From Fibrobacter succinogenes (GTDB lineage Bacteria; Fibrobacterota; Fibrobacteria; Fibrobacterales; Fibrobacteraceae): DNA of 64,000 nucleotides. The position numbers were made by a program, and so were the translations under genes. The stretch is taken from NCBI GenBank assembly GCA_902762795.1, contig CACWPM010000001.1:1-64000 (forward strand), in the 5' to 3' direction. Shown in pieces: positions 1 through 64,000 of this stretch. Below the pieces are notes generated by a model. The model searched no databases. It had not been told where the DNA came from and saw nothing but the letters and a program-made list of their open reading frames with translations. How positions within the stretch are numbered: position 1 is the stretch's first letter; every line of letters begins with the position of its first letter.

Positions 1-1
1 G

Positions 2-409
<408 letters not shown>

Positions 410-448
410 AACTTTTTAATTGCCAACTATCTCAAAGAAAAAAGAAAC

Positions 449-467
449 CCACCGGCGTAGCCGGTGG
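449..467. repeat. Subterminal palindrome of the IS200 element (transposase 3' side)
   Basis: Eight-base stem CCACCGGC/GCCGGTGG with loop GTA. It pairs in design with the palindrome at 1112-1130 and probably forms the end recognised by the transposase on the 3' side of its gene. Confidence 0.7.
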
Positions 468-547
468 TTCTTCATATGCGGGCCCTGCCCTAGGATACTA
501 GCCACGCGTCACGTCGCGTAACACGATCTGCCACTTGCGAGTTTTCC

Positions 548-1006
548 TTACCGGCCGCCCGTAAACGGGCTAAAGTTTTCCAAGCATTGTTCTCCGTACT
601 GGTCTTCCTTCAACTGATTTTGAATATACGCTGTTATCCTTGCCGTATTTTTACCAGTCGTGTCTACATAGTAACCGCGGCACCAAAATTCCCTGTTTCG
701 GTATTTGAACTGGAGTGATTTGTACTTTTCGTAGATCATCAGGCTACTTTTCCCTTTCAAGTACCCGACAAAACCCGAAACGCTCACTTTGGGCGGTATT
801 TCGACCAACATGTGAACGTGATCCGGACAAACCTCAGCCTCCAAAATATTGACCTGTTTCCATTCGCAAAGCTTTCTCAGGATCGCCCCGATATCAGCCC
901 TTTTCTCCCCATAAAAAGCCTTCCTTCTAAATTTGGGAGCAAACACAATATGATATTTACAGTTCCACGATGTATGAGCCAACGTGTTATTATTTCTATT
1001 ATTCAT
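548..1006 (-). CDS. tnpA: IS200-type Y1 transposase (TnpA)
   Basis: A 152-residue HUH-superfamily transposase, normal length for IS200. The HUH metal-binding motif is visible as DHVHML, with the conserved YHIVFAPKFRR start region and the IPPKVSVSGFVGYLKGKSS helix. The catalytic tyrosine probably lies in the C-terminal helix region around GYYVDTTGKN...YIQNQ. The enzyme cuts and rejoins single-stranded DNA at hairpin ends. The ATG at 1006 has AAAGGA six bases upstream. The frame is intact, so the copy may be active. There is no accompanying tnpB, which fits IS200 rather than IS605. Confidence 0.93.
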   Translation of the reverse strand: MNNRNNNTLAHTSWNCKYHIVFAPKFRRKAFYGEKRADIGAILRKLCEWKQVNILEAEVCPDHVHMLVEIPPKVSVSGFVGYLKGKSSLMIYEKYKSLQFKYRNREFWCRGYYVDTTGKNTARITAYIQNQLKEDQYGEQCLENFSPFTGGR

Positions 1007-1111
1007 TTGAAATCCTTTGATTTTATTGTTATGCAGTTGGCAGACCGCATATCAACAGTAATCAAAGGATTTCTTTTTCCCGAGGACGCAACGCCAGAAG
1101 GCTCTTTTGAA

Positions 1112-1130
1112 CCACCAGCCTAGCTGGTGG
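1112..1130. repeat. Subterminal palindrome of the IS200 element (transposase 5' side)
   Basis: Stem CCACCAGC/GCTGGTGG with loop CTA. It differs from the partner at 449-467 by a compensated base-pair change. In IS200 a hairpin at this end can also limit read-through into the transposase gene. Confidence 0.7.
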
Positions 1131-1146
1131 TTTTCGGTTATACAAA

Positions 1147-1174
1147 AATCCTACCCAACCGGGTAGGATTTTTT
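1147..1174 (+). terminator. Intrinsic terminator-like hairpin
   Basis: Ten-base stem AATCCTACCC/GGGTAGGATT with an AACC loop, followed by TTTT. It lies just beyond the IS200 element, so it may be the original nifH terminator displaced by the insertion, or an insulator for the pair of genes that follows. Confidence 0.6.
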
Positions 1175-1312
1175 GCAAATTTTTTACAAGAAATAGTGGG
1201 CCAAATCTCCGAAAAAAGCGTGTTAAAAATATAGAAGTCTCAAAAACTTCAAAAAAAGGTAACACTATATTGACGGATATAAAATTATATCCTATCTTCA
1301 AAGGAGATATAA

Positions 1313-1558
1313 ATGCCGACATTGCTTATCCTCTTCGGTCTTAGATTCTATTTTTATTCTAACGATCATGAACCGTTTCATATTCATGTAGAGAGTTCTG
1401 ATGGAATAGCGAAATTTGGAATCGAGAATGGAGAAGTTTTATTGGTAAAAAATGAAGAGCTAAAAATAAAGGATTTAAAATTAGCAGAGTCCATTATCGA
1501 AGAGAATAAGGAAATTTTTGAAAAGGAATGGAATCGCTTTTTGGGAAAGGATGCGTAA
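1313..1558 (+). CDS. DUF4160 family protein (possible toxin of a two-gene module)
   Basis: An 81-residue protein with the DUF4160 pattern: MPT start, a hydrophobic GLRFYFYSNDHEP segment, then FHIHVES, with His residues in the positions typical of the family. An AAAGGAG ribosome site lies seven bases before the ATG. The next gene encodes a DUF2442 protein and starts one base after this stop, or overlaps it by eight bases if the ATG at 1551 is used. DUF4160/DUF2442 pairs are commonly treated as putative toxin-antitoxin modules; that role is not demonstrated here. Confidence 0.75.
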   Translation: MPTLLILFGLRFYFYSNDHEPFHIHVESSDGIAKFGIENGEVLLVKNEELKIKDLKLAESIIEENKEIFEKEWNRFLGKDA

Positions 1559-1559
1559 T

Positions 1560-1961
1560 ATGCATAAAAGAAACATCGAAAGCGCTGAACTCGTGAGGGG
1601 CGGAATTTTGCTAACGGCAAAGGATGGGCGTACAGCCCTTTTGAGATTCCGTGACTCGGAACGACTTCGTTCTGCTAGTGCGGAACAACGTGCCGCTTTC
1701 AGATTGTCTTTTGGTGGCTTGCGCTGGGATGAAATAGACGAAGATTTATCTTACGATAGCATTTTTGAACCGCAAGCATATCCGTTGCGTGGCTCGGCGA
1801 AATTTAAATCGCTTAATATGTCCGAAGTGGCAAGACGGCTAGGAATACAGCAGTCGCTGATGGCTGCGTATATGAACGGTTCCAAAAAGCCGTCTGTGGA
1901 ACGTGAAAAACTTATTCGTGAAGAAATCCGTAAAATCGGGCGAGAACTTTTGGAAATTTGA
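1560..1961 (+). CDS. DUF2442 domain protein with C-terminal helix-turn-helix (possible antitoxin)
   Basis: About 133 residues. The first half fits DUF2442 (a LTAKDGRTALLRF strand region, then LSFGGLRWDEIDEDLSYDSI). The second half has a Cro/phage-like helix-turn-helix: MSEVARRLGIQQSLMAAYMNGSKKPS. That suggests a DNA-binding, self-regulating antitoxin for the DUF4160 gene just upstream. Starts at 1560 and 1551 are both possible; 1560 sits one base after the upstream stop and 1551 overlaps it, so either is translationally coupled. It converges on mnmA, nine bases away. Confidence 0.72.
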   Translation: MHKRNIESAELVRGGILLTAKDGRTALLRFRDSERLRSASAEQRAAFRLSFGGLRWDEIDEDLSYDSIFEPQAYPLRGSAKFKSLNMSEVARRLGIQQSLMAAYMNGSKKPSVEREKLIREEIRKIGRELLEI

Positions 1962-1970
1962 TCCGCCCTT

Positions 1971-3071
1971 TTACTTCCCGATGATTGCACTCGCGACCAC
2001 GCCTTTATCCGCGTACAGCACGAGCACTTGACCCGGTGCCGATGCAAATTGCGGTTCGTCAAACTGCACGCGAATCCTGCCGGCGGCGGTGTCGAGTTCC
2101 GTAATCCTAGCCGTTGCGCCTTTATGCCCGAGGCGAATATGTGCCGTGAGCGGTTGCTTTAAAAGCGGGGAAGTTTCCGAAACCATCAAGTTCAAGTCAA
2201 CGGCGAAAACATCGGTACAGTTCAAAGCGCTTCGCGGTCCAAGAATCACTTGATTGTGGTGTGCGTCAATCGCTACGACATAAAGCGGTTCCGCTTGCCC
2301 GCCGATGTTGAGCCCTTTGCGTTGCCCAATCGTGTAATGCACAATACCCTTGTGCTTCCCGAGAATCTTGCCGTTCACATCGATAAAATCTCCGGGAACG
2401 TTGTCGCTCTCCTCAAACAGCACGGAGTAATCGCCACACTCGATAAAGTCCTGGCTTTCGCGCTTTGTTGCAAAATCGTCCCAGCCGATTTCCTTCGCAA
2501 GCGCTTTCACGTCTGCTTTCTGCATTCCGCCGAGCGGGAAAATCACCGTAGAAAGTTGTTCTGCCGAGAGCCGCGATAAAAAATATGTTTGATCTTTATG
2601 CTCATCCAGTGCTTCGTACAGGAACGGAACATCGGGATTCTTGAAATCGAGTCGCGCGTAATGCCCCGTCGCAAAGTAATCGAAACCAATCCCGAGCCTG
2701 CGTGCAGCGTGTTGCAAAGCTCCGAATTTAATACTTTGGTTGCAACGGACGCACGGATTCGGCGTTCGACCCGCGCGGTATTCTGCACGGAAATAGTCGA
2801 GAACTTCACGCTTGTAATCTTCGGCGACCGGAACAACGTAATGCGGAATTCCGAGACGCTCGGCAACAAGCTTTGCTTCTTCGATATTCTTGTCTTCGCT
2901 CGGGCCGTAGCAACCTTCGCGCCCTTCAACCGCTGGCATTTTTACGGAGCCGTCCCACGTCGCCATCGTCATGCCGATCACATCGTAGCCTTGCTTTTTC
3001 AATAAATACGCCGAAAGGGCGGAATCCACACCGCCCGATAATCCTACAGCGACACGCTTTTTTTCAGACAT
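1971..3071 (-). CDS. mnmA: tRNA-specific 2-thiouridylase MnmA
   Basis: A 366-residue ATP-dependent tRNA thiolase that puts sulfur on U34 of the Glu, Gln and Lys tRNAs. The PP-loop SGGVDS is at residues 12-17 and the FATGHYAR substrate-loop region near 133-140. The cysteines are unusual: C107 and C110 form a CxxC (NPCVRCN), where the E. coli enzyme has DxxC, and the third Cys (C212, ESQDFIECGDY) is shifted from the usual SxxICF context. CxxC plus a distal Cys is the pattern associated with [4Fe-4S]-dependent U34 thiolases, so this may be an iron-sulfur type. The C-terminal beta-barrel domain is present. Monocistronic by its surroundings. Confidence 0.95.
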   Translation of the reverse strand: MSEKKRVAVGLSGGVDSALSAYLLKKQGYDVIGMTMATWDGSVKMPAVEGREGCYGPSEDKNIEEAKLVAERLGIPHYVVPVAEDYKREVLDYFRAEYRAGRTPNPCVRCNQSIKFGALQHAARRLGIGFDYFATGHYARLDFKNPDVPFLYEALDEHKDQTYFLSRLSAEQLSTVIFPLGGMQKADVKALAKEIGWDDFATKRESQDFIECGDYSVLFEESDNVPGDFIDVNGKILGKHKGIVHYTIGQRKGLNIGGQAEPLYVVAIDAHHNQVILGPRSALNCTDVFAVDLNLMVSETSPLLKQPLTAHIRLGHKGATARITELDTAAGRIRVQFDEPQFASAPGQVLVLYADKGVVASAIIGK

Positions 3072-3124
3072 TTTGTTGCCTTGTTATAACTTTATTCGTT
3101 AATTTTTGAGTTTTTCCCTTTTAC

Positions 3125-3288
3125 GTCATCCTCCGAAGGAGGAACCATAATTTTCATATATGCGATAAACGAATGCAAATAGAACTGTATGGATCCTCTA
3201 CGCAAATGCAATCCAAGAAATAATGGTTTTCCTCCCAAATGTAGATACAAGAAATTATGGTTCCCCTACGCTTCGCTTCGAGGATGAC
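3125..3288. repeat. Long inverted repeat
   Basis: The left arm (3125-3153) reads GTCATCCTC...GGAACCATAATTT. The right arm (3252-3288) is its reverse complement with a few extra bases (AAATTATGGTTCCCC...CGAGGATGAC). About 100 bases separate the arms. The outer GTCATCCTC(G)AAG part matches the dispersed element also seen at 15476, 19913 and 60334, so this is probably two copies in opposite orientation or a small palindromic element. Confidence 0.6.
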
Positions 3289-3353
3289 AAGGTCGAGGAA
3301 GACAGCTTTGAGGATGGCTCCAAGATGACAATGCGTTGTCCAAAACACAAACA

Positions 3354-3391
3354 AACGCTAGGAAGGCGAATGGAACCTTCTAGCGTTTTTC
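3354..3391. terminator. Hairpin with CGAATGGAA loop followed by T run
   Basis: Stem AACGCTAGGAAGG/CCTTCTAGCGTT with one bulged G and loop CGAATGGAA, then TTTTT on the + strand. It is usable as a rho-independent terminator and is also T-rich on the other strand. The loop is repeated exactly in the neighbouring hairpin at 3433-3451. Confidence 0.6.
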
Positions 3392-3432
3392 ACTCAATAA
3401 TGTGTCTTCTTAATGTTTTTCGGTTTCTACTG

Positions 3433-3451
3433 CGTGGCGAATGGAACCACG
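3433..3451. repeat. Second hairpin with identical CGAATGGAA loop
   Basis: Five-base stem CGTGG/CCACG enclosing the same nine-base loop CGAATGGAA as the hairpin at 3354-3391, but with an unrelated stem. No T run follows. Confidence 0.5.
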
Positions 3452-3661
3452 AAGCACTTACCGAACAAAATTAGACGAGAGAGGAGAGACTAGAGACGAG
3501 AGAAATGTTTTATCGCACGAAGTGCCATTATTATACTATCGTCTTTGGACAAGCCCCAAATGCTGGGCTCAGTTATAGGTCTGCAAGCAGCCCTGCAACA
3601 TTCGCCTTTAGCATTTGTCGTCTGTAGCCGCAAAGCGGCGTTCTTTCGTCTGATAAACCAC

Positions 3662-4594
3662 TTAGTCAGCGAAGAGCGGAGTAGAGAGGTAGCGGTCGCC
3701 ACTATCCGGGAGGAGTGCGACAATCGTCTTGCCCTTGTTTTCCGGGCGCTTTGCAAGTTCAATTGCGGCATGCAAAGCAGCGCCAGAAGAAATACCCACG
3801 AGGATGCCTTCAGCCTTGGCGATTGCCTTACCGGAGGCAAATGCGTCTTCGTTCTTGACCGGGAGCACTTCGTCATAGACGGAGGTGTTCAAGGTATCAG
3901 GAACAAATCCTGCGCCAATGCCCTGAATCTTGTGCGGACCAGCAACACCCTTGGAAAGCACCGGAGAAGATTCCGGTTCGACAGCGACAACCTTCACGTT
4001 AGGATTCTTAGACTTGAGATATTCACCAACGCCCGTGACCGTTCCGCCAGTACCGACACCAGCGACGAAAATATCGACCTTGCCGTCCGTGTCTTCCCAG
4101 ATTTCCGGACCCGTCGTAGCCTTGTGAGCAGCCGGGTTTGCCGGGTTCACGAACTGTCCCGGAATGAAGCTGTCCTTGATTTCGGCGGCGAGTTCGTTAG
4201 CGCGGGCGATTGCCCCCTTCATGCCCTTGGCGCCTTCGGTGAGGACGATTTCTGCACCGTAAGCCTTGATGAGCTGGCGACGTTCGACACTCATGGTTTC
4301 CGGCATCACGATGATGATGCGGTAGCCGCGAGCGGCAGCGACAGAAGCAAGACCGATACCCGTGTTACCAGAAGTCGGTTCGATAATCACGGAACCCGGT
4401 TTGAGCTTGCCAGCAGCTTCGGCTTCGTCAATCATGGCCTTGGCAATACGATCCTTCACAGAACCGGCAGGGTTGAAGTATTCGAGCTTTGCCACAATCT
4501 TTGCCTGGAGATTGTTTTCCTTTTCGATGTGGGAAAGTTCGAGGAGCGGGGTATGACCGATAAGCTGGTCAGCAGAAGCGTAAATTTTTGACAT
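3662..4594 (-). CDS. cysK: Cysteine synthase (O-acetylserine sulfhydrylase)
   Basis: A 310-residue PLP enzyme that joins O-acetylserine and sulfide to make cysteine in the cytoplasm. K47 in NPAGSVKDR is the PLP-binding lysine, and the substrate loop TSGNTGIG, the phosphate-binding [10 protein letters not shown] and the C-terminal GISSGAA segment all match the CysK/CysM fold. Length is normal. It lies 25 bases behind metY on the same strand, so both are probably cotranscribed from the promoter upstream of metY and share control by the leader peptide described there. Confidence 0.95.
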
Positions 4595-4619
4595 GGTAGA
4601 ATCCTTTTGTTATTTATAA

Positions 4620-5906
4620 TTAAATCTGGTCCAGAGCCTGTGCGAGGTCGTTGATGATGTCTTCGTAGTGTTCCGTACCGATGGAGAGACGGATAGTTGC
4701 CGGAGAGATGCCTGCTGCGGCGAGTTCTTCCGGAGTGAGTTCCGAGTGGGTCGTGGTATACGGGTGAACAACGAGGCTCTTCACGTCGGCGACGTTTGCG
4801 AGCAGGCTGAAGATCTTGAGGCTGTCGATGAACTTGAAGGCTTCTGCCTGGCCTCCCTTCACGTCGAACGTGAAGATGGAGCCGCCACCGTTCGGGAAGT
4901 ACTTGGTGTAAAGTTCATGCTGCGGATGATCCTTGAAGCTCGGGTGGTTGACCTTTGCAACCTTCGGGTGCTTCGAGAGGAATTCGAGAACCTTCTTGGT
5001 GTTTTCCACGTGACGGTCAAGGCGGAGCGAAAGCGTTTCGGTGCCCTGCAAGAGGAGGAATGCATTGAATGGGGAAATTGCTGCACCTTCGTCGCGGAGA
5101 AGAATAGCGCGGATGTAAACGATGTAAGCTGCTGCGCCGGCTGCTGCCGTGAAAGGCACGCCGTAGCTCGGGTTCACTTCGGTGAACTGCGGGAACTTGC
5201 CAGATGCAGCCCAGTCGAACTTGCCACCGTCCACAATCACGCCACCGAGAGTCGTACCGTGGCCGCCGATGAACTTCGTTGCGGAGTGAACGACGATGTC
5301 GGCACCGTGTTCAATCGGGCGAATCAGATACGGCGTACCGAAGGTATTGTCGATCACGACAGGAATCTTGTTCTTGTGAGCGAGTTCAGAGATGGCTTCG
5401 ATATCCGGGATGTCGGAATTCGGATTGCCGAGCGTTTCAATGAAGACGAGCTTCGTGTTGGACTTGATAGCGCCTTCGACTTCCTTGAGGTTGTGAACGT
5501 CGACAAAAGTCGTTTCAATGCCGAACTTGCTGAGCGTATGCTCCAAGAGGTTGTAAGTACCGCCGTAGATGGAACGCTGAGCGACCACGTGGTCACCCTT
5601 GCGGGCGAGAGCCGTGATGGCGTAAGTAAGAGCGGCTGCACCAGAAGCGACTGCGAGACCTGCGATACCGCCTTCGAGAGCTGCGATACGCTTTTCAAAA
5701 ACGTCCTGCGTGGTGTTGGTGAGGCGACCGTAAATGTTACCTGCATCCTTCAGGTGGAAACGGTCAGAAGCGTGCTGAGCGTTGTGGAACACGTAAGAGG
5801 TGGTCTGGTATATAGGAACTGCGCGAGAATCGGTTGCGGGGTCTGCCTGTTCCTGGCCAACGTGGAGCTGAAGAGTTTCAAAATGGAGCTTATTCTGAGT
5901 CGTCAT
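4620..5906 (-). CDS. metY: O-acetylhomoserine sulfhydrylase (Cys/Met metabolism PLP enzyme)
   Basis: About 428 residues, the usual MetY length, making homocysteine from O-acetylhomoserine and sulfide. The N-terminus FETLQLHVGQEQADPATDSR and the YQTTSYVF segment are typical, the PLP lysine is in SATKFIGGHGTT, and RLSIGTEHYEDI closes the protein. A longer frame back to 5948 is open, but the ATG at 5906 has AGGA ten bases upstream and begins at the conserved sequence, so I chose it. The 5' region is long and structured and encodes a small Cys-containing peptide. An O-acetylserine activity is also possible in this family. Confidence 0.93.
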   Translation of the reverse strand: MTTQNKLHFETLQLHVGQEQADPATDSRAVPIYQTTSYVFHNAQHASDRFHLKDAGNIYGRLTNTTQDVFEKRIAALEGGIAGLAVASGAAALTYAITALARKGDHVVAQRSIYGGTYNLLEHTLSKFGIETTFVDVHNLKEVEGAIKSNTKLVFIETLGNPNSDIPDIEAISELAHKNKIPVVIDNTFGTPYLIRPIEHGADIVVHSATKFIGGHGTTLGGVIVDGGKFDWAASGKFPQFTEVNPSYGVPFTAAAGAAAYIVYIRAILLRDEGAAISPFNAFLLLQGTETLSLRLDRHVENTKKVLEFLSKHPKVAKVNHPSFKDHPQHELYTKYFPNGGGSIFTFDVKGGQAEAFKFIDSLKIFSLLANVADVKSLVVHPYTTTHSELTPEELAAAGISPATIRLSIGTEHYEDIINDLAQALDQI

Positions 5907-6100
5907 ATTATTTAAATCCTTTTGAGCGCTTGGCGCGAAGTTTCGCAATCGCCCGATCGTTTTGTTACTGTTGGCGTCGGGCGACGCGATTGTTAATAGG
6001 TTTGCTCAATCCTGAGCGTTAAATTTTGGCGGTATTAGGCCCGCCCGCCTTCAGCTTGGTTACACATTCGACATCGCATAGCAAAATCCTCCAGGCTTTT
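5907..6100 (-). promoter_or_regulatory. Structured leader of metY-cysK with hairpins after a leader peptide
   Basis: About 190 bases separate a well-formed short peptide gene (6035-6079) from metY. Between them lie several possible stems: a five-base GGCGG/CCGCC pair that overlaps the end of the peptide gene; GCTCA/TGAGC near 6010; an eight-base pair 5949-5956 with 5977-5984 (TCGCCCGA/TCGGGCGA); and GCGC/GCGC at 5926-5936, directly before the metY ribosome site. The GC-rich end of the peptide gene (GGCGGGCGGGCC) can also pair with GCCCGACGCC further down, competing with the eight-base stem. That is the layout expected for attenuation or translational control. It does not resemble the SAM or SAH riboswitch consensus sequences I know. 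Confidence 0.5.
6035..6079 (-). CDS. Putative Cys-containing leader peptide upstream of metY-cysK
   Basis: A 14-codon frame encodes MRCRMCNQAEGGRA and ends in TAA. It has a strong ribosome site, GGAGG at 6088-6092, eight bases before the ATG. It includes two Cys and two Met codons in its first six. Its position in the 5' leader of an operon making homocysteine and cysteine suggests that ribosome stalling on Cys (or Met) codons reports amino-acid supply to the hairpins downstream. Cys-codon leader peptides that attenuate sulfur genes are known in mycobacteria; I do not recognise this one. Translation is inferred only from the start site and context. Confidence 0.55.
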   Translation of the reverse strand: MRCRMCNQAEGGRA

Positions 6101-6196
6101 CCTTTTCGGGGAGCCTCGTTCGTTTGACGTGCATAATTTAAAAACTAATTCCTACCATTCCAATAGGAAAAGACGGTGAATTATAATTTTTTTCAA

Positions 6197-6225
6197 GAAA
6201 AAAGCCTTTCTCATAGAGAAAGGCT
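6197..6225 (-). terminator. Intrinsic terminator of the radical SAM operon
   Basis: Ten-base stem AGCCTTTCTC/GAGAAAGGCT with a three-base loop, followed on the minus strand by a run of T. It lies about 65 bases after the stop of the radical SAM gene, so it ends that transcript before the metY promoter region. Confidence 0.8.
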
Positions 6226-6288
6226 ATAACAAGACAATGATTTTTATAATAACTAAAGTTTTTTAGCGCAAAAAGCCGTTTTTAGCAC

Positions 6289-7380
6289 TCAAACTCCAGC
6301 CGCTTCTAGACGTTTTACATGACAGTAGGCCAACTCTCCAGTCTTTTCATCACGGAGGTGAAGGCTAGAACCTTCGCAATAACGCCAGTACTTGCAATCC
6401 TTGCACTCGCCAGTCCTGGCCCAATTACGGTCACGCATTACCTGGTAACGGTTCTGCCACACATCCCAAATATCATCTTTATAGATATTTCCCTGGATAT
6501 AGTCGCCGCGCAGGCTCGGACATGCCGAAATGCTCCCGTCGCAAAGCACGGATGCGATGTTCACACCCGCCCAGCAAAAGAATGGACTGTCGCGAACGAC
6601 TTTTTCGTAACTGCCGAGGAAAGCCTCACAATCATAATTCACGCTGATGAGATTAGCCTTTTTCGCTTCACGAATAAATTCAAACACCTGTCGGAATTCT
6701 TGATTCGTAAGCTGGAAAAGCGGATTGTCCTTCGCACGCCCCTTCGGGAAAACATTCGAGACTCGCCAGCGCTTCACGCCAAGATTTACGAGCAAATTAA
6801 AAATCTGCGGCAATTCCTTGAGGTTTTTGCGGTTCACACACGTCATGACATCGAAAACGATGCCATCGGTATGCGCCGCCATGTTGATAGCGCGCACGGC
6901 ACGTTCAAAGCTGTGCGGATTGCCACGGAAATGGTTATGGTTTTCTTGAAGCCCGTCAAGGCTAATCGTAAGCGACTTCAACCCGGCATTCAAGAGCTTC
7001 GTATAACGCTCAGGCGTTAACGCTAGCCCATTCGTCACCATGCCCCAAGGATAACCGCGAGCCTTGATTTCCTTACCGCATTCTTCGAGGTCCGGTCGCA
7101 TCAAAGGTTCGCCGCCGGTAATCACGACGGCAAATTCCTTGGGATCGATATGTGGTGCAAGCCGGTCCAAGACCTGCATAAAATCTTCACAAGGCATGTC
7201 AGGGATAGCATCCGCAATACAATCGCTTCCGCAATGCAGGCAATGTAAATTGCAGCGCAAAGTACATTCCCAGAAAAAATATGTCAGCGGGTGCGCCTTG
7301 ATTTCCCTATGACGATAAAAGCGATGCGCTTCAAGCGCAATTTTCTTCTTTAGACCGAGTTGCACGATTTTTTTTACCAC
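6289..7380 (-). CDS. Radical SAM/SPASM enzyme of a radical SAM-lipoprotein system
   Basis: 363 residues. The radical SAM cluster motif is C43xxxC47xxC50 (CNLHCLHC), with a further Cys at 39, then ITGGEPLMRP and SLDGLQ as expected for the SAM-binding barrel. The C-terminal part has SPASM-type cysteines (CWAGVN, CDGSISACPS, CKDCKYWRYC) for extra iron-sulfur clusters, as in peptide-modifying enzymes. The GTG start lies three bases after the stop of the lipoprotein gene upstream, so the two are coupled. It fits, from memory, the family called rSAM/lipoprotein system enzyme (TIGR04133), known from Bacteroides and Fibrobacter. The likely substrates are the neighbouring lipoproteins; the modification is unknown. 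Confidence 0.85.
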   Translation of the reverse strand: MVKKIVQLGLKKKIALEAHRFYRHREIKAHPLTYFFWECTLRCNLHCLHCGSDCIADAIPDMPCEDFMQVLDRLAPHIDPKEFAVVITGGEPLMRPDLEECGKEIKARGYPWGMVTNGLALTPERYTKLLNAGLKSLTISLDGLQENHNHFRGNPHSFERAVRAINMAAHTDGIVFDVMTCVNRKNLKELPQIFNLLVNLGVKRWRVSNVFPKGRAKDNPLFQLTNQEFRQVFEFIREAKKANLISVNYDCEAFLGSYEKVVRDSPFFCWAGVNIASVLCDGSISACPSLRGDYIQGNIYKDDIWDVWQNRYQVMRDRNWARTGECKDCKYWRYCEGSSLHLRDEKTGELAYCHVKRLEAAGV

Positions 7381-7383
7381 CTA

Positions 7384-8106
7384 TTACGGATTTTCATCCT
7401 TTACTTTGCAATTTTCAAGTTCCTTAAGGGCCTTTTCATCGCAATATACCAAATCTTCCACATTCAACTTAACGGCTTCTTCGCAGAACTTATCATGAGG
7501 AATATTTGGGGGGCCATAAAGGCAGAGGCCACTATCAATATCATAAATATTCAAAAATTCTTCTTCTGTAAACTGGAAGAAGCCGTTGCTATAATAATTC
7601 CCATATTTGCCAGGAATAATAGTATAAGTTGCGCCATCTTCGCATTGAAGAGTGTTACCATGCTTATGGCAAATGATTTTTCCATTAGCGGCAACTTCAA
7701 AGAGAGTATAGTGATCTTTGAATTCGGCTTCGTTATAGACCTTGCCATTGTCGCACACGTATTGCTTTTTCTTGATAATCAATACGCCATACTTTGCACA
7801 AACCTCACCCGGATTGCAGGGTGGATTAGCGTGATATACCTTTTCCGTTTCAATGCAGGTAACTCCGTCACGGCACCTTACAACAGGGCTATTCTGCCAT
7901 TTACCGCAGATAACCGACGGGATACCCATCGAAATGTCCTTCATTTCGACCGATGCCGAATTTTCATCGACACGATTCGTTTTTGCCAAATTCGGGTCCG
8001 TGCCAAGATCGGCTTGGCCGACCACCGTATTTGAAGCATTGTCGCAGCCGTTCCAGAAGAATCCGGTCAAGGCGAGCAACATTTTTTTCCAATGTTTGTA
8101 CATCAT
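7384..8106 (-). CDS. Putative lipoprotein 1, likely partner of the radical SAM enzyme
   Basis: About 240 residues. It begins MMYKHWKKMLLALTGFFWNGC: a short basic start, a hydrophobic stretch and a Cys, i.e. a lipoprotein signal with an unusual W-N-G before the Cys. The mature part is Cys-rich and shares with its two neighbours the blocks DGVTCIET, KYGV, CDNGKVYNEAEF and LQCEDGATYT. Near the end is LYGPPNIP, matching the LYGxP motif repeated in the third paralogue. The ATG at 8106 has AGAGG eight bases upstream. It is transcribed just before the radical SAM gene, three bases apart, so it is the most direct candidate substrate. Confidence 0.8.
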   Translation of the reverse strand: MMYKHWKKMLLALTGFFWNGCDNASNTVVGQADLGTDPNLAKTNRVDENSASVEMKDISMGIPSVICGKWQNSPVVRCRDGVTCIETEKVYHANPPCNPGEVCAKYGVLIIKKKQYVCDNGKVYNEAEFKDHYTLFEVAANGKIICHKHGNTLQCEDGATYTIIPGKYGNYYSNGFFQFTEEEFLNIYDIDSGLCLYGPPNIPHDKFCEEAVKLNVEDLVYCDEKALKELENCKVKDENP

Positions 8107-8311
8107 ATTCAATACCTCTAGAAAAGAATGTGAAATGGTATGTTAAAATATAGACAAACAAACTTTAACTTGCAAGAAAAATATAATCATTTATCATTAT
8201 TTTTGATACATTCGCCCATCAATATAACATTTTATAAACAATATACGCTCTTCAGTAAAATCAATTATATTTGTTAGTTTAGACAAATAACAAATTTACT
8301 TGTAACCGACA

Positions 8312-8336
8312 ACGCCCCGTTTGGTAAACGGGGCGT
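8312..8336 (-). terminator. Strong GC-rich hairpin after lipoprotein 2
   Basis: Eleven-base stem ACGCCCCGTTT/AAACGGGGCGT with a GGT loop. It lies about 55 bases past the stop of lipoprotein 2. No clear T run follows on either strand, so it may be a weak or factor-assisted terminator. Confidence 0.5.
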
Positions 8337-8389
8337 CAAACATTTCACGGTTTTGCACAATTTTCTGGACCCAAGCCAAGAAGCGCTGA

Positions 8390-9022
8390 TCAATCCGCTA
8401 TTTCATACTTGCTCAAGAACTCTTCTGCGCTCAACCTCTGATCATCATTTATAAACACCATTCTCTGATAATTCACTTTCGAAAACCCATTTATGGGGAG
8501 CATGGTGAATGTTTTACCATCTTCGCATTCCAGGACATTTCTGGCGACCTTGTGGCAAATAATCTTTTTCTTTTTTGGAACTGCGCGAATCCTGTAAAGC
8601 GACCTGAATTCGTCTTCCGTATAGATTCTGTTATTGTCGCACGTGTACATTTTTTTCTTGCTGAAGAAAACCCCGTACTTCGGGCAAATGGTTCCTGTGC
8701 AATTGTTCGTTGGGGTTTCTACCACGGTTTCAATGCACGTAAGGCCGTCCGAGCACGTCAAAATGCGGCTTCCTTCTTCCTGAAGGCAGTACTTAATCGG
8801 AATACCATATAACGGAACAATCACATCAAAAGCAACGGAATCCGAAAAGCCCGTCTTTGCCAAATTCGGAGCAGACGCCTGCACCGGATCAGAACTCGCC
8901 TTGGAATCATTCTTAAGGGATGTCGTGAGAGGAGAATCGGCACCTGTCGCGGTCGAAGAATAATCACAGCTGTTCCAGAAAAAGCCCGTCAAAGCGAGTA
9001 ACATGTTTTTCCAGTGTTTCAT
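8390..9022 (-). CDS. Putative lipoprotein 2, paralogue of the radical SAM-associated lipoprotein
   Basis: About 210 residues. The start MKHWKNMLLALTGFFWNSC is nearly identical to that of lipoprotein 1. The body repeats the shared Cys-rich blocks (CSDGLTCIET, KYGVFF, CDNNRIYTEDEF, LECEDGKTFT, LSAEEFLSKYE). A single PLYGIPIKYC occurs before them. I chose the ATG at 9022, which has AAGGA seven bases upstream, over an earlier start at 9037. It has its own spacer and hairpin downstream, so it is probably a separate transcript from the enzyme operon, but in the same orientation and presumably acted on by the same enzyme. Confidence 0.75.
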   Translation of the reverse strand: MKHWKNMLLALTGFFWNSCDYSSTATGADSPLTTSLKNDSKASSDPVQASAPNLAKTGFSDSVAFDVIVPLYGIPIKYCLQEEGSRILTCSDGLTCIETVVETPTNNCTGTICPKYGVFFSKKKMYTCDNNRIYTEDEFRSLYRIRAVPKKKKIICHKVARNVLECEDGKTFTMLPINGFSKVNYQRMVFINDDQRLSAEEFLSKYEIAD

Positions 9023-9135
9023 ATTCAATTCCTTCATGGAAAAGTTAAACCCAACATTAGAATATAACTAAATAAACATTTTTTCGTAACAATTTTAGAA
9101 TGTTAATTTTTGTTTTCGAAAATTTCCCTTTTACA

Positions 9136-9170
9136 CAAAAATCCCTTACAGCACGCTGCCATAAGGGATT
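9136..9170 (-). terminator. Intrinsic terminator of lipoprotein 3
   Basis: Nine-base stem AATCCCTTA/TAAGGGATT followed on the minus strand by TTTTT. It lies about 65 bases after the lipoprotein 3 stop and closes that gene as its own unit. Confidence 0.7.
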
Positions 9171-9233
9171 ACCGTCTTTTCTAGGTGTATGATGTCGTTA
9201 TCGTAGTAAAATTTTGCCCCCCTCCCACTTCAA

Positions 9234-10043
9234 CTACTTTTCCTCGTCACCACAAGAACCGTTGAACACACAGGGCGGACCATAAAGAACAACAAGATCT
9301 TCAAACGCTTCATATTTTTCGAAGAACTGCTTTTCGTTTAACACAGTCTGTTCGTTGGTATAAGTCGTATTCCCCTTTTCGTCGGTAGCAATTACAAAGT
9401 TGTTGCCATCATCGCATTCCATGAGATTCTTTGTCTTGCGGCAACGGATCTTATTTTCAGGGTCAACAACCGTGAGAATATTATAGTTCGCCTTGAACTC
9501 CGCTTCGTTGTAAACTTTGCCATTATCGCATTTGTAAGTCTTATCCCTAACGATGACCACACCGTATTTTGCAGCCATTTCCGAAGGATTATTTCTTGTA
9601 ACTCGTTCGGTATCCGTCGATGTTTCAACGCATGTTACGCCGTCCGCGCACGTTATAGTGGAATCATCCTGCTTTTTCAAGCAAGTCGTTCCCACGTAAA
9701 TACCATACAAAGGAACAGGATCCAAGTCCATGCCGCTGGAACTTTCGGCAACTCTAGAACTGGACGATTTGACATTACTGCTACTAGATTCGCCACCACA
9801 AAACACCGACGGGCAACCGTAAAGATCTTCATTTTGATCAAAGACACTGGAGCTAATCCGTTCAGATTCAGTACTGGAACTGGACGTTTTCGTTGCAGAA
9901 CTTGAGCCACCCCCTTCCGTTGTCGAACTCGAACTGAAATTAGGGACCCCATAGAGAGGATCTGTCGTTGAAGTGATATCTTCGCAGGCATTCCAAAAGA
10001 ACGCCGTCAAAGCAAGCAAAGCTTTTTTCCAATGTTTATACAT
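9234..10043 (-). CDS. Putative lipoprotein 3 with several LYGxP motifs and Ser-rich linkers
   Basis: About 269 residues. The start MYKHWKKALLALTAFFWNAC matches the other two paralogues. It differs in having two Ser-rich linkers, typical of Fibrobacter surface proteins, that separate LYG motifs: LYGVP, LYGCPSVFCGG, LYGIYVGTTC and, near the C-terminus, LYGPPCVFNGSCG. The shared Cys-rich block (CADGVTCVET, KYGVV, CDNGKVYNEAEF, MECDDGNNF) lies between the third and fourth. The longer frame back to 10106 is unlikely because GAGGGG sits eight bases before the ATG at 10043. The repeated LYGxP motif is the best guess for the site modified by the radical SAM enzyme. Confidence 0.78.
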   Translation of the reverse strand: MYKHWKKALLALTAFFWNACEDITSTTDPLYGVPNFSSSSTTEGGGSSSATKTSSSSTESERISSSVFDQNEDLYGCPSVFCGGESSSSNVKSSSSRVAESSSGMDLDPVPLYGIYVGTTCLKKQDDSTITCADGVTCVETSTDTERVTRNNPSEMAAKYGVVIVRDKTYKCDNGKVYNEAEFKANYNILTVVDPENKIRCRKTKNLMECDDGNNFVIATDEKGNTTYTNEQTVLNEKQFFEKYEAFEDLVVLYGPPCVFNGSCGDEEK

Positions 10044-10201
10044 CATAATAAAACCCCTCAAGATACGGATTATTCTTACACCTTTAATATATGTAAAGGA
10101 GAACAAACAATCAATCCCAAAACGGTTTCGTTTTTATCATTTTTTTCGATTTTCAACGCCCCAAAAAGCAAATTTTTTCTTGGGTGTATAATATAGAGCA
10201 A

Positions 10202-12292
10202 TCAACGCATCGTTCCCGACGTAAGTCCCTTCACGGGCACGTAGCGTACAGCCCCATCCGGAGAAACAATCATGGCAACGCCCGCCATGTAATTAATCCA
10301 CCGGCCACTTTCGTAATACCGCACATTGGCTCTTCCCCCCGTCACATACGCAAGGAGCGGAACCACCAAGTAATCATGCGTACACATAACGCTTACGCGT
10401 TTCATCGTTGAAAGATTCGCCAGGATTTCATCGTCAAGCAACTGTTTGCTGCGAGTCTCCAAATCGTAAAACGCATCCGAAAATTGACCGGCAAAAGCAT
10501 ATTTGGAATACAAATCCCAACCGCCGCGCTCCGCACCCGCGTAACTGCTAACTTTATCCGCATCCATGACATACCAGCTGCCATACAAATACGGAAGTTC
10601 ATTGATGGTATAATTCTGCTGCTCCTTACCAATCGCAATTTCTTCACAGGTTTCTTGCGTGCGCACGTAGCCCGAATAACCGTAATAGAAATCTTCTTTG
10701 GCAACGCTAGCAAGGCGGACACCCAAATTACGGGCGTTTTTTTTCCCGTTATCGGTCAAGTGGCCGTTGGGACCTGTATCGCCTGTACGTTCACCGTGAC
10801 GGATGATGAAGACGGCCTTTTCATCAGGCTTTAAATTGGCATAGACTTCAACAAAGTCTATAAAGCCTTCGACTTCTTGCAGGGTGGCTACACGCCAGGC
10901 GTTTGTCGCGGCCTCGAAAATATAATAGACATCGTGATTGACACGACCTTCGCGAATTTCCTTATATTCGCCAAGCCCAAATCCGGCAGTATCTTTTTCG
11001 ATGGTTGTCGCGGTGCGCCATTGGAGCGTATTCGCATCACAAATAAAACGTACTTTTGAGTGATCGGCATGTCCGTAATCATTTGCGAAAAGCTTGCTTT
11101 GCCCTTGGTTCACGAATGTGACCTGCCCTGTGTTTGCACCGGTGCACGGTTCAAAACCATAGGCGACGGGGATGAACGCGCGCATATAGCGTTCAAAATT
11201 CGGGATGTTCACACCCCATGCAGAAACGTTGTCGCGAATTTCGTTGAATTTCCCGGCGGAATCGAGACCGACAATCCAGTCCGCAATTCTGACTTTCCAG
11301 TTCGGGTCGTTCCAAACGCCGTCCCCCTTAAGATCCTCAGCGAGATTGTTCGCGAGATTCATCATATCGCGCTCGCCAAGTTCGCCCTGAATCATAGCGG
11401 AGATGGCAAATAGAGCGGCGCTATATTCGTTGTTCCCAAACATGTCCAAATCTTCGGCGACAGGCTTGTCGGTGCGGCCATCATCGAAATACGGCAGCGA
11501 ATAGAGTTGGACCGTGTCTATTCCGAAAGCGGCAAAAGCTTCGCGTTCCGCCTGCGCCTTGGCTTCGGCAAAGCCGATATGGTTCATCGTGAGCTGTTCG
11601 ATGCGCGGGAGGGTGATATGCGAGAGAATGTTGACGTTCGCATGTTCGGGCGAGCACGTCTTTGCGGCAAGCGTAATGGGGTGATCTGATATTTTTCCCG
11701 TCACTTCGTTGCGGTAAAAACCGGTCGCCCTGATCTTTACGCAGTTGGAATTCGAACGAACTTCGTTAAAAGCGTAGCGCCCGTCATTGGAAAGGAGGCA
11801 ACCTTCTGCTTTTTGGTAAGTTTCGTTGCTGAATTCTTTGCTCGCTTCGGTTACAGTGACGCTTGTGCCAAAAACAAAAGGCCCTTTTTGCACAACACCG
11901 GCCATCGGGGAAATAAATCCTTCAATAAAAACCGTGTCCGGGCCGCCGACAAATGTTCCGTTCGGCAGGGACAACGCTTTGTCAACCGCATGTAAGAATC
12001 CGTCACTACACGTGATGCTGAAATCTGTGGAGTCCGCAGCACTACGCCAAGAGCCTTTTACGCAAAGACGCGGCATGTTTTCGTTCTGTACAAAGAACGC
12101 ACGACCTTCACGGCCAGTATCACAAACAGGCAAGCTGGCTACGTTCGGAACCATCAACGTGTCAAAAAGCGAAATAGGCCGGTCCGGGTCCGCATTGCCG
12201 TTGACGGAGTTACCGTCAGAAGAACATCCCATAGACAATAATGATGCCGACAAAGCAGCAAAAACAACCGCAGTTAAACCAAATTTCTTCAT
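10202..12292 (-). CDS. Lipoprotein with C-terminal histidine phosphatase domain
   Basis: About 696 residues. The lipoprotein signal is MKKFGLTAVVFAALSASLL followed by SMGC. After a short spacer comes a region seen in other Fibrobacter lipoproteins (MAGVVQKGPFVFGTSVTV). The C-terminal 200 residues are a histidine phosphatase domain: the catalytic RHGERTGDTGP, then LTDNGKKNARNLG, the RTQET segment and CTHDYLVVPLL carrying the second His. The domain may act on phosphoesters at the cell surface or only keep the fold. The ATG at 12292 has AGG eight bases upstream; an earlier in-frame ATG at 12313 is less likely. Stands alone between hairpin spacers. Confidence 0.75.
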   Translation of the reverse strand: MKKFGLTAVVFAALSASLLSMGCSSDGNSVNGNADPDRPISLFDTLMVPNVASLPVCDTGREGRAFFVQNENMPRLCVKGSWRSAADSTDFSITCSDGFLHAVDKALSLPNGTFVGGPDTVFIEGFISPMAGVVQKGPFVFGTSVTVTEASKEFSNETYQKAEGCLLSNDGRYAFNEVRSNSNCVKIRATGFYRNEVTGKISDHPITLAAKTCSPEHANVNILSHITLPRIEQLTMNHIGFAEAKAQAEREAFAAFGIDTVQLYSLPYFDDGRTDKPVAEDLDMFGNNEYSAALFAISAMIQGELGERDMMNLANNLAEDLKGDGVWNDPNWKVRIADWIVGLDSAGKFNEIRDNVSAWGVNIPNFERYMRAFIPVAYGFEPCTGANTGQVTFVNQGQSKLFANDYGHADHSKVRFICDANTLQWRTATTIEKDTAGFGLGEYKEIREGRVNHDVYYIFEAATNAWRVATLQEVEGFIDFVEVYANLKPDEKAVFIIRHGERTGDTGPNGHLTDNGKKNARNLGVRLASVAKEDFYYGYSGYVRTQETCEEIAIGKEQQNYTINELPYLYGSWYVMDADKVSSYAGAERGGWDLYSKYAFAGQFSDAFYDLETRSKQLLDDEILANLSTMKRVSVMCTHDYLVVPLLAYVTGGRANVRYYESGRWINYMAGVAMIVSPDGAVRYVPVKGLTSGTMR

Positions 12293-12598
12293 TCCAAATA
12301 CCTGCTTTGCCAAGGTGCCGAAATATGAATATAGTTAAAAAGGTCGTTTTGATTTTGGAAACAACCGTTTTCCATCAAGTTTCCCGCGTTCAAAGAAGTC
12401 CTTCAAAATGTTTTGATATCGCCACTTTTAAAACGCCAAAAGATTGATATTACTAACGGGAATGATTATACTTTTGGAAAAATCTTTATGTAATTCCGTA
12501 AATCATCTATGATTCTAAACTGAAAAAAGGCTGCGCCTAGCCCGGCATTCAGAATGAAGGCGTTGCAGTCCTTGTTGACAATCCCGCGAAATTCGGGG
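12293..12598. other. Spacer between rsmG and the phosphatase lipoprotein
   Basis: About 300 bases with no convincing gene. The first part, next to the lipoprotein start, is AT-rich and presumably holds its promoter. Next to the rsmG stop, the sequence stays open on the minus strand for about 45 codons with a coding-like composition, but there is no start site and no family I recognise. Confidence 0.4.
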
Positions 12599-13363
12599 TT
12601 ATTCCACTCTTTCGAGGATGACCAACGCTCGATCTTGCGTGCTGTTCGGAATCGTGTAGAAGTGTTTACCAATAAATTTATATCCGAAATCTTCGGGGTA
12701 GAATGTTTCTAGTTCATCTGCAACGGCAGGTCCTTTCATAAAGTACACGCGACCACCGATCTTGAGGGAATTAGCAATACGTGGAAGAGTCTTTTCCATT
12801 AGTTCAAAAGCGCGGCTGATAACACCATCGACAGGGATGGTCATGCTGCGACTCGTAACTTTATGCCCGAAAACATCAATTCCCCTGAGGCCCATTTTTT
12901 CTATGACCATGTTGAGGAAGTTGATGCGGTTTGGGCGAGGCTCGCACAACGTAAGCTGAATATGCGGGTTCACGATTTTGAGCGGAATTCCCGGGAAACC
13001 GGCCCCGCTGCCGACATCAATCATGCGGGAGGGCCACTTGGGCACGTACGCGTTGATGAGCGTGCAATCGGCATAATGGCGTTCTACCATCGTCTCGAAA
13101 GCATTCAAGCGTGTCAAATCCTGGTCGTCATTGTTCGCACGGAGCAACTGGTGAAATTCCCAGATTTGCTTGAGCGTTTCGGGCTGGAGTTCCACACCGT
13201 AGTAGTGTAAAAGTTTGTCGAGCCCGGCAAGCGACGGCGTTACGCGTTTCCCATTGAAAAGCGGGAACTCCGTACGCGGAGCCTTCATGTGAGGGATAAA
13301 GTCCTTGCCAAGCGCACTAGCACCACGGGGTTTGGAATTTTTAGACCAAGATGAATTTGCCAT
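12599..13363 (-). CDS. rsmG: 16S rRNA (guanine-527-N7)-methyltransferase RsmG
   Basis: 254 residues. The SAM-binding motif IDVGSGAGFPGIPLKI, the following CEPRPNRINFL and the SRAFELMEKTLP segment identify RsmG (GidB), which methylates G527 in the 16S rRNA decoding region. The N-terminal extension (about 30 basic residues before FPLFNGKRV) is longer than in E. coli RsmG. It often sits with mnmG and parA/B; here it does not, standing alone and divergent from the outer-membrane-like gene at 13445. Confidence 0.93.
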   Translation of the reverse strand: MANSSWSKNSKPRGASALGKDFIPHMKAPRTEFPLFNGKRVTPSLAGLDKLLHYYGVELQPETLKQIWEFHQLLRANNDDQDLTRLNAFETMVERHYADCTLINAYVPKWPSRMIDVGSGAGFPGIPLKIVNPHIQLTLCEPRPNRINFLNMVIEKMGLRGIDVFGHKVTSRSMTIPVDGVISRAFELMEKTLPRIANSLKIGGRVYFMKGPAVADELETFYPEDFGYKFIGKHFYTIPNSTQDRALVILERVE

Positions 13364-13444
13364 GCCACAAAGTTAGAAAAGTTTTTCAATGAAAAGCCTG
13401 TCCAAAAAAGACTCTCGCGCGTGTTAATATAATGGAGGCTTCTT

Positions 13445-14866
13445 TTGAAAAGAAATTTTTTATTTTTTTCATTTTTGATTTACGCAGGCGCAGCATATCA
13501 TGTAAACGCACAGAGTCTTTTGAATAAGGAACGCGAGGCTACACCTGTACAAGATGCGTTACAAGCGCCTTTGGACGCCACACAAGTTTTTGAATGGTGG
13601 GACGATGGCATCGTCACGCCCGAAGAAGCGAACGAGATTTTCTCACGGCTGGAAGAGGGAAATTACGACGAAGCCTGTTTGCTCGCCGAGGTTTACGCGC
13701 AAGAGCCATGCATTGACAACACTCAAAACAAACCCAAACATTCCAAAAAGCGCAAAGGCACGCGCACTCAAGCCCAGCCCCCGAACATGCAATCAAAGGT
13801 CAGCGTCATCCCGCACGGGAGCCTTTCATGGAAAAGCCAATACAATTCCGATGGCCATTTAAAAAAACAGCGTAAAGAACTACAAGTTCAATTCTATTAT
13901 TTCAAGCTCCGCCTCGGCTCCCAAGAACTGCTTTCTTACCACCGCGATGGCCATGAAGCTAATTTTGGGCAAATTTCCACACTGGAACTTCACAGCCATT
14001 TGCCATTGGATACTTTATGGGGTACAGCAATTCTCTATACCGTCGGCAGGTTCAAGTTCGGGGCGCTTCTTGACACGAGCAAGACATTCCATGCTCATGT
14101 AGACTTCAAGCCGAACCGTCAAAACGAGATCGGGGCGACTCTTTGGAAATTCCCGGACGCAGGCGCCATTTCGATGCAAGTGCAAACCTCGTTAGGGCAA
14201 ATTTCCGCCTGGTACCAGTTCGGACAAAACCATCCGCTTGTTAAAATACAGTTACAAAGTAAAAAAAATAGACTTTCGTGGAAAACAACGGCATACGTCC
14301 ATGGCGACTCCATCCCGCAGGGATTGAATATGAGCAAAGGCATCGCCGAAAACAGATTATGGGCATCACAAACGGTCAACGTCCAATGGCCCGAAGCGCT
14401 AAACACGGTCTTTTCCGCCAAGGCACGCGTTCTAAGCCCAATTGCATCGGACTCCTTGAGTGCTCGTTTCAAGCTTTCTTTGGCATCAGGCACCGATCGA
14501 TTGCGCCCAAGTTTAAGCGTTACCTGCATCGAAGCGGAAGACAACTGCAGCAGCACTGAATGGAAAGGCTCTGTAGAGACCCTGTGGGAACGCCTTACAT
14601 TTAAGGCAGGAGCCAAATTCCGCCTCGCAAGCGATATAAAGCCACCAAAGATCGAACTCAGCGCAAGCTTTGCTCCAAGTCGCGCATTCGCCAAATTGAC
14701 GGTAGCATTCCCCGAAGCCAACCCCGCCAAGGGAATTACGCTCCAAAACGAAGTCAAACTCGACAACAACTGGCTCGACATTGATTTCGTATTTTCTTTC
14801 AAGAAGGCTAGAAGAAAACCATTTGCACCGAATTACGCCCATTTGCAGGCTTTTTTCAAATTTTGA
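13445..14866 (+). CDS. Exported protein, probable outer-membrane beta-barrel
   Basis: 473 residues with no family I recognise. It starts at TTG with GGAGG seven bases upstream. A signal peptide is clear (MKRNFLFFSFLIYAGAAYHVNA, cut before QS). Residues 30-80 are acidic and helical (QVFEWWDDGIVTPEEANEIFSRL), followed by a basic Lys-rich stretch. The rest alternates polar and hydrophobic residues in short strands and ends in LQAFFKF; a terminal Phe is typical of beta-barrels inserted by the BAM machinery. Function unknown. Divergent from rsmG. Confidence 0.6.
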   Translation: MKRNFLFFSFLIYAGAAYHVNAQSLLNKEREATPVQDALQAPLDATQVFEWWDDGIVTPEEANEIFSRLEEGNYDEACLLAEVYAQEPCIDNTQNKPKHSKKRKGTRTQAQPPNMQSKVSVIPHGSLSWKSQYNSDGHLKKQRKELQVQFYYFKLRLGSQELLSYHRDGHEANFGQISTLELHSHLPLDTLWGTAILYTVGRFKFGALLDTSKTFHAHVDFKPNRQNEIGATLWKFPDAGAISMQVQTSLGQISAWYQFGQNHPLVKIQLQSKKNRLSWKTTAYVHGDSIPQGLNMSKGIAENRLWASQTVNVQWPEALNTVFSAKARVLSPIASDSLSARFKLSLASGTDRLRPSLSVTCIEAEDNCSSTEWKGSVETLWERLTFKAGAKFRLASDIKPPKIELSASFAPSRAFAKLTVAFPEANPAKGITLQNEVKLDNNWLDIDFVFSFKKARRKPFAPNYAHLQAFFKF

Positions 14867-14989
14867 GACAATTTTTCCCGATTTTTTTCCTCAAAGAAGG
14901 GGTGGATACTTTCGTAACCATTTTTTCTTAAAACAAGCTACTACAAGGCCTAAAAGAAATCTATTATTTATAATACCCAAACACTCTCA

Positions 14990-15034
14990 GACTCCTTTAG
15001 GTTCCCTCCTTTGCCTGAAGGAGTCCTTTTTTTT
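14990..15034 (+). terminator. Intrinsic terminator, possibly of a short RNA
   Basis: Stem GACTCCTT/AAGGAGTC with a 20-base loop, followed by eight T. It lies 120 bases past the outer-membrane-like gene. A TATAAT box at 14969-14974 stands just upstream of it, so a small RNA of about 50 bases is possible, though no good -35 is seen. Confidence 0.6.
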
Positions 15035-15045
15035 ATTTTAGGAAT

Positions 15046-15435
15046 ATGTTTTACATAGCAGCTATTGTCGGATCAATCTTTTTTTTGCCTTCCATTGCGT
15101 TGAATATCGCGCTTGCGCTGGGAGCGCCTCTTGGCATGTACGCCATGAACGGGCGCCACAAGGTTGTTCCGCAGGAGGTTCGACGGGCGTTTGTACTGCC
15201 GATTATCATGCAGTTCATAGCCCTATTTACGATTTTAAGCGCAGGACGCGTGCTGCCGGAGATCATTCCGTTCGGGATTACCCGCATCCTTGTCTTCTTT
15301 TATGCAGTTTATTTGACATTCTACACAGCGACCGTACTGTTCAGTCTAAGCGCACAGGAACGCCATGTCATGGGATTTTTTGCCATCGCATCGACTATTT
15401 GCTTTTGGATTGTGGCAGTCGGGACAATCCAGTAG
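15046..15435 (+). CDS. Small integral membrane protein, unknown
   Basis: 129 residues, almost all hydrophobic, with about four membrane segments (starting IAAIVGSIFFLPSIALNIALAL, then VLPIIMQFIALFTILSAG, ILVFFYAVYLTFYTATVLF and MGFFAIASTICFWIVAVG). A short basic loop GRHKVVPQEVRRA separates the first two. I do not recognise the family. The ATG follows AGGA closely and lies just after a terminator hairpin, so it has its own promoter or relies on read-through. A dispersed GTCATCCTC repeat follows it. Confidence 0.6.
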   Translation: MFYIAAIVGSIFFLPSIALNIALALGAPLGMYAMNGRHKVVPQEVRRAFVLPIIMQFIALFTILSAGRVLPEIIPFGITRILVFFYAVYLTFYTATVLFSLSAQERHVMGFFAIASTICFWIVAVGTIQ

Positions 15436-15475
15436 GAAGTTAGAAGTTGACCGTAGGACAAACGTCGCGGACACG

Positions 15476-15494
15476 GTCATCCTCGAAGCGAAGC
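15476..15494. repeat. Dispersed GTCATCCTCGAAGCGAAG repeat
   Basis: A partial copy of the GTCATCCT...CGAAG element, also found at 3125, 3270-3288 (reverse), 19913 and 60334, always between genes. Confidence 0.55.
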
Positions 15495-15594
15495 CCGCAC
15501 TTGAAACCAGAGCTATACGAAACCAGGCAATTAATTGCCTTAGTTGAATTATCCACTGTGGGGAGAAACGATAATCTAATCGGGAATTAGAAAA

Positions 15595-16257
15595 ATGGAA
15601 ACGGCAGCACCGAAGCACAATTACCAGGTAGACCTGGACCGAATCATTCGCAGGCTCGAAAAGACAGGCGAAGTGCCGACACTTTTGTTGCACGCCTGTT
15701 GCGCGCCATGCAGCAGCTACACCATCGAATACCTTTCCCAATATTTCAAAATTACGCTTTTCTATTACAATCCAAACATTGCGCCCGCCGAAGAGTACCA
15801 GCACCGAGTCAACGAAATCAAGCGCTTTGTCGCTGAATTCAAGACAAAATATCCAGTTACATTAATCGAGGGCGAGTATGACCCAAAAAAATTTTACGAT
15901 ATTGCACGCGGGCTTGAACATGAACCCGAAGGTGGCAAACGCTGCCGCAAATGTTTTGAACTACGTCTCGCCGAATCAGCAAGGCTCGCGAAAGAACTGA
16001 ACTGCGACTACTTCACGACAACGCTTACCATAAGCCCGATGAAAGACGCGCAAGTACTCAACGCGGTCGTGCAGGAACAATGCGATATTTACGGCATTAA
16101 GCGCTTGCCTAGCGATTTCAAGAAGAAAGGCGGCTACAAGCGATCCATCCAGCTTTCGCACGAGTACAACCTCTATCGCCAGAATTTTTGCGGATGCGTC
16201 TATTCCATGCGCGAAGCGCAGGAGCGCGAGGCCAAAAAGGATGAAACGGGGCTATAG
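15595..16257 (+). CDS. queH: Epoxyqueuosine reductase QueH
   Basis: 220 residues of the former DUF208 family, which performs the last step of queuosine synthesis (epoxyqueuosine to queuosine in tRNA) in place of QueG. The cluster-binding cysteines are all present: CCAPC at 35-39, the KRCRKCFELRL pair and FCGC near the C-terminus. The TTLTISPMKD segment is also characteristic. The enzyme is expected to bind a [4Fe-4S] cluster and a second metal. No other queuosine gene is nearby. It follows a short spacer containing a dispersed repeat and is probably transcribed alone. Confidence 0.93.
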   Translation: METAAPKHNYQVDLDRIIRRLEKTGEVPTLLLHACCAPCSSYTIEYLSQYFKITLFYYNPNIAPAEEYQHRVNEIKRFVAEFKTKYPVTLIEGEYDPKKFYDIARGLEHEPEGGKRCRKCFELRLAESARLAKELNCDYFTTTLTISPMKDAQVLNAVVQEQCDIYGIKRLPSDFKKKGGYKRSIQLSHEYNLYRQNFCGCVYSMREAQEREAKKDETGL

Positions 16258-16391
16258 CCCCTACCTTGGGGGGCACAAACTCCTTGAAAAATTACACACC
16301 ACCCCGAACAAGTCGGGAAGACAGGAAACCGGAGTGATAAATCGCGATATGCGTATGACATATAAAAGTTTATTATATATAATTCTATACA

Positions 16392-17399
16392 ATGTCTAGA
16401 TTTTGGATTTATGCGTTCATTGTGAATTTAAGCATCGTTGCCGCATGCAGTGACGATGTCGCCGGAGCGCACGATGAACAAAATCAATCAGGACGCACTC
16501 ATGTCATTGAAAACCCAAAGGATTCATTATCTAGCGAGGCCCCGTCCAGTTCATACTCACGTTCATCGAAGACCACCCTCTATTTTTCAAACAAAGTCGA
16601 AATCAAAAAATCCTCTTCTAGCACAGCACCATCATCATCGAGTAAAACACAAAAATCTTCAAGCAGCTCGAAGCCCGTTGCCAAGTCATCTTCTTCCGAA
16701 ATCCTGTCATCCAGTTCCGAGCAACCTGAAGATTCAAGTTCTAGCACGCCAAAATCCAGCGCATCACTCCGCTTTTACGACTGCGATACATACAACTGTG
16801 TCACGATGGACTACTTAAATCCTAATGTGTCATACGGAGAATTTTTGGACAAGCGAGATAACCAAGTTTATCGTACCATTGTCATCAGCAATCATGTGTG
16901 GACCGCACAAAACATGAATTTCAACGCGGATACAGCGACTCCGGCAAGTTGGTGTTACGGGAATAATCCGCAGAACTGTGATAAGTACGGGAGGCTTTAC
17001 ACTTGGGAAGCGGCGCAAAAAGTCTGCCCGGACGGATGGCACCTGCCTTTGGCGGAAGAATGGTTGGAGCTTTTAGGCGACCACGCATGTAAAGAAGAGG
17101 TTTCTGATGATGGAACGCTAGTTTTTTATTGTAGTGGAAACAAATTAATGTCCTCGGAAACTTGGAAAGAATCCAAAAATGAAAATGCGCTCGGTTTTTC
17201 GATTATTGCCGCAGGATTAAATTTGGATAAAAATTTCTTGGGCATTGGAGAAGCATCCATTTTCTGGTCTGCAACAGATACTCTTTCTTTATACGCTTAT
17301 GCAGCAATGCTGCAAAATAACAAAGATTACGCACTTTTCGGAGCGACTACAAAAGAGTACGGACTATCCGTCCGTTGCATCAAAGGAAAAGTCGAATAA
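16392..17399 (+). CDS. FISUMP-domain lipoprotein
   Basis: 335 residues. The lipoprotein signal ends in IVAAC near residue 20. A long Ser-rich, low-complexity linker (about residues 45-125) leads to a FISUMP domain: VWTAQNMNFN, WCYGNNPQNCDKYGRLYTWEAA, VCPDGWHLPLAEEW, FWSATD and the closing LSVRCIKG. FISUMP stands for Fibrobacter succinogenes major paralogous domain; its function is not known and it is thought to be displayed on the cell surface. The ATG comes at 16392 after an AT-rich region. This gene is the strongest single clue to the organism. Confidence 0.92.
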   Translation: MSRFWIYAFIVNLSIVAACSDDVAGAHDEQNQSGRTHVIENPKDSLSSEAPSSSYSRSSKTTLYFSNKVEIKKSSSSTAPSSSSKTQKSSSSSKPVAKSSSSEILSSSSEQPEDSSSSTPKSSASLRFYDCDTYNCVTMDYLNPNVSYGEFLDKRDNQVYRTIVISNHVWTAQNMNFNADTATPASWCYGNNPQNCDKYGRLYTWEAAQKVCPDGWHLPLAEEWLELLGDHACKEEVSDDGTLVFYCSGNKLMSSETWKESKNENALGFSIIAAGLNLDKNFLGIGEASIFWSATDTLSLYAYAAMLQNNKDYALFGATTKEYGLSVRCIKGKVE

Positions 17400-17475
17400 G
17401 GCGAAAATAAATTTCACAAGTGCGCGCGTTTTCTATCTTTAATCTTATAAACTTTTCAACCCCATAAGTTCCATT

Positions 17476-19902
17476 ATGTACGATCCTCGATTTTTACCCA
17501 TTTGCAAAGAAGACCTGGACGAACTCGGTTGGGATTACGTTGACGTGATTATCATCAGCGCCGACGCTTACGTGGACCACCCTTGCTTTGGCCATGCGGT
17601 TGTCGGGCGACTTTTGGAACATGAGGGTTTGCGCGTGGCGATTTTGCCGCAGCCGAACTGGCGCGACGACTTGCGCGATTTCAAGAAGCTTGGAAAGCCG
17701 AGACTTTTCTTTGCAATTTCGAGCGGCATGGATTCTATGGTGAACCACTACACCGCCGCAAAGCGCCTCCGCAGCGACGATGCCTTTACGCCGGGGAACA
17801 AGGCAGGCTTCCGCCCGGATTACGCGACATACACGTACGCAAAAATTTTGAAAAAGCTCTACCCCGATGTGCCGCTGCTCATTGGCGGTCTCGAATCGAG
17901 CTTGCGCCGCGTGACGCATTACGACTACTGGAGCAACAGACTCAAGCCGAGCATCCTGTTCGATACGCAGGCCGACATTCTCGTTTACGGCATGGGCGAA
18001 AAACCGCTGAAAGAAATCGTTCGTTTGCTCAAAAAAGGCGTTCCGTTTTCAAGCCTGAATTCCGTTCCGCAAACCGCCTACTTGGCGCCCAAGGGGAACG
18101 TCCCGAAGAACAGCAAGTGGGAAGATTTGCGACTGTACAGCTACGAAGAATGTTTGGAAAGCAAGAGGAACCAAATCGAGAACTGCCGCAAGGTGGACAT
18201 CGAATGTAACAAGTGGTTCCAGCACCGCATTCTGCAAGATGTCGCCGAACAGACCGTGGTGATTAACCCCGCGTACCCGCCGCTAGAATACGGTGAACTC
18301 GACGAAAGCTTTGAATACCCCTACGCCCGCGAACCGCACCCGCGCTACAAAAAACGAGGCAACATTCCGGCGTTCGACATGATCAAGTTCAGCATCAACA
18401 CGCACCGAGGCTGTTTTGGCGGATGCAGTTTCTGCGCCATCAACGCACACCAGGGCAAGTTCATCGCGAGCCGTAGCCGCGAAAGCATTCTGCGCGAAGT
18501 CGAAATCGTCACCAACATGGAAGGCTTCGCCGGAACCATCACAGACCTTGGCGGCCCTAGCGCGAACATGTACAACATGCGTGGCCGTGACCCCAGCCGT
18601 TGCCAAAAGTGCGCCCGTGCAAGTTGCCTCACGCCCAAGATTTGCGACAACATGGACACGCACCACGCCGAAATCTTGAGCCTTTATCGCGAAGTGCGCA
18701 ACCATCCGAAAGTGAAGCACCTGTTCATCGGAAGCGGCGTCCGTTACGACATGCTCTTGCAGGAGACGGATGATGAAGAACTCCGCAAGGATCACGAAGA
18801 ATATGCCCGCGAACTCATCGACTACCATGTGAGCGGTCGTTTGAAAGTTGCGCCTGAACACACGAGCGATGCGGTCTTGAAATTGATGCGCAAGCCGAGC
18901 TTTACGCTGTTCCACAAGTTCAAAGAATTCTTTGACGACGAATGCAAACGCATCGGCAAAAAACAACAGTTGATTCCGTACTTTATCAGTAGCCATCCGG
19001 GATGCACCGAAGCCGACATGGCTGAACTTGCACTCGAAACAAAGCAATTGGGTTTCCAATTGGAACAAGTGCAAGACTTTACGCCAACGCCGATGACCAT
19101 CGCGACCGAGATGTTCTACGCCGAAATGACACCGGACGGAAAGCCGCTCTTTGTCGCCAAAACGCCCGAAGAAAAAGCGAACCAGAAGCAGTTCTTCTTC
19201 TGGTACATTCCGGCAAACCGCCCGCACCTGCGAGAAGTTTTGGAACGCCTCAAGATGGGTAAGGTCAGCCGCTTGCTACTGAGCCGCACTGCAATGGCCG
19301 AGGGCAAGGAATACTTCCCGAGCAAGGAACGCGAAGAAAACGAAGACTTCCGCAATCGCGAAATGCAAAAGCGCGACGAGCGCACAAACGCATTACGCCC
19401 GAAAAAAGAGAAAGTCAAAAATCGTTGGAGAGACGAAGGGTACGAACCGCGTGAACCGCAAAGGGAACCGCGCGAATTCCAGTTCCGCGAAGAGCGCCAA
19501 GGATTCCGTCAAGACCGTCGCGAAGAACGCTTTAGTGAAAGTCGCGGGAACCGCTTTGGCGAGAATCGTGAACGCTTTAGCGAGAGTCGCCGATTTGGTG
19601 AACGTAATGGAGAAGGTCGCGAGAATTGGCGAAACGAAAATCGCCGTTTTGACGAGAATCGCTTTGACCGCAATGAGAATCGCCGCGACTTTGACCGTCG
19701 AGATTTCAATCGTAATGGGGACCGCCGCGGGAATGCATTCGATAACCGCCGCGACTTTGACCGCCGCGGAAATCAGCAGAATGCGCCGTTCCGCGAGCAC
19801 CGCAATATCGAAGACAAGAACCGCTTCAACAGCGGCGAGATAAACCTCGCCAGCCGCCGCTCACACGGTAAAGGTTTCAAGAAGCCATCGTTTAAGAAGT
19901 GA
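17476..19902 (+). CDS. ygiQ: YgiQ-family radical SAM protein with Arg/Asn-rich C-terminal tail
   Basis: 808 residues. The N-terminal domain (DVIIISADAYVDHPCFG, IGGLESSLRRVTHYDYW) and the radical SAM motif CFGGCSFC (about residues 314-321) with GKFIASRS are those of the YgiQ/UPF0313 family, whose reaction is unknown. PEHTSDAVLKLMRKPS and HPGCTEADM are also conserved. From about residue 640 the protein turns into a tail of about 170 residues made of Arg, Asn, Asp, Glu, Phe and Gly in RRDFDRR/RFGENR-type repeats, which looks disordered and RNA-binding. The tail is continuous with the domain, with no frameshift. E. coli YgiQ is about 740 residues and lacks so strong a bias. Confidence 0.9.
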   Translation: MYDPRFLPICKEDLDELGWDYVDVIIISADAYVDHPCFGHAVVGRLLEHEGLRVAILPQPNWRDDLRDFKKLGKPRLFFAISSGMDSMVNHYTAAKRLRSDDAFTPGNKAGFRPDYATYTYAKILKKLYPDVPLLIGGLESSLRRVTHYDYWSNRLKPSILFDTQADILVYGMGEKPLKEIVRLLKKGVPFSSLNSVPQTAYLAPKGNVPKNSKWEDLRLYSYEECLESKRNQIENCRKVDIECNKWFQHRILQDVAEQTVVINPAYPPLEYGELDESFEYPYAREPHPRYKKRGNIPAFDMIKFSINTHRGCFGGCSFCAINAHQGKFIASRSRESILREVEIVTNMEGFAGTITDLGGPSANMYNMRGRDPSRCQKCARASCLTPKICDNMDTHHAEILSLYREVRNHPKVKHLFIGSGVRYDMLLQETDDEELRKDHEEYARELIDYHVSGRLKVAPEHTSDAVLKLMRKPSFTLFHKFKEFFDDECKRIGKKQQLIPYFISSHPGCTEADMAELALETKQLGFQLEQVQDFTPTPMTIATEMFYAEMTPDGKPLFVAKTPEEKANQKQFFFWYIPANRPHLREVLERLKMGKVSRLLLSRTAMAEGKEYFPSKEREENEDFRNREMQKRDERTNALRPKKEKVKNRWRDEGYEPREPQREPREFQFREERQGFRQDRREERFSESRGNRFGENRERFSESRRFGERNGEGRENWRNENRRFDENRFDRNENRRDFDRRDFNRNGDRRGNAFDNRRDFDRRGNQQNAPFREHRNIEDKNRFNSGEINLASRRSHGKGFKKPSFKK

Positions 19903-19912
19903 CATCAAAGAT

Positions 19913-19938
19913 GTCATCCTGAGCGAAGTCGAAGGATC
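19913..19938. repeat. Dispersed GTCATCCTGAGCGAAG repeat
   Basis: GTCATCCTGAGCGAAGTCGAAGGATC. A near-palindromic element of the kind scattered through many bacterial genomes; a diverged copy is at 60334-60360. Confidence 0.65.
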
Positions 19939-19954
19939 ACGTGAAACTAATCAA

Positions 19955-20180
19955 GAGTGTGCAAGCACACTCCACCATTGCAAAATCACGGAGTGATTTT
20001 GCCAAACGCGCGGCTCGGTTATAGCCAAGCAAGGTTGACGCTTCGCGTCCGTGGCTTCATTTATCAAATATAAAACCATAAATGGTTTATGCTTGATAAA
20101 TTTGCACACTCTTGGCTGCAACACTCGCCTTATGCGTTTGTCTCCTTTCCGGCTCATTTAGGAGCGTGCAAGCACGCTCC
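19955..20180. repeat. Hairpin cluster flanked by a direct repeat of the prmA 3' end
   Basis: Four palindromes in 226 bases. 19955-19972 is GAGTGTGC-AA-GCACACTC. 19980-20002 is GCAAAATCAC/GTGATTTTGC with loop GGA. 20059-20101 is a long hairpin with arms ATTTATCAA/TTGATAAAT. 20161-20180 is GGAGCGTGC-AA-GCACGCTCC and lies inside the last codons and stop of prmA. The first and last are direct repeats (continuing into CCACCATT) that differ by a compensated T-A to C-G pair, so both keep a perfect stem. On the minus strand the outer copy still spells W-W-S-V-L-A-H-S-stop, like the PrmA end W-W-S-V-L-A-R-S-stop. Confidence 0.6.
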
Positions 20181-21000
20181 ACCATTCGCCTTTGGTGCGT
20201 TCGACGGAGACTTTGAAACCAGCTTCATCGAACCACTTGAGGATGTAATCCTTTTCGACTTCAAGCTGACCGCTGATGATGAGTTCGCCGCCTTCGGCGA
20301 GCAAATCTTCAATGTCATCGCGAAGCGGCCAAAGCTCGCTGCGGATCATGTTGCAGAGAATCACGTCGAACTTCGTTCCGTCCTTGAACGCATCCAAGAA
20401 TCCGAGCACGCAGTCACTTTCACCAAAACCATTACGTTCAAAGTTTTCCGCAATGCAGGGAATCGTGAGCGGGTCGATTTCCGTTCCCACAGCAAGGCTT
20501 GCGCCCTTGCGACGAGCAAACATCGCGAGGATGCCCGTTCCCGTTCCGATGTCGAGAACAGTCTTGCCCTTAAAATCGATATTTTCCATGAGCGCAGCAC
20601 AGCTACTCGTTGTCTCGTGCTCGCCCGTTCCAAATGCAGTCTTTGCCTCAAGTTCCAAGACAACCGCTTCAGGATCTTCCGGCGTGAACTCCACCCAAGG
20701 CGGACGCACCCAAAGATGCTCGCTCACAGCCACCGGCTGCGCGCGGTCACGCCACCACTTGTCCCAATCCTTTGCAGGCTCCTCTGTCACCGTGAAGTTG
20801 TACTGCGGAAATTCCGCCACGATGCGGTCGCGTTCCGACTTGTCGCCCGTGTAAAAACAGAACTCCGTGTGACCAGCGGTCACCGGGTCGAGTTCCTCGA
20901 GCGTCGCAACACCCGCCTCGAAAAGCAGGTAGCTTGCAATTTCATATTCTTCATCGGGGCAGTTGCCCTGAGCCTTGTACCAAGTATCAATTTTCTGCAT
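20158..21000 (-). CDS. prmA: Ribosomal protein L11 methyltransferase PrmA
   Basis: 280 residues. PrmA trimethylates ribosomal protein L11. The methyltransferase core is clear: TAFGTGEHETT, VLDIGTGTGILAMFA and the adenine-binding EIDPLTIPC. The substrate loop reads ILCNMI where most family members have a NILA-type motif, a modest variation. The N-terminal L11-recognition region is present. The last eight codons and stop overlap a perfect palindrome that is repeated about 200 bases downstream. The gene diverges from the Fic gene across a 150-base spacer. Confidence 0.92.
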   Translation of the reverse strand: MQKIDTWYKAQGNCPDEEYEIASYLLFEAGVATLEELDPVTAGHTEFCFYTGDKSERDRIVAEFPQYNFTVTEEPAKDWDKWWRDRAQPVAVSEHLWVRPPWVEFTPEDPEAVVLELEAKTAFGTGEHETTSSCAALMENIDFKGKTVLDIGTGTGILAMFARRKGASLAVGTEIDPLTIPCIAENFERNGFGESDCVLGFLDAFKDGTKFDVILCNMIRSELWPLRDDIEDLLAEGGELIISGQLEVEKDYILKWFDEAGFKVSVERTKGEWWSVLARS

Positions 21001-21156
21001 AGATTAAATTTATGAAAATTAGCGGCGCAGCAAATTCGCACACAAAATGCAACTCCTAAAAAAGTGATATATTTACAACGAGCTAAATGCACTATCTAGA
21101 TAGCGCCCCAGAATAAATCCGGGGTGACAAAGAAAAGTGTCGCGAAAACAACCAAC

Positions 21157-22188
21157 ATGCTTTACATCCACCAATTTCCAGACTGGACGCGTTTCCGCTT
21201 CGATTCTCCCAAGGTGCTCCAAGCGCTTGGGCAGACACGCCTTGCAGAAGGCAAGCTCATCGGGATCATGCAAATCTGCGGATTGAAGGACATCGAAGCC
21301 AAGCTCCTCGCCGAAGACATCGTCGCCAATTACGCCATCGACGGCTACATGCTTGACCTCGCGAACACGCTCGCCGAAGTGGAACTCAAAAGCAAAGGCT
21401 CGCAAAACTACATCAAGAACTATCTAGGCGCCATCCAGAACGCCTCCGCCCCGCTCACCGAAGAACGCCTTTTCAACTGGCATTCCGCGATGGGTCAGAA
21501 CAAAGTCTTAAAATTCCGCGAAGTCCCGAGCGAAGTGCAAACGACCATCGATGAAAAACAGCTCCATTTTGTAGGCCCAAACCCGGAACGCCTCCAAAGC
21601 GAAATGAAAAACTTTTTATCGTGGTTTGAAAGCGCTAATATAGATGGGGTGATTAAAGCCGCAATTGCACACTTTTGGTTCATCACGATCCGCCCCTTCG
21701 CCGACGCAAACGGCAGGCTAGCCCGCGCCATCACGGCGATGCAACTTGCACGCACCGAGAACACGACACATTGCCAGTACGCACTGAACAAACAAATTAA
21801 CATTCACAAAAGCGACTACTTCAAGATTCTCGCACGCACACAAGCCGCAAGCGGAGACCTCACCGAATGGATTTTATGGTTCCTGCAGATGATGCGAAAC
21901 GCCATCAAGGATAGCGAAGAACTTTTCGCCTCTGCAATCAGCCGCATCCAGTTCCGCAGCGCCCACGCAAACGATACATTCAGCGCCCGCGAACAGCAGC
22001 TCCTCGACGAAATCATGGCGGGCCGCCTCGCACAACCCTTCACCGCAAAAGAAGCCGCAGCCCTCTTCAACGCAAGCCACGACACCGCCCTCCGCGAAAT
22101 CCAGAGTCTCATGGACAAAGGAATCCTCGAGACAAACAAAAAAGGCGGCAGAAGCATGCGGTATAAGCTTGTGGACAGTCATCCGTGA
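21157..22188 (+). CDS. Fic-family protein (DUF4172 type) with degenerate catalytic motif
   Basis: About 343 residues: an N-terminal DUF4172 domain (MLYIHQFPDWTRFRFDS), a Fic core and a C-terminal winged helix (FTAKEAAALFNASHDTALREIQSL). Fic enzymes attach AMP or other groups to protein side chains. The signature is HPFxxGNGR; here it is RPFADANGR, so the catalytic His is Arg (codon CGC at 21691-21693) and the first Gly is Ala. The Asn-Gly-Arg phosphate-binding part is kept. The protein may therefore be inactive as a transferase or act as a regulator. A GTG at 21124 is a possible earlier start; neither start has a good ribosome site. It begins the defence-rich stretch. Confidence 0.85.
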   Translation: MLYIHQFPDWTRFRFDSPKVLQALGQTRLAEGKLIGIMQICGLKDIEAKLLAEDIVANYAIDGYMLDLANTLAEVELKSKGSQNYIKNYLGAIQNASAPLTEERLFNWHSAMGQNKVLKFREVPSEVQTTIDEKQLHFVGPNPERLQSEMKNFLSWFESANIDGVIKAAIAHFWFITIRPFADANGRLARAITAMQLARTENTTHCQYALNKQINIHKSDYFKILARTQAASGDLTEWILWFLQMMRNAIKDSEELFASAISRIQFRSAHANDTFSAREQQLLDEIMAGRLAQPFTAKEAAALFNASHDTALREIQSLMDKGILETNKKGGRSMRYKLVDSHP

Positions 22189-22328
22189 TAAACGCTAAAA
22201 CCTGATATTTCCAGCATTCGTCAAAATCGACTTTACGCAATAACCGAGGGAAACAATCATATCAAAGTTGTAATACATCGTATTAAACAAGTTGTATCAA
22301 CTGTGTGGGGGTAAAGAAAACGAAGTCC

Positions 22329-23128
22329 TTACCCTCTACGCCCAACCTCTTGCTCGATTTGTCGCAATTCTTCCATGTCTGCTTTATCGGCATCAATGGC
22401 ATCCTGCTTTTTGCGACGGAGAGCGAACTCGTCATAAATTTCAGAAACATGCGATTCCATCTGCTTATTTGAAATGTGCCCCGCATCGCGTAATACATTT
22501 TTATTTTGGAAAGTAAGCAAGGCATCTACATTATTGCGCCAAAAATCCAGTGTCAAGTCCCGACGTTCCTTCACGCGCAATTCTGCGGAATCCAGGAACA
22601 GCACCGTCAAACGGTTCAGCGACGTCGTGAGTCAGATAATTCTTGGCAATATAAATATCCTGCTTGCGGACTACAGAACCATGCCATGATGTAAGCCCCA
22701 TATTCGGCTTTGCGGCATCTGCGTTGCCTTATCCGTTGCGTCATAATCGCTACTCAACGCAAGCAAATCTCGAACCTTTTGGTAAAAACGCTTTTCAGAG
22801 GCGCGGATGTCACGAATCCGCTCAAGAAGTTCATCGAAATAATCGGGCCTGCCATCTGAATTCTTGAGGCGCTCATCATCAATATCAAAACCCTTCACCA
22901 AGAACTGTTTTAAGTGCTGATTCGCCCAAATTCGAAACTGAGTTCCCCGCTTACTACGGACCCTAAAGCCAATGGCCAAAATCATATCCAAGGAGTAAAA
23001 ACGGACGTTGTAATTCTTGCCATCTGTTTTTGGTTCATCCAGACATTGCCATCCTTGGCCATCAGGGTGACCTTAGCCTTGCCGTCTAGCGTGTTGTAGA
23101 TGACGACATTCTGCTCTTGATTTTCCAT
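22329..23128 (-). pseudogene. rhuM pseudogene (virulence RhuM family) with several frame breaks
   Basis: Three minus-strand frames spell one RhuM protein. The start (23128) gives MENQEQNVVIYNTLDGKAKV to MNQKQMA, then breaks. A second frame resumes at GKNYNVRFYSLDMILAIGFRV through FDELLERIRDIRASEKRFYQK to SSDYDATDKATQM, then breaks. A third gives ADAAKPNMGLTSWHGSVV and DIYIAKNYLT. A fourth runs from LNRLTVLFLDSAELRV to the C-terminus at 22329. About 45 residues seen in the intact homologue at 52958 are missing at the first break. The first two breaks fall at short repeated words (AGATGGCA and GCAGATG), as expected for deletions between microhomologies. Not functional. Confidence 0.85.
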
Positions 23129-23554
23129 ATGGTTTTAGTCTAAAAAAGATTCTAGTTAAATATACTTACAAGTAGATGACAGAAAATGACAAATTGATAA
23201 AAAATCCCACCCCTCAATAGCAGCCTTCCAGTTTCTTTATTATCTCGCGCCTCGCCTGCTTAATGGGGTTGGAATCGTCAGCGACCGCCTCGTCGATATA
23301 TTCGCGGATTTTGCAACTGAGCTTGTCTTGGTCCAAAAGTTCGCCCATGGGCTGCTGGGAACCAGGCCAAATCATGCTACACGCGCGAGGAATTGTAAGG
23401 AACGGGGAGGGCAAGGGCTTATGTCAACCTATGTATCAGAATTTTCAAGAGAATAGCACCATGTCTATTTGATTGACTCAGTTAAACATTTGCAGAAATT
23501 TAAATTTCTTTGAAATAAATCTATTTGCTAACAGGAAACCGAGGAAGAAATAAT
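23129..23554. other. Spacer between the rhuM pseudogene and the McrBC locus
   Basis: About 425 bases without a convincing gene. A minus-strand frame at 23214-23414 ends in LSCKIREYIDEAVADDSNPIKQARREIIKKLEGCY, which has the composition of a real protein C-terminus, but there is no ribosome site and no start in keeping with it. It may be the tail of a gene lost by deletion. Confidence 0.4.
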
Positions 23555-24181
23555 TTAAAACTGATTACTTGTAATATGAAAACCGCAGCCATTAGGGCAT
23601 GGATAAACACGTAACGGGCGTCCCTCTTCCTTAGAACGATGTTCCGCAACAACAAGCGCCTCACCCTCCGTTGAATACAACATCTTTCTTTTGCCATCTT
23701 TCCCGCAACAGGAGCACTCTTCATTTGCAGGAATCGAACGATCCACATCCTTTGCCAACTTCGTTATTTTTCGACCCAATTCCCTCGATTTTGATGCTTT
23801 AATCTTTTGGGTCTTTTGCTCCGAGGCCCATTGATTCACCTTCTTTGAAACATACTCGGCATCGGCACGCTTTTGGCGCTCTTCTGCAATAAAAGCCTTG
23901 ATCTTATTTGGAGCCTGCTCATAGAACTCTTCAAAAACTTTTCTCTGCTGTTTTAATTGCTTGTAGTAAGACGACCTTTTAAATTCACTGATATCACTTA
24001 CTTCTACAAGTAACTTGCTTTTATCGTCAATCCATTTTTGAAGAGATTCCTTCGTTTTGCTTGCATCAATATAATCCGAAAGAGCCCAAGAAACCCGTCG
24101 CAGAAGATCGTTACATAAACGATTGCGTTCAGCGGCAATGACCTTGCGACGTTCAAAGAATTTGCGAATGAAAGAGAACAT
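23555..24181 (-). CDS. Third gene of the McrBC operon, with C-terminal zinc-ribbon-like motif
   Basis: 208 residues, family not recognised. The first 150 residues are charged and helical, probably coiled coil (FERRKVIAAERNRLCNDLLRRV, KQLKQQRKVFEEFYEQ, EERQKRADAEYVSKKVNQ). The C-terminus has CSCCGKDGKRK and, 35 residues later, YPCPNGCGFHITS: two paired-cysteine knuckles with an aromatic-rich end that suggest a zinc ribbon. It begins three bases after the mcrC stop, so it belongs to the same transcript. A role as an extra subunit or regulator of the restriction complex is inferred from position only. Confidence 0.6.
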   Translation of the reverse strand: MFSFIRKFFERRKVIAAERNRLCNDLLRRVSWALSDYIDASKTKESLQKWIDDKSKLLVEVSDISEFKRSSYYKQLKQQRKVFEEFYEQAPNKIKAFIAEERQKRADAEYVSKKVNQWASEQKTQKIKASKSRELGRKITKLAKDVDRSIPANEECSCCGKDGKRKMLYSTEGEALVVAEHRSKEEGRPLRVYPCPNGCGFHITSNQF

Positions 24182-24184
24182 AGA

Positions 24185-25564
24185 TTACTTTTTGGGCAAT
24201 GGAATCGCTATTTTATAGAACCCTTCGAATGCAGCGATGGGATTGCACAACTTAGGGTGGGATTCATCCACAATCTTTTCCGGTGGATTTGACTCGTCCC
24301 AAAACACACAATCTTGTTCTTGAATGCCGAAGGATTCGCCATCATCATTATATTCAGGCTGTATAATCGGATAAATAATCACACAATCAGGGAATAACTT
24401 GCCCTGCTTGCCTTCTGCACAAAGATCTTTCCCCTTATACCATTCCAACGCCTTCAAAATACTTTTGTCTCTAGCGTATCCGCTAATTTCGCGAACATCA
24501 TCAACAATGCCAGAGTCCCCACTTTCATAATGGGGTTTGTATTTAGTGTCCATGATGATTTTTTCATCGGTCTTGATGAAATCTACCATTGTTTTGTGAC
24601 GTCCTCGAACCTGGAACTGAATCTGGTCGCCATACGCTTTGCGGAGCAGGCTCAACACATACATTTCATAAAGGCGAGGCATGTCTATACAGAATGGTCG
24701 TACACTCTGCGCAGTTTCCGAAGCGTTGTCAATGGAATAATCGAAATGCCGAAGAATCAGTTTCGCGACCTTGATAGCGGATTCGTAATGGCGGAATATC
24801 TTGCCGGCATTCACCTTTACAACTTGAGCAATTGTAACATCTTCGGAAACATTCTCGAAAGCGGAACCAATCATTGACAAGTGTGGAGTCAGTTCTTGTA
24901 GATGACTTTTGAAACCCGGCAATTGATTTATGAAGCGAACAGAGAAAGACAACGCCTTTTTGAGAATCCTGTTCTCCGGAATATCCTCCGTGAATTCTTG
25001 GAATCGGCAAAAAACACGATCCTCCCTTTTTGCGAAAACATTTTTCGTCAAATGCCTTTGCAATAGGATTCGCCCACGGATTTTGGACTGCAAGTTTTCT
25101 TCCCGAACGACATAGCCCTTCTTGAGTCCCCTTGAAACAAGGTGCCTGAGCAGGGAGATGTAATGCAGAATAAGAAGCGGCGTGATTACATTATCCAAGG
25201 CATTCGTCTTAATTGCAGGCTTTTCAAAATCAATGTAATAGTAATTAGAGAAATATGCAGCCTCATTTTCGGAATTCAGTTCCAGCGCCGTCATGAATAA
25301 CTTGATATAATCAACTTCCACTTTGGGCTTTACGACAAAAGCACACTTGTCTTCTATAAACCAAGAGGCTCCAATGTAGTAATGGGCTTTAGGAACGCCT
25401 CTGTCATTGAATATACCGAGAAAATCAACATCCTTAATAGACTTATAACTCGTAACAGCAGTACGCAAAACATGACCAGCATTCAAAATATTTTTGAATG
25501 CCTCGATTTTATCGGCACCTTCAAGGCGCTGATGTTCCTCGAAGTCAAACAGCTGTGGTTTCAT
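24185..25564 (-). CDS. mcrC: McrC-family nuclease subunit of a McrBC-type restriction system
   Basis: 459 residues. The middle part (LQSKIRGRILLQRHLTKN, then CRFQEFTEDIPENRILKKAL) and the C-terminal DMPRLYEMYVLSLLRKAYG are typical of McrC. The nuclease site is a PD-(D/E)xK type: VDFI in MVDFIKTDEKI followed by MDTKYK. McrC works with the McrB GTPase to cut DNA carrying modified cytosine. The ATG overlaps the mcrB stop by one base (TAATG), so the two are translationally coupled. Length is larger than E. coli McrC (about 350), as usual in the wider family. Confidence 0.9.
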   Translation of the reverse strand: MKPQLFDFEEHQRLEGADKIEAFKNILNAGHVLRTAVTSYKSIKDVDFLGIFNDRGVPKAHYYIGASWFIEDKCAFVVKPKVEVDYIKLFMTALELNSENEAAYFSNYYYIDFEKPAIKTNALDNVITPLLILHYISLLRHLVSRGLKKGYVVREENLQSKIRGRILLQRHLTKNVFAKREDRVFCRFQEFTEDIPENRILKKALSFSVRFINQLPGFKSHLQELTPHLSMIGSAFENVSEDVTIAQVVKVNAGKIFRHYESAIKVAKLILRHFDYSIDNASETAQSVRPFCIDMPRLYEMYVLSLLRKAYGDQIQFQVRGRHKTMVDFIKTDEKIIMDTKYKPHYESGDSGIVDDVREISGYARDKSILKALEWYKGKDLCAEGKQGKLFPDCVIIYPIIQPEYNDDGESFGIQEQDCVFWDESNPPEKIVDESHPKLCNPIAAFEGFYKIAIPLPKK

Positions 25565-27315
25565 TACTTTTCAGCTTCTTCAGATTCCTTCTCAGGCCAT
25601 TTTTCAATGAATAACTTATAATCCACCTTTACTTTCTTAACATCTTCCTCAGAGAAGGCTTTCAACGGAGATTCTTTAATAATTCCATCTTTATGATACT
25701 CCATCAGAAGTGGCAGGATTTCATATCGCCATTTCATTTTCAACGAATCTTCGTTAGCAGTCATAAAGTAACTATGGCCAACCATCAAGTCTTCGATGTC
25801 CATATCGTACTTGGATTTATTTAGGAAGTTTTTCACAGCATTGAACAGATTCCGAGCATTTCCTTCGGGAACCTTATTTTCATCCGCTTCCAGAGTCACA
25901 AAAGCAAATCGACGACGCACGGCATAGTCAATAGAACCGACGCTACGGTCAGTTGTATTCATCGTGCCGATGATGTAGAGGTTCGACGGAACAGAGAAGG
26001 GTTCCTTAGAATACGGGAGCGTTACAGTAAGAGGATGGTCCCCACCAACACGCTTGTCAGCTTCCAACAAAGAAATCAATTCGCCAAAAATCTTAGAGAC
26101 GTTACCACGGTTGATTTCATCTATGATAAGGACGTAGTTTTTAGGAGATGAGCCTTCCTGTGTTCCTTTTTTAAACTCTAACAAGCCATAATTCTTTTTC
26201 AATTCCTTGATTATCGCCTTTCGGTAATTGTCATGGCCCCCACTTGGAATACCTGGCAAGTCCTGATAAACTCTATAGAGCTGATCCTTTGAAAAGAATC
26301 TTGAACGTCCTCGTTCCCAATCTTCTTTACCATCAAGATAAGTCCTCGTAGCAAGACCATCTCCGTATTCATTCAATTCAATATCAAAAGTCGAAGTTCC
26401 TTTAAGGAGTGGTATAGATATTTTCTCTTTTTCGTTCAATTCTGCAATCAATTTTCCCCATACTTCCTCAAAATTATCAACAGCATCATTAAACTTGGGC
26501 ATCGCTTTTTTGCATATTGATTTAAATATGCCATTTTCTATATCGTAAGCCACTTGCTCATTATTTGTCTTTGGCTTTATGCCCTCGACAAAATCTTCAT
26601 AATCCATAGACTGATGGAATGTGACAAAACCAATCTGGGCGTCAGGATTTGCAAAAGAACCATCCCGATTCAACTTGATTATTTTCGCTTCATATGCTTC
26701 CATAATTCTCTTATGGAAAGACATTTCATCTTCATCTGTACCACGTATCGGCAAGTCCCCAATCATTGACAGCGCTAGTTCCGCAGTCTTATAAGTCTTT
26801 CCCGTACCAGGAGCGCCCTGGAGAATGATATTTTTCTTTTGGCGAAACAACATCTCTATTGCGGAACCATTCCGATTCTCCATAGGATTCTCCTTTTTGC
26901 TTTTTTCAACTAATTCCAAAATTTTTGTACCATATTTATCACTAAATTCGATCATTTTTGTGATTGCTCTTTCAGCATCCAATTCTTTATTATCTTCATC
27001 GTAAACAATCCACGATTTATTGCGTTGCGCCCAAACCTTTAATCCTGCAAACCACGACTGCTTCTTGGATACTAGCAACTCTTTCAATTTTGATTGATAC
27101 TTGAATTTACTTTCACAATGGAAACATACCTGCAAACGATCTTTATCAATTCTGAATTCATAATGACAAGCCCCTTGAGCCCAGTCCTCATCATTTCCTG
27201 CAGCCGGTCTATACTGCAAATATTTTTCGTCCCCATCACCCCCCTTGTGGATAAAGACAAACTTATCATTTGAGGCCATTTTTTCTTGTACATTGCTTAA
27301 AACATCAACAGGCAT
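25564..27315 (-). CDS. mcrB: McrB-family AAA+ GTPase
   Basis: About 583 residues. Walker A is GAPGTGKT, Walker B is LIIDEINRGNVSKIFGE, and the signature MNTTDRSVGSID follows, the combination that defines McrB (the MNTxD motif gives GTP specificity). Residues 1-150 form a separate domain (FVFIHKGGDGDEKYLQYRP, VCFHCESKFKYQSKLKELL) that probably recognises DNA and differs from the E. coli methylcytosine reader; I do not recognise it. The ATG at 27315 has GGAG seven bases upstream; a TTG at 27321 is less likely. The gene faces away from rloA. Confidence 0.92.
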   Translation of the reverse strand: MPVDVLSNVQEKMASNDKFVFIHKGGDGDEKYLQYRPAAGNDEDWAQGACHYEFRIDKDRLQVCFHCESKFKYQSKLKELLVSKKQSWFAGLKVWAQRNKSWIVYDEDNKELDAERAITKMIEFSDKYGTKILELVEKSKKENPMENRNGSAIEMLFRQKKNIILQGAPGTGKTYKTAELALSMIGDLPIRGTDEDEMSFHKRIMEAYEAKIIKLNRDGSFANPDAQIGFVTFHQSMDYEDFVEGIKPKTNNEQVAYDIENGIFKSICKKAMPKFNDAVDNFEEVWGKLIAELNEKEKISIPLLKGTSTFDIELNEYGDGLATRTYLDGKEDWERGRSRFFSKDQLYRVYQDLPGIPSGGHDNYRKAIIKELKKNYGLLEFKKGTQEGSSPKNYVLIIDEINRGNVSKIFGELISLLEADKRVGGDHPLTVTLPYSKEPFSVPSNLYIIGTMNTTDRSVGSIDYAVRRRFAFVTLEADENKVPEGNARNLFNAVKNFLNKSKYDMDIEDLMVGHSYFMTANEDSLKMKWRYEILPLLMEYHKDGIIKESPLKAFSEEDVKKVKVDYKLFIEKWPEKESEEAEK

Positions 27316-27451
27316 AAACAAACTCCACTATCATTCCCATAAAAATACATAAACATTGGCTTTTTAGGATGGCGTTTTTTGCGCAAAATCCCGCAAAATT
27401 CGCCAAAAACCTATTCAAAAGTGATTTTTTCACTTTCACATTTGCTTTTAG

Positions 27452-27467
27452 TTAACAATTTTGTTAA
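27452..27467. promoter_or_regulatory. Perfect palindrome in the mcrB-rloA divergent spacer
   Basis: TTAACAATTTTGTTAA: seven-base arms with a two-base centre, about 50 bases before the rloA start and 135 before mcrB. It has the size and symmetry of a repressor operator and could control one or both operons. No regulator gene is adjacent. Confidence 0.4.
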
Positions 27468-27517
27468 ATTAAACGATACATAAGAGATTTTTTCACAAAT
27501 ATATACGGACGGATGAT

Positions 27518-28879
27518 ATGCTGATACGTTTCAATGTCAAGAATTTCCTCTCTTTCGATTCAGAAGATCGTGCAACCCACGATACTTCTAGCCAGGAATT
27601 CTCGATGATTCCTGGGAAAGTCCGTAGCAAAGAAGACCACATTCTCAAGACCGATAAGCAAAATTTGCTTAAGTTTGCTGCAATTTATGGAGCAAACGCG
27701 GCAGGAAAGTCCAACCTGATTAAGGCGATGGCGTTCTTCAAAAATTGCACCTTAAACGGAACCGCCCTACCCCAAGACGCCAACCTGTATTGCAAGACCG
27801 ATCCGAACAACAAAGACAAAACCAGTTATTTTGAAGCAGAATTCATCGTCAATGACGAAGTGTATGCGTACGGTTTCGAAATTATTTTAAGTACCGGATT
27901 ATTTGTTTCCGAATGGCTCTGCAAGCTCACCCCCTCTAAAGAAGAATATCTTTTCAAGAAAGAAGACTCCCAGCATGGCTACGAATTCGGCGGGCCGCTC
28001 GCAAAAAACGAGATGCTCAAAGTTCTTGTTTCCAGTTTCTATGGAAGCAACGGACTCTTCTTGAATTTTATCAACCGCACCATGGCCGGTTTTTACAAGA
28101 CCAACCCGCAGGCGGAAGTTTTACGAACTGCATTCAACTGGATAGCGAACAACCTGGATATCAACTACCCGGCCAACCCTCTTTCGACTTCTTCTTTCCT
28201 TGCAAACGAAGAAGCGCTTTGCCAAGCTTCGAAACTGCTGAAAGCGTTCGGCACTGGAATCGAAGATGTCAAGTCCGTTCAAGTTCCCTTGGAAAAGGTC
28301 GCCCCGTTCTTTCCGCCACTCTGGCTTCAAAACGTAGCCAAACAAATGGAAATGAGCAACACCCCCAAGAACGATATTTTCATCAGGGATCGAAACGAAA
28401 TTTTCATAGTGAAAATGGAACGCGGGAAAAAGGACAAGGCGTATTCCATCCAGTTCAAGCATAACTTCCAGAATGCAACCTTGTTCAAGATGGCCGAAGA
28501 ATCCGACGGCACCGCGCGTCTTTTCGACCTTCTCGAAATATTGCTTTCAAAATCCAGCAAGACTTACGTTATCGATGAACTGGACCGTTGCCTGCACCCG
28601 TGCCTTTCGTATCAGTTCGTGAAGGCGTTCTTTGAATATTCCAAGAACCGCAACGTCCAATTGATTGTGACCACCCATGAATCACGTCTGATGGACTTTG
28701 ATTTGTTGCGTCGTGACGAAATCTGGTTTGTTGACAAGGACCAGAGCGGAGCAAGCAACATATACTCGCTGGAAGAATACAACGAACGCTTCGATAAGAA
28801 AATAGACAAAGCCTACCTCGAAGGCCGTTATGGCGGCGTGCCGCTGTTTACCTCGATTTTTCCGATTGAGGAGGCTTGA
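27518..28879 (+). CDS. RloA-like AAA15/AAA21 ATPase of an anti-phage pair
   Basis: 453 residues. SMC/ABC-type ATPase: N-terminal MLIRFNVKNFLSFDS, Walker A YGANAAGKSNLIKAM, Walker B TYVIDELDRCLHP and a closing THESRLMDFDLLRRDEIWF. This is the ATPase seen with RloB/Toprim partners in abortive-infection pairs such as RloAB, AbiL and PARIS. It probably senses a phage trigger and releases or activates its partner. It overlaps the next gene by one base (TGATG). Divergent from mcrB. Confidence 0.85.
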   Translation: MLIRFNVKNFLSFDSEDRATHDTSSQEFSMIPGKVRSKEDHILKTDKQNLLKFAAIYGANAAGKSNLIKAMAFFKNCTLNGTALPQDANLYCKTDPNNKDKTSYFEAEFIVNDEVYAYGFEIILSTGLFVSEWLCKLTPSKEEYLFKKEDSQHGYEFGGPLAKNEMLKVLVSSFYGSNGLFLNFINRTMAGFYKTNPQAEVLRTAFNWIANNLDINYPANPLSTSSFLANEEALCQASKLLKAFGTGIEDVKSVQVPLEKVAPFFPPLWLQNVAKQMEMSNTPKNDIFIRDRNEIFIVKMERGKKDKAYSIQFKHNFQNATLFKMAEESDGTARLFDLLEILLSKSSKTYVIDELDRCLHPCLSYQFVKAFFEYSKNRNVQLIVTTHESRLMDFDLLRRDEIWFVDKDQSGASNIYSLEEYNERFDKKIDKAYLEGRYGGVPLFTSIFPIEEA

Positions 28880-29841
28880 TGAGAGAGTCCAGAACCTTCG
28901 GAAAAAGAAAAAGGGAAGAACTTCCTCAGCGGGAAGTCAACATCAAGTATATCCTTTTGACAGAAGGGACAGAGACGGAGCCTCAATATTTTGAAGCCGT
29001 AGAAGAAAACAAGAAGCAACTGGGCATTCCTCCCATTATCAAGATTCTCCCCCTGATGCGGAGTTATGGGGAAAATGGGTGGAGCAATCCGAAAAAGATT
29101 CTTGACAGGCTACTGTTGAACCTTGAGGAATCAACATCAAACAAAATCTCGTATAGCACCTTGCTAAACGCTATGATCGACTGCCTGTATTATAGCGAAT
29201 ACCTGAGCAAGCACAAGGAACTGATTCCCGAAATCAGCAACTTGCTAGATAGGATTTATCGCAATGTCCTAAAAGTTACTCCAGATGATTTTGTTGAAGA
29301 CAAAGAAGCGACCGTAACGAAGGTGACGGAATTTCTCGCCAAGGAAAAACCGCGAATTTGCGAACTCATCATCAAGAATATCGGTGATGCCCTAAACGAG
29401 CAGTCCATCCCGTACGCTCCAGACATAGACAAAATTTGCCTGGTCGTTGACCGCGATCCCATGAGCTTTACCAGTTCTCAATTCGATTATGTAAAGAACA
29501 CCTGCGCAACAAACAATGTTCAATTCTACATCAGCAATCCCGGATTTGAACTGTGGCTCTTGATGCACAGCAGCAATTTCGCTACGATGAAGGATGACCT
29601 GGCTGCAAAATTTTCAACTATGACCCCGCCGGAATTCCTGGACCACATCGAAAGTCTTTTGAAACAGGAATTCGATGGGTACAACAAGTCCAAACTTAGA
29701 ACGCAACCGTTTATGCAGGCTATTGACACGGCTATTGCAAGCGAAAAGGCTTTCACAGAAAATGTTGACGCATTGAAGAATAATATGGGGTCAAATGTTG
29801 GGCTGTTGATACAGGAGATGAGGGGGCAAAGTATTCAATGA
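28879..29841 (+). CDS. RloB-domain protein (Toprim-like effector)
   Basis: About 320 residues. RloB features: ILLTEGTETEPQYF near the start (the acidic Toprim Glu), CLVVDRDP with the second acidic site, and SNPGFELWLLMH. The Toprim fold cuts or relaxes nucleic acids in many defence proteins; in this family the target is probably DNA or RNA and is not known for this member. GAGGAGG precedes the ATG at 28879. Between the two Toprim parts lies a helical insert (ILDRLLLNLEESTS and onward). It is coupled to the ATPase gene upstream and overlaps the next gene by four bases (ATGA). Confidence 0.85.
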   Translation: MRESRTFGKRKREELPQREVNIKYILLTEGTETEPQYFEAVEENKKQLGIPPIIKILPLMRSYGENGWSNPKKILDRLLLNLEESTSNKISYSTLLNAMIDCLYYSEYLSKHKELIPEISNLLDRIYRNVLKVTPDDFVEDKEATVTKVTEFLAKEKPRICELIIKNIGDALNEQSIPYAPDIDKICLVVDRDPMSFTSSQFDYVKNTCATNNVQFYISNPGFELWLLMHSSNFATMKDDLAAKFSTMTPPEFLDHIESLLKQEFDGYNKSKLRTQPFMQAIDTAIASEKAFTENVDALKNNMGSNVGLLIQEMRGQSIQ

Positions 29842-30452
29842 TTCTTGATAACGACCCACTCGGCATACGCAGCATTGATATTAAATACGAAGGTTCGACT
29901 AGAGCGACCCAGTATTGCATTGACGATTTCATGAAGCGTCTTTATGGCAGTCGCAAAATTACGGACATGACCATTTTGACTTGCCAAAATTATCATGCCT
30001 TAATGCTACGCTTTGAAAACCGGGATATCGTTGTCTTTATCAAAAGCGGACTGACTTCGGGTTATTCTGGCGAAGGCCCCAAGGGAACATCGCTTATTAT
30101 TCGCCTTGCCGAAGAAGCCGGAATTATCATTAAGGAATTGAAGGCAGCACCTTCGCTATTCAAGAGAATCAATTCTTCTCTCGCTACAGTAAAGGATGTA
30201 GAATTCATAAAAAAGAACAGCAAGGAAAGTCTTGATTACGACCGTCTTTGCCTAAAGAATGTCGATAAAGAATATATCCAACGAGCGAAAGAGTCCTACA
30301 AGAAAAACAAGGATATCATTTTCGTTAGGGCTGAAGATGAAAAGACGAAAGATGCCGTTGAGATTGATCTGGGGAAAATAAACAAAAAACTAGATATGCT
30401 CATAAAGAAATTGGACAAAATTGAAATTAATACCAATAATTCCGGCCTTTAA
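29838..30452 (+). CDS. Unknown third gene coupled to the RloAB pair
   Basis: 204 residues, not recognised. It starts inside the rloB stop (ATGA overlap), so it is made with RloAB. The first half looks like a small alpha/beta domain (SIDIKYEGSTRATQYCIDDF, DIVVFIKSGLTSGYSGEGPK): the Gly-rich SGLTSGYSGEGPKGTS could bind a phosphate or nucleotide. The second half is highly charged and ends in a coiled-coil-like KINKKLDMLIKKLDKIEI. Its tight coupling suggests a regulator, sensor or trigger-binding subunit. Its GC content is like RloAB, so it was probably acquired with them. Confidence 0.6.
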   Translation: MILDNDPLGIRSIDIKYEGSTRATQYCIDDFMKRLYGSRKITDMTILTCQNYHALMLRFENRDIVVFIKSGLTSGYSGEGPKGTSLIIRLAEEAGIIIKELKAAPSLFKRINSSLATVKDVEFIKKNSKESLDYDRLCLKNVDKEYIQRAKESYKKNKDIIFVRAEDEKTKDAVEIDLGKINKKLDMLIKKLDKIEINTNNSGL

Positions 30453-30508
30453 CCAACACTAAAAGAAATCCTGACTATTCTATCGTCTATAAAAACAGTT
30501 TTCGGAAG

Positions 30509-30884
30509 TTAAACTATTGCATCACCCTTATCTTGCAGCATTTTCACCACATTATCCCGAAACGTCATCATCATCTTATTCATCCTTTCATAATCCGCGT
30601 TGAAAAATTCAAACGCATCCTTGATGATTTCGCACTTCTTTTTCAATTCTGCGTATGCTTTTTTCGTGTGAATCTTCAAGCATCTGTTCATAACTGAAGA
30701 AAAGATTGCCTTCAACATCAGTCCAAAAAGCATCCTCATTCATTACACCGGAGAAATATTCATTTCCAAGAATTCCCGGTACCACATCAGGATATTTTTC
30801 ATCAAGAAATTTACGATAATCCGAAAAACTCGTCGGCAGATTATGATGTAAATAAAAACCATTTCCACAGATAATTAAACGCAT
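30509..30884 (-). pseudogene. AbiH-like remnant, frameshifted and truncated
   Basis: The N-terminus MRLIICGNGFYLHHNLPTSF fits AbiH (GNGFDLxHxLPTSY type; the usual Asp is Tyr). The first frame runs to LFFSYEQMLEDSHEK and then turns into unrelated sequence. The coding-like continuation KAYAELKKKCEIIKDAFEFF is in another frame; the switch falls in a run of six A (GAAAAAAGC), where removing one A would join them. Even so it would be only about 125 residues against roughly 300 in AbiH, so the C-terminal part is lost too. Confidence 0.7.
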
Positions 30885-30982
30885 TGATTAATCCCTATAT
30901 TCAAAGGCGGGAGATAAAAAACAACTTTTATGCAATTTTCTTTTTAAGTATGGCATCACTCAGTATAGAACCAAGGTACAAT

Positions 30983-31963
30983 CTATTTAAGCATTCCTGT
31001 CTCTTTTCCAAAATCAATAGTCATTTTTACAAATCTATCTTTATGAATGTCTTCAACCTTATAGCAATCGCCAAGAACAAATTCAATTTCATCTTTTTTT
31101 GTAATGTTCAATTCTGAGCACGCATTTAATGTCGCAGGAAGACATCCCATCTGATGTTTGTACTTATTTAATACGTTTTTCAAATGTTTGCGTGCATCAG
31201 ACAATTCATCATTATAACGCCCCTCAATATCCAAACATGCATCGCTAATTTCTTCTTTTGCATATCCGCTAGGGCTACTAAACTTTATGGTATGTTTGTC
31301 ATTTTCATACGTTAAATAATCTTCCAACATTTCTGGAAAATCAAATTTAAATGGGTTGCAATCCTCGGATTCTTTCTCTCGATATAAACAAAACTCATTT
31401 TTTCCTGTCCATTTATTTTTTTTGCCATTACATCGTTTGCATGACGGGAATAAATTAAAAAAAGATGTACACAAAAAAGGATACTTAGCTTCAGGTTTAA
31501 AATGATCCATTTCCTGAATTTCTATATCATTGCAATAAATGCATTTTCTTATTTTCAAAAAATCTATCATAATTCTTCGTACATACTTTTTCACTGTGTC
31601 GCAACACATATATGAAGCAACGTGCTTATAAAACTCTTGATGCACATTGTCTATTTTAAATTTAGTTGACAAATTTACACCGGCGATATTGAAATAATCA
31701 TCCTTAAACTTCTCAAATTGAGAAGGGTGTAGCGTAAGAATATCATCATAATGATCTATAATATGTTGAATGTATTCCAAATATCCATCAGCAGCATGGA
31801 CATTTTCTAACTTTGACTTCAACAAGGCCAATCCCTTACTTTCATCTACACTACCGTCTTTTTTTCTCACAACAGGACGTTGCAGGCCCCTTACCCCATT
31901 AAGTAATTTTTCCGCAATGTCGAAAGCATAGGATTTAACGTCATCAATAAAAAATCTATACAT
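30983..31963 (-). CDS. HNH endonuclease of an ATPase-HNH (Septu-like) pair
   Basis: 326 residues. The HNH site is in the middle: CIYCND, EMDHFKPEAKYP, FFNLFPSCKRCNGKKN, with four cysteines for structural zinc and H of DHF as the metal-binding histidine. The flanks are helical and unfamiliar. It starts one base after the stop of the large ATPase, so the two are coupled. ATPase plus HNH is the layout of the Septu defence system (PtuA/PtuB) and of the effector pair in some retrons. Very AT-rich (about 30% GC), unlike the restriction operon that precedes it. Confidence 0.8.
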   Translation of the reverse strand: MYRFFIDDVKSYAFDIAEKLLNGVRGLQRPVVRKKDGSVDESKGLALLKSKLENVHAADGYLEYIQHIIDHYDDILTLHPSQFEKFKDDYFNIAGVNLSTKFKIDNVHQEFYKHVASYMCCDTVKKYVRRIMIDFLKIRKCIYCNDIEIQEMDHFKPEAKYPFLCTSFFNLFPSCKRCNGKKNKWTGKNEFCLYREKESEDCNPFKFDFPEMLEDYLTYENDKHTIKFSSPSGYAKEEISDACLDIEGRYNDELSDARKHLKNVLNKYKHQMGCLPATLNACSELNITKKDEIEFVLGDCYKVEDIHKDRFVKMTIDFGKETGMLK

Positions 31964-31964
31964 A

Positions 31965-34169
31965 CTACACTTTCTCTATTCGTTTCTTCATTTGGCTTTT
32001 AATAAATTCATCACCTATCATGTTTATACGAGTTTCCAACTGATGTTGTTTAGTTTTCTTTTTTTTCATTATATCATCAATAATCTCTGCAATTTTGTTC
32101 TTCGCAAAATCACCTATAAAACAATTCATGAAAAAACTTTGATTCAACAACACACTTACATTTTGCGCAAAGGTCTCTTGTAACTCATATTTATTCTTAT
32201 CCAACATTTGTCCGTTTTCCATATACAAAATATTTGATGATGGTATATCCGACAGAATGAATGGTGAATGAGTCAATATAAAAATGTTGAAATTGTAATT
32301 TTGTTCAAACCTACATAGAGCATTTAGCATAGCTAATAATCGAGAAATAAATTGTCTTTGGTATTCTGGGTGAAAACAAATTTCAACTTCATCAAAAACC
32401 ATATTTATACTATGATACTTTATTGTATCATTTTTTACAGACATTATATTTCTTATATGGTATGCATGCGTTGAAAGAGTGTGCATCATCTGCAACTCAC
32501 CAGAACTTAATTCGCTTAAATTAATCTCATCTCTTTTCCAATATTTCCCATTCCACTTTATGCTTATTCCCTTGTTAAATCTTTCGTTACGTTCTTTACC
32601 ATTTCTTTTTGTTTTCAACAAACCTGCTGTCGTTGAAATAAAAAAGGCCTCTTTTGGAAGATTTTGCTTTGATTTTGCAACATCAACTGCCATACATCCC
32701 AAATAATTTTTTTGTTTTTTGTACTTATCCGTATCATTTAAAACAATTCTATTTAAATAAACTTCATATTTGAATATTGGAGGCGGGAAACTTGCTATAA
32801 TCTCATCTAAAGAAGCGTAAGAGCGAACAAATCCTTCTCTACAATATCGCCTATATGTAAATTCCTTATCAAGCCATTTTTTTGATTTCATCTCTTTTTC
32901 TTCAAACAAATTATTTTTTTTACACGAAAGAAAATTTATCGTCTGTTTAATTTTGGTCACTACATGCGACGAATCTTCTTTTATATGCTTGCATAAATCT
33001 TTAAGGTGATTCTTTCGATTTTTGTTATTAGTGTCATATATCGATAATTTCTCATTAATCCTATACAATTTATATGATTCATAATTTTCTATAATTTTTT
33101 CCATTTTCTTTTGCAAATACGCCAATGCAATCAACTGCAATTTTATTGACTCAGGAACATCTTTCAAATCGAAATCTTTATTATTCAATTGTTTTATTTT
33201 AAAATCAATTTCCAAATTAAATGATTTCACAATATTCAATAAAACACTATCTTTGTCAATCAATTGATTTATTACAGAAGTAATCAATTTCTCAATAGAA
33301 TATTTAGGGAATTTACGCTTTAGAAAATCCTCGTCTAAAGAAAAAGTTATTCTATCTAATGCATAGTCTCTAAATATATTTGTTTTGCTTTTTTCTCCAT
33401 CAATCAGTAGTGCTATCAATCTATACTTTGCAAGTTTTTTTTCTTTTTCCATATTAATAACACCATTATCTCGATATGGATTCAGCGTAATAGAACGAAC
33501 ATATCCGTCATTTTTATGAAAAATACTATTCAACCATATTTTTTCTTTTGAATCATTTTTGCCATCTCGATTATCATCCCAAGGCCGTCCAAAACTATTT
33601 ACATTTTCGGAAACATCATCTCGATGTTCATCTATGTTATAGACATTAGTATCACAAGCATAATTAGATGAAATAAAAGACTGCATGGAATAATTAGAAA
33701 CAATCGTGTAAAAAAAACTCTTTACGATGGTACGAATGGCATCATCATTAATTTCTTCTCTAGTTGCATTTCTTGAATTCAGATGAAAATTTGCAATAGT
33801 TTTTTTGGTATTGACTCGTATTAATTTAGTAGAATCCCCATCACACGAAAGAACATATTGAACATCATCCAACGAATAGTTAACATTTACATATAAGCCC
33901 TTAACATAGCACAATGATGTTGCGGCGGCTCTGTGATGTCCTCGTTCGAACATATAGGCAAAATTGTTAATAGCCATATACAGAACATCCATTAACGAAC
34001 TTTTGCCAGAGCCATTCTTTCCAACAATAGCTTGAATATTCACATGCGCACCCCATAAATTAGATGATTCTATGGAATGGAAAGTGTACAATCCCGGTTT
34101 CAAATTCTTGTAAAGAGACATATTTGCCTCCTTATTTTTTCTTATTTCTAAAGAATCTATTTTAAACAT
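31965..34169 (-). CDS. Large AAA ATPase of an ATPase-HNH (Septu-like) pair
   Basis: 734 residues, longer than typical PtuA (about 500). Walker A is IVGKNGSGKSSLMD, the signature is LSELSSGELQMMHTL, Walker B is MVFDEVEICFHPEYQ, and ILTHSPFILSD holds the switch His. Between the two halves is a long charged insertion (residues about 130-480) with basic stretches and coiled-coil-like segments. It starts with AGG seven bases before the ATG. It is 39 bases behind another ATPase gene and one base before the HNH gene. The locus is Septu-like but with two ATPases. AT-rich. Confidence 0.8.
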   Translation of the reverse strand: MFKIDSLEIRKNKEANMSLYKNLKPGLYTFHSIESSNLWGAHVNIQAIVGKNGSGKSSLMDVLYMAINNFAYMFERGHHRAAATSLCYVKGLYVNVNYSLDDVQYVLSCDGDSTKLIRVNTKKTIANFHLNSRNATREEINDDAIRTIVKSFFYTIVSNYSMQSFISSNYACDTNVYNIDEHRDDVSENVNSFGRPWDDNRDGKNDSKEKIWLNSIFHKNDGYVRSITLNPYRDNGVINMEKEKKLAKYRLIALLIDGEKSKTNIFRDYALDRITFSLDEDFLKRKFPKYSIEKLITSVINQLIDKDSVLLNIVKSFNLEIDFKIKQLNNKDFDLKDVPESIKLQLIALAYLQKKMEKIIENYESYKLYRINEKLSIYDTNNKNRKNHLKDLCKHIKEDSSHVVTKIKQTINFLSCKKNNLFEEKEMKSKKWLDKEFTYRRYCREGFVRSYASLDEIIASFPPPIFKYEVYLNRIVLNDTDKYKKQKNYLGCMAVDVAKSKQNLPKEAFFISTTAGLLKTKRNGKERNERFNKGISIKWNGKYWKRDEINLSELSSGELQMMHTLSTHAYHIRNIMSVKNDTIKYHSINMVFDEVEICFHPEYQRQFISRLLAMLNALCRFEQNYNFNIFILTHSPFILSDIPSSNILYMENGQMLDKNKYELQETFAQNVSVLLNQSFFMNCFIGDFAKNKIAEIIDDIMKKKKTKQHQLETRINMIGDEFIKSQMKKRIEKV

Positions 34170-34208
34170 TTGTTACCTGTTCTGCAAATTAAATGGATGT
34201 TGACTTCA

Positions 34209-36014
34209 TTACATTATTGAATCGACAGAAATTGGTTCGCCATTGTACTCAAATAGCTTTTTAAGAGCTTGTTTGATTACATTATTCTGTAATTTATAAA
34301 CCATACTCTTTTCCAAAAAATCATTCGGATTATTAGGGTCAAATTTCAAATGATCCGCTTCATTGTGAATTGCAGAAACAATATAAAAAACATCTGGAAC
34401 ATCAAAACCATGATCTAAGCAAAAATCAAGTTTGTCTGTAGTTTTATGAATCTCTAAAAAATCATTTTTTAATGTTGATTCTATTTTCTCATAACAAATT
34501 TTTTCCACTCTATGTCTGAGTGCCATAGCAACAGCATAAGGCTCATACGGTTCACGTTCTGAAAAATACTTATTCAATTCCTCAATAAGATAATTTTTCA
34601 AGACTTCTGTTTTTCCAAAAGTTTTTCGGAAACCAGATTTTGAAGATATTAATTCCGATGAATAATCAACCTTTTGCGGGTTGTAATGAAACAGATATTT
34701 GGACAAGTTGTTATAAAGGGAATTCGGCACATTCTTATTTGACAAACCTTCTCTATGTGCAATAAACATTTTCATAGCATTTCCTGAAATAGGTAAACTT
34801 TTCAAGAGATACTGAATATTGATTTTCTTTGATGAAAAAATATAACTTCTAAAATATTTTGGGTCCAAATGAGTCAATACACAAACATAAATTTCAGCAG
34901 ATAAATCTTTATTTAAAAAATTCGACAAATAGTATTGAGCAACTATTGTATTTGCATCATCTAAATAATCAAAGACTTCGTCTATTAACAAAAAATATTT
35001 CTTCCCTTCTTTAATTTTAGTCCTGAACTTAATCAATTCTGTCACAAAAGTCAAGACATCTCGCTGCCCATTAGACAATTCATTTGCATAAGGATATCGA
35101 ACTACCAAGGAATTTTTTATTTCTTCTGTCTTTATACCTTTCCATTCAGGACTTAACAAATTCAATGAGTCATCAAAAAGGCGCTTTTCTTTTTCATAAT
35201 TATAACGATCCATAAAACAGTTAATATATTTCTTTATTTCACCTCCCCATATTTTAATTATTTGATAGATTATAATGAATTCATCTAAAGCATCTTTAGC
35301 AAATCCATTTTCGTTTAATACGAGAGCAACTTGAGAATAACATTCATCTCTTTTTATTTCTGTAAATATAGACTCATCTATCAATGTTTTTATTTTTTCA
35401 GTAGTTCCCTTATAAGTATTTATTTTAGATACCACATTCTCTATCAAGGCCAAGCGCCGCTTTGTTGAACAAATTTTATCAAATAAATCCTTATAATTAT
35501 CCAATATTTTAACAAATTTAGGATCACCAAATAAGTCTTTTATATTAAAAAGAATCTTGCCATTCACACCAAAAGCTTTCTTCTTGCTTTCAAACTTATA
35601 CGATATCTCCGCTTTAGGAGGGATTGTATTTTTCACAACAATATCTGAGATATCCAAGTGATTTGTCACTAACGAAAACTTTCCCATATTTTTTTGAATT
35701 GAAGTCGCTTCTACATGGGATTTTATCACAACACATGTGATTTCATTCGATAATTTTGCGTCCTCCAAAATCTCCCCATTTAAGGTCATTGATAGAAAGG
35801 GCTCTCTAGACTCATCTTTCCTAAATTTATTTTCAACATCAACTCGTAATCCTTTTTTAGTCAATGAAGAAATAGCAGCGGCAAGCGAAGATTTGCCAAA
35901 TCCATTTGGAGCAATCAGTATATTCACCTTATTTGGAACCAATTCTAAATCAATATTTCCCCTTGAAGAATCATCAAATCCTTTTATATTTTTCACTGTA
36001 ATATTTGTAATCAT
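34209..36014 (-). CDS. Second AAA ATPase of the AT-rich cassette
   Basis: 601 residues. N-terminal MITNITVKNIKGFDDSSRG, Walker A APNGFGKSSLAA, signature ELSNGQRDVLTFVTEL, Walker B YFLLIDEVFDYLDDAN and LTHLDP. Same superfamily as RloA and PtuA but not obviously the same branch. The C-terminal 220 residues are a separate helical region (YEPYAVAMALRHRVEKICYEK, FYIVSAIHNEADHLKFDP). GAGG lies eight bases before the ATG. It follows hsdS directly and precedes the ATPase/HNH pair by 39 bases, so it may be the first gene of a three-gene system. Confidence 0.75.
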   Translation of the reverse strand: MITNITVKNIKGFDDSSRGNIDLELVPNKVNILIAPNGFGKSSLAAAISSLTKKGLRVDVENKFRKDESREPFLSMTLNGEILEDAKLSNEITCVVIKSHVEATSIQKNMGKFSLVTNHLDISDIVVKNTIPPKAEISYKFESKKKAFGVNGKILFNIKDLFGDPKFVKILDNYKDLFDKICSTKRRLALIENVVSKINTYKGTTEKIKTLIDESIFTEIKRDECYSQVALVLNENGFAKDALDEFIIIYQIIKIWGGEIKKYINCFMDRYNYEKEKRLFDDSLNLLSPEWKGIKTEEIKNSLVVRYPYANELSNGQRDVLTFVTELIKFRTKIKEGKKYFLLIDEVFDYLDDANTIVAQYYLSNFLNKDLSAEIYVCVLTHLDPKYFRSYIFSSKKINIQYLLKSLPISGNAMKMFIAHREGLSNKNVPNSLYNNLSKYLFHYNPQKVDYSSELISSKSGFRKTFGKTEVLKNYLIEELNKYFSEREPYEPYAVAMALRHRVEKICYEKIESTLKNDFLEIHKTTDKLDFCLDHGFDVPDVFYIVSAIHNEADHLKFDPNNPNDFLEKSMVYKLQNNVIKQALKKLFEYNGEPISVDSIM

Positions 36015-36038
36015 CTTATTGACCTCATATAATATTTT

Positions 36039-36164
36039 TTACTCTACTATTACTTGGCCGTTCATAAGGAGCGGGAGGAGTTTGTCGTGGAGGGTGGTAT
36101 TTTTTGGGGTGTTACCACACGGATTTGGAATTGCTAACGCAGTTCTATGGGAATAAAATTGCAT
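36039..36164 (-). pseudogene. Remnant of a second hsdS 3' end
   Basis: A 41-codon frame that begins inside the hsdS stop (TAATG). Its last 17 residues (LHDKLLPLLMNGQVIVE) repeat the intact HsdS end (LRDKLLPLLMNGQVEVK). The first half matches nothing. The DNA codons differ, so this is a diverged copy of an hsdS tail left by recombination or replacement, not a recent duplication. Confidence 0.75.
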
Positions 36165-37369
36165 TACTTGACCTCCACTTGGCCATTCATCAATAGTGGC
36201 AAGAGTTTATCTCGTAGTTTTGTGAGGCGAGAGATTTCCTTTTCATTATGATGTATTTGATTATACAACTTGGCTACAGTTTTATCAAATTGTTCCAATG
36301 TTTGCCTATCAGGAGAAATGATTGGCAGTTTCTTTATGATATCTGAAGTCATGCTTGGAACACCTGTTCCGGTATTCAATCTTTCAAAATCAAACATTTT
36401 TGCTGAGTAGAAAACAAACAATGCAGAGTGAGGAACAAGAACGGACGTATAGAACATTGTATCCACCGTCCACAACGGCTCATTACGATACATCACATTG
36501 TTCAGTGTTCCTTTTCTTGGGAATAAGACTGTTTCTCCATCATGAAGATATTCCGCAACATATCTCATTAACCCACCGGAACCATAGACAGGATAAGGAC
36601 CATCAGCAAGTTTGCTATGGTCTCGCCCATTTCCGATTTTCAAATAATCCCCAATAGTTTTTACTTCCCAGCCAGCAGGGATTTCCCTTTTGAGGGTGGG
36701 GTTGTAGGTCATGGGGCCGCCGGTGGTTTTGTAGGGGTGGCCGTTTTTGTCGGGGAAGTCGTATTGGACGAACCAGTAGTCGTATAGGCGTTTTGGCATT
36801 GCTTCGAGCTTCTGGTTCATCTTTTTGTTCAGGGCGATTTTGTCGCCTAACGCGGAAAGAACGGATGCGATTTTCTTTTGTTCCGGCAAAGAAGGCAATG
36901 GAATCCGCAAGGACTTTAAATCTGGAATATTTAAATTACTAACAATAGAGCCTGTTTGATCAATAATCTGAATCTGCTTTTGAACAAATTGACTTTGAAT
37001 AGCAAACAATATATAGTTTGGATCTGCAACATCTTTATTAACCTTTAGAAGAACCAGTCTTTGTCCCAAGCAACATTTTAGATTTTTTGGAATCATACAA
37101 ACAGCTCCCATTGGGGCTTCTCTTGATATCACTAAATCTTCAAATTCAGGACATGCTCTTTGTGTTCTCTTTTCAAAAGTTTCTTCATCAACAAAGAACC
37201 CATTTGAAAAATCTAAAGAACCATTAACAATATTGAAATTTCTAATGACACGAATTCCTTCGTTTTTCCATTCTGGTGTGGAATGAGGGCAATCAACAAC
37301 ATCACTGCACAAATCTCCTAACTTGTACATTTTCATGCCACAAATTTTTTCTTCTATTGTCATTTCCAT
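36164..37369 (-). CDS. hsdS: Type I restriction-modification specificity subunit HsdS
   Basis: About 401 residues: two target-recognition domains, each followed by a conserved helix. The first ends in LPSLPEQKKIASVLSALGDK with the spacer NKKMNQKLEAMPKRLYDYW. The second begins REIPAGWEVKTIGDYLKIGNG and ends in EKEISRLTKLRDKLLPLLMNG. Each domain reads one half of a bipartite DNA site. The start is uncertain: ATG at 37369 is chosen, with GTG at 37384 and later ATGs also open. The second hsdS tail behind the gene points to exchange of recognition domains. The neighbour upstream is the small membrane protein gene. Confidence 0.93.
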   Translation of the reverse strand: MEMTIEEKICGMKMYKLGDLCSDVVDCPHSTPEWKNEGIRVIRNFNIVNGSLDFSNGFFVDEETFEKRTQRACPEFEDLVISREAPMGAVCMIPKNLKCCLGQRLVLLKVNKDVADPNYILFAIQSQFVQKQIQIIDQTGSIVSNLNIPDLKSLRIPLPSLPEQKKIASVLSALGDKIALNKKMNQKLEAMPKRLYDYWFVQYDFPDKNGHPYKTTGGPMTYNPTLKREIPAGWEVKTIGDYLKIGNGRDHSKLADGPYPVYGSGGLMRYVAEYLHDGETVLFPRKGTLNNVMYRNEPLWTVDTMFYTSVLVPHSALFVFYSAKMFDFERLNTGTGVPSMTSDIIKKLPIISPDRQTLEQFDKTVAKLYNQIHHNEKEISRLTKLRDKLLPLLMNGQVEVK

Positions 37370-37392
37370 GTTTATTCTTATCACATCTTCAC

Positions 37393-37472
37393 TTAGATTG
37401 CTTCGTCGCTATCGCGCCTCGCAATGACGCTGCTTTCTTGACAAGGAGATTCCCGCCTTGGCGGGAATGACA
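37393..37472. repeat. Two dispersed repeats between hsdS and the small membrane protein gene
   Basis: 37393-37430 is a copy of the common ATTGCTTCGTCGCTATCGCG...CGCAATGAC repeat. 37446-37472 is AGATTCCCGCC-TTGG-CGGGAATGACA, related to 62171-62198 (ATTCCCGCC...GCGGGAATCC). Both are palindromic elements found between genes in many bacteria. They sit inside the restriction operon, where they may affect RNA stability. Confidence 0.7.
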
Positions 37473-37480
37473 TTTCAGCA

Positions 37481-37747
37481 TTACCATCTTCCTGCCTTTT
37501 TCTTTAAAAGTTTTACTCTAGCAAGGTCCATTCGAGTAAAACCCCATCCTGTAGCTGGAACAATCCCAATAGCATCCAATTCCGCTTGAGCTTCTTTCCG
37601 TTCCATTTCAGCCATTTCTTTTCTAGCCTGTTCCTCTTTTTCGGCTTCGTACTTGCGTTGCTTCTTGAAAATGACAATAGGAACTATAACTGCGGCTAAT
37701 GCTGCAAAGAATGATAATAAACTAATGCAAAGAGTTGCTATTTCCAT
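37481..37747 (-). CDS. Small membrane-anchored coiled-coil protein inside the hsd operon
   Basis: 88 residues, unrecognised. One N-terminal membrane segment (CISLLSFFAALAAVIVPIVIF), then a long charged helix rich in Lys, Glu and Arg (KKQRKYEAEKEEQARKEM), and a short end WGFTRMDLARVKLLKKKAG. It sits between hsdM (19 bases downstream of its stop) and hsdS in the same orientation. Small membrane proteins inside type I restriction operons are not a standard part of the system. Confidence 0.55.
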   Translation of the reverse strand: MEIATLCISLLSFFAALAAVIVPIVIFKKQRKYEAEKEEQARKEMAEMERKEAQAELDAIGIVPATGWGFTRMDLARVKLLKKKAGRW

Positions 37748-37766
37748 AATATTCCTTTTCTAGACC

Positions 37767-39416
37767 CTAATTGAATTTCAAGTTGCTCAGTTGTTTCTGG
37801 ATTTCCTTCTCGAGTTTGTGGCTTTCGGCGAACATGGCGGCGAGTTCTTCGGTGTCGGCTTTCATCTGGGCGTTGAATTCGTCGGCGGTAATGTCCACGT
37901 AGTCTATCTTGATGTCGAAATACTGGCCGGCGCTCAGGCTGTAGCCTTTTTCCTTAACTTCGCTGTAGGTCACGACTACGCTGAAGTCTTCGACGACTTT
38001 GGCCTTGCGGAAGGTGGTCACGATTTTCTCGATTTCGTCGTCTTCGAGGCGGACTTTCTTGAGGCCGTTCGCGTCCTTGTATTCCTTGCCGAGTTTGCTT
38101 GCATCAACGAGGGTGACCTTGTCGTTGTCGGTCTTTTTGCGGGTCTTGTCGAAGAAGAGCACGCTCACGTTGGTGCCGGTGTTCGCGAATACGTTGCTCG
38201 GCATGCTGACCACGCCATAGACGATGTGTTCGTCAACGATGCGTTCGAGGATTTTGTGCTCGATGCCGGATTTCGCGGTGATGAACCCGGTGGGGATTAC
38301 GATGGCGCCCTTGCCGCCCGACTTGATGCTGTTTACCACGTGCTGGATAAAGCAGGTGTAGATGGCCATGCTCTCCTTTTTCTTGTTCGGGACTTTCGGC
38401 ACGCCTGCCCAGAAACGGGCATTCCATTTCTTCTCGATGTCGTCGCGGGTGTCGCTGAAGTCCATCTTGAAGGGCGGATTGCTCACCACGTAATCGAACT
38501 GCTTGAGGCTCTTGCCGTCGTCGCTCTTGTGGTAGGGTTCCAGGAGGGTGTCGCCCTGCACGGCGTGATCGAGGCTAGATACGAGTCCGTTCAAGAGCAG
38601 GTTCAGCTTGAGCATTTTGTTACTGCGCTGCGAGATGTCCTGTGCAAAGATGGTGCAGCGGTCTTCGCCAATCTGGTGGCTGAGCGCCATGAGCAAGGTG
38701 CCGGTGCCTGCGCTGGGGTCGTAGCATTCTACGTTGTGCAGGTCGGCGTTGTCGCCCACCAAGAGGCGGGCCATGATTTTCGCGATGGCCTTGGGAGTGT
38801 AATATTCGGCGTACTTGCCGCCGCCTGCGGTGTTGTAGTCCTTGAGCAGGTATTCAAAGATGTCCGAGAAAAAGTCGTAGTGTTCAGCGAAGGCGTCTTC
38901 GAAGCTGAAGTTCACGAGTTTATCGACAAGGGCGCGGGCGAAGTTTGCACGCTGGGCGTCGTCGGTCACAAAGATGGTGAGCTTTTCGAAGATGGGGATT
39001 TTCGTCTCTTGCGCGGTCTTGGTGTAGAATACATCCAGGTTGTCCTTTGCGATGGCGACCATGGTCTCGTCAAAGATGACGTCGAAATCGCCCTTGGCCT
39101 GCTTGTTCCAGAGGTTTGCAATCAGGTAGTCGGGCTTGAACACCGGGACTTCGGGCGGCAAGAAGAGGCTTACCTTTTCGCGATCGGCCTTGCTGAGTTT
39201 CGCGTATTCCTCTTCCCACTTTTCGGATTTTTTGAGAGCCTTCAGGCAAGGGTCGTTAATTTTCTTGAGTTCGTAGCCGAACTTGTCGGCCATAAACTTG
39301 TACAGAAACACCTGGGTAATAATCTTGTATTCGTTGCCGTCATTGCCCATGCCGTATGTTTGGCAAGTGGCCTTGAGAGAGTCGATAAGGGCAATGGTCT
39401 TGTCTTTGATGTTCAT
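37767..39416 (-). CDS. hsdM: Type I restriction-modification methyltransferase subunit HsdM
   Basis: 549 residues. N-terminal helical domain (VFLYKFMADKFGYELKK), SAM-binding DPSAGTGTLLMA and the catalytic NPPF of adenine-N6 methyltransferases. With HsdS it methylates adenine in the recognition site; with HsdR it forms the restriction complex. The hsdR stop abuts the ATG (TAAATG). GC content is much higher than in the AT-rich ATPase cassette next to it. Length is normal for the family. Confidence 0.95.
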   Translation of the reverse strand: MNIKDKTIALIDSLKATCQTYGMGNDGNEYKIITQVFLYKFMADKFGYELKKINDPCLKALKKSEKWEEEYAKLSKADREKVSLFLPPEVPVFKPDYLIANLWNKQAKGDFDVIFDETMVAIAKDNLDVFYTKTAQETKIPIFEKLTIFVTDDAQRANFARALVDKLVNFSFEDAFAEHYDFFSDIFEYLLKDYNTAGGGKYAEYYTPKAIAKIMARLLVGDNADLHNVECYDPSAGTGTLLMALSHQIGEDRCTIFAQDISQRSNKMLKLNLLLNGLVSSLDHAVQGDTLLEPYHKSDDGKSLKQFDYVVSNPPFKMDFSDTRDDIEKKWNARFWAGVPKVPNKKKESMAIYTCFIQHVVNSIKSGGKGAIVIPTGFITAKSGIEHKILERIVDEHIVYGVVSMPSNVFANTGTNVSVLFFDKTRKKTDNDKVTLVDASKLGKEYKDANGLKKVRLEDDEIEKIVTTFRKAKVVEDFSVVVTYSEVKEKGYSLSAGQYFDIKIDYVDITADEFNAQMKADTEELAAMFAESHKLEKEIQKQLSNLKFN

Positions 39417-42400
39417 TTAATTTCCGTAGTAGGCGTTATACTGGTTTATGTACTGCTTGGCAATGCGCTGCTGGATAAACAGGTAATCGGGCATTTCGGG
39501 CTTGATTTGCGGAAAATGCGCAAGTCCGTCTGCAATTTCTTTCATCACGGTCTTGCCGAAGTAAGCGTCCTGCTTCAGGATGTCGTTGCGGTCGAAAACC
39601 TTCGCGTCAATCGTTCCCTTGATAGTCAAGAGAGCCTGCACAATTTCTTCGTCGAACTTTGAGATAATTGGCGCTTGGTGCTTGGGTTCGCGGGCCTTGT
39701 TCTCTTCGCGAATGCGCTTGTGGACGTAGGCGAATTTCGTGTCGCCGTTGTACTTGCGCAAGAGGGCGTCGTTTGATTTGCGAAGATCTTCGAGGCGTTT
39801 GAGGATATCGTTCATCGCCTGGTTCTGCTCGTTATAAACGGCAAGGTTTTCCGGGGTAAAGCCGTGCTTGTCAAAGATGCGCTTGAACTCCTGTTCCAAT
39901 TCAACAAACACAGGGTCTTCGTGGTCGAAGTTATCCAGGAACCCGCGGAGTGCGCGCTTGTATTTTTCACGCAGTTCCGTGCCGTTATCGATGATTTTCA
40001 GTTCTTCAGTGCCAATGCAGCTAAAGTTGAACTCGATGCTCATCATGGCTTCGTTCACAGCAAACTGAGTCGCTTCGCTGTTGGTCCATACCTCTTTCTG
40101 GTTAATCATCGCAATGCGGTGGTTCACTTCCGAAAGCATGAGCGGCAACTTTTCGATGTTCAGCTTTTCAAAGTCCTTTTTAAGGGCATCGTCACCGAAA
40201 GTACGTACAAGGTTCATCGCGTCCTTGGCGAGTTCCAACGCCTTGCGAAGTTCAATCAAAACCTTCTTGTCTTCAAGGCTAGAAATCTCGGTAGAGAAAA
40301 CTTCCGCATTGTCGGTGGTATAACTGAACAAAGCCTGACGTGCCACCTTCATGTGGTTGATAAGGGCATCCTTGTCTTCCATGACTTGGTTGTACATGTC
40401 GGGCAAGTTATCGTCCGGGTCAGTATCGGCGTCATTATAGCGGTTCAGTTCCTGCAAATATGCGGCATTGGTCTCGTCAAAATTCTTCTTGATGTCGGCA
40501 AAGTCAATCAGGAACCCGCGTTTCATATTCTTGTACGGGCGATTCACGCGTGTAATTGCCTGCAACAAATTATGATCTTCGATTTTGCGACCGAAATACA
40601 ATCGCTTGAGGCGCGGTGCATCAAAGCCCGTCAGCAACATGTTGTAAACAATCAGAATATCAATCGTGTAGTTCTTCTTGAAATCGTTGATAATCTGCTT
40701 GCGGGTTTCCTTGTCGTCGCTATCGAAGAGAATCAGGCCCGCTTTCAAGTTGATTTTCTGGATGCGGTTTTCATTGAGTTCGTCTTGAATCTCATTGAAG
40801 AACTTGTACAAGTTTCGTGCCTGTTCCGAAGATTCAGCAATAATCATGCCGCCAAGGTCGTTGTCGCCCTGCATGGCACGGAACTTCACCAAATCGTTGA
40901 TGATGTAGCGGAGCAACGCCTTCACGTATGTGGGGTGCCGAATAATCATGTCCTTCGAGACAGAACCCTTCTCCACCAGTTTCTGCACGCTTTCGTAAGC
41001 ATCGTTCAGCTTTTTGCGGTAACTGGTTTCGATATCTTCGCGAATAATCTTTAACGTATAGCCGTCTTGAATGGAACGGTCGTAATAATACGTGTGGAAG
41101 TAATCGCCAAAGACCTTGCAGCTCGCCTTTTCGCTCCCGATGAGCGGCGTGCCGGTAAGCGCAATCTTGATGGCGTTCTTGTCGGCGTTGAAAAGGTTCG
41201 AAAGGAAGCATCCGCCCGGTTTGTAGCCGCGATGTGCTTCGTCCATAATGAACACGCGTTGCAAATTCGTGGCGTAATTCGGGAGTTCCACTTTCTCAGT
41301 ATCGTTTTCAAATTTTTGGATGTTCACCACGGTAATTTCATCGACACCGGCGTTGCCCTGCAAGGCCTGCTGCGTGCGGAACTGCTCCATGAGTTCCGTG
41401 CGGGAATTTGCCGTTGTCACCTTGAGGCCGCGATTGCTCAATTCCTCGGTCGCCTGTTCCAGCAAATCTAGGCGGTCCACAATAAAGTAGAATTTCGCGA
41501 CTTTGTTCTGCTTGGCGTAATAGTCCTTGAGGACTTTGCTCAAGTGGAAAGAAAGTGCTGTCTTGCCCGAACCCTGCGTATGCCACACAATGCCGGACGT
41601 CGCACCCGCTGCCAGTTTTTCACGGATAATCATGGCCGCAAAAAATTGCTGGTAACGCATGATGTGCTTTTCGTGGCGGCTCTCGATTTGACCATCCTTC
41701 TCTTTTTCAACATGCAAGTAAGCGATGCCGTACTTGAGCAAAAAGAGCAAACGCTCCGGGCTCACCATAGAAGTAAGCACGCGGTTCGTGGGCGTGTTGA
41801 TATCGAGATTCGTCTTGTATTCCGGATTCTCTTTCAAGACCGGAACATTGAAATCCATCAGCACTCTCTTTTCGAGATCCGCAGGAATCGGCAAATAAGG
41901 ATAATTGGCGTGGAACGGCGCGATTGCCGCACGCTTAGGGTTCTCTTCCCTGAAGCAGTTGAAACGCGCCTCGCTTTTTGCCGCCGTGCAATAGAATACG
42001 CCTTCAATCGGGACAACGCCGCCCTTGGCATCGTACTCCATGTTGTTGGAGAATATCATCAACTGCGTGATGTTGATAAAACGACGGAACTTTTTCTTCG
42101 GAAAGCGCTCGTCGTTCATCCGCTTGCTTTCGGCCACCATGCCACCCACGTTATTCGGCTTCTTGACCTCGATAAACACGAGCGGGAGCCCATTGATGAA
42201 CAACGTAATGTCGGGGCGGAAACTTTCATCGCCATTCTTGCAAGTGAATTCCGCCGTGCAATGGTACGTGTTGTTTTCCGGATGTTCGAAATCAATCAAG
42301 CGAAGCGGAGAATAGCTGGTAAGGCGCTTGTAGAACTGCTGGCCCAAATCGTCGTCATCCAGTTCCTTCTGGATGTCCGAAAGCACGCTCTGCGCAGAAA

Positions 42401-42602
42401 CAGTCGCAGCCGGATTCAGCTTCTTGAACTGTGCCGCAAAAATATCCACAAGGATGTTCGTTTCCGGGTCGTAGCGAATCGCCGGCGTTGCGCCTAGTGC
42501 GCCGGACTCCGAAATTTTTCCCAAATACGTATAGCCGATGCGAGCCAAATGCTGAATCGCAGTCAGTTGAACGCGCGTCGCTTCCGTAAAAAGACCTGGC
42601 AT
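39417..42602 (-). CDS. hsdR: Type I restriction endonuclease subunit HsdR
   Basis: About 1061 residues. The N-terminal nuclease site is RPDITLFINGLPLVFIEVKKP (PD-(D/E)xK). The helicase core has Walker A TQGSGKTALSFHL, DEAH in IMDEAHRGY and the motif VI segment ITRVNRPYKNM. The C-terminal helical region contacts HsdM. It translocates DNA using ATP and cuts at a distance from the site. A frame open to a TTG at 42680 exists but has no ribosome site; the ATG at 42602 starts the conserved TEATRVQLTAIQHLARIGY. First gene of the operon. Confidence 0.94.
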   Translation of the reverse strand: MPGLFTEATRVQLTAIQHLARIGYTYLGKISESGALGATPAIRYDPETNILVDIFAAQFKKLNPAATVSAQSVLSDIQKELDDDDLGQQFYKRLTSYSPLRLIDFEHPENNTYHCTAEFTCKNGDESFRPDITLFINGLPLVFIEVKKPNNVGGMVAESKRMNDERFPKKKFRRFINITQLMIFSNNMEYDAKGGVVPIEGVFYCTAAKSEARFNCFREENPKRAAIAPFHANYPYLPIPADLEKRVLMDFNVPVLKENPEYKTNLDINTPTNRVLTSMVSPERLLFLLKYGIAYLHVEKEKDGQIESRHEKHIMRYQQFFAAMIIREKLAAGATSGIVWHTQGSGKTALSFHLSKVLKDYYAKQNKVAKFYFIVDRLDLLEQATEELSNRGLKVTTANSRTELMEQFRTQQALQGNAGVDEITVVNIQKFENDTEKVELPNYATNLQRVFIMDEAHRGYKPGGCFLSNLFNADKNAIKIALTGTPLIGSEKASCKVFGDYFHTYYYDRSIQDGYTLKIIREDIETSYRKKLNDAYESVQKLVEKGSVSKDMIIRHPTYVKALLRYIINDLVKFRAMQGDNDLGGMIIAESSEQARNLYKFFNEIQDELNENRIQKINLKAGLILFDSDDKETRKQIINDFKKNYTIDILIVYNMLLTGFDAPRLKRLYFGRKIEDHNLLQAITRVNRPYKNMKRGFLIDFADIKKNFDETNAAYLQELNRYNDADTDPDDNLPDMYNQVMEDKDALINHMKVARQALFSYTTDNAEVFSTEISSLEDKKVLIELRKALELAKDAMNLVRTFGDDALKKDFEKLNIEKLPLMLSEVNHRIAMINQKEVWTNSEATQFAVNEAMMSIEFNFSCIGTEELKIIDNGTELREKYKRALRGFLDNFDHEDPVFVELEQEFKRIFDKHGFTPENLAVYNEQNQAMNDILKRLEDLRKSNDALLRKYNGDTKFAYVHKRIREENKAREPKHQAPIISKFDEEIVQALLTIKGTIDAKVFDRNDILKQDAYFGKTVMKEIADGLAHFPQIKPEMPDYLFIQQRIAKQYINQYNAYYGN

Positions 42603-42727
42603 AAAAACAATATCGCTTGTGTGTATAAAACGCTCTTCGAGAATATAAGTTTTTATGCTGTCAGTAAAGTGATACGGCAAAAAAATTATTGCATTTTGAA
42701 GGCATTAAAAAAATCCAATTTTACCTC

Positions 42728-42754
42728 TTGACAAATAGTGCACAAAAGTATAGT
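42728..42754 (+). promoter_or_regulatory. Sigma70-like promoter for the small protein at 42817
   Basis: TTGACA at 42728-42733 and TATAGT at 42749-42754, 15 bases apart (slightly short). It is followed by a CTGCGT/ACGCAG hairpin just before the AAAGGAG ribosome site of the small gene. Confidence 0.5.
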
Positions 42755-42816
42755 TTTGAATAGTCTTTGAAAAACATCTGCGTTTAAAAAAGCTTGTACG
42801 CAGAAAGGAGCACAAA

Positions 42817-42978
42817 ATGTACAGCACCGCCAATGGCACCGTTACCGACGCCGAAGCCGCCGAAATCGATTCTCTCAACAACGAAATCTGGAAAAACTTC
42901 TGGAGCATTCCCCGCGAAAAACGCACCAAAGCAGATTGGGAAAAGCTGCTCGACATCCAGATATTGGTGAAACAATAA
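42817..42978 (+). CDS. Small acidic protein, 53 residues, unknown
   Basis: A short frame with an AAAGGAG ribosome site seven bases before the ATG and a promoter-like sequence upstream. The product begins MYSTANGTVTDAEAAEI, continues IDSLNNEIWKNFWSIP and ends in KADWEKLLDIQILVKQ: mostly alpha-helical, no membrane segment and no family I know. It points away from hsdR. GC content and codon use match the core genes rather than the AT-rich cassette. Confidence 0.65.
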   Translation: MYSTANGTVTDAEAAEIDSLNNEIWKNFWSIPREKRTKADWEKLLDIQILVKQ

Positions 42979-43009
42979 CAAAAAAATCCCAGCCTTTGCA
43001 GCCGGGATT
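42979..43009 (-). terminator. Intrinsic terminator of glk
   Basis: Stem AATCCC(AGC)/(GC)CGGGATT with a short loop, followed on the minus strand by seven T. Lies about 65 bases past the glucokinase stop. It may also end the small + strand gene. Confidence 0.65.
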
Positions 43010-43075
43010 AACAAATCTCTATATCCATCAGCTTTGGCGCATTTACATTCGCCTCCGCCGTGGTTCCAACAGCAT

Positions 43076-44143
43076 TTACTTCTGCAAGTTCAAACTTGCA
43101 TTAGCAGCACCGTACAAACTAATGCTGTAATCCTTGATGAGGTACACCGGAATCTTGTTCAAGAGCGGGCGGATGTTCGGATTGTAGTTCTTTTCGAACC
43201 AGGTCATGAACAAGTTATCGCGTTCGAGCCAACGGAGGTCCTTCTGGACCGTTCCACCTGCGAGGTAGAAACCGCCGAGCGGGAGGAACAGCGTGCAGGC
43301 GTCGCTAGCGAAGCGGGCAAGCATCTTCACGAACATGCGCATCATTTCGGCAGCAACCGGATCAGTGTCGCTTGCACGGCTGATGTACTTCGGACGGTCA
43401 TGCCAATCGGTTTCTTCAATCTTCTTGAAAGCGTCATTCTGCGGAACGCCCTTCGTGTCGCGCCACCATTCATAGAGGTGGGCAAGGCCCATGCCAGAAA
43501 CGAGCGGTTCAACGCCCGGCACGGTGCCGATGCGCTTTTCCATGTAGTCGCGGAAATCCTGGGTTTCCTTGTCGAACGGAGCAAACGTAGAGTGACCACC
43601 TTCGGAGCAAGCCGGGATGTACTTTTCGCCGTCAAATGCGAGGAAGCCAACGCCCATGCCTGTACCCGGACCAATCACAGCCTTCGTAGCGGCTTGCGGT
43701 TGCGGATCGCTACCGTCGGTGTGCTTGAACTTGAGAATCTGTTTCGGGTCATTGACATCGAGTGTCGGGATGCCGTAGCTAATGGCCATGAAGTCGTTAA
43801 TCACAAGCGTCGGGATGCCGGTTGCATTCGTTATGGCATCGCCATCAACGCACCACGGGAGGTTTGTCATGACGCACTTGTTGTTCGCAACAGGGCCTGC
43901 AGCGCTGATGCAAATGTGGGACGGCTTGAGTGATGCATTATTTTCGGCGGCAATCTTGAGCGTTTCGCGGATCGGTTCATCAAGGCCTTCAATGCACTGG
44001 CTCGGGCAAACGGTTTCGAGAATAAGCGTAAACTTGCCATTCTTGTAACCCACAAGACCAAGGTTCGTATTCGTACCACCGATATCGCCAGCAAGCACGA
44101 GACGGTCAAACTTAGCATCGGGATTAAGCCATTTAATTTCCAT
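43076..44143 (-). CDS. glk: Glucokinase
   Basis: 355 residues of the Glk family (PF02685 type) rather than the ROK family: LAGDIGGTNTNLGLVGY at the N-terminus, the catalytic LVINDFMAISYGI, VIGPGTGMGVGFLAF and EGGHSTFAPFD. It phosphorylates glucose to glucose 6-phosphate at the start of glycolysis, in keeping with a cellulose or plant-fibre degrader. Single gene, between the two defence islands. Confidence 0.93.
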   Translation of the reverse strand: MEIKWLNPDAKFDRLVLAGDIGGTNTNLGLVGYKNGKFTLILETVCPSQCIEGLDEPIRETLKIAAENNASLKPSHICISAAGPVANNKCVMTNLPWCVDGDAITNATGIPTLVINDFMAISYGIPTLDVNDPKQILKFKHTDGSDPQPQAATKAVIGPGTGMGVGFLAFDGEKYIPACSEGGHSTFAPFDKETQDFRDYMEKRIGTVPGVEPLVSGMGLAHLYEWWRDTKGVPQNDAFKKIEETDWHDRPKYISRASDTDPVAAEMMRMFVKMLARFASDACTLFLPLGGFYLAGGTVQKDLRWLERDNLFMTWFEKNYNPNIRPLLNKIPVYLIKDYSISLYGAANASLNLQK

Positions 44144-44303
44144 AATTTAAAACTCCATGAATTTCACGTTGAATATACTAAAAAAAGCTCTTGATAAAAC
44201 ATTCAGTCCTATTGGTCACCCCAGATTTACGCAAGCTCCAAACCAAATATCCAAAGGGTAACGGAAAAAGGATTTCACAATTTCTATCGAGCCCAACGAA
44301 AAA

Positions 44304-47300
44304 TTACCTCTTGCGGATTCTCGGGATTTCTTTTTGGATGAGGAGTTTCTCGATCGGAGCAAATTCTTCGTGCGGTTTAATAGCCTCCTTGTAGAGCACG
44401 TCGGCAAGCGTCGGATTGTGCGCAAGGAAAGCAACGAGAATTGCATTGCGCAAGAAGAATTCATCCATCGCGGCGATTTCGTACTTTTCGTAGAAATTCG
44501 CGACATATTCCGCAGCGAGCCTGTAATTCTTGGTGCGAGCCGCTTCCATGATGTTGAACTCATCCACGAACGATTCCGGCAGCACACCTGCATTCACGAG
44601 CTTGCGCACCTGTCTATAAACCTTGTTCGTGTCACGAGCTTCCATCGGAATGCCACGCATCCATTCCACGTATTCTTCGCGGAACTTTTTCCAATCCGGG
44701 GAAGTTTCATCCACCTTGAATTTCGGGCGCACGAGGCTATCCACCGCCGTTGCTGAATCGGCAGTTTTTTCCGAGACAGCCGCAGAAGTGACTACAGCGA
44801 CATCTGCAAGAATTTTAGATACAGTAGCCGCAGAATCGTCAGCATTCGCGGCATTCATCGCCAAAACGAAATCAACGTAATCGAACGCATTCTTGCGTTT
44901 ATTCAATTCTTTGATATAGGCAAGCAAAGCGCGTTCGCGGTACTTGTCCGTACCCGCCTTGAGCATGGACTGCACCTTCATCGGGCGGCGAAGCGCATAA
45001 TCCGCCGAGTCCAAATATTCCGGCCAGCAAATTTCGCAACTGTCGAACACCTGCACAATACGCGCGTTCGAATGCACAAAGCGAGCTTCTTCGGCCTTGT
45101 TATCGACCATCGGGATAAACGTACTGTTCGGTTCCACGCCATCCAAGAGCGACTTCACCATCTTCGACGTAAAGAGAAAATTCTGTTCGCCAAAGAAATC
45201 CGGGTCGCGGTGGATGCGCTTGAATTCCTTCACGAGTTCGGGATCCGTATGGAACCTGCCAATCGCCGTCTGCATCACCGGCTCATCGCTTGCCACAATG
45301 ATAATATCCGGTTCTTCGGGAGCCTTGTACAAACTCACGTACGGGAACGCCACATCAAGTGCCTTCAAGATATTGAGGAACAGCAAGTCGTTGAATTCAT
45401 ACGTTTGGATCCATTGTACCCAAAGTCCGCCCGGCTTCATGTAGCGGCGCATTTTCGTATAAAATTCATGGCTGAACAAGCTCGCGACACCACTCACCCA
45501 CGGGTTACTCGGCACGCTAATCATCAAGTCATACTTGCGGCGGTTCGTGAGGAAGAACGTCTGCGCATCGTCAATGAAAATGTGAATGCGCGGATCATCG
45601 TAACCGCGAGCGTTCCACGGATAAAATCCGCGAGCGAGGTTCATCATTTCTTCTTCGATTTCCACGCAGTCAAAATCGCGCACCAACGGGTCTGCGAGCA
45701 AATAATGCGCACCCATGCCGCTGCCAAATCCGACCATCGCGGCATCGTACGGTTTGTCCTTCATTGCCATCGGCATAAACGCGGTCGCCGCCTGCGTGAG
45801 TTCGTCGCCTTCAATCGGGCGTTCACGATTTTTACTCATGCTCGCATCGGCCTTGCCGTTCGTCTTCACGTAATAATGCACGTCGGATTCGTGAAAGCTG
45901 ATTGTCGCCGTCTTGCCGTCACGTACCACAATCTTCTCGTCCGGATGCAAATTCTTGTAAGCACGGAAAGCGCCCGACGTAATCATGTGCGGATCGAAGT
46001 TCACAAAGAACGAAGGCAAAATCATCACTGCCGTCATCACATAAAACAGCACGCTATAGCGGAACTTTTTGCGATAAACAACGAGCAAGATAAAACCAAT
46101 CATAAAATCCAGCACAGCAGCGAGCACCAGCGAACCCTTGAGCTGCAAAAGCGGCAACAGCAAAAGTCCACCGCCCGCCGAACCGAGAATCGAGCCCACC
46201 GTATTCCAGCCGTACACCTTGCCAATCGGGGCTTCGCTCTTGAATGCACGCGTCAAAATCAGCGTAATCAGCGGGAGCGTCATGCCAGCGAAGAAGCTCG
46301 TCGGCACCATCCACAAAATCGAAAGCGCGTACTTGAAAATGCTCCAGCAAACGTAACCATCATTCGTCGTATTGAAAATCTGGTTTGCGACATTCAGGCC
46401 TTCCCAAAACGGCTTGTAGAAATACAGCGTGCAAAGCGCAAAGAATCCCATGAAAATTTGCGCCAGCGAAAGCACAACGAGCGAGTCTTTTTTCAACAGC
46501 TTTCCGCTCACGGCACTGCCAATCGCAAGGCCCAAAATGAACGCCGAAAGCATCTGGTCAAAGCTATGGCTCGAAGAACCCATCAACAGCGAGAGCAAAC
46601 GAATCCAGACGATTTCATAGACAAACGAAGTAAGCCCCGTAATCCCCGCAATCCAGAACCACATATTCTTCGGCGGCATCGCAAGTTTGTGTTCCGCCAC
46701 ATAATCTTCGTTGAGCGGTTCCGCGCGATTTGCATTTTCGCGAGATTCCGCGACCTGCCCGTCAGAAATCGCCAGCGCTCCAGCCCCCTCTTCAGCAAGT
46801 TCTTCTTCGTGTGTCGAAGGCGCCGTATAGCCGATATAGCAGAACACCGCCGCCAGCAAAAAGTTAATCGAAGCCGCCACGCAAAGCGTCGCATGATTGC
46901 CAAGCACAGGAATCAACGTGTAGCTTGTGAACAAAATACCAATTGCACTACCGAGACTGTTCGTAAAATAAAGCATCGGGAGCGAGACTTCGGCACCGCT
47001 CTTACGCATGAGTCCTGCCGCAATAAACGGGAACGTCATACCCACCGCAATCGCAATCGGGAGCGTTGAACCCGTCGCCAAAACAACCTTCAGAATTTCC
47101 GCACTGCGCGAACTCAACCCCGCCACAAAATTCGAATCGTAAAAATAATCCGTGATCCAAATGTACATCGGGTGGTAAATCAACCCGCCAATGCCAATTG
47201 CAAGTTCCACCGCCGCATACCCGAGCAGGGGCCGCTTCACGCGCTCCACCAGTTTGCCCGCGACAAAACTGCCAATCGCAAGCCCGCCCATGTAAATGCA

Positions 47301-47426
47301 GAGCGTGAGCACCTGACCATAGCTCGAATGCCCGAGGAAAAGTTTAAGGTACCTGGCCCACGAACCTTCATAAATGAGTCCTGCAAAGCCAGAAAGGGCA
47401 AAAAGCGCGTAGATAACGATATTCAT
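44304..47426 (-). CDS. Large membrane protein with spermidine-synthase-like domain
   Basis: 1040 residues. The first about 500 form roughly 12-14 membrane segments, beginning IYALFALSGFAGLIYEGSWARYL. Then comes a cytoplasmic spermidine-synthase-like methyltransferase fold: AMVGFGSGMGAHYLL, VEIEEEMMNLARGFYP, DPRIHIFIDDAQTFF, SVPSNPWVSGVASLFS. A C-terminal helical region with repeats (from about residue 800) may be TPR-like. Such fused membrane-aminopropyltransferase proteins occur in many bacteria with no settled function. Long and intact; alone. Confidence 0.8.
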   Translation of the reverse strand: MNIVIYALFALSGFAGLIYEGSWARYLKLFLGHSSYGQVLTLCIYMGGLAIGSFVAGKLVERVKRPLLGYAAVELAIGIGGLIYHPMYIWITDYFYDSNFVAGLSSRSAEILKVVLATGSTLPIAIAVGMTFPFIAAGLMRKSGAEVSLPMLYFTNSLGSAIGILFTSYTLIPVLGNHATLCVAASINFLLAAVFCYIGYTAPSTHEEELAEEGAGALAISDGQVAESRENANRAEPLNEDYVAEHKLAMPPKNMWFWIAGITGLTSFVYEIVWIRLLSLLMGSSSHSFDQMLSAFILGLAIGSAVSGKLLKKDSLVVLSLAQIFMGFFALCTLYFYKPFWEGLNVANQIFNTTNDGYVCWSIFKYALSILWMVPTSFFAGMTLPLITLILTRAFKSEAPIGKVYGWNTVGSILGSAGGGLLLLPLLQLKGSLVLAAVLDFMIGFILLVVYRKKFRYSVLFYVMTAVMILPSFFVNFDPHMITSGAFRAYKNLHPDEKIVVRDGKTATISFHESDVHYYVKTNGKADASMSKNRERPIEGDELTQAATAFMPMAMKDKPYDAAMVGFGSGMGAHYLLADPLVRDFDCVEIEEEMMNLARGFYPWNARGYDDPRIHIFIDDAQTFFLTNRRKYDLMISVPSNPWVSGVASLFSHEFYTKMRRYMKPGGLWVQWIQTYEFNDLLFLNILKALDVAFPYVSLYKAPEEPDIIIVASDEPVMQTAIGRFHTDPELVKEFKRIHRDPDFFGEQNFLFTSKMVKSLLDGVEPNSTFIPMVDNKAEEARFVHSNARIVQVFDSCEICWPEYLDSADYALRRPMKVQSMLKAGTDKYRERALLAYIKELNKRKNAFDYVDFVLAMNAANADDSAATVSKILADVAVVTSAAVSEKTADSATAVDSLVRPKFKVDETSPDWKKFREEYVEWMRGIPMEARDTNKVYRQVRKLVNAGVLPESFVDEFNIMEAARTKNYRLAAEYVANFYEKYEIAAMDEFFLRNAILVAFLAHNPTLADVLYKEAIKPHEEFAPIEKLLIQKEIPRIRKR

Positions 47427-47801
47427 GGTGCAAATCTATACTAATTAGATAGTTATAACTTCGCTTGCACCTCATTTCACTGTAATTTTTTGGAGATGTA
47501 TAACTCAAAAGCCGCATTGCGCGATGAATACGGGATTAAGCGGAATATAAAACGGCTTAGCAACCACATACAGCCCATAGATGTGCGGAACAGAGACTTG
47601 AATAAAAAAGAAGTCTATAACAACACCTCCTGAAAAATTTATTTTGCAATTTAATACATTGTATCAATCTATTTTTGATAAATAAAAGGAAAACCAAACC
47701 CTAACCAAAATGCAAACCCTTCTCCTCTCCAAAATGGGGTGTTGAATATTCATAGAATAGCATAATTTTGATTAAAAAATTATAAAAACAGGAGTCTGAC
47801 G
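47427..47801. other. AT-rich spacer with a weak short frame
   Basis: A frame from ATG at 47496 to TGA at 47633 (45 codons; MYNSKAALRDEYGIKRNIKR and on) looks like a protein fragment but has no proper ribosome site. From 47640 on, the sequence is AT-rich and probably holds the promoter of the next gene, which has GGAG before its ATG. Confidence 0.35.
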
Positions 47802-50306
47802 ATGTCGTTATGCGATGATGCAAAAAATAAATTCGAGGAATTTAAAAACAAATACGAAGATTTAAAGTCTTCTGATTTATCTGAATCTGATACAAGATCA
47901 AAGGTAATTGATTTTGTATTGAAAGATATTTTGGGTTGGAACGAAGATAATATTCAACGAGAAGAGCATGTTGATCATGGCTATTATGATTATCGTCTTG
48001 ATATATCAGGATTTAGGATGGTTGTCGAAGCCAAGAGACTGTATAAAGATTTTCAGTTGCCGAATACTACACAGAGAAAGTGTAAGCTGAGTACGATATA
48101 TAAAGAAAATGAAGAAGTCATAAACCAAATACGTGGGTATTTAGATGATTTAGGTTGTGATACCGGCGTTATCACAAATGGTAGACAGTTTATTATAGCG
48201 AAATTTATTAATACTAATGGCGTTCCTTGGAAGAATAATGACTGCTTGCTTTTTAGAAGTATAGACGATATAAATGATTCGTTTGTAGAATTTTATAATG
48301 TGCTTTCAAGAGAAAGTGTCTTGCTGAATTGTGGAATTTCATTTTTCCAAAGTGAGGAAATTGTTTTTTCGAAAACAATATTATCTACTTTGTCTCAAAA
48401 GAATAATGAGATATCAAGAAATCAGTTGTCAAGTGAATTGATGCCTATTATTAATAATTTTTTTGGTGAATTGTTTAAAATAAATGATGAAGAGTCTAAT
48501 ATTGATTTTATTAAAGAATGCTATGTGGAAAATGAAGAGGTAAAAAAACATAAAGATCAGTTAAATAGTTTATTTGATGATTGCGCTCCTCGATTAAAGG
48601 AAGTTGTTCCTGCTAGAAATTCTAAAAGTTTAACAAATCAAATAAATGAAGAATTGATCAATTCACCTACGCCGCCTTTGGTTGTGATTATTGGCTCAAA
48701 AGGTGCAGGTAAAACAACATTTATTAACTATTTGTTCAAGGAAAATTTGCCTCAAGATACATTGTCAAAACAACCCTATATTTATCTTAATATGATGAAG
48801 TATTATGATGGAACAGGAATAGATTTTGATAATGTTGCAGAAGATGCAATAAGATTATTTGATCAAAAATACCCCGATTACGAAATTTTTAGTTTGGGCG
48901 TACTTAAGCAAATATATAGAAGTGAAATTTTAAAGAATGAAAAGGGGGTATGGAGTTTATATAAAGGCAATCAGGAGCTGTATAATGAAAAACTAGCTGC
49001 TTTTTTGGATGAAAAACAAAGAAATCATTTAGAGCATTTAGTTGCAATGAATCAATATTTTTTAAAGAATAGACAAAAAAGGTTGATATTGATTTTTGAT
49101 AATGCAGATCAGTTAAGTGATGAAGTGCAAAATAAAGTTTTTTTAACGGCATGTAGCTTGAATAAAAATGGGAAATACGGAGTTTTTCTTTCTTTGAGAG
49201 AAGGTTATTATTACAAGTGGCGAACACAAGCACCTTTTAATGCTTTTGAGTATAATGCCTATCATGTTGTAGCACCAAAGTATGGTCTGGTTTTAAGAAA
49301 AAGAATTGATTATGTCTTAAAAAATGTTGATATATGTAGAGCTAATCGCAATTTTAGTGGTGACTCAAATGGTAAAGTTATAACGTTAACAAAGACTAGT
49401 GTGGAAGAATTCTTCATAGGTATACGTAATTCGTTATTTCTCAAAAGTCATGAAATTATTGACTTTATCAATTTTTCAACATTTCCTGATATTAGAAGTG
49501 GTTTAGATCTCTTTAAAACTTTTTTGACATCTGGATATACAGAAGTTGAAGAGTATGTGTTGCGAGTTGGTCAGTCTGCTGCTAAAAGGGCTGTTATTCC
49601 AATGCATGAATTCATACAAACGATAGGCTTGGAAAATAAACTGTACTATAACCATGAGATAAGTAAGATTCCTAATTTGTTTTATCCAGCAAAAGGTTCA
49701 AAAGACCACTTTTTAAAAATATTTTTACTTCTTTCTTTAAAAAATTTTAGAGGGTCAATAGGGAATCAAGAAAAGTTTGTAGATATCGAACCCTTAAAAA
49801 AGGATTTTATTGATGGAGGATATAAAGAAAATCTAATCAACGAAGAGATTTCTTTTTTGTTGAATCAAAATTTTATTGAGACAGATACAGTTTTGTCAGA
49901 TACAAAATGGAATGAAATTCCTGTTGCGAATATTGGTGTTGCAATAACGGCAAAGGGTATGTTTTATATAGAAACAATGATAAATCATTTCTATTATATT
50001 GATTTAGTTTTGCAAGATACACCTTTTTTTGTTGAGGATGATTTTTTAAAAACAAAAGAATTATTCCCTTTAAGAAATGAATTTTACAAAAGAGATATGA
50101 ATAAGCGCATTGATGCTTTGACTGCTTTTGTAGAATACCTAGATAAACAAGAAGAACGAAATGTTCCAAAGGCCGTTTCTCAAAAATACGGTAAAATTAT
50201 AAAAACGATGATTCAGAGTGGTTTAAAAGAGGATGTTCAGAGAATCTGTGCGATATTTCAACGGTCAGTTCCCATTTTTTTTGATGATGGTGAGATACAA
50301 GCGTGA
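47802..50306 (+). CDS. Nuclease-NTPase fusion protein, likely phage defence
   Basis: 834 residues in very AT-rich DNA, unlike the core genes around it. Residues about 25-140 resemble the type I restriction R-subunit N-terminal nuclease: SDTRSKVIDFVLKDILGWNE, then YDYRLDISGFRMVVEAKR (PD-(D/E)xK with E-A-K). From about residue 290 comes a P-loop NTPase: Walker A IIGSKGAGKTTF, Walker B LILIFDNADQL and a sensor-like VFLSLREGYYYKW. The rest (from residue 500) is helical and could be a sensor. Nuclease plus STAND-like NTPase is the design of several anti-phage proteins; I do not recognise this exact one. Confidence 0.65.
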   Translation: MSLCDDAKNKFEEFKNKYEDLKSSDLSESDTRSKVIDFVLKDILGWNEDNIQREEHVDHGYYDYRLDISGFRMVVEAKRLYKDFQLPNTTQRKCKLSTIYKENEEVINQIRGYLDDLGCDTGVITNGRQFIIAKFINTNGVPWKNNDCLLFRSIDDINDSFVEFYNVLSRESVLLNCGISFFQSEEIVFSKTILSTLSQKNNEISRNQLSSELMPIINNFFGELFKINDEESNIDFIKECYVENEEVKKHKDQLNSLFDDCAPRLKEVVPARNSKSLTNQINEELINSPTPPLVVIIGSKGAGKTTFINYLFKENLPQDTLSKQPYIYLNMMKYYDGTGIDFDNVAEDAIRLFDQKYPDYEIFSLGVLKQIYRSEILKNEKGVWSLYKGNQELYNEKLAAFLDEKQRNHLEHLVAMNQYFLKNRQKRLILIFDNADQLSDEVQNKVFLTACSLNKNGKYGVFLSLREGYYYKWRTQAPFNAFEYNAYHVVAPKYGLVLRKRIDYVLKNVDICRANRNFSGDSNGKVITLTKTSVEEFFIGIRNSLFLKSHEIIDFINFSTFPDIRSGLDLFKTFLTSGYTEVEEYVLRVGQSAAKRAVIPMHEFIQTIGLENKLYYNHEISKIPNLFYPAKGSKDHFLKIFLLLSLKNFRGSIGNQEKFVDIEPLKKDFIDGGYKENLINEEISFLLNQNFIETDTVLSDTKWNEIPVANIGVAITAKGMFYIETMINHFYYIDLVLQDTPFFVEDDFLKTKELFPLRNEFYKRDMNKRIDALTAFVEYLDKQEERNVPKAVSQKYGKIIKTMIQSGLKEDVQRICAIFQRSVPIFFDDGEIQA

Positions 50307-50455
50307 TGCGCGTAGGAGATTTAGAAAGAACGATTGCCACTTCAAAGATTTTAGAGCATTGTTCAAAAAAGTGATTTAATAAACCAGTAGGTATTTTAGT
50401 ATTGGATTAAACGAAACTTTTACAAGTATTGAGATTTGAATAGGAGTTTACGGTT

Positions 50456-52567
50456 ATGTCTAGTGAAAATAAAATTTTTGGAAATAATAAACATATTGCA
50501 GATTTTTTAGACGGTTTCTTAAATGTCTCTAATAAACCGGACTATGCAGTATTGATTACTGGTGACTGGGGCTCTGGAAAGACTCATTTTATTAAGAAAT
50601 TTCTTGGTGGTGATAAGAAAATTGTTAAGGATTGGCTTACTGATTGTGAAAAACATATTGTTCTTTATGTTAGTCTTTTTGGGACCAAATCTAGAGCAGA
50701 CATGGATGGTAGAGTCCTTGAAAAACTCCATCCGATTTTAAAGTCAAATAAAATAAAGGTATTTACTAGTTCATTTCCTATTATCGGAATGATTGCTGGT
50801 GCAAGTTCTCCTGTTCCTGGCGGTGCTGCCATTGGTGAACGAATCGGCAAAGATTTTCAGTGCTTTACAGACGCGTTTAGGGAATCTTTGCTCAAAGAAA
50901 AACAAGAAAAGGATTTCAAAAATCTTGTGGTTGTTTTTGACGATGTGGAACGAGCTGATATGTCATTGCCGGAATTACTCGGTTATCTAAACGAATATGT
51001 AGAACATTTGCACGTTCCATGTATTTTGCTGGCTGATGAAAATGTTTGGAAAGAAATAAATGAATCGCAAAAAATCCACCAAAAGAAAATTACAGGTAAT
51101 GTTGGTGAAAAAGGCAAGGTGAATTTAACTGTTGAAAAGGCTATAAATCAAACTTTACATAGCCTTTCGAGTACAGAAGAGAAAGTTATTGGCAAGAAAT
51201 TTCAAGTTCGGACGTCTCCGGAAGAAATCATTGAGGCTTGGTTTCCTGAAAATAAAAATGACGCAACTATATTTGGCGATGAAATTTATGAATTACTAAA
51301 ACCTCATAAGGCTTTGCTCAAATCAATTCTTGAAAAATCTCCTAAGCATAACTATCGTGCATTTAAACAGTCTATTGATGATTTGAAAATTTTCATTGGC
51401 CCGAATTTTGAAAATATTTCAAAGGACTTACTAAAAAAAGAAGAATTAAATTCCTTAATTTTTTCCGATTTCTTATGCTCTGTTTACGGGGCAAAATTAG
51501 CCTTGCTTCGTAAAGATCCATCTGTTGTCCATGTCCAAGAAATTCGATTAGCAAGGGCATTTGCTCGTGGCGCGGGGAACATTATTGACGATGAAGGTGA
51601 TGAAAAGGTTAAAGATCCTTTTAATGACGCCTTTGGTAAAATAGAATGCATTAGTCAAATGAGTCATGCATGTGATACTGAAAAGTGGAATGCCATCTGG
51701 GAAAAATGGCTTGGATCGTCTGTTGTTGACAAAGATGAAGTTACCGCAGCGATAAAAGACACTATTTGGTTTGATAGGGATAAACAGTATTGGACAGAAC
51801 AACTATATCATTGGTATGAATTGAGCGACGACGCAGGACAACGTGCTTTGGATTCTTTTTATGAATCTGTTAAGTCAAAGATAATTCTTAATCCGGATAC
51901 TTTAATAGCTTTGTATTATCGATTATATTGGTATGCTTCTGAAGGCGTTTTGAAGGAGTCTGCTGATGAATTTTCAGAAAAAATGAATCAATATGTTGAT
52001 GATATTGCAGATAAAATGGAGTATAGCGACTTAAGTCAATGGGATGACAACTATGGCCGAGGCTATGATAGTACTTATCTTGTTTATGAAGAAAAAAATA
52101 AAGCCTTTGTAGAACACATAAGGAAAATATTAACTAATCGTAAAACAAAACAAAAAGAGAACGAAATTACGAATATTGAAACGACTTTCGATCCCCAAAA
52201 TCCTAAAAATGTTGAGATCTTGTGTGACAAAATCTCTTGTAGATTTTGTGGATTGCAAGATTTTGAATTTGAAAAAATAGATCCAGATGTGATTGCTAGA
52301 ATTTATGTTAGTCTGACGAATGTTAATGATAGTAGAAAGTTTATTGATGCAATAAAACAAAGGTTTCGTAAACAGTCGTACGGCTTGATTGAGCATGAAG
52401 ATTTCTTGATAAAATTAAAGACAAGTGCTGAAAATTTGAAGAAGTCGTATCCTAGACCATTGACCACACGGCAGTTTTCCTTGTATTATCTTGCAAAGGT
52501 TGTAGGGGATTATCTAGATTTCCTTCCTAAGTTAAAAGAAGAACGGAAGGCTATGCAAAACGTTTAG
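50456..52567 (+). CDS. KAP-family P-loop NTPase, likely phage defence
   Basis: 703 residues. Walker A is ITGDWGSGKTHFIKK and Walker B is VVVFDDVERADMSLPELL. Between them is a hydrophobic stretch (SSFPIIGMIAGASSPVPGGAAIG) like the membrane-inserting part of KAP NTPases. The C-terminal about 400 residues are helical. KAP proteins are part of known anti-phage loci such as Qatuor. It is 150 bases after the nuclease-NTPase and equally AT-rich. Coupling with that gene is plausible but not shown. Confidence 0.75.
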   Translation: MSSENKIFGNNKHIADFLDGFLNVSNKPDYAVLITGDWGSGKTHFIKKFLGGDKKIVKDWLTDCEKHIVLYVSLFGTKSRADMDGRVLEKLHPILKSNKIKVFTSSFPIIGMIAGASSPVPGGAAIGERIGKDFQCFTDAFRESLLKEKQEKDFKNLVVVFDDVERADMSLPELLGYLNEYVEHLHVPCILLADENVWKEINESQKIHQKKITGNVGEKGKVNLTVEKAINQTLHSLSSTEEKVIGKKFQVRTSPEEIIEAWFPENKNDATIFGDEIYELLKPHKALLKSILEKSPKHNYRAFKQSIDDLKIFIGPNFENISKDLLKKEELNSLIFSDFLCSVYGAKLALLRKDPSVVHVQEIRLARAFARGAGNIIDDEGDEKVKDPFNDAFGKIECISQMSHACDTEKWNAIWEKWLGSSVVDKDEVTAAIKDTIWFDRDKQYWTEQLYHWYELSDDAGQRALDSFYESVKSKIILNPDTLIALYYRLYWYASEGVLKESADEFSEKMNQYVDDIADKMEYSDLSQWDDNYGRGYDSTYLVYEEKNKAFVEHIRKILTNRKTKQKENEITNIETTFDPQNPKNVEILCDKISCRFCGLQDFEFEKIDPDVIARIYVSLTNVNDSRKFIDAIKQRFRKQSYGLIEHEDFLIKLKTSAENLKKSYPRPLTTRQFSLYYLAKVVGDYLDFLPKLKEERKAMQNV

Positions 52568-52581
52568 TAAAAGGACTCTTT

Positions 52582-52695
52582 ATGACTCCCCAATCCTTCT
52601 CTAAAATTTTCTGGAAGCAGTATCTTCTTCTTGAAAATGACTTTCTTGAAACAGATGTGTTTGTAACGATTAACAAGGCTAATAGCAATACTTAA
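52582..52695 (+). pseudogene. N-terminal fragment of a lost gene
   Basis: A 37-residue frame (MTPQSFSKIFWKQYLLLEND to INKANSNT) 14 bases after the KAP stop, with AAGGA upstream. It reads like the start of a longer protein whose remainder is absent: it stops where a family I recall would continue. Likely a truncated remnant. Confidence 0.5.
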
Positions 52696-52957
52696 ATAAG
52701 CTCTCGTAATTGTAAAATTTTCCCACACCCCTTGCCACATCTAGCGACATTAGGTACATTAATGCAGCACGTGGTTCTCCGTCAAATGGAGAATCGCGTT
52801 TTGCGTTTTTAGAACGCTAACGCATTCGCCTCGGCAATGAAAATAAGCAAGCTTATTTTCGCTGCTCTCGGCTTAGTGCGTTTTTTTATTCTGGAATTCT
52901 AGGATAAGGGGACGCCTCTAACATCAACCTGTCGCAAAAGCGACTAATGGAGGCTGT
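52696..52957. repeat. Palindrome-rich spacer before the RhuM-Fic gene
   Basis: A hairpin with arms TTCTCC/GGAGAA lies near 52776-52794. At 52839-52860 is a perfect ten-base stem GAAAATAAGC/GCTTATTTTC with loop AA, so the tip is GCAAGC as in the hairpins at 19955 and 20161. It is flanked by CATTCGCCT on the left and GCTTAGTGCG on the right, followed by a run of T that could terminate transcription. Confidence 0.55.
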
Positions 52958-53980
52958 ATGAAGTCTATTACGTCAAATAAGATTTCAGAAAACGATCAAA
53001 TAATCATCTACCAAACCAGTGATGGCAAAACGCAGATTGACGTCCGCATGGAAAACGAGACTGTTTGGCTGAATGCGGAGCAAATGGCCCTGCTTTTTGA
53101 AAGAGATAGCAAGACAATCCGTAAACACATCGACAATGCAATAAGGGAAGAACTGGCAGGCGATGTGGTTGTCGCAAAATTTGCGACAACCACTCAACAC
53201 GGTGCAATTAAAGGCAAAACACAGACTAAGGAAGTCAATTATTACAACCTCGATGTCATAATCTCCGTCGGTTACCGCGTAAAAAGCAAACGTGGCGTAC
53301 TATTTCGCCAGTGGGCTAACAAGGTCTTGAAGGACTACCTAGTTAAAGGCTTCGCCATCAACAACAAAGTAGCCTCTTTAAAGTATGACGAACTGTGTAA
53401 GTTAGTGAAATTGGTCGGACGGACAGCCAATACGCAAGAAAAACTGACCTCAGACGAGGCTACCTCCTTGGTTCAGGTTGTCTCTGACTATACATACGCC
53501 CTTGACACTCTTGATGATTACGATTACCAAAAATTGGGAATCCGCAAGGTGACGAAACAAGCTCGTTTCATGGCTACCTACGAAAACGCAATGGAAGCCA
53601 TTCGGAGCCTCAAGAAAAAATTTGGTGGCAGCACCTTATTTGGACACGAAAAAGACCAATCTTTCAAAAGTAGCATCGGACAAATTTATCAGACCTTTGA
53701 TGGAATCGATTTATATCCTTCTGTTGAAGAAAAAGCAGCAACACTTCTTTACTTGGTAATCAAGAACCATTCTTTTAGCGATGGCAACAAGCGCATTGCT
53801 GCGACTCTGTTTCTGTGGTTTATGGAAAACAACAGAATCCTTTATAACAAGGACGGTTCCAAACGCATTGCGGACAATACTCTCGTTGCAATAACATTGA
53901 TGATAGCCGAAAGCCGCCCCGAAGAAAAGGACATGATGGTCAAAGTCGTGGTGAACCTAATTAACAAGGACAACGAATAA
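52958..53980 (+). CDS. RhuM-Fic/Doc fusion protein
   Basis: 340 residues. The N-terminal half is a RhuM domain (DVRMENETVWLNAEQMALLF, NYYNLDVIISVGYRVKSKRG, LFRQWANKVLKDYLVKGF). The C-terminal half is a Doc/Fic domain with the motif HSFSDGNKRIAATLF, keeping the catalytic His and DGNK, so unlike the Fic gene at 21157 this one looks active. Doc-type proteins phosphorylate EF-Tu as toxins. It has AATGGAGG upstream of the ATG. GC content is between that of the AT-rich island and the core. No antitoxin is seen next to it. Confidence 0.85.
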   Translation: MKSITSNKISENDQIIIYQTSDGKTQIDVRMENETVWLNAEQMALLFERDSKTIRKHIDNAIREELAGDVVVAKFATTTQHGAIKGKTQTKEVNYYNLDVIISVGYRVKSKRGVLFRQWANKVLKDYLVKGFAINNKVASLKYDELCKLVKLVGRTANTQEKLTSDEATSLVQVVSDYTYALDTLDDYDYQKLGIRKVTKQARFMATYENAMEAIRSLKKKFGGSTLFGHEKDQSFKSSIGQIYQTFDGIDLYPSVEEKAATLLYLVIKNHSFSDGNKRIAATLFLWFMENNRILYNKDGSKRIADNTLVAITLMIAESRPEEKDMMVKVVVNLINKDNE

Positions 53981-54142
53981 AAAATCCGTTTACTGATCCA
54001 ATTTTATTCCCGCCATTTCGCTTGAAATATGTAATTTGGGGTATTATGGGTTCATTGCTAGTGACAACTGTCCTAGCATTTTCTATCTTTATGCATAAAA
54101 ACAAATATACGCATAAATTCGGATTTTAAACACGGAATTAAA

Positions 54143-57100
54143 ATGACTCTTCGCGAAGCGTTCGAATCAAAGATGATGCTGCTCGATGGCGGCATGGGCT
54201 CTGTTATCCAGACCTACGGAATCAAGGGCGCCAACAACGATATGCTCTCGATTGAAAAGCCCGAGATAATTCTCGACATCCAGCGCCGTTACGTGGATGC
54301 AGGCGTGGATTGCCTCACCACGAACACGTTCTCGAGCCAGCGCGTGAGCCAGCACGAATACCACCAGGAACACCGTATCGCCGAGATGAACCGCGCTTCC
54401 GTAAAAATAGCGAAGCAGGCCGCCGAAGAAGGTTTCAAGAAGTACGGTCGCAAGGTCTACATTTTGGGCGACGTCGGCCCCACAAGCAAGATGCTCTCCA
54501 TGAGCGAAGACGTGAACGACCCCGCAAGCCGCGCCATCACTTTTGACGAACTCGAAGACGCGTACTTGGAACAAATTTCCGTTCTCATGGAAGAAGGCGT
54601 TGACGCCATCCTCATTGAAACGATTTTTGATACGTTGAACGCGAAAGCTGCTCTCAGCGCCTACAGCAAGGCAAACGAAGCGCGCATTGCAGCCGCCAAG
54701 ACTGCAGGCACGCCCGAAGCTGAAATCAAGCCAATCGAAGTGATGCTTTCGATGACCGTGAGCGATGCCTCCGGCCGTACGCTTTCAGGTCAGACGGTCG
54801 AAGCATTTGCCGTGAGCGTGATGCACATGCACCCGCTTTCCATCGGCTTAAACTGTGGTCTCGGTGCAGATGGCATGGTGCCGTACCTTCGCCGCATGGG
54901 AGCGATTGCGCCGTGTTACCTCAGTTGCCATCCGAACGCAGGTCTTCCGAACCAGTTCGGCGGTTACGATGACACGCCCGAAGACATGGTGCGCCTGATG
55001 CGCGTTTATCTGGACGACAAGCTCGTGAACATGATTGGCGGTTGCTGCGGTACGACTCCCGAACATATCGCCGCAATGCGCAAGATGCTTGACGCACTCC
55101 CCGCCGATTACGAACGTCGCAAGCCAGCACCCAAGTACGTCACTTGCCCGCGCCTCCGCCTTGCGGGGCTCGAACCGTTGTTCAGAGAACAGGTTCGTCC
55201 GAGCAACGGCGCCGACAGCTGCAACGCCGATGATTTCGTGAAGGTCGGCGAACGTTGCAACGTCGCGGGCTCCAAGAAGTTTCTGCGTCTCATCAACGAG
55301 AAGAATTACGAAGAAGCGCTCGACATCGCGCGTAAGCAAGTCGACGATGGCGCCGACGTCATTGACGTCAACATGGACGACGGCCTCCTCGATGCGACCG
55401 CCGAAATGCGCACATTCTTGAACTTGATTGCCTCCGACCCGGCCGTTAGCCGCGTGCCTATCATGGTCGATAGCTCCCGCTTCGAAGTCATCGAAGAAGG
55501 CCTCAAGTGCATCCAAGGCAAGAGCATCGTGAACTCGATTTCCCTCAAGATGGGCGAAAAAGCGTTTATCGAGCATGCGCTCACCGTGAAGCGCCTGGGT
55601 GCTGCCGTCATCGTAATGCTCTTTGACGAAGAGGGTCAGGCCACGAACTACGAGCGTCGCGTACAAATTGCGTCCCGTGCTTACGATATCATGGTGAAGC
55701 AGCTGCACTTCGACCCTTCCGATATCATTTACGACCCGAACGTTTTGACAGTCGCTACCGGCATGGCGGAACACAACGCCTACGCCATTGACTTTATCCG
55801 TGCCGTCCGCTGGATTATGGACAACCTGCCCGGCGTCCGCATTTCGGGCGGTCTTTCAAACCTTTCGTTCGCATTCCGTGGCAACAACTACTTGCGCGAA
55901 TCCATGCACACAACGTTCTTGCATTACGCTATCCCGAACGGCATGGGCATGGCGATCATGAACCCGAGTGCAATTATCAAGTACAAGACAATTCCGCTTG
56001 AACTCCGCATGGCCATTACTGAAGTCATCTTCAACACGGAACCGGAAGCAAGCGAAGAACTCATCGAAATTGCAAGCCGCATGACAGCCGCCCAAGCCAA
56101 GGCAAAGGAAACTGGCGCTAAGTACGACCCGAAAGCCATTTTCGCCGTAAGCACGGGCGCAAGCAGTTCTTCTGACGAAGGCAACGCAGCTGCTGACGCC
56201 AAACCCACCACGCCCGAAGAACGTTTGCAAGAAGCTCTCCTCAAGGGAACTTCTACAACGCTCCAGCCCGACTTGATGGAACTCATCAACCGTGGCGATA
56301 GCCCAGTCGGTATCATTTCTGGTCCGCTCATGGACGGCATGAACGAAGTCGGTCGTAGATTCGGCGAAGGCAAAATGTTCTTGCCGCAAGTCGTCAAAAC
56401 CGCTCGCACCATGAAAAAGGCCGTGGAAATTTTGCAGCCTTACATCGAAGCGGGTAAAGACGCAAACGCTTCTAGCCGCGGTAAAATCGTCATCGCAACC
56501 GTCAAGGGCGACGTGCACGATATCGGCAAGAACATCGTCTCCGTGATTATGGCCTGTAACGGCTACGAAATGGTGGACCTTGGCGTGATGGTTCCTGAAG
56601 ATGTCATCGTCAAGGCTGCGATTGAGAACAAAGCAGATATCTTGAGCCTTTCCGGTCTCATTACGCCTTCGCTCGAAGAAATGTGCACAGTCGCAAAAGC
56701 CATGCAAGCTGCGGGCCAGCGCATCCCGATTATCGTCGGTGGCGCAACGACCTCGCCTACGCACACCGCTGTGAAAATCGCCCCATGCTATGACGGCCCT
56801 GTTTTCCATGTGCGCGATGCCGCCAGCAATCCGGGCCTCGTGCAAAAGCTTTTGGACCCCGCCACAAGCGAACAAACGATTCAAGAAAATCGCGAAGAGC
56901 AACAGCGAATCCGCGACAAGCAAAACGGCATCAAGACCGAGGCCGCAAACGCCATGGCCGCAGCAACCTCCACACCGGAAGAACGCCGCTACAAATGCGA
57001 CTGGAGCAAGTACCAGCCAGCAGAACCACCGTTCATGGGCGAAAGCAAGCTCCCGCCGATTCCTATCGAAAAGATTATCCCGCTCATCAGCTGGGAATAC

Positions 57101-57793
57101 TTCTTCTTCACTTGGAAAATCAAGCCTGAAGAAGAAGAAGCCAAGAAGCTCAAAGCCGATGCCGAAGAGCTCATCAAGTCGCTCACAAAGCCCGAATACG
57201 CGCTCCGCGCCGTTCAGGCATTCTACCCCGCTGCCGGTACTGAAAAATCCGTTATCTTCAACACGGGCCGCACAGGCACCGCCGAAGACCTCGTCGAAGT
57301 TTCGACCGCCCGCCAGCAGAACCCCGAAGGCACCTGCCTTGCGCTCTGCGACTACGTCGCTCCAGCAAATGCAAATACCGCAAGCGTATTCGCATCTCCC
57401 ACCGGTAAGGATGTTTTCCGCGACATCGTCGGTGCATTCGCCGTGACCATGAGCGACACGTTCGTCAAGCGTTTGGAAAAGCTGAAAGCCGAACAAGGCG
57501 GCAGCGATTACGACGTGCTCCTCATGCAGACTGTCGCCGACCGCCTCGCCGAAGCAGGCGCAGAATACTTGAGTAAAGAACTCGACCGCACCTGCGGCTG
57601 GAAGGGCATTCGCCCGGCCGTCGGCTACCCTGTGCTCCCGAACATCAAGGAAATCTTCAACATTGCAAAACTCATCGACTTCGGCAGCGTAGGCATCAGC
57701 CTCACCGAAAATGGCGCCATGTACCCGCAAGCATCCGTGAGCGGCCTCTACATCAGCCACCCCGAAATCGAATACTTCAATGTGAAGGTATAA
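54143..57793 (+). CDS. metH: Cobalamin-dependent methionine synthase MetH
   Basis: 1216 residues, close to the 1227 of E. coli. Homocysteine domain with the zinc cysteines (GLNCGLGAD and GGCCGTTPEH), methyltetrahydrofolate domain (VGERCNVAGSKKFLRLI, DVIDVNMDDG), cap and cobalamin domains (GDVHDIGKNIV with the axial His) and the AdoMet activation domain (RPAVGYPVLPN, GSVGISLTENGAMYP). It remethylates homocysteine, completing methionine made by metY. A B12 riboswitch was not seen in the 160-base spacer before it. Ribosome site GGAATTAA before ATG. Confidence 0.97.
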   Translation: MTLREAFESKMMLLDGGMGSVIQTYGIKGANNDMLSIEKPEIILDIQRRYVDAGVDCLTTNTFSSQRVSQHEYHQEHRIAEMNRASVKIAKQAAEEGFKKYGRKVYILGDVGPTSKMLSMSEDVNDPASRAITFDELEDAYLEQISVLMEEGVDAILIETIFDTLNAKAALSAYSKANEARIAAAKTAGTPEAEIKPIEVMLSMTVSDASGRTLSGQTVEAFAVSVMHMHPLSIGLNCGLGADGMVPYLRRMGAIAPCYLSCHPNAGLPNQFGGYDDTPEDMVRLMRVYLDDKLVNMIGGCCGTTPEHIAAMRKMLDALPADYERRKPAPKYVTCPRLRLAGLEPLFREQVRPSNGADSCNADDFVKVGERCNVAGSKKFLRLINEKNYEEALDIARKQVDDGADVIDVNMDDGLLDATAEMRTFLNLIASDPAVSRVPIMVDSSRFEVIEEGLKCIQGKSIVNSISLKMGEKAFIEHALTVKRLGAAVIVMLFDEEGQATNYERRVQIASRAYDIMVKQLHFDPSDIIYDPNVLTVATGMAEHNAYAIDFIRAVRWIMDNLPGVRISGGLSNLSFAFRGNNYLRESMHTTFLHYAIPNGMGMAIMNPSAIIKYKTIPLELRMAITEVIFNTEPEASEELIEIASRMTAAQAKAKETGAKYDPKAIFAVSTGASSSSDEGNAAADAKPTTPEERLQEALLKGTSTTLQPDLMELINRGDSPVGIISGPLMDGMNEVGRRFGEGKMFLPQVVKTARTMKKAVEILQPYIEAGKDANASSRGKIVIATVKGDVHDIGKNIVSVIMACNGYEMVDLGVMVPEDVIVKAAIENKADILSLSGLITPSLEEMCTVAKAMQAAGQRIPIIVGGATTSPTHTAVKIAPCYDGPVFHVRDAASNPGLVQKLLDPATSEQTIQENREEQQRIRDKQNGIKTEAANAMAAATSTPEERRYKCDWSKYQPAEPPFMGESKLPPIPIEKIIPLISWEYFFFTWKIKPEEEEAKKLKADAEELIKSLTKPEYALRAVQAFYPAAGTEKSVIFNTGRTGTAEDLVEVSTARQQNPEGTCLALCDYVAPANANTASVFASPTGKDVFRDIVGAFAVTMSDTFVKRLEKLKAEQGGSDYDVLLMQTVADRLAEAGAEYLSKELDRTCGWKGIRPAVGYPVLPNIKEIFNIAKLIDFGSVGISLTENGAMYPQASVSGLYISHPEIEYFNVKV

Positions 57794-57930
57794 CGCAATA
57801 CCATATTCAGTCATTCTCCTAAAGAGACCCCATACATCTTGTAAACGCTGTTAAAATTGTATGGATTCTCTCCCCTATCGTGCTACGCACTCCAGGGTCG
57901 AGAATGACACTTCAACAATTTCGAATTCAT

Positions 57931-57960
57931 CTAGTAACTATTAACTAGTACCTAGTAACT
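57931..57960. repeat. TAGTAACTA-type short repeats at the end of the P-II operon
   Basis: Three tandem variants CTAGTAACTA, TTAACTAGTA and CCTAGTAACT; the last overlaps the stop of the P-II-like gene. Related ATTAGTTATTGG/TTATTAGTCATTGG strings occur at 60282-60330 and GTGGTTAGTGGTTAGT at 62421-62455. The stop-codon-rich words fill spacers of this genome. Confidence 0.5.
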
Positions 57961-58312
57961 AAGCTTTTTTCTCTTCAGGTGCTTTGTGCTCCACCTTCCA
58001 CGGCGTGAGCCCAACCACATTATCGACCGGCAGCGAGAACGCAATTCCCTGCCCCATCGTATCGAGACCCGCCTTTTCATAAAGAGAATGCAATACGGCA
58101 TCCTTTACGGTCAGCGGCACAAGAATCATCACCACTTCCTTTTCAGGTTGAATAGCGATATGGAAGAACGATTCCGCTTCCTTGTTCGCCGTTCCACGAG
58201 CATTCAGCACAGTGCCACCGCGTGCACCAGCATCCTTCGCGGCTTCCATCACAGTATCGGAGAATCCGTTATTTACAATACAGATAATTAATTCATGCGT
58301 ATTCGTTTTCAT
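57959..58312 (-). CDS. P-II-like protein 2 of a DUF1538 operon
   Basis: 117 residues. Fold and length of P-II regulators: LIICIVNNGFSDTVMEAAKDAG, then GARGGTVLNARGT, FFHIAIQPEKEVVMILVP and GIAFSLPVDNVVGL. The T-loop is short and lacks the uridylylated Tyr motif of GlnB, so it is a P-II-like signalling protein rather than classic GlnB. It probably binds a nucleotide and controls the DUF1538 membrane protein. Two bases behind P-II-like protein 1. Confidence 0.8.
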   Translation of the reverse strand: MKTNTHELIICIVNNGFSDTVMEAAKDAGARGGTVLNARGTANKEAESFFHIAIQPEKEVVMILVPLTVKDAVLHSLYEKAGLDTMGQGIAFSLPVDNVVGLTPWKVEHKAPEEKKA

Positions 58313-58314
58313 AA

Positions 58315-58728
58315 TTACCCTTTCCTTACCTGGGAACGGTTATCGCTCAAAAAATTAAACACGGCTTTACCAATCACGCTCGCCATTGGGATTGTGTAGG
58401 CAATGCCCTTTCCATTCACAATCGTCTTGAATTTTTGTTCAAGGCATTCCAAAACAGCCGGCACGTGATCTTCTCCGATAATGCTAACGATTACGGCACG
58501 TTCTGGATCCGCAAGCCCAAGCGCCGTCATGATTTCTCGCGGAGCCGTCCCATGCCCGTAAAGAACAAATTGCACGTTCGCTCCGAACGACTGGATGTAG
58601 TCCATGTAAAAGTCGGCCTTCGCACGCATCACCGTTGTCACGAGAATCTTCAAACGATTCATCGAGACCTTGGAATGGACTTTTTTCAGCGAGCCCGGTT
58701 TCTTTGTCAAATTCGTTTCTTCTGCCAT
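58315..58728 (-). CDS. P-II-like protein 1 of a DUF1538 operon
   Basis: 137 residues with an N-terminal basic extension (EETNLTKKPGSLKKVHSKVS), then a P-II-like domain (LKILVTTVMRAKADFYMDYIQ, FVLYGHGTA, AVIVSIIGEDHVPAVLECLEQ, KGIAYTIPMASVIG). It is diverged from the second P-II-like protein. A pair of P-II-like genes next to DUF1538 suggests heterotrimers or separate signals controlling the membrane protein. It follows the DUF1538 gene by eight bases. Confidence 0.75.
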   Translation of the reverse strand: MAEETNLTKKPGSLKKVHSKVSMNRLKILVTTVMRAKADFYMDYIQSFGANVQFVLYGHGTAPREIMTALGLADPERAVIVSIIGEDHVPAVLECLEQKFKTIVNGKGIAYTIPMASVIGKAVFNFLSDNRSQVRKG

Positions 58729-58736
58729 CGCCGCCT

Positions 58737-60269
58737 CTACACAAAGTCAATAATTTGTTCGTCATCAGCATCTTGCAAGCGACGCATCATCATCCTGTTA
58801 CGCCAAAGCCTAGCCACAATAGCCTTGAAGCCAAGCACCTGGATTGTAATGAGCGGAGTCATCGCGACCATCGCCACAATGCCAAAGGCATAATTCAAAA
58901 TCGAATCGCCACCATCGTGGATTACGGAGCATGCGCCAATCGCCAAAGGCAAGATAAAGCTCGAAGTCAAAGGACCACTCGCCACGCCACCCGAGTCAAA
59001 CGCAATCGCCGTATAAAGTTTAGGCACAAAGAACGAAAGTCCAAGTGAAATAAAGTACCCAGGCAGCAAATAGTAAATAATCGGGAACCCGACAATTATA
59101 CGAAGCATCGAAAGGCCAATCGAAATGCCGACACCCACCGAAAGAGCGATCAACATGGAACGTTTCGTCACGAGCCCGCCCGTCACTTCTTCGACCTGCT
59201 TGTTGAGCACATGCACCGCAGGTTCTGCAAGCACCACCACCATGCCAATGATAAACCCAGCCGTCACAAGCGCATGAGGACGCTTTGCCAGTTCACAACC
59301 AATCTCGAAACCAACCGGCATGAACCCGACGGTCACCGCCGTAAGGAAAATCACAAGTCCCACGAACGTGTAGCAAATTCCGACGCCCACTTGCACAAGC
59401 TTTACCAAGGGGAGCTTGAGTACCGTAAATTGCAACGCACAGAAAAACACGACAATCAGTATGAGCGCAACAAAGACTTCTTTCGCAACGGTCAACACGA
59501 CCGGCAAAAAATGTTCGCCAAGACTAGCTTCTACCGAATACGCCGCCGTCGAAAGTTCATAAGTCAAGTCGCCCTTCGAAAAAACGACCAAGCCCATGAG
59601 CGCTAAAATTGGCCCCACAGAACAAAGCGCAATCAAACCAAAGCTGTTTTCCGAAGCGTTCTTGCCACCAATCGCACCCGCAACACCAACGCCAAGCGCC
59701 ATGATGAACGGCACTGTAATCGGCCCCGTCGTCACGCCGCCCGAATCAAACGCGAGCGGTACAAACGCGTTCCGCCCGACAGACACCATGAGCATCCCGA
59801 GCATGAACAGCACCATGTAAAAGAAAATGATAATCAAAGAAAGATCTTTCTTGAACACTATCTTCAAAATCGCAAGCAACAAGAAAATCCCGACGCCCAC
59901 GCCAATCGTCGCAATCAGCAAAATCGGCCTCACGGCATTTTTCACCTGTTCTGCGAGCACGGACAAATCCGGCTCCGCCACCGTAATGAGAACACCCATC
60001 ACAAAGCAAACCGACACAAGCAGCAACAGCCTTCGCGACTTGGTAAGCCCCGAACCCACATAAGCCCCCATAGGCGTCATGGCAAGATCGGCCCCCAGGT
60101 TAAAAAGACCTATCCCGACAATCAAAAAAACGGCGCTAACCGAAAAAACGACCAGCTCCTTCGTCGAAAAATTTACAAGGGGAGTATGGGAGACCAGCAA
60201 CACGATAAGCGTGATGGGCAAAACAGAGGCAAAAGCCTCTTTCAGTTTTTCAAAAAGAATTTTTTGCAT
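58737..60269 (-). CDS. DUF1538 membrane protein
   Basis: About 510 residues, mostly hydrophobic, roughly 14 membrane segments. The protein is an internal duplication: both halves contain FDSGG, VAFDSGGVTTGPITVPFI-like at about residue 180 and FDSGGVASGPLTSSFILP in the second half, likely re-entrant or substrate-binding elements. DUF1538 is a transporter-like family of unknown substrate. ATG at 60269 (or GTG at 60272). The only clue to its job is the two P-II-like genes that follow, which suggest control by energy or nitrogen status. Confidence 0.85.
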   Translation of the reverse strand: MQKILFEKLKEAFASVLPITLIVLLVSHTPLVNFSTKELVVFSVSAVFLIVGIGLFNLGADLAMTPMGAYVGSGLTKSRRLLLLVSVCFVMGVLITVAEPDLSVLAEQVKNAVRPILLIATIGVGVGIFLLLAILKIVFKKDLSLIIIFFYMVLFMLGMLMVSVGRNAFVPLAFDSGGVTTGPITVPFIMALGVGVAGAIGGKNASENSFGLIALCSVGPILALMGLVVFSKGDLTYELSTAAYSVEASLGEHFLPVVLTVAKEVFVALILIVVFFCALQFTVLKLPLVKLVQVGVGICYTFVGLVIFLTAVTVGFMPVGFEIGCELAKRPHALVTAGFIIGMVVVLAEPAVHVLNKQVEEVTGGLVTKRSMLIALSVGVGISIGLSMLRIIVGFPIIYYLLPGYFISLGLSFFVPKLYTAIAFDSGGVASGPLTSSFILPLAIGACSVIHDGGDSILNYAFGIVAMVAMTPLITIQVLGFKAIVARLWRNRMMMRRLQDADDEQIIDFV

Positions 60270-60281
60270 CACAATAAAATA

Positions 60282-60360
60282 TAATTAATTAGTTATTGGT
60301 GAATAGTTATTAGTCATTGGTTAATAGCGGTTCGTCATCCTGAACGTTAGTGAAGGATCC
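60282..60360. repeat. Short TAGTTATT repeats and a dispersed GTCATCCTGAACG repeat
   Basis: 60282-60330 holds ATTAGTTATTGG-type words repeated about three times. 60334-60360 is a diverged copy of the GTCATCCTGAGCGAAG...GGATC element at 19913-19938. Confidence 0.5.
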
Positions 60361-60454
60361 AGTAGAGTCTAGTCAATAGCTATTGAAAATGGCTCAAAAA
60401 AAATTTTAGTATTCATGCAACCCTTACAATCCCCCGCACATCAAAAATAGCGAA

Positions 60455-61000
60455 ATGGACGAAAAAGTCATCATAAAGAAGATTCAACAAGGAAGCCGCG
60501 AAGCGCTCGGTATACTGTGGAAGTCCCACAGTACAAACGTATTGAACCTGGCTTTCAGAATGCTCAAGAACCGTGACGAAGCCGAAGACGTGCTGATGGA
60601 CATTTTCGTTTCCGTTCCCGGCAAGATCAAGAACTTCCGCGGTGAAAGCGCTCTCAACACCTGGCTGTTCCGCCTTACCGTAAACGAATGCCTCATGAGG
60701 CTGCGTTCCAAGAAACGTCACGCAGAACTCGAAGGCGAACATATCGAGCTTCTGACGGTATCTTCCATCGGGAGCAAACATGAAGAGCAAATAGACTATG
60801 ACCCGGAACTCTTGGAATTTGGACTTTCAAAGCTCTCCGCCGAAACAAGAAGCATGCTTTGGCTCAAAGACGCCGAAGAACTTGGCATCAAGGACTTGTC
60901 CGAGATCTACAACATGCCCGAAGGAACCATCAAGGCAAGGCTCAGCCGAGCAAGAACCGTCGTCAAGAACTATTTACAGGAGAACGTGAACTATGCGTAA
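60455..61000 (+). CDS. ECF-type RNA polymerase sigma factor
   Basis: 181 residues with region 2 (LNLAFRMLKNRDEAEDVLMDIFVSV, FRGESALNTWLFRLTVNECL) and region 4 (LSAETRSMLWLKDAEELGIKDL, MPEGTIKARLSRARTVVKNYL). It redirects RNA polymerase to a small set of promoters. The next gene, overlapping by eight bases, encodes a one-segment membrane protein and is followed by a Cys/His-rich periplasmic protein, as in sensing operons such as CnrYXH. The upstream GCAACC...CACATC could be its own promoter, but no consensus is known to me for this organism. Confidence 0.88.
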   Translation: MDEKVIIKKIQQGSREALGILWKSHSTNVLNLAFRMLKNRDEAEDVLMDIFVSVPGKIKNFRGESALNTWLFRLTVNECLMRLRSKKRHAELEGEHIELLTVSSIGSKHEEQIDYDPELLEFGLSKLSAETRSMLWLKDAEELGIKDLSEIYNMPEGTIKARLSRARTVVKNYLQENVNYA

Positions 61001-61334
61001 TCAAATCGATTTTTCAAGACTCGAAAGAATCAAGCCCAGAGAAGATTCCTGGAACACGGTCTGCGCAAGGCTCGATTCTTCAAAGCAAAAAAAATTCCTC
61101 AAATTCATCCAAACAAAATCATTATATGCACTCGCAGCAAGCCTTTTAGTCGTCTCGTTCCTCACAGTCTTTACGGTATACGATTACCTGGACTCCGAGG
61201 ATGTGCTCATCAAGAATGTCGCCTCAAATGAACTCGTCTCTTGGTACAACGACCTCGGCGAAACAAGCAACGACGAACTAGAAAATCTGGACACCCATAA
61301 TTCCATCAGCTATTTATTACAGGAGACAAAATAA
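60993..61334 (+). CDS. Single-segment membrane protein, probable anti-sigma factor
   Basis: 113 residues. A cytoplasmic N-terminus (NQIDFSRLERIKPREDSWNT), one membrane segment (SLYALAASLLVVSFLTVFTVY) and a short acidic outside part rich in Asp/Glu/Asn. No ASD or zinc-binding motif is visible, so it is assigned by position and topology. Overlaps the sigma gene by eight bases and the next gene by one base (TAATG), so all three are translated together. Confidence 0.6.
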   Translation: MRNQIDFSRLERIKPREDSWNTVCARLDSSKQKKFLKFIQTKSLYALAASLLVVSFLTVFTVYDYLDSEDVLIKNVASNELVSWYNDLGETSNDELENLDTHNSISYLLQETK

Positions 61335-62062
61335 TGAACGCTTCCACAAAGACCTTCTTCGCAAGCATCATCATTCTTGCTTGTTCCCTCGGATTTGCCA
61401 TTGGTGCATTCTGTTTCGCTGACCGTGGCGTTGGTGCAACATGCTGTTCCAAGCAGGCCTCCGTATGCGCACCATCACACAAGCAGTGCGGCTGCAACAA
61501 GCACAACGATTGCAACTGCAGCAAGCACGGCAATGAAGATTGCAGTTGCGGTTGCGTAAATCACGACTGCGACAAGAACGACTGTTCCTGCAAATGCTGC
61601 AAACGCGGTGGCAAGCACCACGGCGAACATTTCAAGGACCACAAGCGTTTCGACAAGAAGTTCGATTTCAAGAAAGGCGCAGACTTCATGGATTCAGTCC
61701 TCCAGGTCACACACGAACAAAAAGCCGCCTTTGAAAAGCTTCGCGTAACTACGGATTCCACGTTCAAGGAACTCCGCAAGCAAAAGAAAGATGCCGAGAG
61801 AGCCCTGCACGAAGCACTCGACAGCAACGATGACAAGAAAATTGCCGCAGCCAAGGCAGAAATTCTCAAGGCACAAGAAGCGTTGCTCAACCACAGAATT
61901 AACGGCGTGAAGGAATTCAATAAAATTCTCACCAAGGAACAGCTTGAAAAATTCAAGAACTTCCAAAAGAATCACAAAGCGATGCCTCCGCGTCCCGAAA
62001 AAGGTGAACACAAGCATGGTCCAGATTACGAACACGGTCCAGACCACCACCATGCTCATTAA
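61334..62062 (+). CDS. Cys- and His-rich periplasmic metal-sensor-like protein (ZraP/CnrX type)
   Basis: 242 residues. A membrane or signal segment (residues 7-31), then a stretch of about 70 residues with about 17 cysteines in CxC, CC and CxCxC pairs (CCSKQ, CSCGCVN, CSCKCCKR) and several His. The second half is a helical hairpin like the metal-resistance/CpxP family (LQVTHEQKAAFEKLRVTTDS through NKILTKEQLEKFKNFQKN), closing with a His-rich tail. Together with the sigma and anti-sigma genes it resembles CnrX/ZraP heavy-metal sensing. The Cys-rich part is unusual in this family. Confidence 0.72.
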   Translation: MNASTKTFFASIIILACSLGFAIGAFCFADRGVGATCCSKQASVCAPSHKQCGCNKHNDCNCSKHGNEDCSCGCVNHDCDKNDCSCKCCKRGGKHHGEHFKDHKRFDKKFDFKKGADFMDSVLQVTHEQKAAFEKLRVTTDSTFKELRKQKKDAERALHEALDSNDDKKIAAAKAEILKAQEALLNHRINGVKEFNKILTKEQLEKFKNFQKNHKAMPPRPEKGEHKHGPDYEHGPDHHHAH

Positions 62063-62110
62063 GGTTTACTAGCGACAATAAATTTGATTTTCATGATTCC
62101 TTGAATAACA

Positions 62111-62146
62111 AGCCTCCGGTTTTTGACCGGAGGCTTTCTGTTTTTT
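62111..62146 (+). terminator. Intrinsic terminator of the sigma operon
   Basis: Ten-base stem AGCCTCCGGT/ACCGGAGGCT with loop TTTTG, followed by TTCTGTTTTTT. It lies about 50 bases past the metal-sensor-like gene. Confidence 0.85.
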
Positions 62147-62170
62147 AAACAAACTACATTCATCTATTAT

Positions 62171-62198
62171 GTCATTCCCGCCACTGAGCGGGAATCCC
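62171..62198. repeat. Dispersed GTCATTCCCGCC palindromic repeat
   Basis: ATTCCCGCC-ACTGA-GCGGGAAT with GTC before and CCCC after. Same element as 37446-37472. Confidence 0.65.
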
Positions 62199-62202
62199 CC
62201 TT

Positions 62203-62418
62203 TCAACCATCCATATTTTCCCACATATTTTCATCGCGGTTTGCTTCTAGGTGCTGCTCGGCTGTTTCTGCAATTTTTTCGTTGTGCCCGCGCAATGCTG
62301 CAAACGGGCTGAAGATTTTCGCCCGGTTCGCAATGGACATCCGCGGATGCTTCATCAAGAAGTTCCAATCATCCTGCGGGTACGGCAAGTCAATTATGTC
62401 TTTGTAGTTATCGAGCAT
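62203..62418 (-). CDS. YolD-like small protein
   Basis: 71 residues. The HPRMSIANRAKIFSPFAALRGH segment is the YolD-like motif (MSxxxRAxxFSPFAALxG). Such proteins are commonly next to a Y-family polymerase, as here, and are thought to help it as UmuD does UmuC. The gene lies about 190 bases downstream of the polymerase. The ATG at 62418 has no strong ribosome site. Confidence 0.7.
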   Translation of the reverse strand: MLDNYKDIIDLPYPQDDWNFLMKHPRMSIANRAKIFSPFAALRGHNEKIAETAEQHLEANRDENMWENMDG

Positions 62419-62608
62419 AATGCAGTGGTTAGTGGTTAGTAGACAGTGGTTAGGATTGCAGCTATGAGCACGCGGCTTCGCCGCTTTGGGGTATGGGCCC
62501 GGAGCTTACGCTCCTCTGAGGATTACTAAGTAAAACGTTTAATTTTTTCAATTGCATTCCCCCATACCTCACCACCTCAAAGCGACCCATGGGAGCGAGC
62601 CCACAGCC
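62419..62608. other. Spacer between the Y-family polymerase and the YolD-like gene
   Basis: GTGGTTAGT-type short repeats (62421-62455), then two small hairpins, GCGGC-TTC-GCCGC and GGAGC-TTA-CGCTCC, near 62465-62515, and an AT-rich end. No gene is seen. Confidence 0.4.
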
Positions 62609-64000
62609 CTACGCCTTGTGTCCTCCGATTTGTTCGTTGCGTTCACGCGTAGTAGCGCCCTCCTGCATGTCCATGCCCTTGAAAATAGCGTTCTTGCCAA
62701 AGCGCTTCTTGATGGCAATTTGCGCCTGCATCATTTTCTTTTCGCGTTCCATTTTTTTCACGTCCGTAAAGAGATCGTAGCTTTCATGCGATGCTTCCAA
62801 AACATTATTTGCAGTGAGATTCAGCCGTTTTACCGTAAGCGACGGATTCATGATGCGGTCCGCCAATTTCATCACCGCTTCGGCAATCGTCGTTGCAGAC
62901 GATGTGTAATTTAATAGCGGAGCGGTCCCATGCGCAGGTTTCGGAATTATACGCCCATAACCATCGATAACGGTTTCACCGTGATAAATTCCTTTATCTA
63001 CATTTTCACGATCGTAACCCACATGGAGCGTGAGCCCATTTGTGACAAGACCTTTTTCCACAAGATCAAGCGCAAGCGTTTCCACCATCTCGCGGATGAC
63101 AATTTTCGCCTTCTCGCAATCGTACGCACAACTTAGGACCTGCCCGCCGCCAATACTATGCATTTTCGGTTTATACCGTTTGATTTCGGCTATGCCGCAC
63201 GGTTCATAGCCCCACGCATGGTCAATCAGGATTTCCGCATTCACGCCGAACATTTTATACAGAGCATCAGGATTCCTGACGCCTACACGCGCAAGATCAC
63301 CCATCGTGAAAATTCCACGACCATTATTCAAGTAACAATGCTCAAGGCGCTCCGCAAGCCCGCGCCCCAACTGCCAAAAGCTCGTGATAGGTCTGTGACC
63401 CCAAAGTTCCTTGCGGTATGTCATCTCGTCGAGCTCAGCAATGCGCACGCCATCCGCATCCGCGGCGACATGTTTCGCCATCACATCCATCGCAATTTTG
63501 CAAAGGTAAAGGTTCGTCCCGATGCCTGCCGTCGCCGTAATGCCCGTCGTTTCAAACACATCGCGAATCATGTCTTTTGCAAGTTCCCTTGCCGTTTTCT
63601 TGTACAGCGAAAGGTAATGCGTCAAGTCGATAAAGCATTCATCGATAGAATAAACGTGAATATCTTCTTCACTTACATATTTTAGATAAACTTCGTAAAT
63701 GCGGGTCGAATATTCCACATACTTCGCCATCTGCGGCGGAGCCACAATGTACTGGATTTCCTTGCCGGTCTGGCGTTTAACTTCACGCACTTTCTGGATA
63801 ACTTCGAACAAGCGCGCACGCCCAGGAATTCCATACGCCTTTAAGCTCGGCGTCACCGCGAGGCATATCGTCTTCTCCGTGCGGCTCGCATCCGCCACCA
63901 CCAGATTCGTTGTCAGCGGATCAAGTCCACGAAGCACGCACTCCACAGACGCAAAAAACGATTTCAAGTCGATAGCAACGTAAGTACGGGTTTCGCGCGG
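62609..64000 (-). CDS. Y-family DNA polymerase (UmuC/DinB type), N-terminus beyond the window
   Basis: The frame is open to the edge; upstream of 63967 the codons still read YVAIDLKSFFASVECVLRG, the catalytic N-terminus of UmuC-type polymerases, so the start lies outside. Conserved blocks: VADASRTEKTICLAVTP, YSIDECFIDLTHYL (catalytic acidic pair), TATAGIGTNLYLCKIAMDVMA and FWQLGRGLAERLEH. It bypasses DNA damage. At least 463 residues, with a C-terminal tail (KKRFGKNAIFKGMDMQEGAT) typical of the group paired with YolD-like proteins, which follows as the next gene. Confidence 0.93.
   Translation of the reverse strand, partial: PRETRTYVAIDLKSFFASVECVLRGLDPLTTNLVVADASRTEKTICLAVTPSLKAYGIPGRARLFEVIQKVREVKRQTGKEIQYIVAPPQMAKYVEYSTRIYEVYLKYVSEEDIHVYSIDECFIDLTHYLSLYKKTARELAKDMIRDVFETTGITATAGIGTNLYLCKIAMDVMAKHVAADADGVRIAELDEMTYRKELWGHRPITSFWQLGRGLAERLEHCYLNNGRGIFTMGDLARVGVRNPDALYKMFGVNAEILIDHAWGYEPCGIAEIKRYKPKMHSIGGGQVLSCAYDCEKAKIVIREMVETLALDLVEKGLVTNGLTLHVGYDRENVDKGIYHGETVIDGYGRIIPKPAHGTAPLLNYTSSATTIAEAVMKLADRIMNPSLTVKRLNLTANNVLEASHESYDLFTDVKKMEREKKMMQAQIAIKKRFGKNAIFKGMDMQEGATTRERNEQIGGHKA

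Follow-up and report, generated by a model that had tools for sequence, protein, structure and literature searches.

Lipoproteins paired with a TIGR04133 radical SAM enzyme in Fibrobacter succinogenes carry X-Tyr-Gly motifs that are candidate sites of backbone splicing

A radical SAM (rSAM)/SPASM enzyme of the TIGR04133 family is encoded in the rumen bacterium Fibrobacter succinogenes beside three lipoproteins that carry a repeated X-Tyr-Gly (XYG) motif. The sequences show that enzyme and lipoproteins are paired, that the motif is present and conserved, and that the enzyme is sister to the TIGR04103/TIGR03913 enzymes. That XYG is the site modified by the enzyme is strongly supported in sequence comparisons by conservation across phyla and by enrichment; the modification itself, its chemistry, the role of a leader and a protease target are inferred. 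The closest precedent is tyramine splicing at XYG as performed by PlpX, and we consider it probable that the TIGR04133 enzyme splices its partner lipoproteins in this manner and that the resulting ketoamides act as covalent protease traps.

Results

The window, i.e. the whole stretch of DNA analysed (64 kb), contains, as the sequence-only reading described, an rSAM/SPASM ORF and three paralogous lipoprotein ORFs, all on the minus strand, with the enzyme gene after the lipoproteins:

9234..10046, minus strand: lipoprotein 3, 270 residues, Ser-rich linkers, five YG sites
9140..9170, minus strand: terminator-like hairpin 3' of lipoprotein 3
8390..9022, minus strand: lipoprotein 2, 210 residues, two YG sites
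8312..8336, minus strand: strong hairpin without a T run 3' of lipoprotein 2, seen in the sequence
7384..8106, minus strand: lipoprotein 1, 240 residues, in one operon with the rSAM gene, three YG sites
6289..7380, minus strand: rSAM/SPASM enzyme, TIGR04133 (rSAM_w_lipo), with TIGR04133, PF04055 and PF13186 matches and invariant CxxxCxxHCGS and SPASM cysteines
7362, minus strand: GTG, the probable true start of the rSAM gene, suggested by orthologues
6203..6225, minus strand: terminator-like hairpin 3' of the rSAM gene

Lipoprotein 1 lies directly upstream of the TIGR04133 gene, as is the case in nearly all relatives. The three-base gap given earlier between these two genes holds for the longest ORF only, as orthologues suggest the GTG start, and of the terminators ascribed to the two upstream paralogues only that of lipoprotein 3 is terminator-like, the lipoprotein 2 hairpin having no T run. 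The three lipoproteins are 28-40% identical in pairwise comparison and, as had been noted, share a common start (MMYKHWKK in lipoproteins 1 and 3, MKHWKN in lipoprotein 2) and a predicted lipobox FFWN(G/S/A)C (FFWNGC, FFWNSC and FFWNAC, respectively) in which F15, W16 and C19 are invariant in 35 aligned lipoproteins and the Trp at -3 is atypical. In the whole genome (3.9 Mb) there are nine copies of KHWKK-type DNA: this locus accounts for three and another rSAM/lipoprotein locus for four, while two lie outside lipoprotein starts. In the model of lipoprotein 2, residues ~77 to 210 adopt a predicted beta-rich fold with the YG sites off the strands; Pfam and Foldseek gave no fold match for the lipoprotein domain (best E 0.5). 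TIGR04134 was considered as the lipoprotein family and rejected: lipoproteins 1 and 2 have no NCBIfam match and lipoprotein 3 none of relevance, and a search of the genome with TIGR04134 gave nothing above the 39.8-bit cut-off.

Ten YG sites are distributed over the three lipoproteins (3 + 2 + 5):

7513..7521, minus strand: LYG site, LCLYGPPN, lipoprotein 1
7600..7608, minus strand: KYG site, PGKYGNYY, lipoprotein 1, poor fit to the consensus
7786..7794, minus strand: KYG site, CAKYGVLI, lipoprotein 1, at the family's invariant YG column
8672..8680, minus strand: KYG site, CPKYGVFF, lipoprotein 2, invariant column
8804..8812, minus strand: LYG site, VPLYGIPI, lipoprotein 2, nearest match to the PlpA2 tag PIRPLYGLPI
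9279..9287, minus strand: LYG site, VVLYGPPC, lipoprotein 3
9561..9569, minus strand: KYG site, AAKYGVVI, lipoprotein 3, invariant column
9702..9710, minus strand: LYG site, VPLYGIYV, lipoprotein 3
9816..9824, minus strand: LYG site, EDLYGCPS, lipoprotein 3
9948..9956, minus strand: LYG site, DPLYGVPN, lipoprotein 3

The motif had been read as LYGxP and proposed in that form as the modification site. The LYG counts behind that reading are sound, with one site each in lipoproteins 1 (LYGPP) and 2 (LYGIP) and four in lipoprotein 3 (LYGVP, LYGCP, LYGIY, LYGPP), but the definition is too narrow and missed the KYG sites, two in lipoprotein 1 and one each in lipoproteins 2 and 3. Because sites with K, E, D, A, V or M before Tyr fall into the same alignment columns or have a common context, LYGxP was rejected as the defining motif in favour of XYG, and each protein therefore has more sites than first counted. 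The consensus is (P/A)-(L/K/E/D)-Y-G-V-P, where X is L, K, E, D, A, V or M, the +2 residue is V, I, A, C, P, T or G, and Pro is frequent at +3; only Tyr and Gly are common to all sites.

Among 114 non-redundant Fibrobacter lipoproteins, 109 have at least one YG, and the 313 observed represent a 4.9-fold excess over the 64.7 +/- 7.9 expected from shuffling (control ORFs, 546 observed against 465 expected). Conservation of the motif is borne out by the family alignment, in which 35 diverged lipoproteins of 25% mean identity all have Y116-G117 and conserve Y72-G73 to at least 90%, alongside the lipobox and cysteines; in Fibrobacter lipoproteins C79, C90, C96 and C128, near the YG sites, are invariant. 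A three-substrate locus with a multi-site member, initially thought unusual, proves ordinary in Fibrobacter, whose loci carry one to eight lipoproteins with up to eight YG sites per protein. Across the genus enzyme and lipoproteins occur together (both 69, neither 6, one only 5; Fisher p = 7e-6). Outside the genus, too, the gene immediately upstream of a TIGR04133-type enzyme encodes a YG protein, namely in Bacteroidota (EYGVP), in Treponema of the Spirochaetota (CYGMP), in distant Fibrobacterota and in a deltaproteobacterium, where the protein has seven KYGG sites. The scaffolds bearing YG are unrelated, comprising TIGR04134 lipoproteins, Cys-rich lipoproteins, TAT-type, zinc ribbon, Por-secreted and Nif11 proteins, and the partners in Bacteroidales, Treponema and several distant Fibrobacterota have XYG sites and few or no cysteines besides that of the lipobox.

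The enzyme scores 599 bits against TIGR04133 (curated cut-off 425, model positions 1-350) and is thus a full member, with matches to PF04055 (81 bits) and PF13186 (36 bits). Its invariant cysteines are C43, C47, C50, C269, C287, C326, C329, C335 and C353, and include the CxxxCxxHCGS motif. It is not a member of TIGR04103 (141 bits, cut-off 725), shares only 27-29% identity with members of that group, and scores equally against TIGR04053, with AhbD and others close behind. The tree recovers TIGR04133 and the TIGR04103/TIGR03913 enzymes as sisters. Support is 100/99 once long branches are left out and 94/89 with all outgroups, the very long ones among them, the latter value falling just short of the strict mark. 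HCGS follows the cluster cysteines in 31/31 proteins of TIGR04133 and the TIGR04103/TIGR03913 group and in 0/10 outgroup proteins. TIGR04103 is also the family to which we take PlpX to belong in InterPro; the tree holds no characterised PlpX sequence, and PlpX is placed by family name and partner type. Among the YG-bearing partners of sister-group enzymes are a Nif11 precursor from Nostoc with the C terminus ALYGLPPELF, a small ORF from Agathobacter with the C terminus VMYGTGVRM and, in the present genome, KYGxP arrays behind a domain weakly resembling I42/chagasin.

This last system, the third in the genome, has 11 YG sites behind the chagasin-like domain, and up to 21 YG are found in one protein. 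Its enzyme, a sister-group rSAM protein, is TIGR04103-like (227 bits). The Inhibitor_I42 match is weak (18 bits against a Pfam gathering threshold of 27.2, best E 6e-4, three of seven proteins), and the sequence profile of the domain found chance hits only among PDB sequences; the domain model (mean pLDDT ~75) has chagasin 2h7w as its top TM-score (TMt 0.66, Foldseek E 2.6e-3). The system lies in the same genome as the locus described here and likewise pairs an rSAM enzyme, in this case of the sister group, with XYG sites, but its partner is not a lipoprotein and its enzyme is different.

Discussion

TIGR04133 is, to our knowledge, a family without known chemistry, and our literature search found no papers naming TIGR04133/TIGR04134 or the lipoprotein pairing. 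The Fibrobacter enzyme is a full TIGR04133 member like those of Bacteroidales, where adjoining TIGR04134 lipoproteins have EYGxP just past the lipobox and often a second, C-terminal YG; the Fibrobacter lipoproteins differ in scaffold, Ser-rich linkers, and up to eight YG sites and eight paralogues per locus. Pointers to chemistry come from the sister group. Pleurocapsa PlpX excises tyramine at XYG, with MYG and LYG as natural sites, the PlpXY splicing tag (PlpA2) is PIRPLYGLPI, and the leader is not needed (PMC10533398, PMC11002830). From the shared motif and the sister relation to the group in which PlpX is placed, we think it likely that the Fibrobacter enzyme splices its lipoproteins too. 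Both systems combine a SPASM rSAM enzyme with XYG motifs, LYG among them, and with several sites per precursor, and the tag resembles the P-L-Y-G-V-P consensus. Unlike PlpXY, the Fibrobacter rSAM gene has no PlpY/RRE-like ORF beside it, the substrates are lipoproteins of ~100-400 residues rather than Nif11 peptides, and KYG and EYG depart from the natural PlpXY sites. The TIGR03913 'GDL motif peptide' maturases, also in the sister group, have DUF1843 peptides that start with LYG, PYG or MY, but these are small, cytoplasmic and without signal sequence, and some copies have no Gly.

In the proposed mechanism the enzyme would modify the lipoproteins at X-Tyr-Gly in the cytoplasm, prior to export. 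The signal peptide has a conserved H-W n-region and may be the leader by which they are recognised. In PlpX-type tyramine excision, the most likely chemistry, most of the Tyr (C8H9NO) would leave and its carbonyl be joined to that of X, so that the backbone would contain an X-CO-CO-NH-Gly alpha-ketoamide. Signal peptidase II would then remove the signal peptide, and the lipidated protein would be displayed on the envelope. The ketoamides, in which X would occupy P1, Gly P1' and frequently Pro P2, would probably be covalent traps for serine/cysteine proteases of differing specificity, the inhibitors being membrane-anchored.

The same sites could instead undergo other radical chemistry, namely a cyclophane-type Tyr cross-link, epimerisation, dehydrogenation, or Tyr fragmentation without re-joining. 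We hold this to be a minority prospect but the strongest competitor: SPASM enzymes of the wider group catalyse many reactions and the profile scores do not favour TIGR04103 over TIGR04053, whereas Tyr and Gly are the only residues shared by all sites, and the sister group is that with XYG splicing. The KYGG sites argue against a three-residue cyclophane, as Gly at +2 has no beta carbon. Rather unlikely, too, is that splicing occurs but the ketoamides serve covalent attachment, between lipoproteins or to cell-surface amines or host/plant material. Fibrobacter lives fixed to fibre, ketoamides are reactive and already used for conjugation, and Ser-rich spacers would display many sites; against this role, spliceotides are reported as protease inhibitors (PMC10533398, PMC11002830), the third system has a chagasin-like domain, and the A/V-P-L flanks look like protease subsites. 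It is improbable that YG is an unmodified structural or partner-binding motif, with the enzyme acting at other positions or on a different substrate, given that the motif recurs on unrelated scaffolds beside this enzyme group. Least credible is a sactipeptide- or ranthipeptide-like thioether from a conserved Cys to Tyr, Gly or another residue, suggested by the invariant cysteines near the Fibrobacter YG sites but at odds with the Cys-poor partners elsewhere.

PlpX-type splicing is the reading we prefer. Its widest form we offer tentatively: TIGR04133 enzymes of gut Bacteroidota, Fibrobacter and others could be spliceases that place several alpha-ketoamides into membrane-anchored lipoproteins, making fast-evolving, multi-headed, genetically encoded covalent inhibitors in which the residue preceding Tyr-Gly determines the protease specificity. 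The role of the rSAM/lipoprotein pair becomes testable by one mass-spectrometry experiment. A related reaction has been described for small peptides of cyanobacteria; surface-protein families would be a new setting for it. If the proposal is true, an enzyme family that is an orphan in gut and rumen bacteria would gain a chemistry and a function, backbone splicing would be extended beyond small RiPP peptides to lipoproteins on display, and these loci would constitute a library of ketoamide inhibitors made by nature, with P1 residues that can be read off.

Results

The locus lies on the minus strand, the three lipoprotein genes preceding that of the radical SAM enzyme:

10046-9234 (-), lipoprotein 3 gene, first in transcription order, paralogue of lipoproteins 1 and 2
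9022-8390 (-), lipoprotein 2 gene, second in transcription order
8106-7384 (-), lipoprotein 1 gene, third in transcription order
7380-6289 (-), radical SAM/SPASM gene, last in transcription order, probable true start GTG at 7362

Sequence analysis places terminator-like hairpins after lipoprotein 3 and after the radical SAM gene; the hairpin that follows lipoprotein 2 is strong but lacks a T run. Judged by its matches the genome is Fibrobacter. Against TIGR04133 (rSAM_w_lipo) the enzyme scores 599 bits, over the cut-off of 425, which makes it a full member. The lipoproteins share 28-40% pairwise identity, and profile searches gave them no meaningful Pfam or NCBIfam match. AlphaFold models lipoprotein 2 with mostly good confidence between about residues 77 and 210; the model matches no solved fold and places both YG sites off the strands, one at the edge of a disordered linker and one in a loop. 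Upstream of the locus, 10202-12313 (-) encodes a large protein that resembles a lipoprotein and contains a histidine phosphatase domain (PF00300). Elsewhere in the window an IS200-type transposase-like ORF (548-1006, -) is immediately preceded on its own strand by a match to Rfam STnc490 (62 bits; 1014-1132, -); this RNA family may simply be a part of IS200-type elements.

The sequence-only reading had proposed LYGxP as a candidate modification site. A set of 114 non-redundant lipoproteins with the H-W n-region, drawn from related loci, contains 313 YG pairs where shuffling gives 64.7 +/- 7.9, and 109 of the proteins have at least one; in control ORFs of the same loci 546 are observed and 465 expected. 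The sites conform to P(51%)-L(46%)/K(19%)-Y-G-V(54%)-P(35%) as consensus, a type of context that control YG sites do not have. In an alignment of 35 diverged lipoproteins the HW n-region, Leu9, the FW..C lipobox, Cys79/90/96/128, Tyr116-Gly117, Tyr134 and Phe139 are invariant, and Tyr72-Gly73 is conserved in at least 90%. LYGxP is a single form of the broader motif X-Tyr-Gly (XYG). Of nine KHWKK-type DNA sites in the genome, three belong to the window locus and four to a locus on contig 12; the other two do not begin lipoproteins. The n-region is thus a signature of these substrates, which would fit a leader-like role.

After three TIGR04133 members, the best match to the window enzyme is a Nostoc 'nif11-class peptide radical SAM maturase 3' (TIGR04103, 151 bits; 72,556 plasmid records), whose Nif11 precursor ends ALYGLPPELF and whose gene is followed by a 71-residue protein at the position expected for PlpY, the partner of the splicease PlpX. 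Maximum-likelihood trees recover the TIGR04133 enzymes as a single group (support 100/98), whose sister comprises TIGR04103, TIGR03913/DUF1843, a Fibrobacter contig-27 enzyme and an Agathobacter enzyme. The union has support 94/89 with all outgroups, which is below the strict mark, and 100/99 without three very long branches; HCGS stands at the cluster loop in 31/31 of its members and 0/10 outgroup proteins. The window enzyme is 27-29% identical to the TIGR04103 group, to which PlpX presumably belongs by family naming and partner type. On Agathobacter rectalis plasmid NZ_CP143948.1 an unannotated small ORF (L121:3719-3931) ending FGPVMYGTGVRM, likely a RiPP precursor, lies just upstream of a splicease-group radical SAM gene, that of the Agathobacter enzyme in the tree, and an MFS transporter; the ORF product has VMYGTGVRM at its C terminus.

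Across the genus, enzyme and lipoprotein occur together in 69 genomes, neither in 6 and one alone in 2 and 3 (p = 7e-6, optimistic as the genomes are related); the three genomes with lipoprotein only are 71-84% complete. In Bacteroidales, TIGR04134 lipoproteins lie directly upstream of TIGR04133-type enzymes and carry EYGVP, EYGCP or EYGTP soon past the lipobox, usually with another YG towards the C-terminal end. In Treponema saccharophilum the upstream protein has ...TSCYGMP, and a deltaproteobacterial TAT-type protein (L084:7206-7877) with seven KYGG sites, 5/7 KYGGP, adjoins a TIGR04133-like enzyme (256 bits). Secreted proteins of distant Fibrobacterota contain CYGTP, DYGIA/LYGII/WYGPS, KYGVI repeats, MYGVP/KYGVP or LYGPP x3. 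A side branch of Fibrobacter enzymes, scoring about 270 bits against TIGR04133, has another partner, in which no signal peptide was seen:

L124:4891-6787 (also L125, L126, L127), radical SAM gene overlapping that of a zinc-ribbon-like protein with IYGPP, some also with KYGMS

The partner scaffolds are unrelated and have only X-Y-G, often with P at +3, in common, as would be expected of a modification site. DUF1843 peptides stand in tandem ahead of TIGR03913-type enzymes (L123:2028-2743, L120:3156-3869); LYG or PYG is retained close to the N terminus in several, MY or LY only in others, and the requirement for XYG may therefore be partial here.

The same genome encodes a second full TIGR04133 member (contig 12, 76941-77990), flanked by at least five further HWK/HWG lipoproteins with EYGV, MYGV, LYGV and AYGV sites. 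At this locus (L085:3216-8586) one HW-type lipoprotein lies downstream of the enzyme gene with a different n-region context (IRKHWGN). Paired TIGR04133 genes a few kb apart in several genomes (G126:C23, G134:C60, G096:C1, G071:C56) suggest local duplication of enzyme and lipoproteins. A third system, with a more distant enzyme, is present in 10 Fibrobacter genomes:

Contig 27, 82764-85118 (L128:4065-4850 and 4851-6419), chagasin-like (I42) N-terminal domain with KYG(Y/F/I/V)P array, and TIGR04103-like radical SAM enzyme

The enzyme scores best against TIGR04103 (227 bits). The ORF just upstream has 11 YG, eight of them KYGxP, and its orthologues in the nine other genomes 12-21. Its N-terminal domain resembles Inhibitor_I42 weakly (best E 6e-4, under the Pfam cut-off); the modelled domain has its highest TM-score with chagasin (TMt 0.64-0.66; Foldseek E about 2e-3), with similar E-values for immunoglobulin-like folds.

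Discussion

The precedent is the splicease PlpX, an enzyme that excises tyramine at XYG. PlpXY acts naturally at MYG and LYG with a dispensable leader, and a ten-residue tag suffices for splicing, GGPIRPLYGLPI and variants having been tried (PMC10533398, which cites 27 further characterised and 939 predicted systems). PlpX is a SPASM enzyme occurring with Nif11 or nitrile-hydratase-like precursors and the small RRE protein PlpY (PMC11002830), and splicing can take place at multiple XYG sites of a single precursor (PMC10373908). VPLYGIPI of lipoprotein 2 (LYG codons 8804-8812) closely resembles the PlpA2 tag PIRPLYGLPI. The window enzyme, unlike PlpX, has no RRE partner next door. The radical SAM/lipoprotein pairing is already a named NCBI family and XYG splicing already known; the connection of the two appears to be new, as do the Fibrobacter lipoproteins with several sites and the third, inhibitor-like system, though part may stand in the main published survey.

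Beyond the pairing, motif, conservation and enzyme kinship demonstrated here, we propose that the enzyme would modify the lipoproteins at XYG by tyramine excision, in the cytoplasm and ahead of export, since radical SAM enzymes are cytoplasmic. The H-W n-region would help recognition, as no RRE partner is adjacent, and lipidation and display would follow.

Protease inhibition has been reported for spliceotides (PMC11002830, PMC11117315). The modified lipoproteins might trap proteases covalently, with X as P1, Pro often as P2 and Gly as P1', a guess that draws on the class of product and on a single weak domain match, that of the contig-27 protein, which offers one independent hint of protease trapping in the same genome. 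The lipoproteins turn over beside a conserved enzyme, and this turnover and the spread of X residues (L 173, K 82, E 41, D 38, A 21, V 14, M 6) would fit inhibitors facing varied proteases.
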